Assembly: GCA_020725555.1 (NCBI GenBank)
Contig: DYEU01000027.1
Coordinates: 1 to 61,424, forward strand
Length of the DNA stretch: 61,424 nt
Direction: 5' to 3'
Origin: Desulfatibacillum sp.
GTDB lineage: Bacteria > Desulfobacterota > Desulfobacteria > Desulfobacterales > SpSt-501
Shown: positions 1 to 61,424 of the stretch, piece after piece
Position numbering within the stretch: position 1 is the stretch's first letter
How the letters are laid out: the number at the start of each line of letters is the position of its first letter
Made by a program: the position numbers and the translations under genes
Notes under the pieces: generated by a model
Told to the model about the DNA's origin: nothing
Databases searched by the model: none
What the model saw: only the letters and a program-made list of their open reading frames with translations

Positions 1-122
<122 letters not shown>

Positions 123-190
123 ACTGGATCGCAGTGCCGAATGGAACGGCACCGCGCAATCGACGGAGTCGATTCGGCCGGACGCCACTA

Positions 191-254
191 TTTAGTTTTC
201 AAAGATCAAAAGCCCACCAGATCGGGATCTGGGGCTCTAACGCTTCTTAGAGCC
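191..254 (-). promoter_or_regulatory. rRNA leader with boxA-like antitermination signal and hairpin
   Basis: Between the rRNA promoters and the 16S start, the minus strand carries GATCTTTGAAAACTAAATAG (about 191-210), which matches the boxA-type element of rRNA leaders. Just upstream is a perfect 8-bp hairpin, GGCTCTAA-GAAGCG-TTAGAGCC (233-254), in the place of a boxB-like stem. A second small inverted repeat, CCAGATC/GATCTGG, lies between them. These elements are known to load Nus factors for rRNA antitermination; the assignment rests on position and motif. Confidence 0.65.
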
Positions 255-270
255 GCAACACGGCCCCTTT

Positions 271-298
271 AATATAACCAATCCCGTCCGCCTGTCAA
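271..298 (-). promoter_or_regulatory. rRNA operon promoter P2
   Basis: On the minus strand there is a perfect -35 TTGACA (293-298), a 16-bp spacer and -10 TATATT (271-276), with an A-rich stretch (AAACCAAAAAGG) just upstream that could act as an UP element. It reads toward the 16S gene and lies proximal to it. Confidence 0.8.
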
Positions 299-359
299 GA
301 CCTTTTTGGTTTCTCCGGGCCGGCGCCTCTCGGCCCCGCCCGCCGCGGACAATTTGTGG

Positions 360-388
360 CTTATAGAGAATCCGCGATCCCCTGTCAA
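360..388 (-). promoter_or_regulatory. rRNA operon promoter P1
   Basis: The minus strand has TTGACA (383-388), a 17-bp spacer and TATAAG (360-365). It is preceded by an A-tract (AAAAAAAGG) and shares the word AGGTCTTGACAGG with P2. The -35 lies about 10 bp past the tyrS stop codon, so P1 and P2 form a tandem pair about 90 bp apart, as is usual for rRNA operons. Confidence 0.8.
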
Positions 389-397
389 GACCTTTTT

Positions 398-1702
398 TTA
401 AAGTTCCGGCCCGGCCTGCACGCGGCAGTAACGTTTCTTGCCGCCCCGCAGCAGAAGCCCCCCCTCGGCGTCGAGATCGGCCTCGGTCACGAGTCGGTCG
501 TGGGCCTCGATCCTCCGCCCGTTCAGGTAGGCCCCGCCCTGCTCGATCAGCCGCCTTGCAGCGGCCCCCGAGGCGGCGAGCCCGGCTTCGTGGAAGAGCC
601 GAAAGGCCGGGATCCCGGCCTTAAGGCGCGCGCGCGGGATCGTGCAGCGCGGCGTCGCCTCGGCCCGGGCCGCCTCGGTCTCGCGCGGCATCGCGCTCGA
701 GGGCAGGAGGTCCGCCGGCACGTCGCGCGCCCCGAACAGCCCCTGCGCCGCACTCCAGGCCGCCGCCGCCGCCTCGCGGCCGTGGGCGAGGGCGGTCGCC
801 TCGAAGGCGAGGATCGCCTTGGCCGCGTTGAGCCCCTCCGCCGCAAGCCCGCCCACCTCGCGGATCTCCTCGAGGGGCAGGAAGGTGAAAAGCGCAAGAA
901 AGCGGCCGACATCGCGGTCGTCGGTGTTCACCCAGAACTGGAAATAGTCGTAGGGGGAGGTCCGGGCGGGGTCGAGCCACACGGCACCGCGCGCGGTCTT
1001 CCCCATTTTCTCGCCGCTGCTCGTGGTGATGAGCGGGAAGGTGATCCCGAAGGCCGCCTTCTGCTCGACCCGGCGGATGAGTTCGACCCCCGCCACGATG
1101 TTGCCCCACTGGTCGCGGCCGCCCATCTGCAGCCGGCAGTCGTGACGCCGGCAGAGCTCGAGAAAATCGTAGGCCTGGAGGACCATGTAGTTGAACTCGA
1201 TGAAGGAAAGCCCCTCTTCGCTTTCAAGCCGCATGCGGTAGCCCTCGGCCTTGATCATGCGGTTGACCGAGAAATGCCGCCCGATGTCGCGCAGAAAGGG
1301 GATCACCCGCAGGTCGAGCAGCCAGGCGGCGTTGTTCAAGAGCAGCGCGCGGTCCCCCTCGAAGTCGAGAAAGCGCGACAGCTGCCGCCGGATGCCGGCG
1401 GCGTTGCGCTCCACGTCCTGCAGGGTGAGGAGTTTGCGCATTTCGGCCTTGCCGCTCGGGTCGCCCACGAGTCCCGTCCCGCCGCCGACAAGGGCGATCG
1501 GCCGGTGGCCGGCCCGCTGCATGTGGGCGAGCGCGAGGATCGGCACGAGGTGCCCCACGTGCAGGCTGTCCGCCGTGGGGTCGAAGCCGATGTAGCCGGT
1601 CGCCGGCCCCTCGGCGAAAAACCGCGAAAGCTCCTCCTCGTGTGTGGTCTGCTCGATGAATCCCCGCCGCCGCAGGGTCTCGAGCAGGTCGGCCTGGCCC
1701 AT
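398..1702 (-). CDS. tyrS: tyrosyl-tRNA synthetase
   Basis: A 434-residue class I synthetase that charges tRNA-Tyr in the cytoplasm. The HIGH-type motif is HVGH (residues 48-51), the tyrosine-site region has GGRDQWGN, and the KMSKS-type loop reads KMGKT, as in the E. coli-type TyrRS family. The C-terminal about 65 residues are an S4 RNA-binding domain (RRLIEQGGAYLNGRR). The ATG at 1702 has a good Shine-Dalgarno sequence (GGGAGGAAAAGACC). It is the last gene of a leftward run after rny, and its stop abuts rRNA promoter P1. The length is normal and no defect is visible. Confidence 0.97.
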   Translation of the reverse strand: MGQADLLETLRRRGFIEQTTHEEELSRFFAEGPATGYIGFDPTADSLHVGHLVPILALAHMQRAGHRPIALVGGGTGLVGDPSGKAEMRKLLTLQDVERNAAGIRRQLSRFLDFEGDRALLLNNAAWLLDLRVIPFLRDIGRHFSVNRMIKAEGYRMRLESEEGLSFIEFNYMVLQAYDFLELCRRHDCRLQMGGRDQWGNIVAGVELIRRVEQKAAFGITFPLITTSSGEKMGKTARGAVWLDPARTSPYDYFQFWVNTDDRDVGRFLALFTFLPLEEIREVGGLAAEGLNAAKAILAFEATALAHGREAAAAAWSAAQGLFGARDVPADLLPSSAMPRETEAARAEATPRCTIPRARLKAGIPAFRLFHEAGLAASGAAARRLIEQGGAYLNGRRIEAHDRLVTEADLDAEGGLLLRGGKKRYCRVQAGPEL

Positions 1703-1746
1703 GGTCTTTTCCTCCCTTGTTGCGCGGCCGCCGCCTGCGGCGCAGC

Positions 1747-3303
1747 TCACTTGTTCGCCAGCTCCACGGCGCGCGTCTCGCGGATCACCGTCACCTTGAT
1801 CTGCCCGGGGAAATTCATCGACTCCTCGATCTTGCGCGCGATCTCCTTGGAGAGGAGCACCGCCTCCTCGTCGGAGACCTTTTCGCTTTCCACGATCACC
1901 CGCAGCTCGCGTCCGGCCTGGATGGCGTAGGTGTTGGCGACGCCGCGGAACTCGTTGGCGATCTTCTCCAGGTCCTCGATCCGCTTGATGTAGTTTTCGA
2001 GCAGCTCCTTGCGCGCGCCCGGCCGCGCCCCCGAGAGCCCGTCGGCCGCTTGCACGAGAAGCGCGTAGACCGAGGCGGGCGGGACATCCTCGTGGTGCGC
2101 GGCGATCGCGTGCACGACCTTGGGGTTCTCCCCGTATTTCTTCGCCAGCTTCGAGCCGATCAGGGCGTGCGGCCCCTCGACCTCGTGATCGACGGCCTTG
2201 CCGATGTCGTGGAGCAGCCCCATGCGGCGGGCGAGCTTGGTGTTCAGGCCGAGCTCGGCCGCCATGATGCCGGCGAGAAAGCCGACCTCGACCGAGTGCT
2301 GCAGCACGTTCTGCGTGAAGCTCGTGCGGAACTTGAGCCGCCCGATGCACTTGATCAGCTCGGGGTGCATGCCGTGGATGCCCAGGTCGAAGGCCGCCTG
2401 TTCGCCGGCCTCCTTGATCGTCTGCTCGACCTCCTGGCCGACCTTCTTGACGACGTCCTCGATGCGCGCCGGGTGGATCCGGCCGTCGGAGATCAGCCGC
2501 TCGAGCGACAGCCGCGCCACCTCGCGCCGCACGGGGTTGAACCCCGAGAGGATGACCGCCTCGGGGGTGTCGTCGATGATGAGGTCGATGCCGGTGGCGG
2601 CCTCGAGGGCCCGGATGTTGCGGCCCTCGCGGCCGATGATGCGGCCCTTCATCTCGTCGTTCGGCAGCGGGACCACGGACACGGTCCGCTCGGCGACGAA
2701 ATCGGCGGCGTAGCGCTGGATGGCGGTGGCGATGATTTTCTTCGCCTTCTTGTCGGCCTCCTCGCGCGCCTCGCCCTCGATGCGCTTGATCAGCTTCGCG
2801 GCCTCGAACCGCGCCTCGTTCTCCATGGCGCGGAGCAGCAGCTCCTTGGCCTGTTCGGCCGTGAGGCCCGAGATCTTCTCGAGCTCCTGTTTCTGGGCCT
2901 CGATCAGCCGCTCCACCTCGGCGCGGCGGTCCTGCAGCCCCGCCTCGAGGGCCTGGAGCTGCCGCTCCTTCTGGGCCGCCTGTTCCTCGCGTTGCCCGAC
3001 CTGCTCGGCCTTGCGCTCCAGGGCCTCTTCCTTCTGGACGAGCCGGAGTTCCCGGAGCTTGAGCTCGGAGCGGGCTTCGCGCATCTCGTTCTCGAAATCG
3101 CTTTTCATCCGGAAAAGCGATTCCTTGGTTTCGACCTCGGCTTTGCGCAAGAGCTCCTCGGCCTTGGCCCGCGATTCCTCGAGCAGGCGCGAGGCCTCGC
3201 GTTCGGCCATGCCGGCCTTGCGCGACCAGGCCCGCCCCCGCAGCCAGAAGGCAAGGGCGAAGCCGGCCGCGGCGCAGATCCCTGCGATGATGATGGTGTC
3301 CAT
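1747..3303 (-). CDS. rny: ribonuclease Y
   Basis: A 518-residue membrane-anchored endoribonuclease that starts bulk mRNA decay. It has one N-terminal membrane segment ([18 protein letters not shown], residues 3-20), a long Glu/Arg-rich coiled coil (about 30-190), a KH domain with [15 protein letters not shown], and an HD domain with [12 protein letters not shown] carrying the metal-binding His-Asp. The start is the ATG at 3303, preceded by GAGGAG; a longer upstream frame lacks a plausible start. The length matches the family (about 520). It lies between zapA and tyrS on the same strand. Confidence 0.96.
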
Positions 3304-3505
3304 GATGGGGTTCTCCTCGAACGGCCGCAGCGCGGCCGGTTTTCGGGTCAGGCGGCGCCCGGAGCCACGCGCCACGGCAGAGGAAACCGGCTCCGGCCGC
3401 CGGGCCGGGTGGAGGGTGCACGCTCCGGAGGCGCCGCCGCCGCGGCATCCGCCGGCGGCGAAGGCTTCTCGATCGGCGGGGAGGAAGGGGCGGGCGGGCC
3501 CGGCA
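3304..3505 (-). other. zapA-rny intergenic region, possible 6S RNA site
   Basis: About 200 bp separate zapA from rny, and no gene is visible. The zapA stop codon sits in the loop of a perfect 8-bp hairpin (GGCCCGGC-TGAT-GCCGGGCC) with no T-tract. Further on, minus-strand GGCGCCTCCGGAGC can pair with GCTCCGGGCGCC about 70 nt later, giving one long imperfect rod. The 6S RNA gene (ssrS) lies just downstream of zapA in many proteobacteria, so position and the paired ends hint at 6S RNA. The fold is shorter than usual and the conserved bubble was not recognised. Confidence 0.2.
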
Positions 3506-3844
3506 TCAGCCGGGCCGGTGGAGGTCTCGCAGCCGGTTCAATCCTTCGTCGAGCCTGCGCCGCAGGCGTTCGCAGCGCAGCCCGGCTTGTTCGATGAAGG
3601 CCTGGAACTCGTCTTCCCGTTGGTTGAGTTGATGCGCCATATTCAAAGCTGCGAGAATCATGATCGTCAACCGGGGCAGGTCCGGGGTCGGCCCGCCGTG
3701 GCGGCGCTCGACCTCCCCGACCTCGCTGACGAGGCGTTGCGCCGCCCGATTCGCCTCCGGGATTCCGGTGTCGGTCTGGAAGGTATAGGACCTTCCGAAC
3801 AGATCCACCGTGATCCGATCGTCCACACCGGCACGTCCCTGCAT
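3506..3844 (-). CDS. zapA: cell division protein ZapA
   Basis: A 112-residue protein with the ZapA pattern: an N-terminal beta-alpha unit ([15 protein letters not shown]), the region around [18 protein letters not shown], and a C-terminal coiled coil. ZapA binds FtsZ and bundles protofilaments at the division ring. It follows the small coiled-coil gene by 19 bp, a pairing typical of zapB-zapA. The ATG at 3844 has its purine-rich stretch unusually close. A GTG at 3826 with AGGGA 9 nt upstream is a credible alternative that would remove six residues. Confidence 0.85.
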
Positions 3845-3863
3845 CTCTCCCGCGTCCCGGGAT

Positions 3864-4124
3864 TCAGGAGCGGTTCACACCCTCCAGTCTGGCCAACACG
3901 TGATCGATTCGGGCGCGGACCCGGGCCCGCTCTTCGGACCAGCGGGCTTCCGCCTCCCGTTTCTGGTTCAGTTCCTCCTCCAGGTGGCTGATCCGGCCTT
4001 TGAGCTCGAGATTCTCCGCCTGCAGCTCGGCCGCCCGCTCGACAAGGAGCGCCACCTGTTCTTCCAAGCGGTCGAAATGCTCAAGAAAAGCGGCCGTTTC
4101 GCCGGAGTCGGAGGCCGAGCCCAT
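3864..4124 (-). CDS. zapB: small coiled-coil protein, ZapB-like
   Basis: An 86-residue acidic protein, nearly all heptad-repeat coiled coil (FDRLEEQVALLVERAAELQAE and onward). Its size, its composition and its place directly upstream of zapA suggest a ZapB-type division factor that would sit with ZapA at the Z-ring. Sequence alone cannot separate ZapB from other short coiled coils. The ATG at 4124 is chosen because AGAG lies 8 nt upstream; an in-frame GTG at 4133 would overlap that site. Confidence 0.6.
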   Translation of the reverse strand: MGSASDSGETAAFLEHFDRLEEQVALLVERAAELQAENLELKGRISHLEEELNQKREAEARWSEERARVRARIDHVLARLEGVNRS

Positions 4125-4157
4125 GGCGGGCACTCTAAACCGAAACCGGGCCCACCG

Positions 4158-4940
4158 TCAAGCGGGGCGGCGGACGCCCGGCGCCCCCCGGAGGGCGAGC
4201 AGCCGCTCGATGCGCTCGAGGTCCGCGGGGGAGTTGATCCCGAGCACCTCCTCGGGATCCCCCCCGCGGAAGACGCCCACGCGGAAGCCGCCCTCGACGC
4301 CGATCCGCACGACCTCGGTGAGGTAATACTCGCCCTGGGCGTTGTCGCGGGAAAGGCGCGGCAAGGCGGTCTCCAGGAAGGGCTTGCGGAGGCAATAGAT
4401 GCCGCTGTTCACCGTGCGCACGGCGCGCTGGACGGAATCGGCGTCGGCCTCCTCGACGATGGCCCGGAGCCCCCCGGCGGCGTCGAAGATCAGCCGGCCG
4501 TAGCCCGCGGGCTGCTCGAGGTCGACGGCGAGAACCGTGACATCGCGCTCCGCCCGCCGGTGTTCCTCGGCCAGGGCCGAAAGCGTCCCCGGCGCGATCA
4601 AGGGGACATCGCCGCAGAGGACGAGGAGCGACTCGCACGCCGCGGGCACCACGGGCAAGGCGCAGCGGACGGCGTGCCCGGTCCCGAGGGGCTCCTCCTG
4701 GAGGGCGAAGCGCACCGGGGCGACCCGGGAGACGACCCGCCGCACCTCCTCGGCCTGGTGGCCGACGACCACGACCACGGCGTCGCCGGATACGGCCACG
4801 GCGGCCTCGACGACATACTGCACCATGGGCTTTCCCCGCACGGCATGCAAGACCTTGGCCAGCGGGGATTTCATGCGCTTGCCGCGGCCTGCGGCCAGGA
4901 TGATCGCACCCACGGTGCCCGGCACGATGCCGATGTCCAC
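4158..4940 (-). CDS. GlmU-like UDP-sugar uridylyltransferase without acetyltransferase domain
   Basis: About 260 residues with the nucleotidyltransferase signature AIILAAGRGKRMKSPLAKVLH, plus QEEPLGTGHAV, LCGDVPLI and DNAQGEYYLTEVV. These match the N-terminal pyrophosphorylase half of GlmU, which makes UDP-GlcNAc from GlcNAc-1-P and UTP. Full GlmU is about 450-475 residues with a left-handed beta-helix acetyltransferase domain. Here the frame stops right after the linker helix (ADLERIERLLAL) and nothing downstream resembles the missing half. The GTG at 4940 is uncertain, as no clear ribosome site is seen. The gene lies downstream of atpC, the usual deltaproteobacterial place for glmU. Confidence 0.8.
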   Translation of the reverse strand: MDIGIVPGTVGAIILAAGRGKRMKSPLAKVLHAVRGKPMVQYVVEAAVAVSGDAVVVVVGHQAEEVRRVVSRVAPVRFALQEEPLGTGHAVRCALPVVPAACESLLVLCGDVPLIAPGTLSALAEEHRRAERDVTVLAVDLEQPAGYGRLIFDAAGGLRAIVEEADADSVQRAVRTVNSGIYCLRKPFLETALPRLSRDNAQGEYYLTEVVRIGVEGGFRVGVFRGGDPEEVLGINSPADLERIERLLALRGAPGVRRPA

Positions 4941-5056
4941 TCTCGTTTCGCCCGCCGTCAAACAAAACGGAGGGTTCACCCCAACGGGCGCCCTCCGCAG
5001 GAAAAGGTTTGCGCTCCGGCCCCGCCCCGGCGGGCGCGCCGCCGGGGAAGGGGCGG

Positions 5057-5479
5057 TTACTGCGGCCGGCTTTTCTCGGCGATCTTCAGCCGCACCAGGG
5101 CGCGCTGCAACGCCGCCTGGGCCCGGGCGAAATCGACCGCCTCGCGGCTTCGCTGCTCGGCCAGCCGTTTCTGCGCCCGCTCGAGCGCCGCGCGGGCGCG
5201 CTCGACATCGATGTCGCGGCGCCGCTCGGCGGACTCGGCGAGCACGGTCACCCGGTCGGGGAGCGCCTCGGCGAAGCCGCCGCTCACGAACACGAAGTGC
5301 TCGCCCCCCTGCGGGTCGAGGTAGCGCACGGCGCCGGTCTGCAGCGCGGTGAGAAACGGCGTGTGCCCGATCAGGACACCGAATTCCCCGAGCGTTCCCG
5401 GGGCGGTGACGATCTGTGCTTCCTCGCTCACGACCACCCGCTCCGGGGTGACGATTTCCAGCTTGATCGTTCCGGCCAT
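5057..5479 (-). CDS. atpC: ATP synthase epsilon subunit
   Basis: A 140-residue F1 central-stalk subunit. The N-terminal beta-sandwich begins MAGTIKLEIVTPERVVVSEE, includes LGEFGVLIGHTPFLTAL, and is followed by the C-terminal two-helix hairpin (RDIDVERARAALERAQKRL). It couples rotation and can inhibit ATP hydrolysis. It is the last gene of the atp cluster, 15 bp after atpD. Confidence 0.96.
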   Translation of the reverse strand: MAGTIKLEIVTPERVVVSEEAQIVTAPGTLGEFGVLIGHTPFLTALQTGAVRYLDPQGGEHFVFVSGGFAEALPDRVTVLAESAERRRDIDVERARAALERAQKRLAEQRSREAVDFARAQAALQRALVRLKIAEKSRPQ

Positions 5480-5494
5480 CGTGTCCCCCCGGCC

Positions 5495-7850
<2,356 letters not shown>

Positions 7851-7932
7851 CGGCTCTGCCCTCACCTTCGCTCGGGCCGCAGCGGGCGGCCCCGGGGTTC
7901 GTCGGCCTTCCGCCGCCTCTCCGGGCGGCGGC

Positions 7933-9450
<1,518 letters not shown>

Positions 9451-10002
9451 TTAGACACCCTCGCCCTGTTTGAAAGATTCACGCATGCGGTGCAATTGCG
9501 TCCGAAGGCTGCCGTCCAGCACGAGGTCGCCGATCTGCGTGACCACCCCGCCGATGAGCGCCGGGTCCTCGAGCACCTCGAGCCGGATCTCCTTGCCCGT
9601 CCGCCGCGTGAGCGCTTCGCGGATGCGCTCGAGGGCCTCGGCGGGGAGCGCGGCGGCGCTCACCAGCGTCGCCCGAGCGATCCCCTTGGCCTCGTCGGCG
9701 AGCCGGCCGTAAAAATCGGCGATCGCGGCCAAAAACCGGAAGCGACGCTTTTCGAACAACAGCAGGAGAAAGGAGGCCATCACCCGCGACAGCCCCATGC
9801 GGGCGATCAGCGCCTCGAGCACACGCCGGCGCGCCCGGGTCTCGTAGAGGGGGTTGACGATCGCCTGCTCGAGCGCGGGGTTGCCGGCCACCAGGGCGGC
9901 GACGGAGGCGAGTTCCCCCCGGTAGCGCTCGATCTCGCCGTCCTGCTGGCCGATCAGCAGAAGCGCCCGGGCGTACCGACGCGCGATGGAGAGCTGCTTC
10001 AT
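9451..10002 (-). CDS. atpH: ATP synthase delta subunit
   Basis: A 183-residue peripheral-stalk subunit (OSCP type). The N-terminus SIARRYARALL and the C-terminal block DPALIGGVVTQIGDLVLDGS are diagnostic. It attaches the b subunits to the top of F1. Its ATG overlaps the atpF stop by 4 bp, and its stop directly precedes the atpA start. Confidence 0.95.
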   Translation of the reverse strand: MKQLSIARRYARALLLIGQQDGEIERYRGELASVAALVAGNPALEQAIVNPLYETRARRRVLEALIARMGLSRVMASFLLLLFEKRRFRFLAAIADFYGRLADEAKGIARATLVSAAALPAEALERIREALTRRTGKEIRLEVLEDPALIGGVVTQIGDLVLDGSLRTQLHRMRESFKQGEGV

Positions 10003-10586
10003 AGGGCCACCACCTTCTGCAGATAGTCTTCCACGAGCGCCGCCTGGTCCTTCGGCGTCATCTCCCGCTTGAGCCGCTCCTCGGCGCGCGCCAGCGCCTT
10101 CTCGAGAATTTCGTCCTGCAGCTGCGCGCGGGCCTGGGCGAACTCATGCTCGATCGCCCGGCGGGCCTGCTGCCGGAGTTTTTCGGCGGCCGCTTCGGCT
10201 TCGCGGAGGAGCCGCGCCCTGGCCTCCTCGCCCTGGCGGCGGTATTCGGCCACGATGCGCTCGGCTTCCCGTTCCATGTCGCGGATGCGGCGCGTGGTTT
10301 CCGCAAGCCGCTCCTCGGCCTCCGTCTTCTTCGCCTCGAGGTCCCGGAGTGTGGTCTCGATCCCGCGGATGCGGGCGTTGAGCGCCCGGGGGATGGGCTT
10401 GCGCAGGAGGAAAAAGAGGACCGCCGCCAGAACGACGAAATTCATGATGCGGAAGGCGTCGGTCGCCGTGAAGCCGCCGTGGGCGGCCTCCCCCCCTCCC
10501 GCCGCCCAGGCGAGGCTTGCGGCCGCCGTCGCCGCGATGGCCAGCCCCGCTCCCCGAAGCCCAGGGGTGATCGCTCGTCTCTTCAT
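9999..10586 (-). CDS. atpF: ATP synthase b subunit
   Basis: A 195-residue peripheral-stalk subunit. It has a hydrophobic leader (residues about 10-29) that could be a signal-like segment, a membrane anchor (FRIMNFVVLAAVLFFLLRKP, about 46-65), and then a long charged amphipathic helix for dimerisation. The start overlaps the b' stop by 4 bp. The leader before the anchor is common in deltaproteobacterial b subunits and is shared with its partner. Confidence 0.92.
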   Translation of the reverse strand: MKRRAITPGLRGAGLAIAATAAASLAWAAGGGEAAHGGFTATDAFRIMNFVVLAAVLFFLLRKPIPRALNARIRGIETTLRDLEAKKTEAEERLAETTRRIRDMEREAERIVAEYRRQGEEARARLLREAEAAAEKLRQQARRAIEHEFAQARAQLQDEILEKALARAEERLKREMTPKDQAALVEDYLQKVVAL

Positions 10587-11122
10587 GAAACCGGCCTCCC
10601 CAGCAGTTTGCTCACGATCCGCCCGGAGAACTCCTCGATGTCCCGCGCGAGCGCGGCGCGCGTCTGCTCGGCCTCCCGGCGGATCTTCTCGCGGACGGCC
10701 TCGAGCTCGGCCTGGGCGCGGGCGTGGATCTCCCCGGTCAAGCGCTTTTCCTCGAGCTCGGCCTCGCGGACGAGGTCCTCCTTGATCTTCAACCCCTTCG
10801 CCCGCGCCTCCTTCAGGGTCCGCGCGTAGGCCGCCTCCTGCTCCTCGAGGCTGGCGAGGGCGCGCCGGGCGGCGGCCTCGAGCCCTTCGAAGGTCTCGCG
10901 GCGCTCGCGCAGGACACGGCGAATCGGACGGTAGAGCAGGAGGTTCAGGACGATGATGAGGAAGATGAAGTTGGCCATCTGCAGGAGGAAGGACCCGTCG
11001 GGGATGACGGTCACCCCTCCCCCTTCCGCCGCACGGGCGGTGGCGGGGCCGAGGAGCAGGATCGCAAAGCCGGCGAACGATCCCGCGCGCAAGGCCATCC
11101 GGCGCACGATGCGTGAGCCCAT
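10583..11122 (-). CDS. atpF': ATP synthase b' subunit
   Basis: A 179-residue paralogue of subunit b. It has a leader ending near ATARA, then a membrane span (LQMANFIFLIIVLNLLLYRP) and a coiled-coil tail. A b/b' heterodimer replaces the b2 homodimer in many deltaproteobacteria, cyanobacteria and alphaproteobacteria. The ATG at 11122 has GGAGGT 7 nt upstream. It is the first gene of the atp cluster. No a or c subunit gene precedes it. Confidence 0.9.
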   Translation of the reverse strand: MGSRIVRRMALRAGSFAGFAILLLGPATARAAEGGGVTVIPDGSFLLQMANFIFLIIVLNLLLYRPIRRVLRERRETFEGLEAAARRALASLEEQEAAYARTLKEARAKGLKIKEDLVREAELEEKRLTGEIHARAQAELEAVREKIRREAEQTRAALARDIEEFSGRIVSKLLGRPVS

Positions 11123-11212
11123 AGGATCGACCTCCGTTTCCGAGGCGCTGGTGACGGCCTGGCTCTATTGATGATGACTCTGATGAAGCGGGGAAGAAAA
11201 GAAATCGCGGCG

Positions 11213-11241
11213 TCTATAGCATCGGGTGGGGACCTTGTCAA
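11213..11241 (-). promoter_or_regulatory. promoter of the atp operon
   Basis: On the minus strand, TTGACA (11236-11241), a 17-bp spacer and TATAGA (11213-11218), the latter preceded by TGC as an extended -10. It starts 8 bp beyond the rodA stop and about 90 bp before the atpF' start, so the ATP synthase genes can be transcribed separately from the mre-rodA operon. Confidence 0.85.
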
Positions 11242-11248
11242 AATGTTT

Positions 11249-12355
11249 TTACTCGAAAAGCACCCGGCGCATGCTCACGTTGAGCAGCAGCCCGATGCAG
11301 ATCGCCACGGCGACCGTCGAGGACCCCCCGTAGCTGATGAGCGGCAGCGGCACCCCGACCACGGGGAGCAGCCCCATGGTCATCCCCACGTTGATCACCA
11401 CCTGCCAGCCGATCAGGGCGGTGAGCCCCACGGCGAGAAAGACGCCGAAGGGGTCGCGCGAGCGGTAGGCGACCGAGCCCCCCCAGAGGATCAGGAGGAG
11501 AAACAGGGCGAGCACGGCGAGCGAGCCGAGCGCCCCCCACTCCTCGGCGAGAACCGAGAAGATGAAGTCCGTGTGCTCCTCGGGCAGGAAGGAGAGCGCG
11601 TTCTGGGTCCCCTGGAGGTACCCCTTGCCGGTGAGCAGGCCCGAGCCGATCGCGATCTTGGACTGGATGACGTGGTAGCCCGCCCCGAGGGGGTCCTGGT
11701 CGGGGTTGAGAAAGGTGAGGATCCGCTGCCGCTGGTACTCCTTGAGGAGCGACCACCCCACGGGGAGGAGCCCTGCGAGGGCCCCCGCGCCGGCGAGCAG
11801 CGTGCGCCAGGCCACCCCGGCGAACAGGGTGAGGGTGGCGGCCACGAGGGCGATCAGGCAGGCGGTGCCGAGGTCGGGCTGCAGGGCGATCAGGCCGCAG
11901 GGGGCTGCCGTGAGGGCGATGGGCCGCAAAAGGTCCCGGAACCCAAGCGCCCGGCCCGCGGGAAGCCGCGAGTAATACCGTGCCAGGACGACGACCACGG
12001 CCACCTTGAAGAGCTCCGAGGGCTGCAGATGCAGCGGCCCCAGGACGAGCCAGCGGCGCGACCCGCCGGCAAATTTGCCGAAGAGGATCACCGCGATCAG
12101 CAGCAGGAGGCAGCCCAGGTACACCGGGTAGGCCAGCCGGTCGAGGTGCCGGTAGGGAAAAACGACGGCGGCGGCCATCACCGGAAGCCCGATCGCGCAC
12201 CAGAGGATCTGCTTGGCGAAGAGGCCGCGGTAGGGGGCGGGCGGCGGATCGGCCGTGACGGCGCTGTAGACCGAGGCGAGCCCGATGCCGCCGAGCGCGA
12301 AGACGAGCAGCAGGATCTCCCAGTCGAAATGGTGGATCAACCGTCGGTCGAGCAC
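11249..12355 (-). CDS. rodA: rod-shape peptidoglycan glycosyltransferase RodA
   Basis: A 368-residue SEDS-family inner-membrane protein with about ten hydrophobic segments. It polymerises lipid II into glycan strands for side-wall growth with PBP2. Visible family blocks include FAGGSRRWLVLGPLHLQPSE (the loop with the conserved W and QPSE), LNPDQDPLGAGYH and YGGSSTVA near the C-terminus. It is the last gene of the mreBCD-mrdA-rodA operon, 28 bp after mrdA. Confidence 0.95.
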   Translation of the reverse strand: MLDRRLIHHFDWEILLLVFALGGIGLASVYSAVTADPPPAPYRGLFAKQILWCAIGLPVMAAAVVFPYRHLDRLAYPVYLGCLLLLIAVILFGKFAGGSRRWLVLGPLHLQPSELFKVAVVVVLARYYSRLPAGRALGFRDLLRPIALTAAPCGLIALQPDLGTACLIALVAATLTLFAGVAWRTLLAGAGALAGLLPVGWSLLKEYQRQRILTFLNPDQDPLGAGYHVIQSKIAIGSGLLTGKGYLQGTQNALSFLPEEHTDFIFSVLAEEWGALGSLAVLALFLLLILWGGSVAYRSRDPFGVFLAVGLTALIGWQVVINVGMTMGLLPVVGVPLPLISYGGSSTVAVAICIGLLLNVSMRRVLFE

Positions 12356-12383
12356 GGCGTACCTCCCCGTCGCGTCGAGGGGC

Positions 12384-14261
12384 TCACGGCTTAGGCGGCC
12401 CCGCCCCGGCCGCCAGCGCGGCGAGGCCGGCCGCCGCCTTGCCGCCCCCCGGCTCCTGCCGGAGCCAGGTTTTCACGAGCTCCCGCGCGATCGGACCGGC
12501 CGCGCTCGAGCCGTGCTCCCCGTTCTCCACGACTACGGCGACCGCGATCTGCGGCGCGTGGTAAGGCGCATAGCAGACGAACCAGGCGTGGGGCCGCAGG
12601 TGAAGGGGCAGGACCTCGTCGGCCCCCTCGCGGCGGCCGACGACCTGCGAGGTGCCCGTCTTGCCGGCGATCTCGACGTCGGGCAGCGCCGCGCGGCGAG
12701 CCGTCCCCCGCTCGCCGTTCACCGCCCCCCAGAGGCCCTGCCGCACGATCGTCAGCGCCCGCGCGCCGACCGGCAGCCGGCCGAGCTCCGCGGGGGCCGC
12801 CTCCCAGACGACCTCTCCTTCGGCCGTCTCCACCCGCCGCACGAGCTGCGGCCTGCGGCGCACCCCGCCGTCGGCAACGGCGGCGGTGAGCATGGCCATC
12901 TGGAGAGGGGTGGCCAGCACGTAGCCCTGGCCGATCGCCACCGAGAGCGTCTCCCCCTCCTGCCACGGCACGCCGAAGCGCCTCTTCTTCCAGGCGGCCG
13001 ACGGGATCAGGCCGCGGGCCTCGTTTTCGAGGTCGATCCCGGTCCGGGAGCCCAGCCCCATCGCCTTCGCGTACCAGGCGAGCCGCTCGATGCCGAGCCG
13101 CAGCCCGGCGCGGTAGAAGAAGACGTCGCAGGACTCGGTGAGCGCCCGGCGGACGTCCACCCGGCCGTGGCCTTCCTTCTTCCAGCAGCGGTAGTCCCGC
13201 CCGGCGAACGGCAGAAACCCCTCGCAGTCGAAGGTCGTCGCCTCGTCGATCGCCTTTTCCTCGAGGGCGGCGAGCGCGGTCACGATCTTGAAGGTCGACC
13301 CCGGCGGGTACTCCCCCTGGAGGGCCTTGTTCTCCAGGGGCCGGTGGGGGTGCTGCATCCAGGCCTCCCACTGCTCGGCGCGCACCCGGCCGACGAAGGC
13401 GTTGGGGTCGAAGCCGGGGGAGCTGGCCAGGGCGAGGATCTCGCCGGTGGCGGGATGCACGGCGACCGCCGCCCCCGCGACCTGCTCGAGCAGCTCCTCC
13501 GCCCGGCGCTGCAGCCGGCTGTCGAGGGTCAGGATCACGTTCCTGCCGGGCCGCGGGGAGACCGTCTGCAGAACGCGCATCACCTGGCCGCTCGCGTTCA
13601 CCTCCACTTGCCGGCCGCCGGCCTCGCCGCGCAGGTAGGGCTCGCAGGCGCGCTCGATCCCCGTCTTGCCGATGAAATCCCCGCCGCGGGCAAGCGGCCA
13701 GGCCCCGCTCTTGAGCTCCTCCGCGCTCACCTCCCCGATGTGCCCGACCACGTGGCCGGCGAGGGGGCCGAGGGGGTACTGGCGGCGCAGGCGCACCTGC
13801 ACGGAAACGCCGGGCATGTCCACCTTGCGCACCTCGACGGCCGCCAGCGCATCGCGGCCGATGTCCGGCTGGAGGAGCACGGGCCGGAAGGCCGCCAGCC
13901 CGCGCAGGGGGCGGATCCTGCCCACCACCTCCTCCTCGGGCAGATCGAGGCGCCGGGCGAGCTCCCGGGCGACGCGCTCGGGGTCCTGGGCGTCGCGCGG
14001 GGTGAAGCTCACGTCGAAGGAAGGGCGGTTTTCGGCGAGCACCTCACCGCCGCGGTCGAGAATCCGGCCGCGGGGGGCGTCGATCGGCTGCAGGCGGATG
14101 CTGTTGTTGAGCGAAAGCCGCAGGTACTCCTCGCCCAGGACGAGCTGCAGGTAGAGGAGCCTCGCCGCCAGGAGCACAAATGCGGTCACGGCGGCGATCA
14201 TGAGCAGCAGAAGGCGCCGCCGGAAGGCGTCGGGCTCGGCCGCATCGAGGAGTCGCTTCAC
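12384..14261 (-). CDS. mrdA: penicillin-binding protein 2 (transpeptidase)
   Basis: A 625-residue class B PBP that cross-links peptidoglycan during elongation. It has an N-terminal anchor (LLLLMIAAVTAFVLLAARLL, 17-36), the PBP dimer region starting at PRGRILDRGG, and a transpeptidase domain with STFK (active Ser), SCD in the SxN position and KTGTSQ. The GTG at 14261 overlaps the mreD stop (GTGA), showing translational coupling. Length is typical. Confidence 0.95.
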   Translation of the reverse strand: MKRLLDAAEPDAFRRRLLLLMIAAVTAFVLLAARLLYLQLVLGEEYLRLSLNNSIRLQPIDAPRGRILDRGGEVLAENRPSFDVSFTPRDAQDPERVARELARRLDLPEEEVVGRIRPLRGLAAFRPVLLQPDIGRDALAAVEVRKVDMPGVSVQVRLRRQYPLGPLAGHVVGHIGEVSAEELKSGAWPLARGGDFIGKTGIERACEPYLRGEAGGRQVEVNASGQVMRVLQTVSPRPGRNVILTLDSRLQRRAEELLEQVAGAAVAVHPATGEILALASSPGFDPNAFVGRVRAEQWEAWMQHPHRPLENKALQGEYPPGSTFKIVTALAALEEKAIDEATTFDCEGFLPFAGRDYRCWKKEGHGRVDVRRALTESCDVFFYRAGLRLGIERLAWYAKAMGLGSRTGIDLENEARGLIPSAAWKKRRFGVPWQEGETLSVAIGQGYVLATPLQMAMLTAAVADGGVRRRPQLVRRVETAEGEVVWEAAPAELGRLPVGARALTIVRQGLWGAVNGERGTARRAALPDVEIAGKTGTSQVVGRREGADEVLPLHLRPHAWFVCYAPYHAPQIAVAVVVENGEHGSSAAGPIARELVKTWLRQEPGGGKAAAGLAALAAGAGPPKP

Positions 14262-14779
14262 GGAAGCCCCCCCGCGGCGAGCCGCCGCGCTCGCCGGCCG
14301 GGCCGGCCCCGCTCCAGCCCGACCATCAGCGCAGCAAGCAAGGGGCCGGCAAGCAGCGCCCAGCCGAGCTGCGCCCCCACCTCGCGCAGGAAATCCCGGG
14401 CGAGCGGGCGGCTTTCGCCGGCGAGCTCCATGACCCCCAGGAAGAGGAGGTTCTCGAAGAGCACCGCCCCCAGCAGCAAGGCGGTGATCACCCAGGGGCT
14501 TTCGGCGTGGAGGACGCGGCGGAAGAGCCGGATCCCGAGAAACCCCCAGCCGTAGACGGTCAGAAAGACCCCGAGGGGCGCGCCCGAAAGGTGGTCGAGC
14601 AGCAGCCCGAAGCCGAGGACGAGGGGCAGCCCCTCCCGCAGGGGACGAAAGAGGGCGAGGTGGATCACCCACGGGAGCAGCAGATCGAACACCCCCGCCG
14701 TCTCGGCGAGGGCGGGGACCCCCACCGTCTGCAGGAGCACGAGGAAGAACCCGGCCCCGAGGAGCGCCAGCGTCTTCAT
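14258..14779 (-). CDS. mreD: rod-shape-determining protein MreD
   Basis: A 173-residue integral membrane protein with five or six hydrophobic segments and few conserved charges (GAPLGVFLTVYGWGFLGIRL in the middle). Identity rests on size, topology and its place between mreC and mrdA, with 4-bp overlaps on both sides. MreD helps assemble the elongation complex. Confidence 0.88.
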   Translation of the reverse strand: MKTLALLGAGFFLVLLQTVGVPALAETAGVFDLLLPWVIHLALFRPLREGLPLVLGFGLLLDHLSGAPLGVFLTVYGWGFLGIRLFRRVLHAESPWVITALLLGAVLFENLLFLGVMELAGESRPLARDFLREVGAQLGWALLAGPLLAALMVGLERGRPGRRARRLAAGGLP

Positions 14780-15615
14780 CGCCGCCTTGGGGGGGCCGGG
14801 GCGGGGACCGGGCGGGCGACGATCACGAGCACCTCCTCCAGCTTGTCAAAGTCGACCGCGGGCGCCACCCGCACCTCCTTGAAGACGTCGCTTCCCTGGA
14901 AATCGACCGCGCTCACCGTCCCGAGGAGGAGCCCCTTCGGGTAGACGCCGTCGAAGCCGGAGGTGATCACCGCATCCCCGGGCTGGACGTCGTCGGCGTG
15001 CTGCAGGTAATCGAGCAGGCACTCCGCGCCGGAGGTTCCCTTCAGCACCCCCCGGGCGCGGCTGCGCTGGACGAGCGCGTCGGCCGCGCTGTTGTAGTCG
15101 ATGAGCAGAAGCAGCCGCGCGCGGCGGGGGCTCGCGTCCAGGATCTGCCCGACGGCACCGCGGGCGGTGACCGCGGGCAGCCCCTTGCGGATGCCGTCCT
15201 CCTCGCCCTTGTCGAGAACGACCGTCTTGAACCAGGCGGCGGGGTCGCGAGCGATGACCCGGGCGGCCACGGCCTCCCCCGGCAGCGCGGCCTTGAAGGC
15301 GAGGAGTTCCTTTAACCTGCGGTTTTCGAGCTCGAGCTCGCGCCGCTCGGCCTCCCGGCCGGCGAGCTCCTCCAGCCGCCGCCGGAGCTCACGGTTTTCG
15401 CGCGCCGCGGCCCCGGAGGCGACGTACTCCTCCCAGGAGGCCCGGAGCGCCCCGAGCGCACGGGCGGCGAGCGCCTGGACGGGGGCGGCGATCTCGAGGA
15501 AAACCCCCACCGGGAGCGCGGAAACGGAACGGCGGGCTGCGGCCGCGATCACGAGCAGGTTGGCGGCCACCAGAACGATCCCGCCGATCACCAGCATCGT
15601 TCGCCTGGAGAACAT
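14776..15615 (-). CDS. mreC: rod-shape-determining protein MreC
   Basis: A 279-residue protein with a short cytoplasmic start, one membrane segment (MLVIGGIVLVAANLLVIAAA), a periplasmic coiled coil (about 70-105, ENRELRRRLEELAGREAERR) and the beta-domain signature region (VLDKGEEDGIRKGLPAV, ITSGFDGVYPKGLLLG). It scaffolds PBP2 and RodA in the periplasm. It overlaps mreD by 4 bp. Confidence 0.94.
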   Translation of the reverse strand: MFSRRTMLVIGGIVLVAANLLVIAAAARRSVSALPVGVFLEIAAPVQALAARALGALRASWEEYVASGAAARENRELRRRLEELAGREAERRELELENRRLKELLAFKAALPGEAVAARVIARDPAAWFKTVVLDKGEEDGIRKGLPAVTARGAVGQILDASPRRARLLLLIDYNSAADALVQRSRARGVLKGTSGAECLLDYLQHADDVQPGDAVITSGFDGVYPKGLLLGTVSAVDFQGSDVFKEVRVAPAVDFDKLEEVLVIVARPVPAPAPPRRR

Positions 15616-15626
15616 GTCCGCGGGGC

Positions 15627-17933
<2,307 letters not shown>

Positions 17934-17941
<8 letters not shown>

Positions 17942-18893
17942 GGCCGCCCCGCCGGGGCGCCGTCCCGGGCGCAACCGAGAGCCGCAGGGCGGAGGTGTCG
18001 AGCAGGGCCCGCGTCCCGAAGGGGAGCGTGCGGTTGGGCTCGCCGTGCCCGGCCGGCAGGCCGGCGACGATCGGCAGGCGCCGTTCGCCGAAGGCTTGGG
18101 CGACGATCCGCCCGATCTCCTCGAGCGGGCCGCAGTCGCCGAAGGAGCCGAGGACGACCCCGCGGACGCCGGCGAGCAGCCCGGCAAGGCGCATCTGGGT
18201 CAGCATGCGGTCGATGCGGTAGGGCGCCTCCCCGCGCTCCTCGAGAAAGAGGATGCGGCCGCGGAAGTCGGGGGCGAAAGGGGTGCCGATCAGGTGGCAA
18301 AGCGTCGTCAGGTTCCCGCCGGCGAGCCGGCCCTCGGCGCGGCCCGGCCGCAGGACCTCCCGGCGCCGCAGGCGGATGGAGACCGGCTCCCCCGAGCAAA
18401 GCGCCTGCACGAGCCCCGTGCGCGTCTGGCGCGCCGCCCCGCCCAGCCCGGCGGCCATGGGCCCGTGGAAGACGACGAGGCCCGCGCGGGCGGAGACCGC
18501 GGCAAGAAGCGCGGTCGCGTCGCTGAAGCCGACCAGGGCCTTGGGCCGGGCGGCGATCGCCGCGTAGTCGAGGAGGGGAAGGATGCGCAGCGAACCCCAG
18601 CCCCCGCGGGCGCACAGCACCGCCTCGACCTCCGGGTCGGCGAAGAGCCGCTCGAGCAGCCGGGCGCGGTGGGCGTCGTCGCCGGCGAAGCCTCCGTGCA
18701 CGGAGAAGAGCCCCTCGGGGAGGCGGGGGCGGAAGCCGAGCGCCTCGAGCGCGCGGAGGCCGGAGGCGAGCTCCGCACGGTCGAAGGCGGAGGCCGGGGC
18801 CGCGATGCCGACGACCGCACCCCGGGCAAGCCGTGGCGGCCGGATCGGCCGCCCGGCCCGCCCCCGCCCGCGTTCCCCGCTCGCTCCGGTCAT
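17934..18893 (-). CDS. ldcA: LD-carboxypeptidase (peptidase S66 family)
   Basis: A 319-residue cytoplasmic enzyme that removes the terminal D-Ala from tetrapeptides during peptidoglycan recycling. S66 blocks visible: VVGIAAPASAFDRAELASG at the N-terminus, RGGWGSLRILPLLDY around the catalytic Ser region, LVGFSDATALL, FHGPM, GGNLTTLCHLIGTPF and LFLEERGEAPYRIDR carrying the catalytic Glu, then GLPAGHGEPNRTLPFG with the catalytic His. It is the first gene of a two-gene unit with the serine hydrolase. Confidence 0.9.
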
Positions 18894-18910
18894 CCCGCGA
18901 TCCCCCCGCC

Positions 18911-18940
18911 TTGACAGCGATGCCGACCGGTGTTACCTAA
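18911..18940 (+). promoter_or_regulatory. promoter of tRNA-Pro
   Basis: TTGACA (18911-18916), a 17-bp spacer and a weak TACCTA -10 that is preceded by TG one base upstream (extended -10). It ends about 10 bp before the tRNA, so transcription would start at or just upstream of the tRNA 5' end. Confidence 0.5.
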
Positions 18941-18948
18941 ACCTTCGT

Positions 18949-19025
18949 CGGGGCGTGGCGCAGTCTGGTAGCGCACTTGAATGGGGTTCAAGGGGTCGTT
19001 GGTTCAAATCCAATCGCCCCGACCA
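18949..19025 (+). tRNA. tRNA-Pro (anticodon GGG)
   Basis: A 77-nt cloverleaf including an encoded CCA end. The acceptor stem is CGGGGCG/CGCCCCG, the D-arm GCGC...GCGC, the anticodon stem CTTGA/TCAAG around loop ATGGGGT (anticodon GGG), and the T-arm GTTGG/CCAAT with loop TTCAAAT. All stems pair (one G-T). It reads proline codons CCC/CCU. It stands alone with its own promoter and terminator. Confidence 0.97.
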
Positions 19026-19038
19026 TCCAGACGGATCA

Positions 19039-19070
19039 ACGGGCCGGAGCATTCCGGCCCGTTTTGTTTT
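19039..19070 (+). terminator. intrinsic terminator after tRNA-Pro
   Basis: A perfect 10-bp stem, ACGGGCCGGA-GCAT-TCCGGCCCGT, followed by TTTGTTTT. It lies 13 bp past the tRNA and also faces the convergent HD-GYP gene. Confidence 0.9.
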
Positions 19071-19114
19071 GACGCCCGGCTTTTTAAGGAACTCAGGCGG
19101 TGGTTGTTCCTACC

Positions 19115-20695
19115 TCAGGACCCCGGGGCTTGGCAAGCCGGGGAAGCGCTCGCCGGGGCGATCCTCCCCTCGCGCCAGGCGGACGCGAAGGCGGCGACCA
19201 CGGCCGGGTCGAATTGGGCGCCGGACTCCTCGTTGAGGATCCGCAGGATCACCGCCTCCTCCATGCGGCGACGGTAGGCGCGGTCCGAGGCCATGGCGTC
19301 GTAGGCGTCGGCGATCGCGAGCAGCCGGGCGAGGAAGGGGATCTCCTCGCCGCGCAGGCCCTCGGGGTAGCCGCGGCCGTCGTAGCGTTCGTGGTGGCAG
19401 AGGATGATGCGGCGCTCCTCTTCCCAGAGCCCGAGCTGGCTCAGCATGTTTGCGCCGATCACCGGGTGCTCCTTGATCTTTTCGAACTCCTCGGCCGTCA
19501 GGCGGCCCGGCTTGAGGAGGATGTCGTCGCGGATCCCGATCTTGCCGATGTCGTGGAGCGGCCCGGCGAACTGGAGCACATGGAGCTCGTCGCGGCTCAA
19601 GCCCATCGTCTCCCCCACGATCATGGCGATGCGCGTCACCCGGCTCGAGTGCTGCCGGGTGTAGAGGTCGCGCGCCTCGAGGGCGTGCACGAAGCCGCAG
19701 AGGGTGGCGAAGAGGTTTTCGTGGAGGTTTTCGTAGAGGGCGAGGTTTTCGATGGTCCCGGCGGCCGCGCGCGCGGTGAACCCCAGGTACTCGAGGTCCT
19801 TTTCCGCAGGCCGCCTCCCGCCCGGCCGCACCCCGGCGGCGAGCACGCCGAAGAGGGTGCCGCGGATGGCCAAGGGACTCGCCAGCCGGCAGGCATAGCG
19901 GGCCGGGGGCCCCGACCCTGCAGCCGGAGCCTCGAGCAGCACCGCCCGTCCCTCGCCCGCCGCGCGGCCGGCCGCCTCGCCCAACTCGCGCCGGCCCGCC
20001 TCGTCCTCGGCCTCGGCGCGCGGGGAGGAGGCGAGTTCGACCGGCTCCTCCCCGCCGCCCGGCAGCACGAAGAAGACGGCCCGGTCGGCCCCGACCGCCT
20101 CGCGGGCGATGTCCGCCGTGCGCTGGAAGACCCCGCCCGGCTGCGACTCCGCGGCCAGGCCGGAGAGGATGCGGTTCAGGGTGTTCAGCTCCTCCACGCG
20201 GCTGAGGAGCTCCCGGTTCACGGCCTCGAGGCGCTCCTTGGCGCGCACCTCTTCCTTGAGCAGGAGGTTCTCCGTGTAGAGGGCGCGCTCGCGCAGGACC
20301 CGCCGCAGGCTGAGCTCCATCTGCTTCAGGTCGAAGGGCTTGACGAGAAAGTCGAGGACCCCGCTGCGCACGGTGCGGATCGAGGCCTCGAGCGAGGGGT
20401 AAGCGGTCATCACGATCACGGGGATCGTGTTGTCGCGGGCGTGGATGCGCTCGGCGAGCTCGAGTCCGCTCATCCCCGGCATGTGGATGTCGGTCAGGCA
20501 GCAGTCGATCGCCTCGCGTTCAACGCAGGCGAGTGCCTCGGGGCCCCCGGCCGCCGCGAGCACCCGGTAGCCGCGGCGGCGCAGGTACTCGCCCACCGCG
20601 TCGCGGATGCTCGCCTCGTCGTCGACGATCAGGAGGCACTCGCCCGTCGCGGGCGGGGCGGCTTGCGGCGCGGATCCAACCGGGTCGGACGGCAT
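19115..20695 (-). CDS. response regulator with GAF and HD-GYP c-di-GMP phosphodiesterase domains
   Basis: A 526-residue three-domain regulator. The receiver domain (about 18-135) has VDDE and phospho-acceptor Asp 69 in CLTDIHMPG, plus the Lys in LVKPFD. A coiled-coil linker leads to a GAF-like domain (about 180-330). The C-terminal HD-GYP domain (about 335-510) contains HDIGKIGI and HHERYDGRGYPEGLRGEEIP, so metal ligands and the GYP triplet are intact. It should degrade c-di-GMP under control of a histidine kinase, which is not encoded nearby. It is divergent from the glycosyltransferase gene. Confidence 0.94.
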   Translation of the reverse strand: MPSDPVGSAPQAAPPATGECLLIVDDEASIRDAVGEYLRRRGYRVLAAAGGPEALACVEREAIDCCLTDIHMPGMSGLELAERIHARDNTIPVIVMTAYPSLEASIRTVRSGVLDFLVKPFDLKQMELSLRRVLRERALYTENLLLKEEVRAKERLEAVNRELLSRVEELNTLNRILSGLAAESQPGGVFQRTADIAREAVGADRAVFFVLPGGGEEPVELASSPRAEAEDEAGRRELGEAAGRAAGEGRAVLLEAPAAGSGPPARYACRLASPLAIRGTLFGVLAAGVRPGGRRPAEKDLEYLGFTARAAAGTIENLALYENLHENLFATLCGFVHALEARDLYTRQHSSRVTRIAMIVGETMGLSRDELHVLQFAGPLHDIGKIGIRDDILLKPGRLTAEEFEKIKEHPVIGANMLSQLGLWEEERRIILCHHERYDGRGYPEGLRGEEIPFLARLLAIADAYDAMASDRAYRRRMEEAVILRILNEESGAQFDPAVVAAFASAWREGRIAPASASPACQAPGS

Positions 20696-20871
20696 GGCGT
20701 GAAACGGCTCCCCCCGCGGGGCCCCGCCCGGGGGCGAGACCCCGCCTCGGCAGGACTATCGGCACCTTCGGCGCAAACCTTGAGTCCCGCGTCTGGGCTT
20801 GCGGAACCGGCGGAACTCGGGCAAGAGAAGCCGACGCGGCCGCCGCCCCGCGGGCGGCGGCGCAAAACGCC

Positions 20872-22131
20872 ATGGCCTGCGACAGCGCCGATCGCCCCCT
20901 GCACGTCGGCCTCCTGAGCTACCGCACCAACCCCTACAGCGGCGGCCAGGGGGTCTACGTCCGCCACCTCGCCTCCCACCTGCAGGCCCTGGGGCACCGC
21001 GTGACCGTGGTCTCCGGGCCGCCGCGGCCGGAGCTCCCCGCAGGCGTGGGCCTGATCCACCTGCCGGGGCTCGATCTCTACGACCCGGCCAACCCCTTCC
21101 GCCTGCCGCGGGCGGGGGAGCTCGTCGACCCGGTGAACCTCCTCGAGTGGCTGGGGGTCGCAAGCGGCGGCTTCCCCGAGCCGCTCACCTTCGGGCTGCG
21201 CGTCGCTCGCCTGTTCGCCGCCGCCCCCCCCGCCTTCGACGTGCTCCACGACAACCAGAGCCTCTCCTACGGCCTGCTGCGGCTCAGGCGGCGGATCCCC
21301 CTCGTCGCGACGGTCCACCACCCGTTGAGCCTCGACCGGCGCTGGGCGGTGCGCGCGGAGAGGAGCCCCGTGCGCAAGCTCCAGCGGTGGCGCTGGTATT
21401 CCTGCATCGGGATGCAACGGCGCGTCGCCCGCCGCATCCCGCACCTGATCGCCGTCTCGCAGGCCGCCCGGCGCGATTTCGCGCGCGAGTACCGGATCGA
21501 CCCCGGCCGGATGCGGGTGATCCCCAACGGCATCGACACCGACACCTTTCGGCCGCTCGCGGGTGTCCCCCGCGAGCCCGGCCGGATCCTCGTCACCCAC
21601 AGCGCCGACATCCCCATGAAAGGGCTCGCCGTGTTGCTGCGGGCGATCGCGGGGATCGGCCGGCCCGTGCGCCTGGTCGTGGTGGGGGAATTCCGCGAGG
21701 CGGGGGAAAACGCGCATCTGGCCGCCGCCCTCGGCCTCTCCGGGCGTCTCGAGATCGCCGGGCGGCTTGGCCGCGAGGAGCTCGTGCGGCAGTATGCGCG
21801 CGCCTGGGCGGCCGTCGTCCCCTCGCTCTACGAGGGGTTCGGCTTCCCGGCCGGGGAGGCGATGGCCTGCGCCGTCCCGGTCGTCGCCACGACCGCGGGC
21901 GCGCTGCCGGAGGTGGTGGGCGAGGCCGGGCTGCTCGTCCCGCCCGGCGAGGCGGCCCCCCTCGGGCGGGCGCTGCGGCGGCTGCTCGACGACCCCGGCG
22001 CCGCGCGGCGGCTCGGCGAGGCGGGGCGCGAGCGCGTGCTCCGGCTCTTTTCCTGGAGGCGGGCGGCCGCGGACACGGCCGCCGTGTACCGCGAGGCGAT
22101 CCGTGATCACCGTCGATTTCGCACGCCTTGA
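20872..22131 (+). CDS. glycosyltransferase family 4
   Basis: A 419-residue GT-B retaining glycosyltransferase. Features are the N-terminal glycine loop (SYRTNPYSGGQGVYVRHLAS), the domain-junction NGIDTDTF, and the donor-site EX7E block EGFGFPAGEAMACAVPVVAT. The ATG at 20872 gives the usual N-terminus. The next methyltransferase overlaps its 3' end by 29 bp. It probably adds a sugar to a cell-surface glycan or lipid; donor and acceptor cannot be read from sequence. Confidence 0.9.
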   Translation: MACDSADRPLHVGLLSYRTNPYSGGQGVYVRHLASHLQALGHRVTVVSGPPRPELPAGVGLIHLPGLDLYDPANPFRLPRAGELVDPVNLLEWLGVASGGFPEPLTFGLRVARLFAAAPPAFDVLHDNQSLSYGLLRLRRRIPLVATVHHPLSLDRRWAVRAERSPVRKLQRWRWYSCIGMQRRVARRIPHLIAVSQAARRDFAREYRIDPGRMRVIPNGIDTDTFRPLAGVPREPGRILVTHSADIPMKGLAVLLRAIAGIGRPVRLVVVGEFREAGENAHLAAALGLSGRLEIAGRLGREELVRQYARAWAAVVPSLYEGFGFPAGEAMACAVPVVATTAGALPEVVGEAGLLVPPGEAAPLGRALRRLLDDPGAARRLGEAGRERVLRLFSWRRAAADTAAVYREAIRDHRRFRTP

Positions 22132-22918
22132 GCCCGCCCCGGGCTGGCGCGTCCTCGACGTCGGCTGCGGCAGCGGCCGGCACACGGCGGCCGCGCGGCG
22201 CCTCCCCGGGGCGCGGGTCGTGGGCCTGGACCCCTCCGTGCGCGAGCTCGCCGCCGCAACCGAGCGGCTGGCGCTGCACGATCGGCTCGAGCCGGGCGGC
22301 GACGGGCGGGCCTTTCTCCTCGCCGGCGACGCCCTGCGCCTTCCCTTCCGCGCGGCGAGCTTCGACCTCGTCCTCTGCTGCGAGGTGCTCGAACACCTGG
22401 AGGATGACCGCCGGGCGGCCCGGGAGCTGGGCCGCGTGCTCCGGCCCGGGGGGCTCCTCGCCGTGAGCGTCCCGCACGATGTCCCCGAGCGCCTCTGCTG
22501 GGCGCTCTCGCGCACCTACGCCCGCTCTCCCGGGGGGCACGTGCGCATCTACCGCAAGGACCGCCTGCTTGCGCTCTTCCGCGGGGCGGGCTTTACGCCG
22601 ATCGCCTCCCACCGCGCCCACGGCTTCCACAGCCCCTACTGGTGGCTGAAGTGCCTCTGCGGGCTTGAGCGCACCGAGGCGGCCCCCGTGCGGCTCTACC
22701 GTCGCTTTCTCACCTGGCAGCTCACCGCCCGCCCCCGCGCCCTCGCGCGCCTCGAGCGGCGGCTTGACCCGCTGCTCGGCAAAAGCCTCGTCGTCTACTT
22801 CCGCAAGGCCTCGCCGGCTGCGGCGGAAGCCCCCGTGTGCGCGAGGACGGCCAGGCTCTCGACCCGGGAATGCTCGCGGAACCGCCCCGAGGCGAGCGCC
22901 AGGCGCACGACCTCGTAA
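22103..22918 (+). CDS. class I SAM-dependent methyltransferase
   Basis: A 271-residue protein starting at a GTG inside the end of the glycosyltransferase gene. SAM motif I is VLDVGCGSGRH, motif II region GLDPSVREL, and the post-motif block LVLCCEVLEHLEDD followed by LRPGGLLAVSVPH. The family-like part ends near GKSLVVYFRK. The last about 35 residues are Arg/Ala/Ser-rich and lie wholly within the opposing gene, so they look like read-through of a frame lacking a stop. Coupling to the glycosyltransferase suggests glycan or lipid modification. Confidence 0.85.
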   Translation: MITVDFARLEPAPGWRVLDVGCGSGRHTAAARRLPGARVVGLDPSVRELAAATERLALHDRLEPGGDGRAFLLAGDALRLPFRAASFDLVLCCEVLEHLEDDRRAARELGRVLRPGGLLAVSVPHDVPERLCWALSRTYARSPGGHVRIYRKDRLLALFRGAGFTPIASHRAHGFHSPYWWLKCLCGLERTEAAPVRLYRRFLTWQLTARPRALARLERRLDPLLGKSLVVYFRKASPAAAEAPVCARTARLSTRECSRNRPEASARRTTS

Positions 22919-23469
22919 GGGGCCTGCCCGCCCCGCGCGGGGTCCTCGAAGACGTCGTGGAAGAGAAGCAACCCGCCCGGCACGAGGTGCGGGGACCAGC
23001 TCTCGTAGTCGGCGAGCACGCTCTCGCGGGCATGTCCGCCGTCGATGAAGACGAGCGCGAGCGGCGTCCGCCAGGCGCGTGCGGCGAGCCGCGAGTCGCA
23101 GACGATCGGCACCACGGTTTCCTCGAGCCCCGCGGCGCGGAGGGTGTCGCGGAACCAGGGCAGCGTGTCGATCCCGCCGCGGCGCGGGTCGTAGAGGGCG
23201 GGGTCGAAATACTCTTCCCCGGGCTGCTGTTCCTCGGAGCCGCGGTGGTGGTCGATCGAGAAGAGCACCTGCCCGAGCTCGGCGCAGGCCGCCCCCAGGC
23301 ACACGGCGGAGCGGCCGCAGTAGCTTCCGACCTCCAGGCAGGGGCCGCGCCGGGCGGCCTCCCGGCCGACCCGGTGGAGATGCAGCGCCTCCGCCGCGGA
23401 AAGAAAGCCCTTGACGGCGAGAACCCGCGCGAGGTCGAGGCCGCCCCCGCCGCCCTGCCCGCGGCTCAT
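22795..23469 (-). CDS. class I SAM methyltransferase (Methyltransf_24-like)
   Basis: A 224-residue protein with LEVGSYCGRSAVCLG as SAM motif I, SIDHHRGSEEQ after strand 2, and VFIDGGHARESVLADYESW-SPHLVPGGLLLFHDVF, typical of the CmcI/Methyltransf_24 group. The substrate is unknown; related proteins act on sugars or small metabolites. The ATG overlaps the ftsK stop by 4 bp, so it is the last gene of the rnj-ftsK run. Its 3' end overlaps the opposing methyltransferase gene by 124 bp. Confidence 0.82.
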   Translation of the reverse strand: MSRGQGGGGGLDLARVLAVKGFLSAAEALHLHRVGREAARRGPCLEVGSYCGRSAVCLGAACAELGQVLFSIDHHRGSEEQQPGEEYFDPALYDPRRGGIDTLPWFRDTLRAAGLEETVVPIVCDSRLAARAWRTPLALVFIDGGHARESVLADYESWSPHLVPGGLLLFHDVFEDPARGGQAPYEVVRLALASGRFREHSRVESLAVLAHTGASAAAGEALRK

Positions 23470-25670
23470 GCGGGGCGGCCGCCGGGCAGGGGTTTGCCGG
23501 CGCGGCCGGCGGGATCCTTCCCCTCCAGGCTCTGCGCGAGCACCTCGCGCGGCTTGACCCCGTCGGAGGGGCCGATCACCCCCTCGCGCTCCATCCTCTC
23601 GATGATGCGCGCCGCGCGGTTGTAGCCGATCCGGAGATGCCGCTGCACCATGGAGATCGAGGCCTGGCGCGTGCGCACGACGAGTTCGACCGCCTCGTCG
23701 TAGCGCTCGTCGTAGTCCTCGCCGTCGGCGGAGCCGTGGGACTCGGCCGGGCGGTCTTCGGTCACCTGCTGGTCGTAGGCCGGCTTTTCCTGCCGGCGCA
23801 CGAACTCCACGATGCGCGTGAGCTCGGCCTCGGAGAGGAAGGCCCCGTGGATGCGCTGGAGCTTGCCCGTGCCGGGCGGCAGAAAGAGCATGTCGCCCGC
23901 CCCGAGCAGGCTCTCGGCGCCGTTGGTGTCGATGATCGTGCGCGAGTCGGTCTTCGAGGAGACCTGGAAGGTGAGCCGCGTGGGGAAGTTCGCCTTGATG
24001 ATGCCGGTGAGGACGTCGACCGAGGGGCGCTGGGTGGCGAGGATCAGGTGGATGCCCGCCGCACGGGCCATCTGGGCGAGACGCGTCAGGGCGACCTCGA
24101 CGTCCCGCGAGGCGACCATCATCAGGTCGGCGAGCTCGTCGATCACGATCACGATGAAGGGCAGCCGCTCCGGCCGCTCCTCCCCGCCTTTCGGCTCGCT
24201 CTCCATCTTCTGGTTGTACTGCCGGATGTTGCGCGCGCGCAGCTCCGAGAGCCGCTCGTAGCGGCGCTCCATCTCGCGCACCGCCCAGAAGAGGGCGTTG
24301 GTCGCCTTGCGCGCGTCGGTGACGACGGGGGTGATCAGGTGCGGGATCCCGTCGTAGGAGGAGAGCTCGATCCGCTTGGGGTCGACCATGATCAACTTCA
24401 CCTCGTCGGGGCGTGCCTTGTAGAGCAGGCTGCAGATCATCGCGTTCAGGGCGACGCTCTTTCCCGTGCCGGTTGCGCCGGCGATCAGGAGGTGGGGCAT
24501 CTTGTCGAGCTCGGCCGTGACGGGGTTGCCGACGATGTCCTTGCCGAGGCAGATCGTGAGCCGGGAGCGCGATTTCTCGAAGGCGGCCGAGGCGACGACC
24601 TCCTTGAACTTCACGATCTCGCGCACGGGGTTGGGCACCTCGATGCCGATCGCCGCCTTGCCGGGGATGGGGGCGACGATGCGGATGCTCGCCGCGCGCA
24701 GGGCGAGCGCCAGGTCGTCGCTCAGGTTGGCGACCTTGTTGATCTTGACCCCGGGGGCGGGCTCGTACTCGAAGGTGGTGACCACCGGCCCGGGGGAGAC
24801 GGCCACGACGCGGCCGTTCACGCCGAAGTCCTCGAGCTTCTTCTCGAGGAGCGCGGACTGCATGCGCAGGCTCTCCGGGTCCTGGGAAACGGGGTGCGGG
24901 TCGGGGTCTTCGAGCAGGGCGACCGGCGGCAGCCGGTAGCCCTTGCCGCCGTGCATGAACTCGAAGACCTCCTGCCGCGGCGGGGAGGCGATCTTCGCCG
25001 GCTTGGGCGCCGGGGGTTCGACGCGGATCTCCCGCGCCCGCTGGCGGCGCTTCTCGGCCTCGGCCTGCACGCCCCGCCGCGCGCGCTCGCGGCGCTCGCG
25101 CTGCTTCAGGTAGGCGGTGAGCAGCCGGTCGGAAAGGGCGGCCCAGGCCGCACGCAGGCGGCGCAAGCCGGCGATCAGCGAAAAGCCCGTCGCCAGGATG
25201 AAGCCCACCAGGAGCAGGAGCGCAAGGACCACGGCGGCCCCGGCGGGATTGAACCAGCGCGCGAGCAGGGCCCTGAGGGGGTGGCCGACCAAGCCGCCGC
25301 CGGGGTAGGTCTTCTGGAAGATCCCCACGGGGTCCGGGCCCATTGCGAAGAGCCCCGCCGTGGCGAGGATCATGAGCACGCCTCCGGCCGCGGTCCAGCC
25401 GATCGAGCGCGCGGGGTGGCTGCCGAAGACCTGCAGGCTGACCCAGAGGAGCAGCGCCGGCACCCAGAAGGCCGCCAGCCCCACGGTGCCGACCAGGAAG
25501 CCCGCCACGTGGGCGCCGGCGGGCCCGAAGAGGTTGTGCACCCGGCCCCCCGAGCCCGCCGCGTGGAGCGAGGGGTCGGCGGGGTGGTAGGTGAGCAGGC
25601 TGATCAGGGTGAAGACCAGCACGAAAAAAACGACGATCCCGAGCAGTTCGCGGCGCATGGCGCGTTTCAC
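23466..25670 (-). CDS. ftsK: DNA translocase FtsK
   Basis: A 734-residue septal DNA pump that helps resolve and segregate chromosome termini. It has four to five N-terminal membrane segments (about 8-185), a short basic/proline linker, the motor domain with Walker A GATGTGKSVALN and IVIDELADLMMVASRDVE, and a C-terminal winged-helix gamma domain (RTRQASISMVQRHLRIGYNR) that reads KOPS-type DNA. The start is GTG 25670, overlapping the RNase J stop (GTGA); an ATG at 25658 is the alternative. The linker is much shorter than in E. coli, as usual outside enterobacteria. Confidence 0.95.
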   Translation of the reverse strand: MKRAMRRELLGIVVFFVLVFTLISLLTYHPADPSLHAAGSGGRVHNLFGPAGAHVAGFLVGTVGLAAFWVPALLLWVSLQVFGSHPARSIGWTAAGGVLMILATAGLFAMGPDPVGIFQKTYPGGGLVGHPLRALLARWFNPAGAAVVLALLLLVGFILATGFSLIAGLRRLRAAWAALSDRLLTAYLKQRERRERARRGVQAEAEKRRQRAREIRVEPPAPKPAKIASPPRQEVFEFMHGGKGYRLPPVALLEDPDPHPVSQDPESLRMQSALLEKKLEDFGVNGRVVAVSPGPVVTTFEYEPAPGVKINKVANLSDDLALALRAASIRIVAPIPGKAAIGIEVPNPVREIVKFKEVVASAAFEKSRSRLTICLGKDIVGNPVTAELDKMPHLLIAGATGTGKSVALNAMICSLLYKARPDEVKLIMVDPKRIELSSYDGIPHLITPVVTDARKATNALFWAVREMERRYERLSELRARNIRQYNQKMESEPKGGEERPERLPFIVIVIDELADLMMVASRDVEVALTRLAQMARAAGIHLILATQRPSVDVLTGIIKANFPTRLTFQVSSKTDSRTIIDTNGAESLLGAGDMLFLPPGTGKLQRIHGAFLSEAELTRIVEFVRRQEKPAYDQQVTEDRPAESHGSADGEDYDERYDEAVELVVRTRQASISMVQRHLRIGYNRAARIIERMEREGVIGPSDGVKPREVLAQSLEGKDPAGRAGKPLPGGRPA

Positions 25671-27313
25671 ATCTCCATGATGAAGGGCAGGATCACGGGC
25701 CGCCGGCCGATCGTGAAGTAAAAGTACTCCCGAAGCGCCCCCTGGATGCGCTGGCGCAGCCGCTCGACGCGCTGCGGCGTCCCCGGCGGGATCTCCTCCA
25801 CCACCTCGAGCACGACGCAGTGGGCGTCCTGCAGCAGGTGGCCCGTGGCGGTCTCGAAGACGACCCCGCGGGAGACGATCTCCGGGCCGTAGGTGACGAT
25901 GCCGGTCTCCTCGTCGAGCGCCATGGTCACGGCCACGACCCCCTCCTCGGAGAGGAGGCGCCGTTCCTTGAGGACCGCGCGGCCCACGTCGCCCACCCCC
26001 TTGCCGTCCACGAGCAGCCGGCCGGTCGGGACGCGGCCGGCGAGCCGGCCGCGGCCGCCCGCGAACTCGATCACCTCCCCGTTTTCGGCGAGCAGCACCC
26101 GCTCCGGCGGGACACCCGCCTCGCGGGCGAGCCGCGCGTGCAGGACCAGGTGCCGGTACTCCCCGTGGACGGGCACGAAGTGGGCCGGCCGGGTGAGGCG
26201 GATCATCTCCCGCAGCTCTTCACGGTAGGCGTGACCGGAGGCGTGGATCTCGGAGATCTTCTCGTAGACCACCTCGGCCCCGCGGCGGTAGAGGTTGTCG
26301 ATGATTTTGGCGATCGCCCGCTCGTTTCCGGGGATGAACTTGGAAGAGAGGACGACCGTGTCCCCCGGCCGGATGCGCAGCTGCTTGTGGGTCCCGGCGG
26401 CCATGCGGGCGATCGCCGACATGGGCTCGCCCTGGCTGCCGGTGGTGATGACGACCAGTTCCTGCTCGTCCCAGTCGGGGACGAGCTCGAGGCTCAGCTC
26501 CGTCCCGTGGGGGATCACGAGGCGGCCGAGGCTGCGGGCGACCTCGGCGCTCGCCTCGATGTTGCGGCCGCTGATCACCACCTTGCGGCCGGCGCGCCGC
26601 GCGAGGTCGACGATCATCTGGATGCGGGCGATGTTCGAGGCGAAGAGGGCGACGATGATCCGGCCGAGGCTGTCGCGGAAGATGCGCGCGAAGTTCTCGC
26701 GGATCCTCTCGTCGGGGAGGCTCCAGCCTTCGCGCTCGACGTTGGTCGAATCCGAAAGCAGCGCGAGCACGCCCCGCTCGCCGAGCCGCGCAAAGGCCTG
26801 CGTGTCGGTCCCGCCGCCCTCGGCCACGGGGCTCAGCTTGAAGTCGCCCGTGTGCACGACGAGCCCTTCCGGGGTGTCGATCGCCAGCCCCACGCCGTCG
26901 ATCACGCTGTGCCCGACGGGCAGGAAGTCGATGCGGAACGGGCCGAGCGCAAGCGGCCGCCCCGGTTCGACGCGCTGGAAATCGGCCGTGGCGGCTGTCT
27001 CGAACTCGGCGAGCCGCTGGGCGGCCATGCCCAGGGTGAAGCCCGTCCCGAAGACGGGGACGGCCGCCTCCCGCAGAAGGAAGGGGAGCGCGCCGATGTG
27101 GTCCTCGTGGGCATGGGTGAGGATCACGCCGAGCAGCCGGCCCCCGGCCGCGCGCAGGTAGGCCGTGTCGGGGATCGCGAAATCGACCCCGAGCATGTAA
27201 TCCTCGGGGAACATGAGGCCGGCGTCGATGACGAGGCGGTCTTCCCCGCACTCGACGACCATCATGTTGAGCCCGATTTCCCCCAGCCCGCCGAGCGGGA
27301 TCAGTCGCAGCAT
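25667..27313 (-). CDS. rnj: ribonuclease J
   Basis: A 548-residue metallo-beta-lactamase/beta-CASP RNase with endo- and 5'-exonuclease activity in RNA processing. The metal motif HAHEDH is at residues 67-72, followed by VVHTGDFKLS, the beta-CASP block STNVEREG, and GTHKQLRIRPGDTVVLSSKF-IPGNE. ASGHAYREEL and FVPVHGEYRHL complete the fold. The ATG at 27313 lies 13 bp inside plsC. The protein is complete. Together with rny it implies a decay system without a central RNase E role, which cannot be tested here. Confidence 0.95.
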   Translation of the reverse strand: MLRLIPLGGLGEIGLNMMVVECGEDRLVIDAGLMFPEDYMLGVDFAIPDTAYLRAAGGRLLGVILTHAHEDHIGALPFLLREAAVPVFGTGFTLGMAAQRLAEFETAATADFQRVEPGRPLALGPFRIDFLPVGHSVIDGVGLAIDTPEGLVVHTGDFKLSPVAEGGGTDTQAFARLGERGVLALLSDSTNVEREGWSLPDERIRENFARIFRDSLGRIIVALFASNIARIQMIVDLARRAGRKVVISGRNIEASAEVARSLGRLVIPHGTELSLELVPDWDEQELVVITTGSQGEPMSAIARMAAGTHKQLRIRPGDTVVLSSKFIPGNERAIAKIIDNLYRRGAEVVYEKISEIHASGHAYREELREMIRLTRPAHFVPVHGEYRHLVLHARLAREAGVPPERVLLAENGEVIEFAGGRGRLAGRVPTGRLLVDGKGVGDVGRAVLKERRLLSEEGVVAVTMALDEETGIVTYGPEIVSRGVVFETATGHLLQDAHCVVLEVVEEIPPGTPQRVERLRQRIQGALREYFYFTIGRRPVILPFIMEM

Positions 27314-28095
27314 GGCCCGCCCGCCCCGCCGGCGCCGGAGGCCGCGAGGATCGCCCGGCGCACGGCCTCCATGAGCGCTTCCTTGTTCGGGAATGCCCCC
27401 CCCGCCACGGGGATCGGCTTGCCGATCGTCACCGTCACCCGGCCGGGCCGGATCCAGAGGCTCCCCTTGGCCATGACCTCGCGGGTGCCGGAGATGGCGA
27501 CCGGCACGACCGGCGCCCCGGCCTGCAGGGCGAGCGCGAAGCCGCCCTTCTTGAAGGACTTGAGCTCGCCGTCCGGGCTGCGCGTCCCCTCGGGGAAGAT
27601 CACGATCGAGGCCCCCGCACGGATCTTGGCCGCCGCCTCGCCGAGGCTTTGGAAGGCGGCCGCGCGGTTCCGGCGGTCGATCGGGATGTAGCCCGCCCCG
27701 CGCATGGCGCGGCCGAAGAGCGGGATGCGGAAGAGCTCCGCCTTGGCGAGCCAGCGGAACTGCACCGGCAGGTGGCCGAGGAGCACGGGGATGTCGTAGT
27801 TGCTCTGGTGGTTGGCCATGAAGATGCACGGTGTGCCGGGGTCCAGGTGCTCCCGGCCGCGCACGGCGACCCGCACCCCGCTCACGAGCAGGATCGAGCG
27901 CCCCCAGAGGCGGGCGATCCGGTGAACGAGGTTCCCCGAGCGCGAGAAGACCGAGACCCACACGGCGACCACGCCGAGCACGAAGGTGGCCGAAACCGTC
28001 CAGGCCATGATCAGGGCGACGTGCAGGGCGGCGATCGGCCGGGAGCGGCAAAGGTTCGGTCCCACGGAGCGCAACGCCTCCCCCGAAGCCGTCAT
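27301..28095 (-). CDS. plsC: 1-acyl-sn-glycerol-3-phosphate acyltransferase
   Basis: A 264-residue membrane enzyme that makes phosphatidic acid from lysophosphatidic acid. The catalytic motif NHQSNYD (95-101, the NHx4D type) and the glycerol-phosphate site FPEGTRS are intact, and VVPVAISGTREVM is the fourth block. There is one N-terminal membrane segment (about 22-50). The ATG at 28095 overlaps the preceding stop (ATGA). Its 3' end overlaps the RNase J start by 13 bp. Confidence 0.92.
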   Translation of the reverse strand: MTASGEALRSVGPNLCRSRPIAALHVALIMAWTVSATFVLGVVAVWVSVFSRSGNLVHRIARLWGRSILLVSGVRVAVRGREHLDPGTPCIFMANHQSNYDIPVLLGHLPVQFRWLAKAELFRIPLFGRAMRGAGYIPIDRRNRAAAFQSLGEAAAKIRAGASIVIFPEGTRSPDGELKSFKKGGFALALQAGAPVVPVAISGTREVMAKGSLWIRPGRVTVTIGKPIPVAGGAFPNKEALMEAVRRAILAASGAGGAGGPCCD

Positions 28096-28424
28096 ACGGA
28101 AATGGTGAGCTCCTCGAGCATGGCGTCGATCTCGCCGATCAGCCACTCGCGCTGGGCCCGCGAGGCGTAGGCGATGCAGCTGCAGCGCAGCCGCTGCCGG
28201 CTGCGGATCAACAGCTCCAGCGAGAGCCTGCCGGCCTCGAGCTCGATGGCGGCGCAGTGCGGCTGGCAGTCGCGGTGCGCGCTCTGGAGCGGGCTGAGGA
28301 GACCGGCCTCCAGGGGGACCCAGAAGATCGCCCCGAGAGCGGGCGGCCCATAGCGCCGCTCGAGGAACTCGCGCACCCGGCGCTCGTCGGCAGGCCGCAG
28401 CTGGTCGACGACGTACTGCTTCAT
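28092..28424 (-). CDS. conserved-looking small protein of unknown function
   Basis: 110 residues, soluble, no signal peptide. The middle has several His and Cys residues (SAHRDCQPHCAAIELE, then RLRCSCIAYASRAQ) that could bind metal. The N-terminus YVVDQLRPADERRVREFLER is helical. It is translationally coupled to plsC (ATGA). No family was recognised. The ATG at 28424 is the only good start, and the coupling supports it being real. Confidence 0.7.
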   Translation of the reverse strand: MKQYVVDQLRPADERRVREFLERRYGPPALGAIFWVPLEAGLLSPLQSAHRDCQPHCAAIELEAGRLSLELLIRSRQRLRCSCIAYASRAQREWLIGEIDAMLEELTISV

Positions 28425-28494
28425 AACTTATCGATGTAGCACATCATTTGCTTTCTTCGCAACCCGTGGCCGGGGGCGCCCCGTTTTCGCCAAA

Positions 28495-28532
28495 AGAAAA
28501 ACCGGCGCCGCCACGGCGCCGGTTTTTCTTCG
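28495..28532 (-). terminator. intrinsic terminator after ferredoxin gene
   Basis: On the minus strand, CCGGCGCCG-TGG-CGGCGCCGG (28502-28522) is followed by TTTTTCTTTT, and the stem is flanked by A and T runs on both sides. It ends ferredoxin transcription before the 110-residue gene. Confidence 0.88.
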
Positions 28533-28544
28533 CCGTCGCCGGCT

Positions 28545-28733
28545 TCAGCTTTCCTCGACCGTGATCGCGCCCTCGGAGCAGACTTCGACGCAGCTCTCGC
28601 AGCCCAGGCATTCGTCGGCGTTCACCGGCTTCGATTTGCCGTCCTGCATTTCGAACACCTCGACCGGGCAGACATCCACGCATTCTTCACAACCGACGCA
28701 TTTTTCCTCATCCACCATGGGGGTAAACGCCAT
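28545..28733 (-). CDS. fdx: 2[4Fe-4S] ferredoxin
   Basis: A 62-residue acidic electron carrier with two full cluster motifs, CVGCEECVDVCP and CLGCESCVEVCS, spaced as in clostridial-type ferredoxins. It is a low-potential donor in anaerobic metabolism; partners cannot be named. The ATG at 28733 has AGGAGA upstream. It is a single-gene unit with its own promoter and terminator, which suggests high expression. Confidence 0.95.
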   Translation of the reverse strand: MAFTPMVDEEKCVGCEECVDVCPVEVFEMQDGKSKPVNADECLGCESCVEVCSEGAITVEES

Positions 28734-28810
28734 CCGCAGCTCTCCTTTCGTGATTGGATCCCGACGGCCCGCAGGCCGGCTCGCTCGTGGGGGGCGAAAA
28801 AACCGTCGAG

Positions 28811-28840
28811 TGCATAAACCACATCCCACGGGCCTGTCAA
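28811..28840 (-). promoter_or_regulatory. promoter of the ferredoxin gene
   Basis: On the minus strand, TTGACA (28835-28840) is followed at 17-18 bp by TTATGC/TATGCA (28811-28817). The -35 context GTCTTGACAGG is identical to both rRNA promoters. It starts 15 bp beyond the stop of the upstream unknown gene. Confidence 0.6.
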
Positions 28841-28855
28841 GACTCGCGGCGGGCT

Positions 28856-29788
28856 TCAACCAAGCGGCGGCAGGGGAAGCCGCAGGACGATCGTCACGCC
28901 CCGCGGCGCGGCCGCGGGGGCCTCCTCGGCGAGGGGGTTCCGCCGCGGGTCGAGCAGGGCTTCCACGAGCTGAAGCGGGGACACGCCGGGGAAGGCGAGC
29001 AGCCCGGCCGGCTCGGCGGCGGTGCGGCCGGGCGGCTCCGGGGAAAGGGGGATCCGGCCCCGGCTCACGCTCTCGAGGAGCACCCGAAGCCGGGAAAGAG
29101 GCCCCGCCGCGGCCCCGGCGGGCTCTGCCGCGGGATAACGGGCCGCGCCGGCCAGGCGCTCCTCCAGCAGCGAAAACGCGGCGGGGCTCGCGGTGACGAA
29201 GACCGCCGCCTCGGCCGGCCGGGCGAGGTAGAGCCGCGCCCACCCGCGGAGCCTCGCCGCGGTCTGCCCCAGGGTCTCCTCCGCCGCTTCGCCGGCGGCC
29301 GGCTCCTCCGGGGGGTGCGGATCACCGGCGATGGCGGCAACGAGCCGCTTCAGTTGCGCCTCGCCGCGGGCGAGGATCCGCGACGCCTCGCACCGGTCCC
29401 GGTCGGCCCGCTCCGCAAGGAGAAGCAGCACCCGGGCGGTCCACAGCTCCTGCGCCCCGCCCCCGGCGGCCCCCGGCCCCGCCCCCCGGATCCGGGCGGC
29501 GAGGGCGCCGGGCTCTTCGGCGGCGTGCCTTTCGCCGGCCATGGCCTGCCAGGCCGCCGCGACACCCGCCCCGCCGTGGTGCAGCGCGGCCCACGACGTC
29601 CAGGCGCGCACCTCGGCCTCGAGCCGCCCGGCATCCTCCTGCGGCGAAAGAACCCACGAAAAGGCCGCGGCCTTCCCCTGGGGCGGGCGGTGGTCGGGCC
29701 GGTAGACGAAGACCTCGCTGAAGACCGCCTTCAGGGGCTCCGCCCAGGCCTCCGGCGGGTCGGTGTGCGGGAAGAGGACCGCCTTCAC
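28856..29788 (-). CDS. protein of unknown function, coupled to the cysK-CysRS fusion
   Basis: 310 residues, Ala- and Glu-rich, soluble. It begins VKAVLFPHTDPPEAWAEPLK and ends in a proline/leucine-rich tail (VTIVLRLPLPPLG). There is no recognisable catalytic motif, signal peptide or membrane span. The GTG at 29788 overlaps the fusion gene's stop (GTGA), so the two are made together, and a linked role is plausible. No family was recognised. Confidence 0.75.
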   Translation of the reverse strand: MKAVLFPHTDPPEAWAEPLKAVFSEVFVYRPDHRPPQGKAAAFSWVLSPQEDAGRLEAEVRAWTSWAALHHGGAGVAAAWQAMAGERHAAEEPGALAARIRGAGPGAAGGGAQELWTARVLLLLAERADRDRCEASRILARGEAQLKRLVAAIAGDPHPPEEPAAGEAAEETLGQTAARLRGWARLYLARPAEAAVFVTASPAAFSLLEERLAGAARYPAAEPAGAAAGPLSRLRVLLESVSRGRIPLSPEPPGRTAAEPAGLLAFPGVSPLQLVEALLDPRRNPLAEEAPAAAPRGVTIVLRLPLPPLG

Positions 29789-32067
29789 GCCGCCCCCCCC
29801 TCGCCCCGCGGCCCGCGGCTGCGGGCGGGGGGGTCCTGGACGCGCACGCCGCGGCGCAAGAGCTCCTCGCGCAGCCGGTCGGCCGTCTGAAAGTCGCCCG
29901 CGGCCCGCGCGGCCGCGCGGGCCGCGATCAGCTCGCGCAGCTCGGCGTCCGGGGCCGGCGGTTCGCCCGCGGGAAAGAGTCTCAGCACCTCGTCTTGCTC
30001 CCGGAAGGCCTCGAGCAGCCGCCGCGCCCCGCGGGCGGTGAGCGCCCCGGCGGCGGCGAGGGCATGGATCCGCCGCACGGTCTTGAAGATCACGGCGAGC
30101 GCCGCGGGCAGGTCGAGGTCGTCGTCGAGCGCGGCGCGCACCCCCTGGCGCAGGTCGAAGGCGAGCTGATCGGCCTCCGCCGGCGGATCCCCGCCTCGCT
30201 CGAGGGCCTGCATCCCGGCAAGGCACCGGTCGACGCGGCGCAGGGCGCGCTCGGCGGCCTCGAGCTTCTCCGCGGAGAAGGAAAGCGGCCGGCGGTAGTG
30301 GATCGAGAGCAGAACGCCGCGGATGGCGCGGCCGGAGACGCCCGCGGCAAGGAGCTCTTCCACGGGCGGGGCCGCGCCGGTCACAGGGGCGACCGCGAGC
30401 CAGGCGCGCGCGAGCGGTGCGCCGCTTGCGGCCTCGGCGATCGCGTTTTCGTTTTCGTGGTGCGGGAAGAGAAGTTCCTGGGCGACGACCCGCAGGTCGA
30501 AGCCGAACCCCAGGGCGGCCGTGGCCGCGGCCGCCGACTGCAAGTGCCAGGCCGGCCGCACGTTGCCCCAGGGGCTTTTGACAAAGGCGCCGCGCTTGAG
30601 GTCGGCAAGCCGGCAGCGCCGCAAGAGCGCGAAATCGCGGGGGTTCAATTTTTCGTAGTCGCTCAGGTCGACGCTCGCCCCCACGCGCACCTTGGCGGCA
30701 TCGACCCCCGAGAGCCGGCCGTAGCCCGCGGCCCGCGAGAGGTCGAAGTAGAGGGAGCGCAACTTCTCGTAGGCGAAGCCCTTGTCGAGAAGCCGCCGGG
30801 CGAGATCGACCATCGCCTCGAGGTGCTCGCCGGCGCGGGCGTAGATCTCGGCGGGCCGGACGCCCAGGGCGGCGAGGGTGCCGCGGAAGCGCTCGACCGC
30901 CACGGCGGCCCCGCCGTCCGGGAGGAGATCGAGGTCGGGGAGGTCGATCGCCTGTTTCACCGAAAGCCCTCGCGCCCGGAGCGCCCGGCACAGGAGATCG
31001 GCGACGACGAAGCGCCGCGCCTCGGTGAGCGAAAGGGGCCGCTGGAGGTTCGGTCCGCTCGTGGAAACGGCGACCCGGCCGGGGACGGCGGGCGAGAGGG
31101 TTTCGCACGCGCGCGTGAGCGTGTTGTGCAGGCGCATCGCCGGGGTTTCCCGCGCGGCGAAGAGGGGGGTGCTGAGGTAGCGCTCCCCGCCGTCGGGCAG
31201 GATCACGACGACCAGGCCCTCGCGCAGGCGTGCTGCGACCCGGAGGGCGCCCGCCATCGCCGCCCCGCTGCTCATGCCGACGAAGAGCCCCTCCTCGCGG
31301 GCGAGCCGGCGGGCGGTCTCGAAGGCCTCCTCGTCCTCGATGTTGATCTTCTCGTCGAGCCGCTCCTTCTCGTAGATGCCGGGCGTGTAGGCTTCGCGCA
31401 GGTTTTTCAGGCCCTGGATGGCGTGGCCGAGGAAGGGCTCGACCCCCACGATGCGCACCGCAGGGTTGAGCTCCTTCAGCCGCCGCGAGACCCCCATCAG
31501 GGTGCCCGTGGTCCCCATGGCGGCGACGACGGCCGTCACCCGGCCGCCCGTCTGCCGCCAGATCTCCGCGGCCGTGCCGTGGTAGTGGGCCTTCCAGTTG
31601 GCCTCGTTGTTGTACTGGTCGACGGCGACGAAGCGCTCCGGGTTCTCGCGCACCAGGCGGTAGACCTCCTCGATCGCCCCGTCGGTGCCGAGGTGCCCGG
31701 GGGTGAGCAGGATCTCGGCGCCGCGCGCCTGGAGGATGCGCCGCCGCTCGAGGCTCACGGCCTCGGACATGGCGAGCATCAGCCGATAGCCCTTCACCGC
31801 GCAGACGAGCGCAAGCCCGATGCCCGTGTTCCCGCTCGTCGCCTCGATCACGGTCTTGTCGGGGGTGAGCTCGCCGGAGCGCTCGGCGGCCTCGATCATG
31901 GCGAGCGCGGGCCGGTCCTTGATCGAGCCGCCGGGGTTGAGGGATTCGAGCTTGGCGAAGACCCGCACCCGCCCGTGGGGGTTCAAACGCCGGATCTCGA
32001 CGAGCGGCGTGTTGCCGATGGCCTCGAGGAGGCTTGCGCCCCGCAGCGGGAATCGTTCGGGGTTCAC
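29785..32067 (-). CDS. cysteine synthase fused to a degenerate cysteinyl-tRNA synthetase domain
   Basis: 760 residues in two parts. Residues 1-305 are a PLP-dependent cysteine synthase: PGGSIKDR with PLP Lys 50, TSGNTG (77-82) and the C-terminal GMSSGAA. Residues 311-760 align along their length with cysteinyl-tRNA synthetase (RLHNTLTR start, SPWGNVRPAWH, LLFPHHENE, DDDLDLPAALAVIF). The signature residues are gone: the zinc Cys of CGPT is Ser 337 (SGPN), HIGH/HIGN is SLTE (346-349), the second zinc Cys of WHIEC is Ser 511 (WHLQS), and no KMSKS is present near 557-576. Aminoacylation is therefore unlikely; a regulatory or tRNA-binding role is inference. The GTG start overlaps the tmk stop. Confidence 0.9.
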   Translation of the reverse strand: MNPERFPLRGASLLEAIGNTPLVEIRRLNPHGRVRVFAKLESLNPGGSIKDRPALAMIEAAERSGELTPDKTVIEATSGNTGIGLALVCAVKGYRLMLAMSEAVSLERRRILQARGAEILLTPGHLGTDGAIEEVYRLVRENPERFVAVDQYNNEANWKAHYHGTAAEIWRQTGGRVTAVVAAMGTTGTLMGVSRRLKELNPAVRIVGVEPFLGHAIQGLKNLREAYTPGIYEKERLDEKINIEDEEAFETARRLAREEGLFVGMSSGAAMAGALRVAARLREGLVVVILPDGGERYLSTPLFAARETPAMRLHNTLTRACETLSPAVPGRVAVSTSGPNLQRPLSLTEARRFVVADLLCRALRARGLSVKQAIDLPDLDLLPDGGAAVAVERFRGTLAALGVRPAEIYARAGEHLEAMVDLARRLLDKGFAYEKLRSLYFDLSRAAGYGRLSGVDAAKVRVGASVDLSDYEKLNPRDFALLRRCRLADLKRGAFVKSPWGNVRPAWHLQSAAAATAALGFGFDLRVVAQELLFPHHENENAIAEAASGAPLARAWLAVAPVTGAAPPVEELLAAGVSGRAIRGVLLSIHYRRPLSFSAEKLEAAERALRRVDRCLAGMQALERGGDPPAEADQLAFDLRQGVRAALDDDLDLPAALAVIFKTVRRIHALAAAGALTARGARRLLEAFREQDEVLRLFPAGEPPAPDAELRELIAARAAARAAGDFQTADRLREELLRRGVRVQDPPARSRGPRGEGGAA

Positions 32068-32741
32068 GGCGTCTCCCCCCCGGGGGGCGGGATCCCCAGA
32101 AAGCCCGCCACCGCCCGCAGGAGATCGGCCTTCACCTCCGCCTCGCCGCGGCCGGCGTCGATCACGCGGAAGCGCTCCGGCCGGCGGCGGGCGAGCTCGA
32201 GGTAGCCTTCCCGCACCCGGCGGTGGAAGCCGAGTTCCTCGTTCTCAAAGCGGCCCTCGCGCGCGGCCCGCCCGCCCTTCTCCATCTGGCGCCGCGCGCG
32301 CGCCAGCCCCACCTCGGGCGCAAGATCCAGCAGCAGCGTGAGATCGGGCCGCACCCCGGGGAAGACGAGCTCGTGGAGGGTCTCGGCCCACTCCATGGAG
32401 AGGCCGCGGGCGGCCCCCTGGTAGACCACGGTCGCATCGAAGAAGCGGTCGCAGAGGACGACCCGCCCGGCGGCGAGCGCGGGGCGCACCACGCGCGCCA
32501 GGTGCTCGGCGCGGTCGGCCATGTAGAGCAGGAGCTCCGTCCGCGCGTCCATGGCGACGTGGGCGGGATCGAGCAGCAGCGCGCGGATCTTGCGCCCGAG
32601 GTCGGTCCCGCCCGGTTCGCGGGTGAGGATGCAGCTTCGGCCGCGTTCGGCGAGGAAGGCGGCGACGTGGAGGATCTGGGTCGTCTTGCCGGCGCCCTCG
32701 CCGCCCTCGAAGGTGATGAAGACCGGTTTCCCGGGGGACAT
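32064..32741 (-). CDS. tmk: thymidylate kinase
   Basis: A 225-residue kinase that phosphorylates dTMP to dTDP for DNA synthesis. The P-loop is FEGGEGAGKTTQ (residues 11-22), followed by the LTREPGGT substrate motif, DRFFDATVVYQGAARG (DR-type lid and base site) and LLLDLAPEVGLAR. It starts 11 bp after surE and its stop overlaps the fusion gene's start. Confidence 0.96.
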   Translation of the reverse strand: MSPGKPVFITFEGGEGAGKTTQILHVAAFLAERGRSCILTREPGGTDLGRKIRALLLDPAHVAMDARTELLLYMADRAEHLARVVRPALAAGRVVLCDRFFDATVVYQGAARGLSMEWAETLHELVFPGVRPDLTLLLDLAPEVGLARARRQMEKGGRAAREGRFENEELGFHRRVREGYLELARRRPERFRVIDAGRGEAEVKADLLRAVAGFLGIPPPGGETP

Positions 32742-32752
32742 GGAAGGCCCGC

Positions 32753-33523
32753 CTACCCGTCCGCCGGACGGCCGAGATCCCAGGAGCCGAGCTCGGCGAG
32801 CAGCCGGTAGTCGGTGGCGTCGCAGGAAATCGGCGTCACCGTGATGAAGCGGCGGCGCAGCGCCGCCCCGTCGACCTCGGGGTCGTCCTCGAAGTCCTGG
32901 GTGTCGGCGCCCTGCCAGTAGTAGGGCTGCCGCCGCGGGTCGAGCCGCTTCTCGACGTATTCGGCGAAGAGGGTAAGCCCCTGGCGGCTCGGCCGCACGC
33001 CGGCGATCTCTTCCCAGGGCACGGCGGGAAAGTTGACGTTGAGCAAGGTGCGCGGCGGAAGCCGCCGGAGGGAGAGCCGGGCGACGAGCCGGGCGACGAA
33101 GGAAGCCGCCTGCCGCGGCGGGTAGGGGGCGCCGGAGGCGATCGAGGCCGCGATCGCCGGGATGCCCCGCAGGGCCGCCTCGCGGGCCGCGGCGACCGTG
33201 CCGGAATAGTTGATGTTGACGCCGACGTTCGCCCCGCGGTTCAGTCCCGAGATCACGAGATCCGGGGTGCGGCCGAGGAGATCGAGCAAGGCAAGCTTGA
33301 CGCAGTCGGCCGGGGTGCCGTTCACGGCGAAGGCGGGAGAGCCGCCGTTTTCGCAAACCCGCTCCGCCCGGAGGGGCTGGTGGAGCGTGATCGCGTGGCC
33401 GATCGCCGTGCGCTCGCGGTCGGGGGCGACGATCGTCACGGTGTGCTCGGCGGCCAGCACGGCCTCGAGCGCACGCAGCCCCGGGGCGTGGACGCCATCG
33501 TCGTTGGTCAGAAGAATATCCAT
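32753..33523 (-). CDS. surE: 5'/3'-nucleotidase SurE
   Basis: A 256-residue metal-dependent nucleoside-monophosphate phosphatase. The N-terminus MDILLTNDDGVHAPGLRAL carries the metal-binding Asp pair. Further blocks are VNGTPADCVKLAL, SGLNRGANVGVNINYSGTV-AAAREA and DATDYRLL. The ATG at 33523 gives the canonical N-terminus. It is the first gene of the surE-tmk-fusion run and is read from the bidirectional promoter shared with lptD. Confidence 0.95.
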   Translation of the reverse strand: MDILLTNDDGVHAPGLRALEAVLAAEHTVTIVAPDRERTAIGHAITLHQPLRAERVCENGGSPAFAVNGTPADCVKLALLDLLGRTPDLVISGLNRGANVGVNINYSGTVAAAREAALRGIPAIAASIASGAPYPPRQAASFVARLVARLSLRRLPPRTLLNVNFPAVPWEEIAGVRPSRQGLTLFAEYVEKRLDPRRQPYYWQGADTQDFEDDPEVDGAALRRRFITVTPISCDATDYRLLAELGSWDLGRPADG

Positions 33524-33536
33524 GCGAAACAATATC

Positions 33537-33588
33537 TTGACTTTTGACCGAGCCTTCGCTTTATAGCGAAGTTCCCGTCGGCGCGCAA
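33537..33588. promoter_or_regulatory. symmetric bidirectional promoter for surE and lptD
   Basis: Plus strand: TTGACT (33537-33542), 17 bp, TTTATA (33560-33565). Minus strand: TTGCGC (33583-33588), 17 bp, TATAAA using the same six base pairs. A 6-bp inverted repeat CTTCGC/GCGAAG (33554-33559 and 33566-33571) brackets the shared -10. Predicted start sites lie about 30 bp from the surE ATG and about 85 bp from the lptD start. Confidence 0.6.
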
Positions 33589-33659
33589 GGGTTCAGGAAT
33601 CCGGGGCGCCGCCCCCCGTGCCGGAGACGCAAAAAAAACCGCCTGGAGGAACGCCCGCC

Positions 33660-36026
33660 GTGAACCGCTCCCCGCACCCAGGCCCGGCCGCCATGACCGC
33701 CGCCAGAGGCGATAGGCGGGGATCGTCGCTCCGGGTCGTGCTGCTCGCGGCGCTCCTCGCTTTCGTTCTTCCGCCGGGGGCGGCCCGGGCCCAGGGGCTC
33801 CCCGCCGCCCCCGGCGCGGCCCCGCCCGAAACCCCCTGGGAGATCGAGGCCGACCGCCTGCGCGAGGACCGTGAGGCCGATCTTCTCGAGGCCGAGGGCG
33901 GGGTCGTCCTCTGGCGCCTGGACCGCTCGATCGAGGCCGACCGCATCCGCTACCACCGCGGGACGGGCCTTCTCGAGGCCGAGGGCCACGTCGTCGTGCG
34001 GGTGGGGGGGGACGAGCTGCGCGGGGAATCTCTCGTCTACGATCTCCACAACGAGACCGGGCGGCTCGACCAAGCCGTGGTCTTCATCCGCCAAAACAAC
34101 TACCGCATCTGGGGCGCGCGGATCGACAAGACGGGCCCCGACCTCTACCGCATCCCGGAGGGCGAGATCACGACCTGCGACGGCTCCCCGCCCGCCTGGA
34201 AAATCTCCGGCCGCGACATCCGCGTGCAGGGGGACGGCGCGGGGACGGCCTGGGGCGCCCTCCTCCATGTGCGCGACTTCCCCCTCTTCTACACCCCCTT
34301 TGTCTCCTTCCCGGCGCGGGACAAGCGCCAGAGCGGCTTTCTCTTCCCGGAAATGGGCTACAGCCGACGCAAGGGGGCCTTCTACAGCCAGCCGTATTAT
34401 TGGGCGATCGACGACCGCAAGGACCTGACCTTGTTCGTGGAGGGCCTGACCGCGCGCGGGGTGCGGCCGGGGGTCGAGTTCCGCTACTACCTCGACCGCG
34501 ACACCAAGGGGGCCGTCCTCTTCGACTTCCTCCACGACGACAAGGTGGACGACGGCTCCGGCGGCACAAGTTCCGACTGGGGCTACACGGACCCCTCGGG
34601 AACCTATTTCCGCCCCAACCGCGACCGCTGGTGGCTGCGGGCGAGCCATGCCGGCCCGCTCCCGGCCGGCGCCTTCGGCCGGCTCGACCTCGACCTCCTG
34701 AGCGACCAAGATTATCTGCGGCTCTTCAAGACGGGGCAGATGGGCTGGAGGGACTCCGAGTCCCTCTTCCGCGAGTTCCTGGGCCGCACGATCGACGATT
34801 TCGACGACCCCGTGCGCGTGAACCGGCTCTGGGTGAGCCGCGGCTTCCAGCAGGTCAGCCTGAGCGGGGGGGCGATCCTCTACGACGACGTGCGCAAGGG
34901 CCAGAACCGCAAGGAGACCACCCAGCGGCTGCCCGTCGTCGTCTTCGCCGCGCCGAAGCAGCAGGCCCTGGAGACCCCCTTCCATGCCAGCCTGAGCTCG
35001 GAGTACGACCATTTCTACCGCCGTCGCGGCTTCGGCGTGCAGCGGGCCGACCTCTGGCCGCGCCTCTACCTGCCCTGGTCCTTCTTCCCCTACCTCACGG
35101 TCGAGCCCTCGGTCGGCTTCCGCCAGACCCTCTGGCAGCAGTACGAGGCGCAGGAGGGGACCCCCTGGTCCGAGGACGAGTACTTCCACCGCGAACTCTA
35201 CGACACCCGGCTGGTCGTCGGCACCGAGGTCTACCGCGTCTACGAGGGCGGCGAAGGCCGGGTCGAGCGCCTGCGGCACCGGGTGGCGCCGGAGATCGCC
35301 CACACCTACGTCCCCGAGGCCGCCCAGGAGCGGCTGCCGAACATCGATTCCCGCGACCGCATCGAAAACCGCAACCGCGTGAGCTACGGACTCACCCAGA
35401 CCTTCACCGCCCGGCTGCGGCCGGAGTCCCCGGCCGGGGCCGAGGGCGAGGAACCGGCCGCCGCCGCGGAGGCCGCAGGCCCCGTGGCCTATCGCGACCT
35501 CTTGCGCTGGCGGCTGCGGCAATACTACGATTTCGCCCGCCACCGGGAGCCCTTTTCGGCCGTCGCCAGCCGCGTGAACCTCCTGTGGATGGATCCCCTG
35601 CGGCTCGAACAGGAGATCGCCTGGAACCCGCACACGAACCGGGTCGACCGCGGCTCGCTCACGCTCGAGCTCGGGGAGCGCCGCGGCAACCACCTTTTCG
35701 TCGGCTACCGCTGGGACCGGGACACGAGCGAGGACGAGAAAAACGACGAGTACGAGTTCGGCCAGATCCTGGAGCCCCAGAAAACGACCGAGCAGCGCCG
35801 CATCCACAGCCTGCGGCTCGACGGCCGCCTCGCGGTGAGCGAGCGGCTGAGCCTGCTCGGCAGCTACGAGCGGGACATCGAAAGCGGCCGTTCCCCGGCC
35901 TACGGCCTGGGCTTCGTTTACGACGCCCCCTGCTGGGCGATCGAGGCCGTCTTCGGCCTCGAGGAAGAGGACCTGGGCGCCCGCGTCCGCATCCGGCTGA
36001 AAGGGATCGGGGAGTTCGGGTTCTGA
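33660..36026 (+). CDS. lptD: LPS assembly outer-membrane protein LptD
   Basis: A 788-residue beta-barrel translocon that inserts lipopolysaccharide into the outer leaflet. The signal peptide (RVVLLAALLAFVLPPGAARA) is followed by the OstA-type N-domain with repeated beta units (ADRIRYHRGTGLLEAEGHVV), then FPLFYTPFVSFPARDKRQSGF-LFPEMGYSRRKG, the LptD signature region, and a long aromatic-rich barrel ending in F. The GTG at 33660 is preferred because GGAGGA lies 9 nt upstream; ATG 33693 is the alternative. It is slightly longer than the usual 700-790 range. It proves an LPS-type outer membrane. Confidence 0.93.
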   Translation: MNRSPHPGPAAMTAARGDRRGSSLRVVLLAALLAFVLPPGAARAQGLPAAPGAAPPETPWEIEADRLREDREADLLEAEGGVVLWRLDRSIEADRIRYHRGTGLLEAEGHVVVRVGGDELRGESLVYDLHNETGRLDQAVVFIRQNNYRIWGARIDKTGPDLYRIPEGEITTCDGSPPAWKISGRDIRVQGDGAGTAWGALLHVRDFPLFYTPFVSFPARDKRQSGFLFPEMGYSRRKGAFYSQPYYWAIDDRKDLTLFVEGLTARGVRPGVEFRYYLDRDTKGAVLFDFLHDDKVDDGSGGTSSDWGYTDPSGTYFRPNRDRWWLRASHAGPLPAGAFGRLDLDLLSDQDYLRLFKTGQMGWRDSESLFREFLGRTIDDFDDPVRVNRLWVSRGFQQVSLSGGAILYDDVRKGQNRKETTQRLPVVVFAAPKQQALETPFHASLSSEYDHFYRRRGFGVQRADLWPRLYLPWSFFPYLTVEPSVGFRQTLWQQYEAQEGTPWSEDEYFHRELYDTRLVVGTEVYRVYEGGEGRVERLRHRVAPEIAHTYVPEAAQERLPNIDSRDRIENRNRVSYGLTQTFTARLRPESPAGAEGEEPAAAAEAAGPVAYRDLLRWRLRQYYDFARHREPFSAVASRVNLLWMDPLRLEQEIAWNPHTNRVDRGSLTLELGERRGNHLFVGYRWDRDTSEDEKNDEYEFGQILEPQKTTEQRRIHSLRLDGRLAVSERLSLLGSYERDIESGRSPAYGLGFVYDAPCWAIEAVFGLEEEDLGARVRIRLKGIGEFGF

Positions 36027-36061
36027 GGCCGCCCGGGGCGGGAGGAAAGACGGGTTTGGAG

Positions 36062-36589
36062 ATGGAAGACAAACGCCTCACCCCGCAATGGTACGTGCTG
36101 CACACGAAGAGCCGCCACGAGCAGGTGGTGCTCGAGGGGCTGCTCAAGAAATCGATGGAGGTCTTTCTCCCGCGGGTCAAGGTGCGCAGCGCGCGCCGCG
36201 ACCGGCGCCTGATGATCGAGGTGCCTCTTTTCCCCGGCTACCTCTTCGTCCACACCGACCTCCACCCCCGCACGCACCTCGAGATCGTCAAGACCACCGG
36301 CGTGGTGAGGCTGGTCGGCACCCGCTCCGGGCCGGTCCCGGTCGCCGAGGAAACGGTCGCCTCGCTCCGGATCATGGTCGCCTCGGAGATGCCGATCACG
36401 ACCGGCGCCCGCCTGCGGCAGGGCGACCGCGTGCTCGTCGTGCGCGGGCCGCTCGCCGGCGTGACGGGCTCCTTCGTCCGCTACCGCGGCTTCGGCCGGG
36501 TGGTGGTGAACGTCGAGGCCCTCGGCCAATTCGCCGCGGTGGAGGTGGACGAAGGGGATGTAGAGCTTCTGCCGCCGGTTCTCGGCTGA
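36062..36589 (+). CDS. NusG-family transcription factor (RfaH/LoaP-like paralogue)
   Basis: 175 residues with an NGN domain (QWYVLHTKSRHEQVVLEGL, PLFPGYLFVHTDL, TTGVVRLVGTRSGPVPV) and a C-terminal KOW domain (GDRVLVVRGPLAGVTGSFVR). Gene context differs from housekeeping nusG, which sits by secE and rplK. This points to a specialised elongation or antitermination factor, which in relatives controls polysaccharide or LPS operons. It follows lptD by 35 bp. Confidence 0.85.
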   Translation: MEDKRLTPQWYVLHTKSRHEQVVLEGLLKKSMEVFLPRVKVRSARRDRRLMIEVPLFPGYLFVHTDLHPRTHLEIVKTTGVVRLVGTRSGPVPVAEETVASLRIMVASEMPITTGARLRQGDRVLVVRGPLAGVTGSFVRYRGFGRVVVNVEALGQFAAVEVDEGDVELLPPVLG

Positions 36590-36593
36590 CGGC

Positions 36594-36623
36594 TTGACAG
36601 CGAATAGGCATCGGGAATATAAG
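36594..36623 (+). promoter_or_regulatory. promoter of the HU gene
   Basis: TTGACA (36594-36599), an 18-bp spacer and TATAAG (36618-36623), or 17 bp to ATATAA. It begins 5 bp after the NusG-like stop and ends about 40 bp before the HU start. Confidence 0.8.
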
Positions 36624-36664
36624 GAAAACCTGATCGGGCGCGCGCCCGTTCGGGAGGAGGGTTC

Positions 36665-36952
36665 ATGAACAAGCTGGAGCTCATCTCCGCGCTGAAAACG
36701 GAAGCGAACATCTCCAAGGCCGAAGCCGCCCAGGTCGTGCAGATCTTCTTCGACCACATGGCCGACGCGCTCGCCCGCGGGGAGCGGGTCGAGATCCGCG
36801 GGCTGTGCAGCTTTTTCGTCAAGGAATACAAGAGCTACGTGGGCCGCAACCCGAAGACCGGCGACAAGGTGACCATCCGCCCCAAGAAGCTTCCGTTCTT
36901 CAAGTCGGGCAAGGAGCTCAAGGAACGGGTCGACTCCCCGAAGGAAGCCTGA
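36665..36952 (+). CDS. hup: HU/IHF-family DNA-binding protein
   Basis: A 95-residue histone-like dimer that bends DNA. The N-terminal helices MNKLELISALKTEANISKAE-AAQVV are followed by the beta-arm signature GRNPKTGDKVTIRPKKLPFFKSGKELK, where Pro in the arm inserts between bases. GGAGGAGGG lies upstream of the ATG. Whether it is HU or an IHF-like subunit cannot be settled by eye. Confidence 0.93.
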   Translation: MNKLELISALKTEANISKAEAAQVVQIFFDHMADALARGERVEIRGLCSFFVKEYKSYVGRNPKTGDKVTIRPKKLPFFKSGKELKERVDSPKEA

Positions 36953-36953
36953 A

Positions 36954-37997
36954 CTGCCCGGTTTCGACGCCATCATCGACCAGGACCGTGTCGTCCGGAC
37001 CCTCCTCGATTTTCTCCGCCACGGGACCCTCCCGCACGCCCTGCTTTTCACCGGCATCGAGGGCGTGGGCAAGCGCACGGCGGCGCGCGCGCTGGCCATG
37101 GCCGTGAACTGCGCGGCCGGCGGGGGGGCGGTCGGGTCCCTGCCCTGCGGCGACTGCGGCCCCTGCCGCCGGATCGCCGCCGGCAGCCACCCCGATGTCC
37201 TCGTGCTCGAACCCGCGGGGAAGGAGTTCCGCATCGACCAGGTGCGCGAGCTGTGCCGGGAACTGGCGCTCAAGCCCTACGAGGGGCGGCACCGCGTGGC
37301 CCTGATCGCCGGTGCCGAGCGGCTGAACCCCCACGCGGCGAACGCGCTGTTGAAGGTGCTCGAGGAGCCGCCCGAGCGGACGCTGATCGTCCTGACGGCC
37401 CCGCAGGCGGCGGACCTGCTGCCGACGATCGTCTCGCGCTGCCGGCAGCTGCGCTTCAAGCCGATCGCCGCGCGGCACCTGGCCGCGATCCTCGAGCGGG
37501 CCCACGGGGTGCCCGCGGCGGAGGCCGAGGCCGTGGCCGACACGGCCGGGGGCAGCGTCACCCGCGCCCTCGCCATGCTGCGCCAAGGCTGGCCGGAGAA
37601 GCGCCGCCGGCTCCTCGCCGAGCTGCCCGAACTGGCCGGCGGGCCGCCGCTGCGGGCGCTGCTCCTCGCGGCAAGCGTCTCCCGCGCGCGCAGCGAGGCC
37701 GAGGAGGTGCTCGGGCTGGTCGCCTCCTGGGTGCGGGACCTCGCCTTCGCGGCCGAGGGCGTCGCGCACCTGGTCAACCGCGACGTGCGGGGCGAGATCG
37801 CCGAGGCGGCCGGCCGGCTTCCCGGGGATTTCGCGCCCCGGGCCTGGGAGGCCCTGCAGCGGGCCGAGCGGCGGCTTGCCGCCAACGTCCAGCCGCGGGC
37901 GGTGCTCGAGGCGCTTTTCCTCGAGCTCGCCGCCGCGGGGTCCCTCCCGGCGCGGTCCGGCGCCGGGGCCGTGAACCCTTCAGGGAATCCGGGATGA
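36954..37997 (+). CDS. holB: DNA polymerase III delta' subunit, apparently starting at CTG
   Basis: A 347-residue clamp-loader ATPase-fold subunit. In frame: LPGFDAIIDQDRVVRTLLDF at the start, P-loop-like GIEGVGKRT, a zinc site of four Cys (CAAGGGAVGSLPCGDCGPC), HAANALLKVLEEPPERT and SRCRQLRF (SRC motif). The first ATG/GTG/TTG in frame is the GTG at 37065, inside the P-loop, which would delete the fold's first strand. CTG 36954 has AAGGA 8 nt upstream and directly follows the HU stop, so it is taken as the start. Confidence 0.85.
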   Translation: MPGFDAIIDQDRVVRTLLDFLRHGTLPHALLFTGIEGVGKRTAARALAMAVNCAAGGGAVGSLPCGDCGPCRRIAAGSHPDVLVLEPAGKEFRIDQVRELCRELALKPYEGRHRVALIAGAERLNPHAANALLKVLEEPPERTLIVLTAPQAADLLPTIVSRCRQLRFKPIAARHLAAILERAHGVPAAEAEAVADTAGGSVTRALAMLRQGWPEKRRRLLAELPELAGGPPLRALLLAASVSRARSEAEEVLGLVASWVRDLAFAAEGVAHLVNRDVRGEIAEAAGRLPGDFAPRAWEALQRAERRLAANVQPRAVLEALFLELAAAGSLPARSGAGAVNPSGNPG

Positions 37998-38001
37998 CAT
38001 G

Positions 38002-38817
38002 ATGGCCAAAGTCGTCGGCATCCGTTTCAAACCCGCCGGGAAAGTCTACGATTTCGACGCCGGCGCCTTCGTGCTCGCGCCCGGGGACGCGGTCATCGTC
38101 GAAACCGAGCAGGGCCTGAGCCTCGCCACCGTGGCCGCCCCGCCGCGCTGGGTCGAGGACTGGCCGGCCGACAGGCCGCTCAAGAAAGTCTACCGCCTGG
38201 CCACCCCGCGCGATTTCGAGCAGCGCGAGAAGAACGCGGCCCAGGAGCGTGACGCCTTCCGGCTCTGCCGCCGCTTCATCCGCGAGCTGAACCTGCCCAT
38301 GAACCTCTTCGCCGTCGAGAAGGCCTTCGACGGCTCGAAGATCACCTTTTTCTTCACCTCCGAGGGCCGCGTCGACTTCCGGCAGCTGCTCAAGATGCTC
38401 GTCCGCGAACTCGGCACGCGGATCGAGATGCGCCAGGTCGGCATCCGCAACCAGACCAAGATGTGCGGCGGGATGGGCCGCTGCGGCCGGGAGCTCTGCT
38501 GCGCCACCCACCTCGAAAAATTCGACCCGGTCTCGATCCGCATGGCCAAGGAGCAGGGCCTCTCGCTCAACCCGACGAAGATCTCCGGCCAGTGCGGCCG
38601 CCTGATGTGCTGCCTCGTCTACGAGTACGAGACCTACAAGGACCTGAAGAAGGATCTCCCCAAGGTCGGCTCCTGGGTGGACACCCCGAAGGGTGCGGGA
38701 AAGATCGTGCGCCACAACCCCATCGGCGGCCGGATCGCGGTGAAGATCGAAACCGGCGCCGAGGTCGAGGTCCCGGCCGACAGCGTCCAGCCGCGACAGC
38801 CCCCGGAGAGGAAATGA
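38002..38817 (+). CDS. ricT: PSP1-domain protein RicT (YaaT)
   Basis: A 271-residue protein with the PSP1 core (FFFTSEGRVDFRQLLKMLVRE) and the Cys-rich iron-sulfur-type region TKMCGGMGRCGRELCC and GQCGRLMCCLVYE. In Bacillus, RicT acts in the Y-complex that steers RNase Y specificity; rny is also in this window. A second ATG directly precedes the chosen one. Its end overlaps the metG start. Confidence 0.92.
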   Translation: MAKVVGIRFKPAGKVYDFDAGAFVLAPGDAVIVETEQGLSLATVAAPPRWVEDWPADRPLKKVYRLATPRDFEQREKNAAQERDAFRLCRRFIRELNLPMNLFAVEKAFDGSKITFFFTSEGRVDFRQLLKMLVRELGTRIEMRQVGIRNQTKMCGGMGRCGRELCCATHLEKFDPVSIRMAKEQGLSLNPTKISGQCGRLMCCLVYEYETYKDLKKDLPKVGSWVDTPKGAGKIVRHNPIGGRIAVKIETGAEVEVPADSVQPRQPPERK

Positions 38818-40745
38818 GCATGGCCTTTTACATCACGACCCCCATCTACTACGTGAACGCCCGGCCGCACCTCGGCCACGCCTACACGACCCTCGTCGCC
38901 GACGCGGCCAGCCGCTTTCAGCGCATGCGCGGGGAGAGGGTCTTTTTCCTGACCGGCACCGACGAGCACGGCGACAAGATCGTGCGCGCGGCCCGCAAGG
39001 AGGGCCTCAGCCCCCGGGAGTACGTCGACCGCGTCAGCCGCCTCTTCCGCGAGCTCTGGCCGGAGCTCGCCATCGCCCCCGACCGCTTCATCCGCACCAC
39101 CGACCCCGGGCACCAGGCCGTCGTCGCCCGCGTCCTCAGCCGGATCCACGAGGCGGGCGACATCTACTTCAGCGAATACGAGGGGCTCTATTGCTTCGGC
39201 TGCGAGCGCTTCTACACCGAGCGCGAGCTCGTCGAGGGCCGATGCCCGGACCACCGGGTCGCCCCCGAGCGGATCCGCGAGGCGAACTATTTCTTCCGCA
39301 TGAGCCGCTACCAGGACTGGCTCGTCGACCACATCCGGCGGCACCCCGATTTCATCCGCCCCGAGCGCTACCGCAACGAGGTCCTGGCCTTCCTGCGCGA
39401 GCCGCTCGAGGACCTGTGCATCTCGCGGCCGCGCTCGCGCCTCGACTGGGGAATCCCGCTGCCCTTCGACGAGCGCTACGTGACCTACGTCTGGTTCGAT
39501 GCGCTGCTCAACTACGTCTCGGCCCTGGGCTGGCCGGAGGGCGAGCTCTTCGCCGCCTTCTGGCCGGCCGCCCGCCACCTGATCGCCAAGGACATCCTCA
39601 AGCCCCACGCCATCTACTGGCCCTGCATGCTGCGCGCGGCCGGGATCCCCCTCTTCCGGCACCTCCACGTGCACGGCTACTGGAAGGTGGAGGAGGGCAA
39701 GATGTCGAAGAGCCTGGGCAACGTGGTCGAACCGCTCGCCCTCAAGGACCGCTACGGCCTGGACGCCTTCCGCTATTTTCTCCTGCGCGAGATGGCCTTC
39801 GGCGTCGACGCCTCCTTCAGCGAGGAGGCCCTCGTCCAGCGCCTGAACGCGGACCTCGCCAACGATCTCGGCAACCTCTTCTCCCGTGTGCTCACCATGG
39901 CCTGGAAGTATATGGACGGGGTCGTCCCCGCCGTCGACCCCGAGACGGCGCGGCAGTACGGGCTGGGGCTCGGGCCCGAGGCCGTGCGCACGGTCCTCGA
40001 GTACGAGCGCGCCATGGAGGCCTTCGAATTCCACCGCGCGCTCGCCGCCGTCTGGGAATTCGTCGGCCGCCTGAACAAGGCGGTGGACCTGAGCGCACCC
40101 TGGGAGCTCGCCAAGAAGAAGAGCACCCGGCCGCAGCTCGAGGCGGTGCTGGCGAGCCTGCTCAAGGGGATGCGGCTCGTCGCGGGGCTGCTCCACCCGG
40201 TGATGCCGCACACGTCGGCCCGCATGCAGGCCCAGCTCGGTCTGGAGGCGGATCCCCGGTTTACGAACCTGGAAGACATGAAATTGTGGCAACCTTTTCC
40301 CGCCGGGACGAGGCTCGGCAAGGCGAGCGCCCTCTTTCCCCGCGTCGAGCCGGCCACGGCGGAGCCCGGCCCGGAGGCCGCGGCGCCGGGGGCGGCCGCC
40401 GCCCCGGAGACACCGACCCGCAAGCCCGAGGTGGGCATCGAGGAGTTTCTCAAGCTCGATCTGCGCGCGGCCACCGTGCTCGCCGCCGAGCCGCTCCCCA
40501 AAGCGAAAAAGCTCCTCAAGCTCGAGATCGACTGCGGCGAGCGGCGCACCATCGTCGCCGGGATCGCCGAGCACTACCGGCCCGAGGAGCTGGTCGGCCG
40601 CCAGGTCATCGTCATCGCCAACCTCAAGCCCGCGAAACTGATGGGGGTCGTCTCCCAGGGGATGCTCCTTGCGGCCGGCGGCGAAGCGGGGCCCGTCCTC
40701 GTCGCCCCCGTCAAACCGGTGCCTCCGGGAAGCGCTTTGAAGTAA
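38814..40745 (+). CDS. metG: methionyl-tRNA synthetase
   Basis: 643 residues. The HIGH-type motif is HLGH in NARPHLGHAYTT, the zinc-knuckle region is CFGCERFYTERELVEGRCPDH, EGKMSKSLGN is intact, an anticodon-binding helical domain follows, and the C-terminal EMAPII-like tRNA-binding domain is FLKLDLRAATVLAAEPLPKAKK...VVSQGMLLAA. An Ala/Pro linker (about 510-535) joins them. The ATG at 38814 overlaps the ricT stop (ATGA) and follows GGAGAGG. Confidence 0.97.
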   Translation: MSMAFYITTPIYYVNARPHLGHAYTTLVADAASRFQRMRGERVFFLTGTDEHGDKIVRAARKEGLSPREYVDRVSRLFRELWPELAIAPDRFIRTTDPGHQAVVARVLSRIHEAGDIYFSEYEGLYCFGCERFYTERELVEGRCPDHRVAPERIREANYFFRMSRYQDWLVDHIRRHPDFIRPERYRNEVLAFLREPLEDLCISRPRSRLDWGIPLPFDERYVTYVWFDALLNYVSALGWPEGELFAAFWPAARHLIAKDILKPHAIYWPCMLRAAGIPLFRHLHVHGYWKVEEGKMSKSLGNVVEPLALKDRYGLDAFRYFLLREMAFGVDASFSEEALVQRLNADLANDLGNLFSRVLTMAWKYMDGVVPAVDPETARQYGLGLGPEAVRTVLEYERAMEAFEFHRALAAVWEFVGRLNKAVDLSAPWELAKKKSTRPQLEAVLASLLKGMRLVAGLLHPVMPHTSARMQAQLGLEADPRFTNLEDMKLWQPFPAGTRLGKASALFPRVEPATAEPGPEAAAPGAAAAPETPTRKPEVGIEEFLKLDLRAATVLAAEPLPKAKKLLKLEIDCGERRTIVAGIAEHYRPEELVGRQVIVIANLKPAKLMGVVSQGMLLAAGGEAGPVLVAPVKPVPPGSALK

Positions 40746-40861
40746 ACGGCACGGTTTGTGCTTTCCGGAGATGTTCGCTACGCTTTCCGGAATTGGGTTC
40801 GATCCTTGCACCGGCGGGGGTTCGCGAACGGAGCGCCCGCCGGTCCCCGTTTGAGGTGACC

Positions 40862-43800
40862 ATGCCCCGCCGTCGTCTCCTTCGCACCGCGGCCGCCGCC
40901 CTGAAAGGGCGCCTTTGCGGCTTCGCCCGCCTCCTGCGGGCGCCCGTCTTTTTCGGTCGCCACCCCGCCTCCGTGCCCCCCGGCGCGATCGTCCTCTTTC
41001 CGCTGGCGCCAAACCGCCTCGGCTGCGGCATCGCGGGCATCGTCGCCTTCCGGCGCGCCGCCGCGCCGGAGCGGCCCGACTGGGGTCGGATCGGGGAGCT
41101 CGCCGACGCCGTGCTCGCCCGCGAGGCACGGGGCCCCGCCCCGGATCCCCCTATCGGCGAGGAGGGGATCGCGGCCCTTTCCCGCGAGGTCCTGCGGCTC
41201 AGGCGCAGGTCCGCGTTTCTCACGCTCTTTTCGGATCCTGCGGCTCGGGACCGGGCGCGCGATCTCGCCTCCCGGATCGGGGAGGCGGCGGAGCGCGAGG
41301 CCCATCTCTTCCGCGAGCACGCCGGCCGCCTCCCCGGCGCCGAGGCCGAGCGGGCCTCCGAGCGGATCGAGCGGCTCAGAGACATCGCCTGGTGGCTTAA
41401 GGCCGAGATGCTGAACAACATCGGGCGCGTCGAGGCCCTCGCGGCCTCCTTTCCGGAGCCGCCGCCCGCCGAGGGGCTGCTTGCGCTCCGGGACGTGAAC
41501 GCCGTCCTGAACAGCATCGACCGGATGGAGGTGCGCGGCCGCGACTCGGCCGGGGTCTCGCTCCTTTTCAGCCTCTCCGGCGCCGAGTTCGGCCGCTTCG
41601 AGGAGGAGCTCCGCCGCCGCCGCCTCGAAGCCCAGTTCGCCGCCCGGTCCGGCCGCGAGCCCCTCCTCCACGGCGGCATCCGCCTGCACCGCGCGGGCGA
41701 CCAAGTCGCCGCGGCCCTCACCTACAAGGTCGCCCGCGAGATCGGCAGCCTGGGCGACAACATCGATTTCCTGCGCCGGGAAATCGCCTCCGACCGCGTG
41801 CTGCACGCGCTGCTTGCCCGGCCGGCCCGCTTTTTCACCGTGAACGCGCACACGCGCTGGGCCTCGGTCGGGGCGATCACCGAGGCGAACTGCCACCCCG
41901 TCGACAACGGCACCGCGGCCGGGCGGCGGGACGCGGGCTGCGCCGTCATCCACGCCTGCCTGAACGGCGACATCGACAACTTCGAGGAGTTGAAGGCCCT
42001 TCTCGAGGCGGAGGGCGTTAGGATCCCCCCCGAGGTCACGACCGACACCAAGATCATCCCCCTCTGGATCGAGCGCCACCTGCGCGGCGGCGTGAGCGTC
42101 GAGGAGGCGTTCCGCCGCGCGGTGAACGATTTTCGCGGCTCCCACGCCATCGCCGTGCACACGAGCCTCGCCCCGGGCAAGCTCTTTCTCGCCCAGCGCG
42201 GAAGCGGCCAGGCGATGTTCGTCGGGATCGCCCCCGACCATTACATGCCCACCTCCGAGGTCTACGGCTTCATCGAGGAGACCAGCGACTACATCCGTCT
42301 CGAGGGGGAAAAGGCCCACCCCGGCGCCCACGGCCCCGTCCAGGGCGAAATCGCCGTCCTCGACCAGGAGGCGGCGGGCGGCGCCCGGGGGATCCGCCTC
42401 CTGCGCTACGACGGGACCCCGGTCCCGCTCGAAGACCGGCGCCTGCTTCGCTCGCAGCTCACCTCGCGCGACATCGACCGGCAGGGCTACCCCCACTACT
42501 TCCTCAAGGAGATCTCCGAGTCGCCGCTCTCCGTGGAGCGCACGCTCCAGAACCGCTGGAAGGTCGCCGACCCCGAAACCGGCCGCCTCGAGGTCGCCCT
42601 CGACGAGCGCGCCGTCCCCGAGGCGCTCCGCCGCCGCCTCGCGGCGGGCGAAATCCGCCGCGTCTTCTTCATCGGCCAGGGGACGGCCGGGGTCGCCGCG
42701 CAGGTCGCCGCGAACCTGCTCGGCCATTACCTCCAGGACCCGGCGGTCGCGGTCCAGGCGATGAAGGCCTCGGAGCTGAGCGGGTTGGCGGTCGGGGCCG
42801 CCGGGGGGCGGCAGGGGCTCGCCGACGCCCTGGTGGTCGCGATCAGCCAGTCCGGCACCACGACCGACACGAACCGCGCCGTGGACCTCGCCCGCGAGCG
42901 GGGGGCGGCCACGATCGCGATCGTCAACCGCCGCGAGTCCGACCTCACCTTCAAGACCCAGGGCGTTCTCTACACGAGCAGCGGCCGCGACATCGAGATG
43001 TCGGTCGCCTCGACCAAGGCCTTCTACGCGCAGATCGTGGCCGGCGCGCTTCTCGGGCTCTTCCTCGCCCGGCTGACCGGCCGCCGCGACGGCCGCTTCG
43101 TCTCCGAAGAGCTCGAGCGGCTGCGCGCGCTGCCGGGCCGGATGCGCCGGGTGCTCGCCCAAGAAGAGCGGATCCGGCGGTCCGCGGCGCGGCTCGCCGC
43201 GGGCAAGACCTACTGGGCGGTCGTCGGCAGCGGCCCCAACAAGGCCTCGGCCGACGAGATCCGCATCAAGTTGAGCGAGCTCTGCTACAAGACGATCTCC
43301 TCGGACTACGTCGAGGACAAAAAGCACATCGACCTCTCCTCGGAGCCGCTGATCCTCGTCTGCGCCGCGGGCGCGCACCCCGCGGTGCTGGGCGACCTCG
43401 TCAAGGACACGGCCATCTTCCGCGCCCACCGAGCGACCCCGGTCGTCATCTGCGACGAGGGCGAGGAGCGCTTTGCGCCCTTCGCCGAGGACGTGATCCC
43501 GGTGCCCGCGGTCGAGGAGCACCTCGCCCCGGTGTTGAACACGCTGGCCGGCCACCTGTGGGGGTATCACGCGGCGCTGGCGATCCACGAGGGCTCGCGC
43601 TTCCTCTTCCGCTTCCAGGAAGAGCTCCTCGCCGCGATCGCCGCCGCCCGGGAGGCGGGCCGGGACGTCAACGAGCTCGTCCTCGACCGCGCCTTCCGCG
43701 AGAAGGCCGCCGCCTTCTACCGCGAGTTCCGCGAGCGCCGCGCGCGGCGCGAGCTGCCGCTCGCGGTCGGCTACGACGCGGCGACCGACATCACGCTGCT

Positions 43801-44590
43801 GCTGAAGTACCTGACGGGCCGGCTGCCGATCGCGGACTTCGAGATCGACTTCGGCGAGCAGGGGACGGCCGCGAACCTGCTCCGGCTGCTCCTCGAGCGG
43901 CTCGCCGAGGCGGTGGGACTGCTCGCGCGGCCCGTGGACGCGATCAAGCACCAGGCGAAGACCGTGACCGTGGGGACGAGCCGCCTCGAGGAGGCCCCGC
44001 AGGGCCTGCTCTTCGAGGCCCTCGCCCAGGAGGGGATCGCGCCCTCCCGGCTGACCCCGGCGAACGTGATCGTCCTCAGGAACCTCCAGGGGGTCGTGGC
44101 GGGCATCGAGGGCTCGATCCTCTACCGCATCGAGGGGCTGAACCTCCTCGGCGAACCCGACGAGAAGACGAGGATCGCCGTCGAGGTGAAGCGGGGGGCG
44201 ACGGCGGCGATCCCCTCGCGCGTCGAATCCGATTCCGAGCTCAAGGGCACCAAGCGCATCATCGTCCGCCAGGGGAACGTCTACATCGGCAAGGGCCGCA
44301 AGGACGACCGCAGCATCCTCGTGATCCCGGTCCTCGGGGCGGAGCCCGGCGCCGCCGGCCGCATCGAGCGGCTGCTGTTGCTCCACATCCGCTTCCGGGA
44401 GGAGGTCCCGCTCGAGCTCAAAATCCGCGCCCTGGGCGGCAAGTTCGAGAACATCAAGAACATCGTCCAGGAGAACTCGGTCCCCTGGAAGGACGAGCAC
44501 CTCGAGCTGTTGCCGATCGAGGAGCTCTTCGGCCGCTCGGCGGAGAAGATCGCCGAGGCGATCGTCGCCCGGCTCGCGCCGCGGAGCTGA
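40862..44590 (+). CDS. giant GlmS-like glutamine amidotransferase / double-SIS protein
   Basis: 1,242 residues, about twice the length of GlmS. The glutaminase Cys is at 55 (LGCGIAGIVAF), after a basic/hydrophobic 54-residue extension. Further glutaminase motifs are RGRDSAG (225-231), HTRWAS (330-335), CLNGDIDN (366-373) and TTDTK (393-397), with helical insertions between them. GYPHYFLKEISESPLSVERT leads into SIS domain 1 (ISQSGTTTDT at 661-670, SVASTKAF at 714-721), then SIS domain 2 (about 760-900). The last 340 residues match no domain I know. The reaction is probably ammonia transfer to a sugar phosphate. The ATG at 40862 has GAGG upstream. Confidence 0.85.
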   Translation: MPRRRLLRTAAAALKGRLCGFARLLRAPVFFGRHPASVPPGAIVLFPLAPNRLGCGIAGIVAFRRAAAPERPDWGRIGELADAVLAREARGPAPDPPIGEEGIAALSREVLRLRRRSAFLTLFSDPAARDRARDLASRIGEAAEREAHLFREHAGRLPGAEAERASERIERLRDIAWWLKAEMLNNIGRVEALAASFPEPPPAEGLLALRDVNAVLNSIDRMEVRGRDSAGVSLLFSLSGAEFGRFEEELRRRRLEAQFAARSGREPLLHGGIRLHRAGDQVAAALTYKVAREIGSLGDNIDFLRREIASDRVLHALLARPARFFTVNAHTRWASVGAITEANCHPVDNGTAAGRRDAGCAVIHACLNGDIDNFEELKALLEAEGVRIPPEVTTDTKIIPLWIERHLRGGVSVEEAFRRAVNDFRGSHAIAVHTSLAPGKLFLAQRGSGQAMFVGIAPDHYMPTSEVYGFIEETSDYIRLEGEKAHPGAHGPVQGEIAVLDQEAAGGARGIRLLRYDGTPVPLEDRRLLRSQLTSRDIDRQGYPHYFLKEISESPLSVERTLQNRWKVADPETGRLEVALDERAVPEALRRRLAAGEIRRVFFIGQGTAGVAAQVAANLLGHYLQDPAVAVQAMKASELSGLAVGAAGGRQGLADALVVAISQSGTTTDTNRAVDLARERGAATIAIVNRRESDLTFKTQGVLYTSSGRDIEMSVASTKAFYAQIVAGALLGLFLARLTGRRDGRFVSEELERLRALPGRMRRVLAQEERIRRSAARLAAGKTYWAVVGSGPNKASADEIRIKLSELCYKTISSDYVEDKKHIDLSSEPLILVCAAGAHPAVLGDLVKDTAIFRAHRATPVVICDEGEERFAPFAEDVIPVPAVEEHLAPVLNTLAGHLWGYHAALAIHEGSRFLFRFQEELLAAIAAAREAGRDVNELVLDRAFREKAAAFYREFRERRARRELPLAVGYDAATDITLLLKYLTGRLPIADFEIDFGEQGTAANLLRLLLERLAEAVGLLARPVDAIKHQAKTVTVGTSRLEEAPQGLLFEALAQEGIAPSRLTPANVIVLRNLQGVVAGIEGSILYRIEGLNLLGEPDEKTRIAVEVKRGATAAIPSRVESDSELKGTKRIIVRQGNVYIGKGRKDDRSILVIPVLGAEPGAAGRIERLLLLHIRFREEVPLELKIRALGGKFENIKNIVQENSVPWKDEHLELLPIEELFGRSAEKIAEAIVARLAPRS

Positions 44591-44605
44591 GGCGGCTTCC
44601 GCCTC
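44589..44605 (+). terminator. weak terminator-like hairpin after the GlmS-like gene
   Basis: GAGGCGG-CTT-CCGCCTC overlaps the stop codon and is followed by a pyrimidine run (CCCTCTTTCCCTCCC) rather than a T-tract, so it is at best a weak terminator. Confidence 0.35.
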
Positions 44606-44610
44606 CCCTC

Positions 44611-44640
44611 TTTCCCTCCCGCCCCGATCCGTGCTATCAT
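44611..44640 (+). promoter_or_regulatory. extended -10 promoter for the response regulator
   Basis: TTTCCC (44611-44616), an 18-bp gap, then GTGCTATCAT with TGC before TATCAT (44635-44640), an extended -10. The sat-cysC promoter has the same words at the same spacing. Confidence 0.65.
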
Positions 44641-44722
44641 AGGGGATCAAACCGGTCGCGGCCCCAGCCGGCCGCGGCCGATGATCCCTTTTCGCGTTCC
44701 TTGCCCCCCGGAGGCGAGCCCC

Positions 44723-45319
44723 ATGCCGCAGAACCCAGCGCCGGCCGTCACCTACGATCTCCTCCTCGTCGACGACGACCCCTTCATCCTCGAGGGGATC
44801 GGCGAAGACCTGGAACAGCGCGGCTACCGCGTGACCCGGGTGAACAGCGGGGAAAAGGCCCTCGAGCTCCTCGAGCGCCAGTCCTTCGATCTGGTGATCA
44901 CCGACCTCGTCATGGAGCACATCGACGGGATCCAGGTGCTCAAAAAAAGCAAGGAAAAAAACGCGACCACGATGGTCATCCTGCTCACGGGGTTCGGCGA
45001 CATGCTCTCGGCGATCGAGGCCCTGCGCAACCAGGCCGACGACTACATGCTCAAGCCCTGCGAATCCTCCGAGATCCAGTTCCGCGTGGAGCGCTGCCTC
45101 GAGAAGCTCGAGCTCACGCGCAAGATCCACCTCTACCAGAAGATCCTCCCCATGTGCTGCGTCTGCAAGAAGATCCGGGACGACACGGGCAAGGTCCCCG
45201 GCCAGGGCCCCTGGGTCCCCGTAGAACAGTTCATCCACCAGCGCGCGAAGCTCGACATCACCTCGAGCTACTGCCCCGACTGCGCGCAGAAAACCCTCGA
45301 GCAGATCCTCAAGAAATAG
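44723..45319 (+). CDS. response regulator with C-terminal four-Cys domain
   Basis: 198 residues. The receiver domain (about 9-125) has LLVDDDPF, phospho-acceptor Asp in LVITDLVME, and the Lys in MLKPCESSE. A helical linker leads to a C-terminal module MCCVCKKIRDDTGK...SYCPDCAQK, whose CxxC pairs look like a small metal-binding fold that follows receiver or PAS domains in many deltaproteobacteria. There is no DNA-binding output. The ATG at 44723 has GGAGG 9 nt upstream. It is a single gene with no kinase beside it. Confidence 0.88.
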   Translation: MPQNPAPAVTYDLLLVDDDPFILEGIGEDLEQRGYRVTRVNSGEKALELLERQSFDLVITDLVMEHIDGIQVLKKSKEKNATTMVILLTGFGDMLSAIEALRNQADDYMLKPCESSEIQFRVERCLEKLELTRKIHLYQKILPMCCVCKKIRDDTGKVPGQGPWVPVEQFIHQRAKLDITSSYCPDCAQKTLEQILKK

Positions 45320-45627
45320 TTTGGGGCGGGCCGCAGGCGGCTTGCCCCGCGAAAGGCCCGCGCCGCGGCGGCGGGGAGGGGACTTCCGTCCCCGGCGGTG
45401 AGCCGCGGCCGGAAGGCCACCCCCCGGGGAGCTTGCCCTTCGAGCGCCAACCGGCGAGGGGCCAAGGCGCCTTCGAGGACGCCGGCGGCAAGCAGGGCTC
45501 TCCTTGGCCTCGGGGCTCCCATGTCAGCGCCCTGAGGCGCAAGCGGCAGGAGGTGTGAACCGCTTGGTGCCGAAACTCGCCTTCCCCTCAAGGGATCAGG
45601 CTTCTTGAAGCGGCGGCGGAGGGTCGG
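45320..45627. other. 308-bp intergenic region without a recognised gene
   Basis: This lies between two convergent genes. It is very GC-rich and holds small hairpins: GGGGAC-TTCC-GTCCCC near 45376-45391, and GGCCGGAAGGCC about 25 bp later. Open frames cross it on both strands but show no family motifs or ribosome sites. No T-tract terminator is seen. A structured RNA or a decayed gene are possible, but neither is supported. Confidence 0.4.
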
Positions 45628-49647
<4,020 letters not shown>

Positions 49648-49651
<4 letters not shown>

Positions 49652-50988
49652 TCGACGTCCTCTGTGATGCCTGCGGCAAGCGCTACCGCGTGGACGAAAC
49701 GCGCATGAAGGCGGACACGGTCCGGGTCGCCTGCAAGGCCTGCGGCAAGCTGTTGACCGTGAGAAGGCCCCGGCCGGAAGAGGAGGCGCCCCTGCCGCAC
49801 CCCGAGGATGCCCCCGGGGCGAAGCCCGGGCCCCTCGCGGCCGACGCCGGGCCGGAGGCCCTCCCGGAGGCCCCCGCCTGGGAGGAGCCCTTCTCCGAGG
49901 CCGCCTACCCGCGCAGCCGCCCCCGGTTCGGGATCTTCGGCAAGACGCTCGCCTTCATGCTGCTCGTGGGCGTCGTCCCTCTCGCCCTCTTCGGGGCCGT
50001 CACCTTCCGCGAATCCTCGGCCCGCCTGCGCGCGGATGCCGAGGCGGTCCTCGTCGAGGCGGGCAAGGGGCTCGCCGACCGGCTGGACGCCTGGACGCAG
50101 GCGAACTTCGCCGTCCTGCGCATGGCGGCCGCCATGCCCGAGATCCGCTCCATGAACCGCGAGCAGCAGGAGCCGCTCTTGCGCGCCATCGGCCGCGAGT
50201 ACCCCTGGATGTACCTCGTCTTCACCGTGGGGCCGGACGGGATGAACGTGGGCCGCAGCGACCGCGAGCCGCTCGTCAGCTACGCCGACCGGCAGTACGT
50301 GAAGGACGCCCTCGCCGGCCGCCAGATGGCCTGGCAGACCGTGATCGGCCACACCGCGAACGTGCCCGCTCTGGTGATCGCGGTCCCGATCCGCGAGGGG
50401 GAGCGCACGACGGGGGTCATGGCCGCGGCGATGACCGTGGAGGACATCTCGCGCCACATCGCGGCTTGGAAGCGCGGTGGCACGGGGAGCGCCTTTCTCC
50501 TGGACGAGCAGGGCTTCGTGCTCGCCCACCCCGCGAAGCACCTCGTCCAGAAACGCGAAAACCTCGCGCAGCACCCCCTCGTCGCCGAGTTCCGCAAAAA
50601 AGGCTGGACGACCCTCACCGCCTCCTTCACCGACGAGGCCGGACGGCCGCAGCTCGGTCATGCGCGCAAAACCGGGCTGGGCTGGGTGCTCGCGCTCGCC
50701 CAGGACGAGGCCGAGGTCTTCGAGGGGCTCACCCTCCTTCGCCAATTCGCCTACGCCCTCCTGGCGATCACGGCCTTGCTCGCCGCGGTCGTCGCCTGGT
50801 TCGCCGCGCGCGGCCTGATCCGCCCGATCCTCCACCTCACCCAAGCGGCCGAACGCATGAGCCTGGGGGATCTCAACGTGAAGATCGAGGTGCGTTCTGC
50901 GGACGAGATCGGGATTCTCGCCCAGGCGATCGAACGGCTGCAGACGAGCCTGGCGCTCGCGATCGCGCGGCTCAAGAAAAAGCGCTGA
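49648..50988 (+). CDS. zinc-ribbon / dCache / HAMP membrane sensor without output domain
   Basis: 446 residues. The N-terminus is an MJ0042-type zinc ribbon (CDACGKRYRV ... VACKACGKLLTV, Cys at 6, 9, 29, 32), then a proline/acidic linker, a membrane span (about 100-120), a periplasmic double-Cache domain (about 130-360: YPWMYLVFTVGPDGMNVGRS, YADRQYVKDAL), a second span, and a HAMP domain (LIRPILHLTQAAERMSLGDL). The frame ends about ten residues after HAMP, with no kinase, cyclase or methyl-accepting region. It ends 4 bp from the convergent U32 gene. Confidence 0.88.
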
Positions 50989-50992
50989 GACC

Positions 50993-52969
50993 TCAGGGCC
51001 AGGAGCCGTCCCAGTTGAAACGGCCGGGACGCGCCTTGAGGCGCACCCCGGCGGGAACGGGATCGGCGAGCTCGACAAATCGGCAATAGCCCGCCCGCCC
51101 GAGCCTCTCCTTCTCCTCCCGCAGATCCAGCCGCCAGCCGGGATAGACCCAGGTGAGGCCGCCCCGCTGCTGAAACCAGGCCTCCTCGCCCTTGGGGCTG
51201 CGGAAGGGCCGGCCCGCGGCAAGGGAAAGCGGCGGGATGCGCGAGACGCAAAGCGGCCAGAGCCCCCAGACCACGATGCCGAGCGGGATCGGGCTCCGCC
51301 GCGGCAGAGAAAGCAGCACGTCCGCGGGCGGCTCGGGGGAGACGATCGCCCCGCAGAAACCCAGCTCCGCCGCGACCTCCAGGGAAAGGGCGTTCGCCAG
51401 GTTGCAGAAGGGGCCCGCCCACAGGGAAAGGCGGCGTTCGCCCTCCGGGAAAAGGGCCGCCTGCCAGGGGGCGTTCAGCACGAATTCCCGGAACCCCCGG
51501 GCGAGAAGCCCCTGCAGCACCTCCCGCAGCCGTTCCTCCTCGGAGGGAAAAAGCGCCGGCGGAAGCCAGGGGCGAACGCGTGCGGGGTCGACCCCTTCCC
51601 AGGCCGCCGCGTCCGGTTCATCGAGCCAGGCCCCGGCGTCCTTCCCCCCCGAGGCGGGCTGCGGCCGGCGATGAACGATCTCCTCGCGGGCCGGTCCGCC
51701 GCCTCCCGCCGCGCGGGGAAGCCGCACGCGGAAGGTGGCGGGGGGGATCGACCCGCCTTCCCGGGGCAGCCTCCCCGCGAGGGCGGCGATCGCCTTCTTG
51801 AGCCCCTCCTCGCGGCGGTCGATCAAAAAGACCGGTGTTCCCCGCTCCGGCTCCGGCCCCGGAGCGCGGGGCAGGGCGAGGCGGCCGCCGGCGGGCAGGC
51901 CCCGGCCGAGCTGCTCGAGGCGGTGCCCGGGGGTGTCCTCGAAGCCGACCCGCAGGTGGTCCCCCGGGAGAAGGGCGATCCGCGGGTTCAGGTAGAGGCG
52001 TCCGGGTGCGCCTTTCAGCCGGCCGAGAAAGAAGCCCGACCCCGTCCGGCCGTCCGCGGGCACGGGGTGCTCCGGCCGCTGGGGGAGAAAGAACCCGTGG
52101 CTCCCCGGCCGGCCGAGGGCGAGGGCGAGCAGGCGGCGCGCCTCGCGCTGGGCGGACCGGTCGCCGGCGTGGTCGCGGAGCAACCGGTAGGCCGAAACCG
52201 TGGCGTGCACGTAGTGCGGCCCCTTTTTCCTCCCCTCGATCTTCCAGGCGGCGACCTGCGGGATGGTGAGCAGCACCTTGGCGAGGACCTCGAGCTCGAG
52301 ATCGAGGCAGGAGAAATGCCTCGCCCCCTCGCCCGCCCCCTGGCGGTAAACCCGCCGGCAGGGCTGCACGCAGCGGCCCCGCAGGCCGCTTTTCCCGCCG
52401 AGAAAGCTGCTCCAGTAGCAGCGCCCCGAGACCCCGTAGCAGAGCGCGCCGTGCACGAAGACCTCAAGCCGCAAGCCCGGCGGGCAGGCCGCGGCCGCAC
52501 GCCGGATCTCCTCGACGGTGAGCTCGCGCGGCAGGACGACCGCGTCGGCCGGGAGCCTGCGGGCAAGAAAGCCGAGGGCGGCGGGAAAGCTCACGTTGGC
52601 GAGCGTCGACCAGTGGACCTCGCCGGGAAACCCCGCCTGCCGCACCAGGGCGGCAAGCGCGAGATCCTGGACGATCACCCCGTCGGGCCGAACGAAGCGG
52701 TGCAGCCGCTCGAGCAGGCGACCCACGGGCTCGAGCTCGGCGTCGCCGAGCAGCGTGTTCAGGGTGACGAAGACGCGCACCCCCTCCCCGCGGGCGAGCG
52801 CGGTCAGGTCCCGCAGCTCCTCCAGGCTGAAGTTGCGCGCCTCCATGCGCGCCGAGAAGGACTTCAGCCCGCAGTAGATCCCGTCCGCGCCGGCGGCGAT
52901 GGCGGCGAGAAACGACTCCCGGCCCCCGGCCGGGGCGAGGATCAGGGGTTTCGGCGAAGCACCACCCAT
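50993..52969 (-). CDS. peptidase U32 family protein
   Basis: 658 residues. An N-terminal TIM-barrel-like part begins LILAPAGGRESFLAAIAAGADGIYCG. The U32 signature is EVFVHGALCYGVSGRCYWSS followed by GRCVQPCRR, with the conserved Cys that hold an iron-sulfur site in relatives. The C-terminal half adds an extra barrel-like domain. Members include collagenase-like proteases and RNA hydroxylation factors (RlhA, TrhP); the substrate here is unknown. The ATG at 52969 follows GGAGG. Confidence 0.88.
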   Translation of the reverse strand: MGGASPKPLILAPAGGRESFLAAIAAGADGIYCGLKSFSARMEARNFSLEELRDLTALARGEGVRVFVTLNTLLGDAELEPVGRLLERLHRFVRPDGVIVQDLALAALVRQAGFPGEVHWSTLANVSFPAALGFLARRLPADAVVLPRELTVEEIRRAAAACPPGLRLEVFVHGALCYGVSGRCYWSSFLGGKSGLRGRCVQPCRRVYRQGAGEGARHFSCLDLELEVLAKVLLTIPQVAAWKIEGRKKGPHYVHATVSAYRLLRDHAGDRSAQREARRLLALALGRPGSHGFFLPQRPEHPVPADGRTGSGFFLGRLKGAPGRLYLNPRIALLPGDHLRVGFEDTPGHRLEQLGRGLPAGGRLALPRAPGPEPERGTPVFLIDRREEGLKKAIAALAGRLPREGGSIPPATFRVRLPRAAGGGGPAREEIVHRRPQPASGGKDAGAWLDEPDAAAWEGVDPARVRPWLPPALFPSEEERLREVLQGLLARGFREFVLNAPWQAALFPEGERRLSLWAGPFCNLANALSLEVAAELGFCGAIVSPEPPADVLLSLPRRSPIPLGIVVWGLWPLCVSRIPPLSLAAGRPFRSPKGEEAWFQQRGGLTWVYPGWRLDLREEKERLGRAGYCRFVELADPVPAGVRLKARPGRFNWDGSWP

Positions 52970-53014
52970 GGGGGCCTCCTTTTCCCGCGACGGCGGATGA
53001 AAGTCAAATCGCCG

Positions 53015-53044
53015 TTTCCCTCACGCCTCCCGGTGTGCTATGAT
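53015..53044 (+). promoter_or_regulatory. extended -10 promoter for sat-cysC
   Basis: TTTCCC (53015-53020), an 18-bp gap and GTGCTATGAT with TGC before TATGAT (53039-53044). Transcription would start near 53051, which rules out a GTG at 53047 as the start codon and supports ATG 53098. Confidence 0.65.
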
Positions 53045-53097
53045 TTGTGGTTCGAGACCAACGTCAACCCTTCATCCAGGAAGCGCAAGCGAAGCCC

Positions 53098-54816
53098 ATG
53101 TCCGCGACCGCCCCCCCCTCCCCCGGCGCCCGGGAGGGAATCGTCGAGCTGCTCGCAACGCCGGAGCGCGCCGCGCTGCTCAAGTCGATTGCGCGCGAGC
53201 TTGCCGACATCACCCTGAACGACCGCCAGCTCTGCGATCTCGAGCTCCTCGCGACCGGGGCCTTCAGCCCGCTTTCCGGGTTCATGACCCGCTCCGACTA
53301 CGAGCCGGTGCTCGATCGCATGCGCCTGAAGGACGGGACCCTCTGGCCGATCCCGATCTGCCTCGACGTCCCCGAGGTCCTGGCGCGCAAGCTCGAGGCG
53401 GGGCAGTCCGCGGCCCTGCGGGACCCCGAGGGCGTGCTGCTCGCGGTCCTGCACATCGAGGACCTCTGGCCGGTCGACCGCCGCCGCGAGGCGCTCCTCG
53501 TCTACGGGACCGAGGACACGGCCCACCCGGGGGCCGAGTATCTGCTTCACCGCACGGGGGACTTCTATGTCGGGGGCACCCTCGAGGTGGCGAGCCTCCC
53601 GCTGCACTACGATTTCCGCTCGCTTAGGCTCACCCCGGCCGAGGTGCGCGCGGCCGCGCGCAAGCTCAACTGGAAGCGCATGGCGGGGTTCGTGACCGAA
53701 AACCCGATCCACCGGCCGCAGTTCGAGATGACGATCCGCGCCATGCGCGAGGCGCGGGCGAACCTCCTTCTCCTGCCGGTCGCGGGCATGACCAAGCCGG
53801 GGGATTTCGACCACTACACGCGGGTGCGCTGCTACCGCCAGGTCGCCCGGCACTATCCGCCGGATGCCTACCTGCTGAATCTCCTGCCCCTCGCGATGCG
53901 CCTCTCCGGGCCGCGCGAGGCGATCCTCCACGCCATCGTCTGCCGCAACTTCGGCTGCACGCACTTCATCGCCGGCCGCGATCACGCCGGCCCCGGCTGC
54001 GACCCCAACGGCAAGCCCTACTACGGGAGCGACGACTCCTGCCGCGTGCTCGAGGCCCACGCCGCCGAGATCGGCATCGCGATCGTCTCCTTCCCCGAGA
54101 TGGTCTATCTCCCCTTCGAGGACGAGTTCCGCCCCGTGGACCAGGTGCCCGGCGGGGTGCAGTGCATCTCGCTCTCCGGCACCGACATCCGCCGCCGCGT
54201 GCGCGAGGGGCGGCGCATCCCGGAGTGGGCGACCTTCCCCGAGGTGGTGGCGGAACTCGAGAAGGCCTACCCGCCCCCCGGCCGCCAGGGGTTTACGATC
54301 TTCATGACCGGCCTCTCGGGGGCCGGCAAATCGACGATCGCGCGCATCCTCTACGCGAAGTTCCTCGAGCGCGGCGACCGGCCGGTCACCCTGCTGGACG
54401 GCGACATCGTGCGCCAGCACCTCTCAAGCGAGCTCTCCTTCTCCAAGGAGCACCGCGACGTGAACGTGCGCCGCATCGGGTTCGTCGCCTCCGAGATCAC
54501 CAAGAACCGCGGGATCGCGATCTGCGCGCCGATCGCCCCCTACGCCAAGACACGGCTCGAGGTGCGCCGCATGGTCGAGGCCTACGGCGGCTTCGTCGAG
54601 GTCCACGTCGCCACCCCGCTTTCCGTCTGCGAAAGCCGCGACCGCAAGGGGATGTACGCCAAGGCGCGGGCGGGCCTGATCAAGGGCTACACCGGGATCG
54701 ACGACCCCTACGAGGAACCCGAGTCCCCCGAGGTGCGGATCGACACGACCGCAATCACCCCGGACGAGGCCGCCCAGGAGATCCTCCTCTACCTCGGCCA
54801 GCGAGGGTTCATCTAA
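53098..54816 (+). CDS. bifunctional sulfate adenylyltransferase / APS kinase
   Basis: 572 residues. The ATP sulfurylase part (1-390) has CDLELLATGAFSPLSGFM, GPREAILHAIVCRNFGCTHF and GRDHAG (293-298). The APS kinase part (about 397-572) has P-loop GLSGAGKST, LDGDIVRQHLSSELSF and RDRKGMYAKA. Together they make PAPS from sulfate. The canonical QTRNPxHRxH of ATP sulfurylase reads VTENPIHRPQ (199-208): the Arg is Glu 201 and the second His is Gln 208, so sulfate adenylation may be impaired or altered. The use of PAPS is not shown; galE downstream hints at sulfated glycans. Confidence 0.88.
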   Translation: MSATAPPSPGAREGIVELLATPERAALLKSIARELADITLNDRQLCDLELLATGAFSPLSGFMTRSDYEPVLDRMRLKDGTLWPIPICLDVPEVLARKLEAGQSAALRDPEGVLLAVLHIEDLWPVDRRREALLVYGTEDTAHPGAEYLLHRTGDFYVGGTLEVASLPLHYDFRSLRLTPAEVRAAARKLNWKRMAGFVTENPIHRPQFEMTIRAMREARANLLLLPVAGMTKPGDFDHYTRVRCYRQVARHYPPDAYLLNLLPLAMRLSGPREAILHAIVCRNFGCTHFIAGRDHAGPGCDPNGKPYYGSDDSCRVLEAHAAEIGIAIVSFPEMVYLPFEDEFRPVDQVPGGVQCISLSGTDIRRRVREGRRIPEWATFPEVVAELEKAYPPPGRQGFTIFMTGLSGAGKSTIARILYAKFLERGDRPVTLLDGDIVRQHLSSELSFSKEHRDVNVRRIGFVASEITKNRGIAICAPIAPYAKTRLEVRRMVEAYGGFVEVHVATPLSVCESRDRKGMYAKARAGLIKGYTGIDDPYEEPESPEVRIDTTAITPDEAAQEILLYLGQRGFI

Positions 54817-54921
54817 GACCGGGGTCGTCAAGAAAACCGGGCGTTTGGGCGATAGGGATCGAAAGGGGGGCGGGCTGCGCCGGCGGGGGCCGGCCGGGGG
54901 GAACCCTCCGGGGAAAAGGCG

Positions 54922-55924
54922 ATGGAGGTTCTGGTCACGGGCGGGGCGGGCTACATCGGCGCCCACGCGTGCAAGCGGCTCTTCGAGCGCGGCCACCGGC
55001 CGCTCGTCCTCGACAACCTCTCCTCGGGGCGGCCCGAATTCGTGCGCTGGGGGGGGCTCATCCGCGGCGACACCCGCCGGCCGGAGGATCTCGCGGCCTG
55101 CTTCGCCGGCCGCCGCATCGACGCCGTGATGCACTTTGCCGCCTTCATCGAGGTCGCCGAGTCGGTCGCCGCCCCCCTGAAGTACTATGCCAACAACGTC
55201 GGCGGGACGATCGCCCTGCTGGAGGCGGCGCTCGCGCACGGGGTGAGGCTCTTTGTCTTCTCCTCCTCGGCCGCGGTCTACGGCGACCCGGAAACGGTGC
55301 CCATCCCCGAGGGGCACCCCTTGCGGCCGAAGAACCCGTACGGCCGGACCAAGGCCGTCGTCGAGGAGATCCTCGCCGACGGCGGCCGGGCGCAGGGCCT
55401 GCGCTGGGCGGCGCTGCGCTATTTCAACGCCGCGGGCGCCGACCCGGGGGGAGAAATCGGAGAGCGGCACGAGCCCGAATCGCACCTCATCCCGCGGCTG
55501 CTCGAGGCGGCCGCGCGCGGGGAGGGCCCCGTTTTCGTTTACGGGACCGACTACCCCACGGCCGACGGCACCTGCATCCGGGACTACATCCACGTGAACG
55601 ACCTCGCCGAGGCCCACGTCCTCGCCCTCGAGCATCTGGCCGCAGGCGGCGCGGGCGGGGCCTTCAACCTGGGCTTGGGCCGCGGCTGGTCGGTGCGCGA
55701 GGTGATCCGCACGGTCGCGGGGGTGACCGGCAAGCGACTCGAGACCCGCGATGCGCCGCGGCGGCCGGGGGACCCGGCGGTCCTCGTCGCGGACTGCCGC
55801 CGGGCGATGGAACTCCTCGGCTGGCGGCCCAGGGTGAGGAACCTCGAAGAGATCGTGGCCACGGCCTGGAACTGGCACCGCGGCCGCCCGGGCGCCTGCG
55901 CCGCACCCATGTCCAGGGAGAACG

Positions 55925-55953
<29 letters not shown>
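54922..55953 (+). CDS. galE: UDP-glucose 4-epimerase
   Basis: A 343-residue SDR-type epimerase. The NAD motif is GGAGYIG at the N-terminus, followed by HFAAFIEVAESVAAPLKYY, the active-site YGRTK (YxxxK) with Ser in SSSAAVYG, RYFNAAGADPGGEIGE and CIRDYIHVNDLAEAH. It interconverts UDP-glucose and UDP-galactose for surface glycans. It starts 105 bp after sat-cysC and overlaps the NtrC-type gene by 29 bp, which suggests one operon. Confidence 0.93.
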
Positions 55954-57307
<1,354 letters not shown>

Positions 57308-59058
57308 GCCCTCCCCGCCGGGCAAACCGCACGGCCGGCCCGCAGAGACGGCCCCCCTCGCCGGCCGAGCATGGCCACCAGCAGCGCCAGGGCCGGCCAG
57401 GCGATGAAGGCACCTTTCCCGGAGCCCGGCTCCGCCGCCTGGCCGATGAAGCAGGAGCCCCCGCCCGCCGCGGCCGAAAGCCCTTCCTCCTCCACCTCGA
57501 CGATCCCCGCCGGGTCCACGATCACGCCGTTGGCGACCCCGTCGGCATCGCCCACCCCGCCGTCCCGCAGGCTCAAGGTCATCGCACGGCGGTCGGCGGA
57601 GAATTTCGTGTACGCCGAGAAATCGACCCAGCGCTCCTCGATCGGGTTGTACTTGAACCAGCGGCCGCGCCGCGGGACCGGCTCCGAGAAGTGCAGCCTC
57701 ACTGCGACGGCAGCGCCGGGGTGGGCGACGGCGATCCTGAAATTGATCAGGCCGAAGGGCATTTTCTTCGGCTTTTCGGCCACATATCCGCCCTCCCCGC
57801 CGGGGTCCTCGGACTCGACCGCCTCGATGGCGATGGCGGCCGGGCTTTCGCGGATGCTGACCCCGATCAGGACATTCGAGCCCTCCATGCGGACCGTGCG
57901 GATGGAGGTTTCCTGCCGGTCGGGGATCCCGTTGGTGTCAAGGTCGGCCGTGGCGGGCGGCTCCTGGTCGTCGGGGATGCCGTCCGCGTTCGCATCCCGG
58001 ACGCCCGCCGCGGTGAGAAAACCGGCGCATTCCGACCACGCCGAGGCCCGGCCCCGCGCGTCGAAGAATTGCGCGCGCCAGCAGTACGGGGTCCCCCCTT
58101 CCAGCACGAGCTTGGGGACGCGGATCGCGGTGAGCGCGGTTCCGCTTGTGAAATCGAAAAGGAGCGCATCGTCCTCCCTGCGGAGGATCTGCCAGCGGGT
58201 CAGGCGATGGGCCGCCCCGTCGGCCGCCGGCCGGAAAGTGTCGGTGGCGAGCTCGGGCACGGTGTCGACCTCGGCATCGCCTGCGGGAAAAAGCGGAAGC
58301 GGCGCGGCCGGGGCAAGTGCGGCGGCCGCGGCCTGGGCATTGTCGCCGATGCCGTTCCCGTCGGCATCGGCCCACTCGGTCGGGTCCTCGGGGAAGGCGT
58401 CTTCCGTGTCGGCCACACCGTCTCCGTCCGTGTCCAGGGGCGGCGGCGGGGCGAGGATCGCGATCGCCGCACACCCCGACCAGGGGGAGAGCGCCCCCGC
58501 GGGGTCTTTCGCCTGGGCCCGCACGCAGAACGAGCCCGCCTGCTGCCAGGCATGGGCAGCGGCAGACTCCCCCCAGCCGGAAAGCGCGCCGTCACCCCAG
58601 TCGAAGCGGTAGTTCAGGGCATCGCCGTCGGGGTCGGTGGCCGCGGCGGTGAAGACGGCCGTTGTCCCGGCCGGAAGGGTGGCCGGCCCGGCCGGAGGCC
58701 GGGGCGCCTCCGGGGCGCGATTTGCCGGAGGCACGGTGTGGCTCACCTCGTTTGAGTAGCCGCTTTCGGTGCCTGCGGCGCTGTAGGCCGTGGCCGCGAA
58801 ATAGTAGGTCGTCCCCGCGGCAAGCCCGGTCACCCGGTAGGTGGTCGCGTTGCCCACGTCCAGATGAACGGAATAGGAGCCGCTCGCCGTACCGTAGTGG
58901 ATGCGGTAGCCCGCAAGCTCGGGCTCCGTGTTCGCATCCCAGGCGAGCGTCACTTCGGCCGCCTGCGCCCAGAGGGAGACGAGAAGCGAAAGCAGAAGAA
59001 CCGAGAAGAAGAGCAGGTTGCGAAGAAGCTTTCCGGAACGGGCATCGACGGATCGCAT

Positions 59059-59650
59059 GGCGCAGGCACCTCGCAAGCAGGCCGGCCGAGGTCCGGCACG
59101 CCATCCGAGGTGCCGCCTCCGCCCGGCAGCCCCGCCGCCTTGTCCCGCTGACGCGCGGGAGGTAGGCCGGTGGCTTTGCGTCCCAGCCTTTCGGCCGGTT
59201 TGCCTTTTTCAAGCGGGTCAAAATTTCTGCCCCATGCGCTGAAGCAATCCCAATGCCAGAGGGAAACGCGCGTTTCGAAAAATGTAACGTTTTGTTTTTA
59301 CATTACTTCATCCTGTTATCGCCCTCGGGCTTCACCGCCGCCGCATGAGGGCGGTTATTTGAATTACAAATATGCAATGCCTTCCAGGTGCCGCAACCGG
59401 GCATGGTCAAGTTTTTGCCTGTAAGCATCCTCTCACCCGGTGGAAAACATTTTCCCATAGCTGAGAGCCTAGCCCCACAGACCTCGGCCATTCAAATGGA
59501 AAGAGCCCCAAGGTGCAATACATCTATCTGAATTTGTTATTATATTTTTTTTCAACGATCTCGGCCGTGCTGGCATGGATGTTGATAGGTCAATAGACGG
59601 CCGGTCGAGCCGGCCTACATGAGCAATGTTTGAAGGAGGGAAAAGCGAAA
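59059..59650. other. AT-richer intergenic region upstream of the PEP-CTERM gene
   Basis: About 590 bp without a convincing gene; base composition drops sharply after about 59190. It contains a T-run (TATATTTTTTTT near 59541-59552), a sigma-54-like element at 59571-59586, and a hairpin GGCCGG-TCGAG-CCGGCC (59599-59615) just before the ribosome site of the next gene. A 62-codon minus-strand frame at 59303-59491 has no ribosome site or family signal. The region may be a long leader or an acquired segment. Confidence 0.5.
59571..59586 (+). promoter_or_regulatory. degenerate sigma-54-like promoter
   Basis: TGGCATGGATGTTGAT has the -24 TGGCA and, at the right 10-bp spacing, GA in place of the -12 GC. 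PEP-CTERM genes in other bacteria are often sigma-54 controlled. The -12 mismatch makes this tentative. Confidence 0.35.
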
Positions 59651-60313
59651 ATGAGAAGGAAACGAACCTGGGGTGTTTTTCTTGCGGCAATCTTAATACC
59701 GTTCGCCCTTTTCGGGCCCGCCCAGGCGACGCCCCTTGCCGTTGGGGAGGCGATCACGTTTGCCGATATCCATGGCCGAGGTACTGCTCCCACCTACTAC
59801 ATTGGGGGCCCTTACAAGGCAACCGTGAATGGGGCCTCGTTTGCCACCTTTTGCGTGGAACTTGACGAAACCCTAACCTTCGGAACGGCCTACACCATCG
59901 GTGGAATGGGTCCGGTGACCGTGGCTTCCGGGAAAACCCTTTCCCCCGAGGTAAAATTCCTTTACTACAACTACAGGACCGGCAACTTAGACGACCTGTT
60001 CCCGGCGTTTTCCTACAACGATGCCCGAGATGAGCGAACCCTTCAGGGCGCGATCTGGAAGTGGATGGGCTGGACCGTGCCCGCCGGCCAACTCGGCTAT
60101 TTCGACGACGTGCTCTATGCCTCATTGACCGGCGACGCGCTCAAAGGCCTCGGTTCCGATATCGACAACGTCGTTATCCTGAACATCATCGACAGCAAAA
60201 GGAACAACCGCCAGGATGTTCTGGCGATGGTGCCCGAGCCGGCGACCTTTCTCCTGCTCGGTCTCGGCCTCTTTGGCCTCTCCACCCTCGGGCGTCGCAA
60301 GATCCGCAAATAG
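59651..60313 (+). CDS. PEP-CTERM surface protein
   Basis: 220 residues. The signal peptide (TWGVFLAAILIPFALFGPAQA) is followed by a probably extracellular domain rich in aromatic and Gly residues (about 28-190, ATFCVELDETLTFGTAYTIG). The end is VPEPATFLLLGLGLFGLSTL then GRRKIRK, the full PEP-CTERM tripartite signal recognised by exosortase. The ATG at 59651 follows GGAGGG by 10 nt. Such proteins are exported with exopolysaccharide. Base composition is lower in GC than the rest of the window, so recent transfer or relaxed composition is likely. Confidence 0.9.
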   Translation: MRRKRTWGVFLAAILIPFALFGPAQATPLAVGEAITFADIHGRGTAPTYYIGGPYKATVNGASFATFCVELDETLTFGTAYTIGGMGPVTVASGKTLSPEVKFLYYNYRTGNLDDLFPAFSYNDARDERTLQGAIWKWMGWTVPAGQLGYFDDVLYASLTGDALKGLGSDIDNVVILNIIDSKRNNRQDVLAMVPEPATFLLLGLGLFGLSTLGRRKIRK

Positions 60314-60338
60314 CCTTCTTCCTCGCATCCCACATCAA

Positions 60339-60376
60339 GCAGAAAGGGCCGCGTTTCCGCGGCCCTTTCTGCTTTC
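60339..60376 (+). terminator. terminator after the PEP-CTERM gene
   Basis: A perfect 15-bp stem with loop TTTC: GCAGAAAGGGCCGCG pairs with its complement at 60358-60372, followed by TTTCG. The flanking A and T residues are in the stem, so it can act in both directions. Confidence 0.75.
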
Positions 60377-60477
60377 GACCGTTTGTTGATCCCGGTTCTT
60401 GCATTTTGGTTTTTTGGGTCAGCATGCCGTGGATAAAGTCGCCAATTGTGTTTCCCTGGTTCGGACTGGGATCGGTC

Positions 60478-61112
60478 GTCAATAGTAGACACCAAATCGA
60501 TCATGCTGCCAGGCGTTGTTCGTAGTACCGACGTTAAAAGGCTGCCGGTGAGAGATAGTCCAGTTGCTTTTGAATCCGCTGTCGATTGTAGAACACTTCA
60601 ATGTACTTGGTAATTTCCCGTATAGCCTGCTGTCGGGTGACGAAACGTCGATGAAAGATCAACTCCGTCTTCGAGGCGTTGATCCCCAAGCCTTCGAGCA
60701 TCCGTCGATATTCGTAGGAGCAATACGGACTGCCCTTGTCTGAGTGATGCAAAAGACCCTTGGGTGGTTTTGTAACCTCCACCGCTCGCAGCAGCGACTC
60801 CAGGACCAGATTTTTGGTCATGAGCTCGCCCATGGCGTAGCCGACGATTTTCCGAGTGCACAGGTCCTTATGCCCGACCAGGTAAAGCCAGCCCTCATCG
60901 GTGGGCACATAGGTGATATCGCTCAACCAGGCCTGGCACGGCGCCGCAGCCTCAAAGCGCTGTTCAAGCAGGTTCTCTGCCACTGGCGAGCTGTGACGAG
61001 AATCGGTCGTAACCTTGAACTTGCGCCGCTGTTTGCAGCGCAGCCCCAGCAGGCGACGGACACGCTTGACTGATCTTCGACAGTTGCCGCTGTGTTTAGC
61101 GGTCCGTGGAGG
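60478..61112 (-). mobile_element. IS3-family insertion sequence remnant
   Basis: The end near 60478-60492 reads, on the minus strand, TGTCTACTATTGACGAC, a terminal-repeat-like sequence. The transposase pseudogene (60534-61112) fills most of the element. The upstream part (orfA and the N-terminus of orfB) is missing, so the left portion is truncated next to an ISL3-type gene. Confidence 0.7.
60534..61112 (-). pseudogene. IS3-family transposase (orfB), truncated and internally deleted
   Basis: About 192 codons of an IS3-type integrase-core transposase. Catalytic Asp residues are visible in WLSDITYVPT and LLHHSDKGSPYCS. After GLGINAS the sequence jumps straight to KTELIFHRRF, skipping the usual about 20 residues (MSRKGNxxDNAxMESF type) that contain the third catalytic residue, Glu; the junction is near 60672. 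A TAG at 61113-61115 closes the frame upstream. It ends YNRQRIQKQLDYLSPAAF. The enzyme cannot be active. Confidence 0.88.
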
Positions 61113-61129
61113 CTAACCTTCTGTAAGGT

Positions 61130-61424
61130 TCATCCGGCAAATGCCGGGGTAGATTCATGGATGAAGTACAGTCTGAGCTTGAAGTAGGTCATATCCCTGA
61201 AGCCGTAGGCCTGTCTTTTGACAACTTTGATTTTGTTGTTAAGCCCTTCCAGGGGGCCAGTCGAGATGCGGTGCGCGAAGTAAGAAAGCAATCCGCAGCG
61301 ATGCCGCTGCAGGGTATCGGCCAGTTTGGAGAAATGTTTCAGGCCCAGGCCACGGGCTTGGTGAATCCAGCCATCCAAGAAGGCGGAGCCGAGTTCTGCG
61401 TTGGGCAGATTCCAAAATGTGCGC
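61130..61424 (-). CDS. ISL3-family transposase, C-terminal part (runs off the window)
   Basis: About 97 codons to the right edge with no stop: RTFWNLPNAELGSAFLDGWIH, then KHFSKLADTLQRHRCGLLSY, and the ISL3 signature TGPLEGLNNKIKVVKRQAYGFRD. It ends FIHESTPAFAG. The upstream part lies outside the window, so completeness is unknown. Two small inverted repeats (AACCTT/AAGGTT at 61115-61130 and CCGGCA/TGCCGG at 61134-61147) mark its end next to the IS3 remnant. Confidence 0.88.
   Translation of the reverse strand, partial: RTFWNLPNAELGSAFLDGWIHQARGLGLKHFSKLADTLQRHRCGLLSYFAHRISTGPLEGLNNKIKVVKRQAYGFRDMTYFKLRLYFIHESTPAFAG

Follow-up and report, generated by a model that had tools for sequence, protein, structure and literature searches.

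How might a glucosamine synthase work when its catalytic Cys lies 54 residues inside the encoded chain? GlmS, a textbook case of an enzyme whose nucleophile is an N-terminal Cys, catalyses the opening step of amino-sugar synthesis for LPS and the cell wall; in canonical GlmS that Cys directly follows the initiator Met. In the window analysed here (the whole stretch of 61,424 nucleotides), a GlmS-type gene of about twice the usual length places it at residue 55.

Architecture of the long gene

The ORF at 40862-44590 (+ strand) opens with ATG and encodes 1,242 aa, in which a Pfam scan found GATase_6 and SIS. Because its TIGR01135 score of 240.1 bits falls below 418 bits, the curated equivalog cut-off for glmS, the protein is by sequence a GlmS-type variant and is not filed as a TIGR01135 member. 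An Rfam scan of 40300-45300 returned nothing at gathering score. The following features were placed by alignment, predicted models and searches:

40862..44590, +, long GlmS-type gene, 1,242 codons plus stop, with relatives found in other genomes
40862..40945, +, first part of the extension, residues 1-28, basic and weakly conserved, with a helix predicted at 2-26 in the model
40946..41023, +, conserved putative pro-segment, residues 29-54, consensus about [VI][YF]xG[RK]xPxxVPxGSIVFFPxxxxxLx before Cys (106 sequences)
41000..41002, +, Pro47, position -8 from Cys55, Pro in 105/106
41024..41026, +, Cys55, equivalent of E. coli Cys1 and presumed to be the N-terminal nucleophile, 69/69; the alignment of the model with E. 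coli GlmS begins at this residue
41057..41494, +, insert 1 of the glutaminase domain, residues ~66-211, helical (alignment to E. coli GlmS, model)
41534..41554, +, RGRDSAG (E. coli RGYDSAG), residue 225 (alignment)
41567..41716, +, insert 2 of the glutaminase domain, residues ~236-285 (alignment to E. coli GlmS)
41849..41866, +, HTRWAS, residue 330 (E. coli Arg73, Trp74; alignment)
41963..41971, +, NGD, residue 368 (E. coli Asn98, Gly99; alignment)
42044..42046, +, Asp395 (E. coli Asp123), 69/69
42479..43585, +, isomerase region with two SIS domains, residues ~540-908, Glu806/His822 = E. coli Glu488/His504 (Pfam, model, alignment)
43586..43930, +, insert 3, residues ~909-1023, separating SIS2 from the C-tail, helical (alignment, model)
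43931..43975, +, displaced C-tail, residues 1024-1038, Lys1033 = E. coli Lys603, Ala-Lys in 69/69 (alignment)
43976..44587, +, C-terminal domain, residues 1039-1242, without a family match by sequence (PDB and Pfam searches)

Canonical GlmS/GFAT (E. coli GlmS, PDB 2j6h, 3ooj and 1xff; human GFAT-1) shares with the long form the Ntn glutaminase, the two SIS domains and the catalytic residues. The predicted model of residues 55-1242 matched 2j6h with Z 37.2 over 579 of 608 residues (rmsd 4.9), while the precursor model matched 3ooj with Z 29.0 (rmsd 1.9 over 239) and set Cys55 on residue 1; as modelled, the Ntn glutaminase, SIS and SIS fold extends over nearly the whole length of E. coli GlmS. 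The long form departs from its canonical counterpart in the N-terminal extension, the two glutaminase inserts, the insert before the C-tail and the extra C-terminal domain. Pfam searches with insert 1 gave scattered hits in single members only (best E 0.0013).

Residue conservation was counted in 69 long proteins (for the tree and residue sets, three near-copies were removed, L085, L048 and L063 were set aside, and eight loci were missed or truncated). All 69 retained the equivalents of E. coli C1, R73, W74, N98, G99 and D123, among which Arg73 and Trp74 (HTRWAS here) have a role in glutamine binding and Asn98 and Gly99 (NGD here) in the oxyanion hole. The equivalents of Q348, S349, T352, K485, E488, H504, A602 and K603 were equally invariant. 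Tyr28, Thr76, Glu125, Ser303 and Gly398 of E. coli GlmS were replaced in every long protein, Thr76 always by Ser, and so was His77, by Val in 65. PMC9272926 names Glu488, His504 and Lys603 as the catalytic residues of the GlmS isomerase, and their counterparts Glu806, His822 and Lys1033 were kept in 69/69.

An earlier note on this DNA had described a 1,242-residue GlmS relative with a 54-residue extension before the catalytic Cys, which the ORF, the motifs and Cys55 (followed by GIAGI) bear out, and had held that the nucleophile is not exposed by Met removal, in agreement with the preceding codon, GGC. The helical insertions that it saw between the glutaminase motifs correspond to inserts 1 and 2, mostly helical in predicted models. 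Other claims needed adjustment: the motifs are indeed spread out, but over ~340 residues (C at 55, RGRDSAG at 225, HTRWAS at 330, NGD at 368, D at 395) rather than about 400, and "all present" holds for the main motifs but not for the Thr76 and His77 positions.

Distribution and replacement of ordinary GlmS

A sample of 96 genomes, comprising the genome of origin and 95 relatives, was searched for both forms. Matches at E <= 0.001 were obtained in 94 of the 96 (own included), so a chance ORF is ruled out. Of the 96, 91 carried the long-type gene, some in fragments, three had ordinary GlmS instead, two had neither and none had both. All three genomes with ordinary GlmS thus fall among the five without the long form, an arrangement with a chance of 10/142,880 (~7e-5) when kinship is ignored. 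With the glmS model alone, neither form was found in 5 of 147 genomes, a sample overlapping the 96. Outside the order, one of 26 re-tested long-bearing genomes (G363) also had ordinary GlmS.

A normal-length glmS elsewhere in the genome, which the earlier note had proposed to look for, was not found: the glmS profile search of the own genome yielded nothing over the cut-off, and its best match was the long gene itself (233.5 bits against 418). The long gene is the only GlmS-type enzyme found in its genome, and the long form accounts for the failure of the curated glmS model to recover the gene in such genomes. A group of bacteria related to sulfate reducers appears to make its amino-sugar building block with a double-length GlmS. 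In one genome with ordinary GlmS (G090) a short relic of the long gene persists, consisting of the extension and CGLAGIVS, which adjoins an Fe-alcohol-dehydrogenase gene of the kind that precedes the long-gene start in G035.

None of the 319 plasmid records with a match reached 80% coverage of the query, and 32 stretches of viral contigs matched a pattern, none of them a relative; the best matches in a viral structure library were glucosamine synthases and other amidotransferases. A literature search, with most subscription journals outside its scope, found no account of a GlmS propeptide or of the long form among the papers listed. The gene is best read as a GlmS variant that spans the clade, is typical of its order and is made as a precursor.

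The extension before Cys55 and its probable processing

Relatives from 145 sources gave 123 distinct long proteins after 15 repeats of the same gene were dropped, together with seven in which the Cys was not placed: L013, L042, L075, L106, L112 (gene start missing), L094 (starting just after the Cys) and L178. The 123 were classed by the extension motif alone, disregarding residue -1, and the Cys of the extension-bearing proteins was located by profile. The motif was present in 106, none with Met at -1, and absent in 17, all with Met directly before the Cys. Because motif and Met at -1 exclude each other in this way (106 versus 17), it is very probable that Cys55 has to stand at the N-terminus and that the extension is, on comparative grounds, a propeptide.

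Conservation within the extension is uneven. Residues 1-27 carry a net charge of +8, and pN/pS indicated little constraint before residue 22; over residues 22-54 pN was below pS in 13/13 hand-chosen pairs, indicating purifying selection. The sole exception to Pro at -8 among the 106 was Ala, in L029. Residues 46-54, flanking the 54/55 bond, had pLDDT < 50 in the precursor model. From such comparisons, the extension is translated and conserved. On a tree built by a quick method, with "no extension" scored as Met at -1, its presence needed five changes, at least four of them forced by supported branches, a pattern consistent with a single gain and some four losses. A clade with a precursor GlmS, and with Met-Cys wherever the extension is missing, amounts to a natural experiment on propeptide gain and loss. 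As a signal peptide or lipoprotein the extension was rejected (lipobox in 0/62 extensions; 19-residue hydropathy > 1.6 in 2/62).

GltB (glutamate synthase) is made with a propeptide. It has the glutaminase fold in common with the long form (1ofe, Z 19.2, rmsd 3.9 over 267), which differs in its SIS domains; the rest of GltB was absent from the Pfam scan. PurF with a propeptide (B. subtilis type; Arabidopsis GPRAT2) likewise shares the class II glutaminase fold (1ao0, Z 22.0, rmsd 2.8 over 244), but has a phosphoribosyltransferase domain where the long form has SIS domains, and no such domain was found in the long protein in Pfam up to E 1. According to PMC7056826, GPRAT/PurF has an N-terminal propeptide before the catalytic Cys that is cleaved autocatalytically, and by this analogy the enzyme here probably cuts off its own extension.

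We favour, with a probability of roughly three in four for the explanation as a whole, an enlarged, precursor-made glucosamine-6-phosphate synthase of the cell from which the extension is removed. The chain would be made as a precursor; a cut at the 54/55 bond, which the enzyme probably makes on its own in the manner of PurF, would take away residues 1-54 and free Cys55 as N-terminal nucleophile. Cys55 would then hydrolyse glutamine, and the ammonia would pass to the SIS domains, which would aminate and isomerise fructose-6-phosphate via Glu806, His822 and Lys1033. The architecture, the invariant catalytic residues, the lone GlmS-type gene found in the genome, the pattern of replacement, the conserved extension and the Met at -1 in its absence are observed; the cleavage and its autocatalysis, the glutaminase and synthase activities and anything that the inserts and C-terminal domain do for structure or regulation are what we infer. 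The propeptide of PurF or glutamate synthase type suggested in the earlier note thus gains strong comparative support from the motif, Pro at -8, pN < pS and the tree, with cleavage as the deduced step.

Removal by another protease, with no self-cleavage, is unlikely but deserves consideration, since the variable residue -1 (Cys in 49/106) and mostly hydrophobic residue -2 (Leu in 80/106) could form a protease site; the self-cleavage reported for the related class II amidotransferase GPRAT/PurF in PMC7056826, and the Pro at a fixed distance, which would suit an intramolecular turn, argue against it without being decisive. A proenzyme whose activation is regulated is a similarly tentative idea: the conserved Pro-containing pro-segment, the helical glutaminase inserts and the C-terminal domain would form a control module of the clade, and the glutaminase would stay inactive until self-cleavage is set off by folding, assembly or an effector.

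It is improbable that the extension is kept as a membrane- or partner-binding segment, with Cys55 acting inside the chain or the enzyme using free ammonia only. The basic first part does tend to be amphipathic (of 47 extensions tested, 42 exceeded the mean of the shuffles, with an average z of 1.4), but the query's own helix is not so above shuffles (z -0.23), the Cys and listed glutaminase residues are invariant, and Met stands exactly at -1 wherever the motif is missing.

More doubtful still is the reading as a transaminase-isomerase with a different sugar phosphate as substrate, perhaps for envelope-sugar genes beside it in relatives. The order metG, PBP-like, DegT-type aminotransferase, Fe-alcohol dehydrogenase and long glmS occurs in 17 of 46 loci with > 4 kb upstream, and some isomerase-domain residues differ from E. 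coli (Ser303 to Ala, Gly398 to Ser); however, neither that aminotransferase nor the Fe-alcohol dehydrogenase occurs at the locus in the window, and two ordinary GlmS also have Ala at the Ser303 position. The earlier suggestion that the product may differ from glucosamine-6-phosphate is not supported, and a different product is unlikely because the isomerase catalytic residues are invariant and, in genomic context, the gene replaces ordinary glmS, the two forms excluding each other in the 96 genomes, and the own genome, with no other GlmS, retains glmM (over cut-off) and a GlmU uridylyltransferase domain.

A wrong start or assembly artefact, with the real protein beginning at or near Cys55, is scarcely tenable: the genome is in 35 contigs, but the -1 codon is GGC in the query and, among the 106 extension members, CTG in one and ATG, GTG or TTG in none, residues 22-54 are under purifying selection, and members of the family also come from complete genomes, those of Desulfosarcina alkanivorans and D. 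widdelii among them.

The displaced C-tail and C-terminal domain

Of the ~340 extra residues that the earlier note counted past SIS2, about 334 are there, but part of them is the E. coli C-tail, whose PRNLAKSVTVE aligns with residues 1028-1038. The Lys603 tail is pushed to Lys1033 by an insert of ~115 residues, and ~200 residues follow. Against PDB, the sequence profile of this C-terminal domain gave only E 0.28 (2ejb) and 1.8, and Pfam gave no match in the window protein and stray matches in 1-2 of 31 members (best E 0.042); it thus has no clear sequence relative in Pfam or PDB, and since the whole-model structural search barely covers this part, its fold may still be a known one. Together, the displaced tail and this domain raise questions of active-site closure and regulation. 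The domain is present in a single copy in the genome.

Architecture and catalytic residues of the long GlmS

Very probably, the window protein is a precursor that carries a propeptide and follows the chemistry of ordinary GlmS. It is encoded by a single frame:
40862-44590 (+), long glmS, 1,242 residues

Pfam GATase_6 and SIS scored above their cut-offs in this protein, and NCBIfam glmS (TIGR01135) matched residues 319-907 with 240 bits, under its cut-off of 418. Alignment with E. coli GlmS gave the following layout:
residues 1-54, extension
Cys55, directly after the extension
insert of ~146 residues between Cys55 and RGRDSAG
RGRDSAG
insert of ~50 residues, then the remaining glutaminase
two SIS domains, up to residue ~908
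insert of ~115 residues
IKHQAKTVTVG, equivalent of the E. coli C-tail
C-terminal stretch of ~204 residues beyond the C-tail

The extension and inserts described in the earlier note were thus seen, but its account of the GlmS-type layout lacked the Lys603 tail, which by this alignment is kept and moved to Lys1033, because the C-tail aligns as IKHQAKTVTVG after the ~115-residue insert.

We surveyed 69 long proteins (the window protein plus 68 from public genomes) by E. coli numbering. Equivalents of Cys1, Arg26, Asp29, Arg73, Trp74, Asn98, Gly99, Asp123, Gln348, Ser349, Thr352, Lys403, Glu481, Lys485, Glu488, His504, Ala602 and Lys603 were present in all 69, and at the Ser347 position 60 proteins had Ser and the other 9 Thr. 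Counting against GlmS identity, Tyr28 was replaced by Arg, Thr76 by Ser, Glu125 by Lys, Ser303 by Ala, Tyr304 by Gly and Gly398 by Ser in 69/69, and His77 by Val in 65/69. We assume the customary roles for the surveyed residues other than Cys1, Glu488, His504 and Lys603. For these four, catalytic roles are assigned in PMC9272926.

A structure model of residues 55-1242 was built from 68 sequences (mean pLDDT 83.9, pTM 0.76). Its best match was 2v4m, the isomerase domain of GFPT1 (Z 37.7, rmsd 2.5 over 334); across its full extent it best matched 2j6h (579/608 aligned, Z 37.2, rmsd 4.9), the Z values of the top matches being tied. A model of residues 1-566 including the extension, built from 32 sequences (mean pLDDT 82.9, pTM 0.82), aligned with 3ooj so that Cys55 corresponded to residue 1; it predicted a helix at 2-26 and short strands at 29-31 and 43-45, with 46-54 below pLDDT 50.

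Conservation, loss and putative cleavage of the extension

Using a profile, we located 106 distinct proteins that bear the extension. Counting back from the equivalent of Cys55, we found Pro at -8 in 105, Val/Ile/Leu at -26 in 104, Phe at -9 in 93, Gly at -23 in 92, Tyr/Phe at -25 in 91 and Leu at -2 in 80, while residue -1 was variable (Cys in 49). In chosen pairs, pN was below pS over residues 22-54 in 13/13, and the first 21 residues were under little constraint. No start codon occurred at -1 in 62 extensions, and CTG occurred there in 1 of the larger set of 106.

We then classed 123 distinct long proteins by the extension motif alone, ignoring residue -1. The motif was present in 106, none with Met at -1, and absent from 17, all with Met at -1. 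An in-frame stop lay at most 22 codons upstream in 15 of these 17 genes (exceptions L068 and L167), so those 15 have no space for the 26-residue motif. On a midpoint-drawn tree of 104 proteins (87 with the extension, 17 without), extension presence required five changes, at least four of them forced by well-supported branches. We infer one gain and about four losses as the simplest history on this midpoint-drawn tree, because four outgroup-like proteins (f77, f126) begin Met-Cys; the losses would fall in G361, in G121 with G055, in G075 and in a nine-member clade to which Desulfonema magnum belongs.

If the cysteine must be N-terminal after Met removal, losses leaving Met right before it are expected, and their occurrence points to an extension cut at 54/55, which would leave Cys55 N-terminal. 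The earlier proposal of a cleaved propeptide as in PurF thereby gains strong comparative support. Cleavage is probably carried out by the enzyme itself, by analogy with GPRAT/PurF, whose propeptide is reported to be cleaved autocatalytically (PMC7056826). As a guess, Pro at -8 could hold a turn presenting the scissile bond to Cys55. Ammonia transfer and the product of the long GlmS we likewise infer. Among the papers listed by searches of an open-licence library, none described this long propeptide-bearing GlmS.

Distribution of long and ordinary GlmS

The long GlmS is a real, clade-wide variant, and no second GlmS-type gene was detected in its own genome. A normal-length glmS elsewhere in that genome (completeness 100, 35 contigs), a check suggested previously, was sought with the glmS model, and no match exceeded the cut-off; the second match covered the glutaminase part only (569-codon frame, 124 bits) and appears to be PurF-like. 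Across 96 genomes (own plus 95 relatives), 91 carried the long form, whole or in part, 3 ordinary GlmS (G011, G069, G090), 2 neither (G026, G046) and none both. In an overlapping class sample of 147 genomes, the best glmS-model match was long-type in 140 and ordinary in 2 (G090, G149), with neither in 5. Neither kind was found by the glmS model in G026, G046, G104, G111 and G179, which may reflect assembly gaps or another route.

In a phylum sample, 273/297 genomes had a match; among the matches listed, long forms occurred in at least 26 genomes of nine families outside the window's order, and the others were mostly frames of ~610-650 codons. Running the glmS model on those 26 genomes found ordinary GlmS as well in one (G363), whose long copy possibly came from transfer or contamination, since it groups on the tree with proteins of the window's order. 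G090, with ordinary GlmS, also retains a short relic of a long gene, adjoining an Fe-alcohol-dehydrogenase gene:
L179 3723-4025 (-), 100-codon frame with the extension and CGLAGIVS
A similar Fe-alcohol-dehydrogenase gene precedes the start of the long gene in G035. Two genomes, G071 and G068, have two long glmS-type genes each, the second of G071 being a 968-codon frame with 54% identity to the window protein.

Amino-sugar pathway genes and gene neighbourhood

glmM was above cut-off in the own genome, and GlmU looks split into separate genes:
window 4161-5123 (-), uridylyltransferase half of GlmU
L191 1468-2664, 398-residue protein adjoining glmM, weak match to the other half
The GlmU cut-off was passed in 0/40 genomes, own included, and was also missed by 5/14 control genomes; 30/40 had a strong match to the first half only.

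Ahead of the long glmS (L037-L116), 17 of the 46 loci with >4 kb upstream showed the order metG, PBP-like protein, DegT-type aminotransferase and Fe-alcohol dehydrogenase, metG being identified by eye and the others being superfamily placements, all under curated cut-offs. The aminotransferase and dehydrogenase pair is presumably similar to KdnA and KdnB, which act in Kdo8N synthesis. In the window locus, ricT and metG lie on the upstream side, and the pair is absent there. A kdsB-like gene, named by eye, lies upstream in 5/46 loci. Directly downstream of the long glmS is a further gene, with similar ones in 6/75 loci, window included:
44681-45319 (+), response regulator
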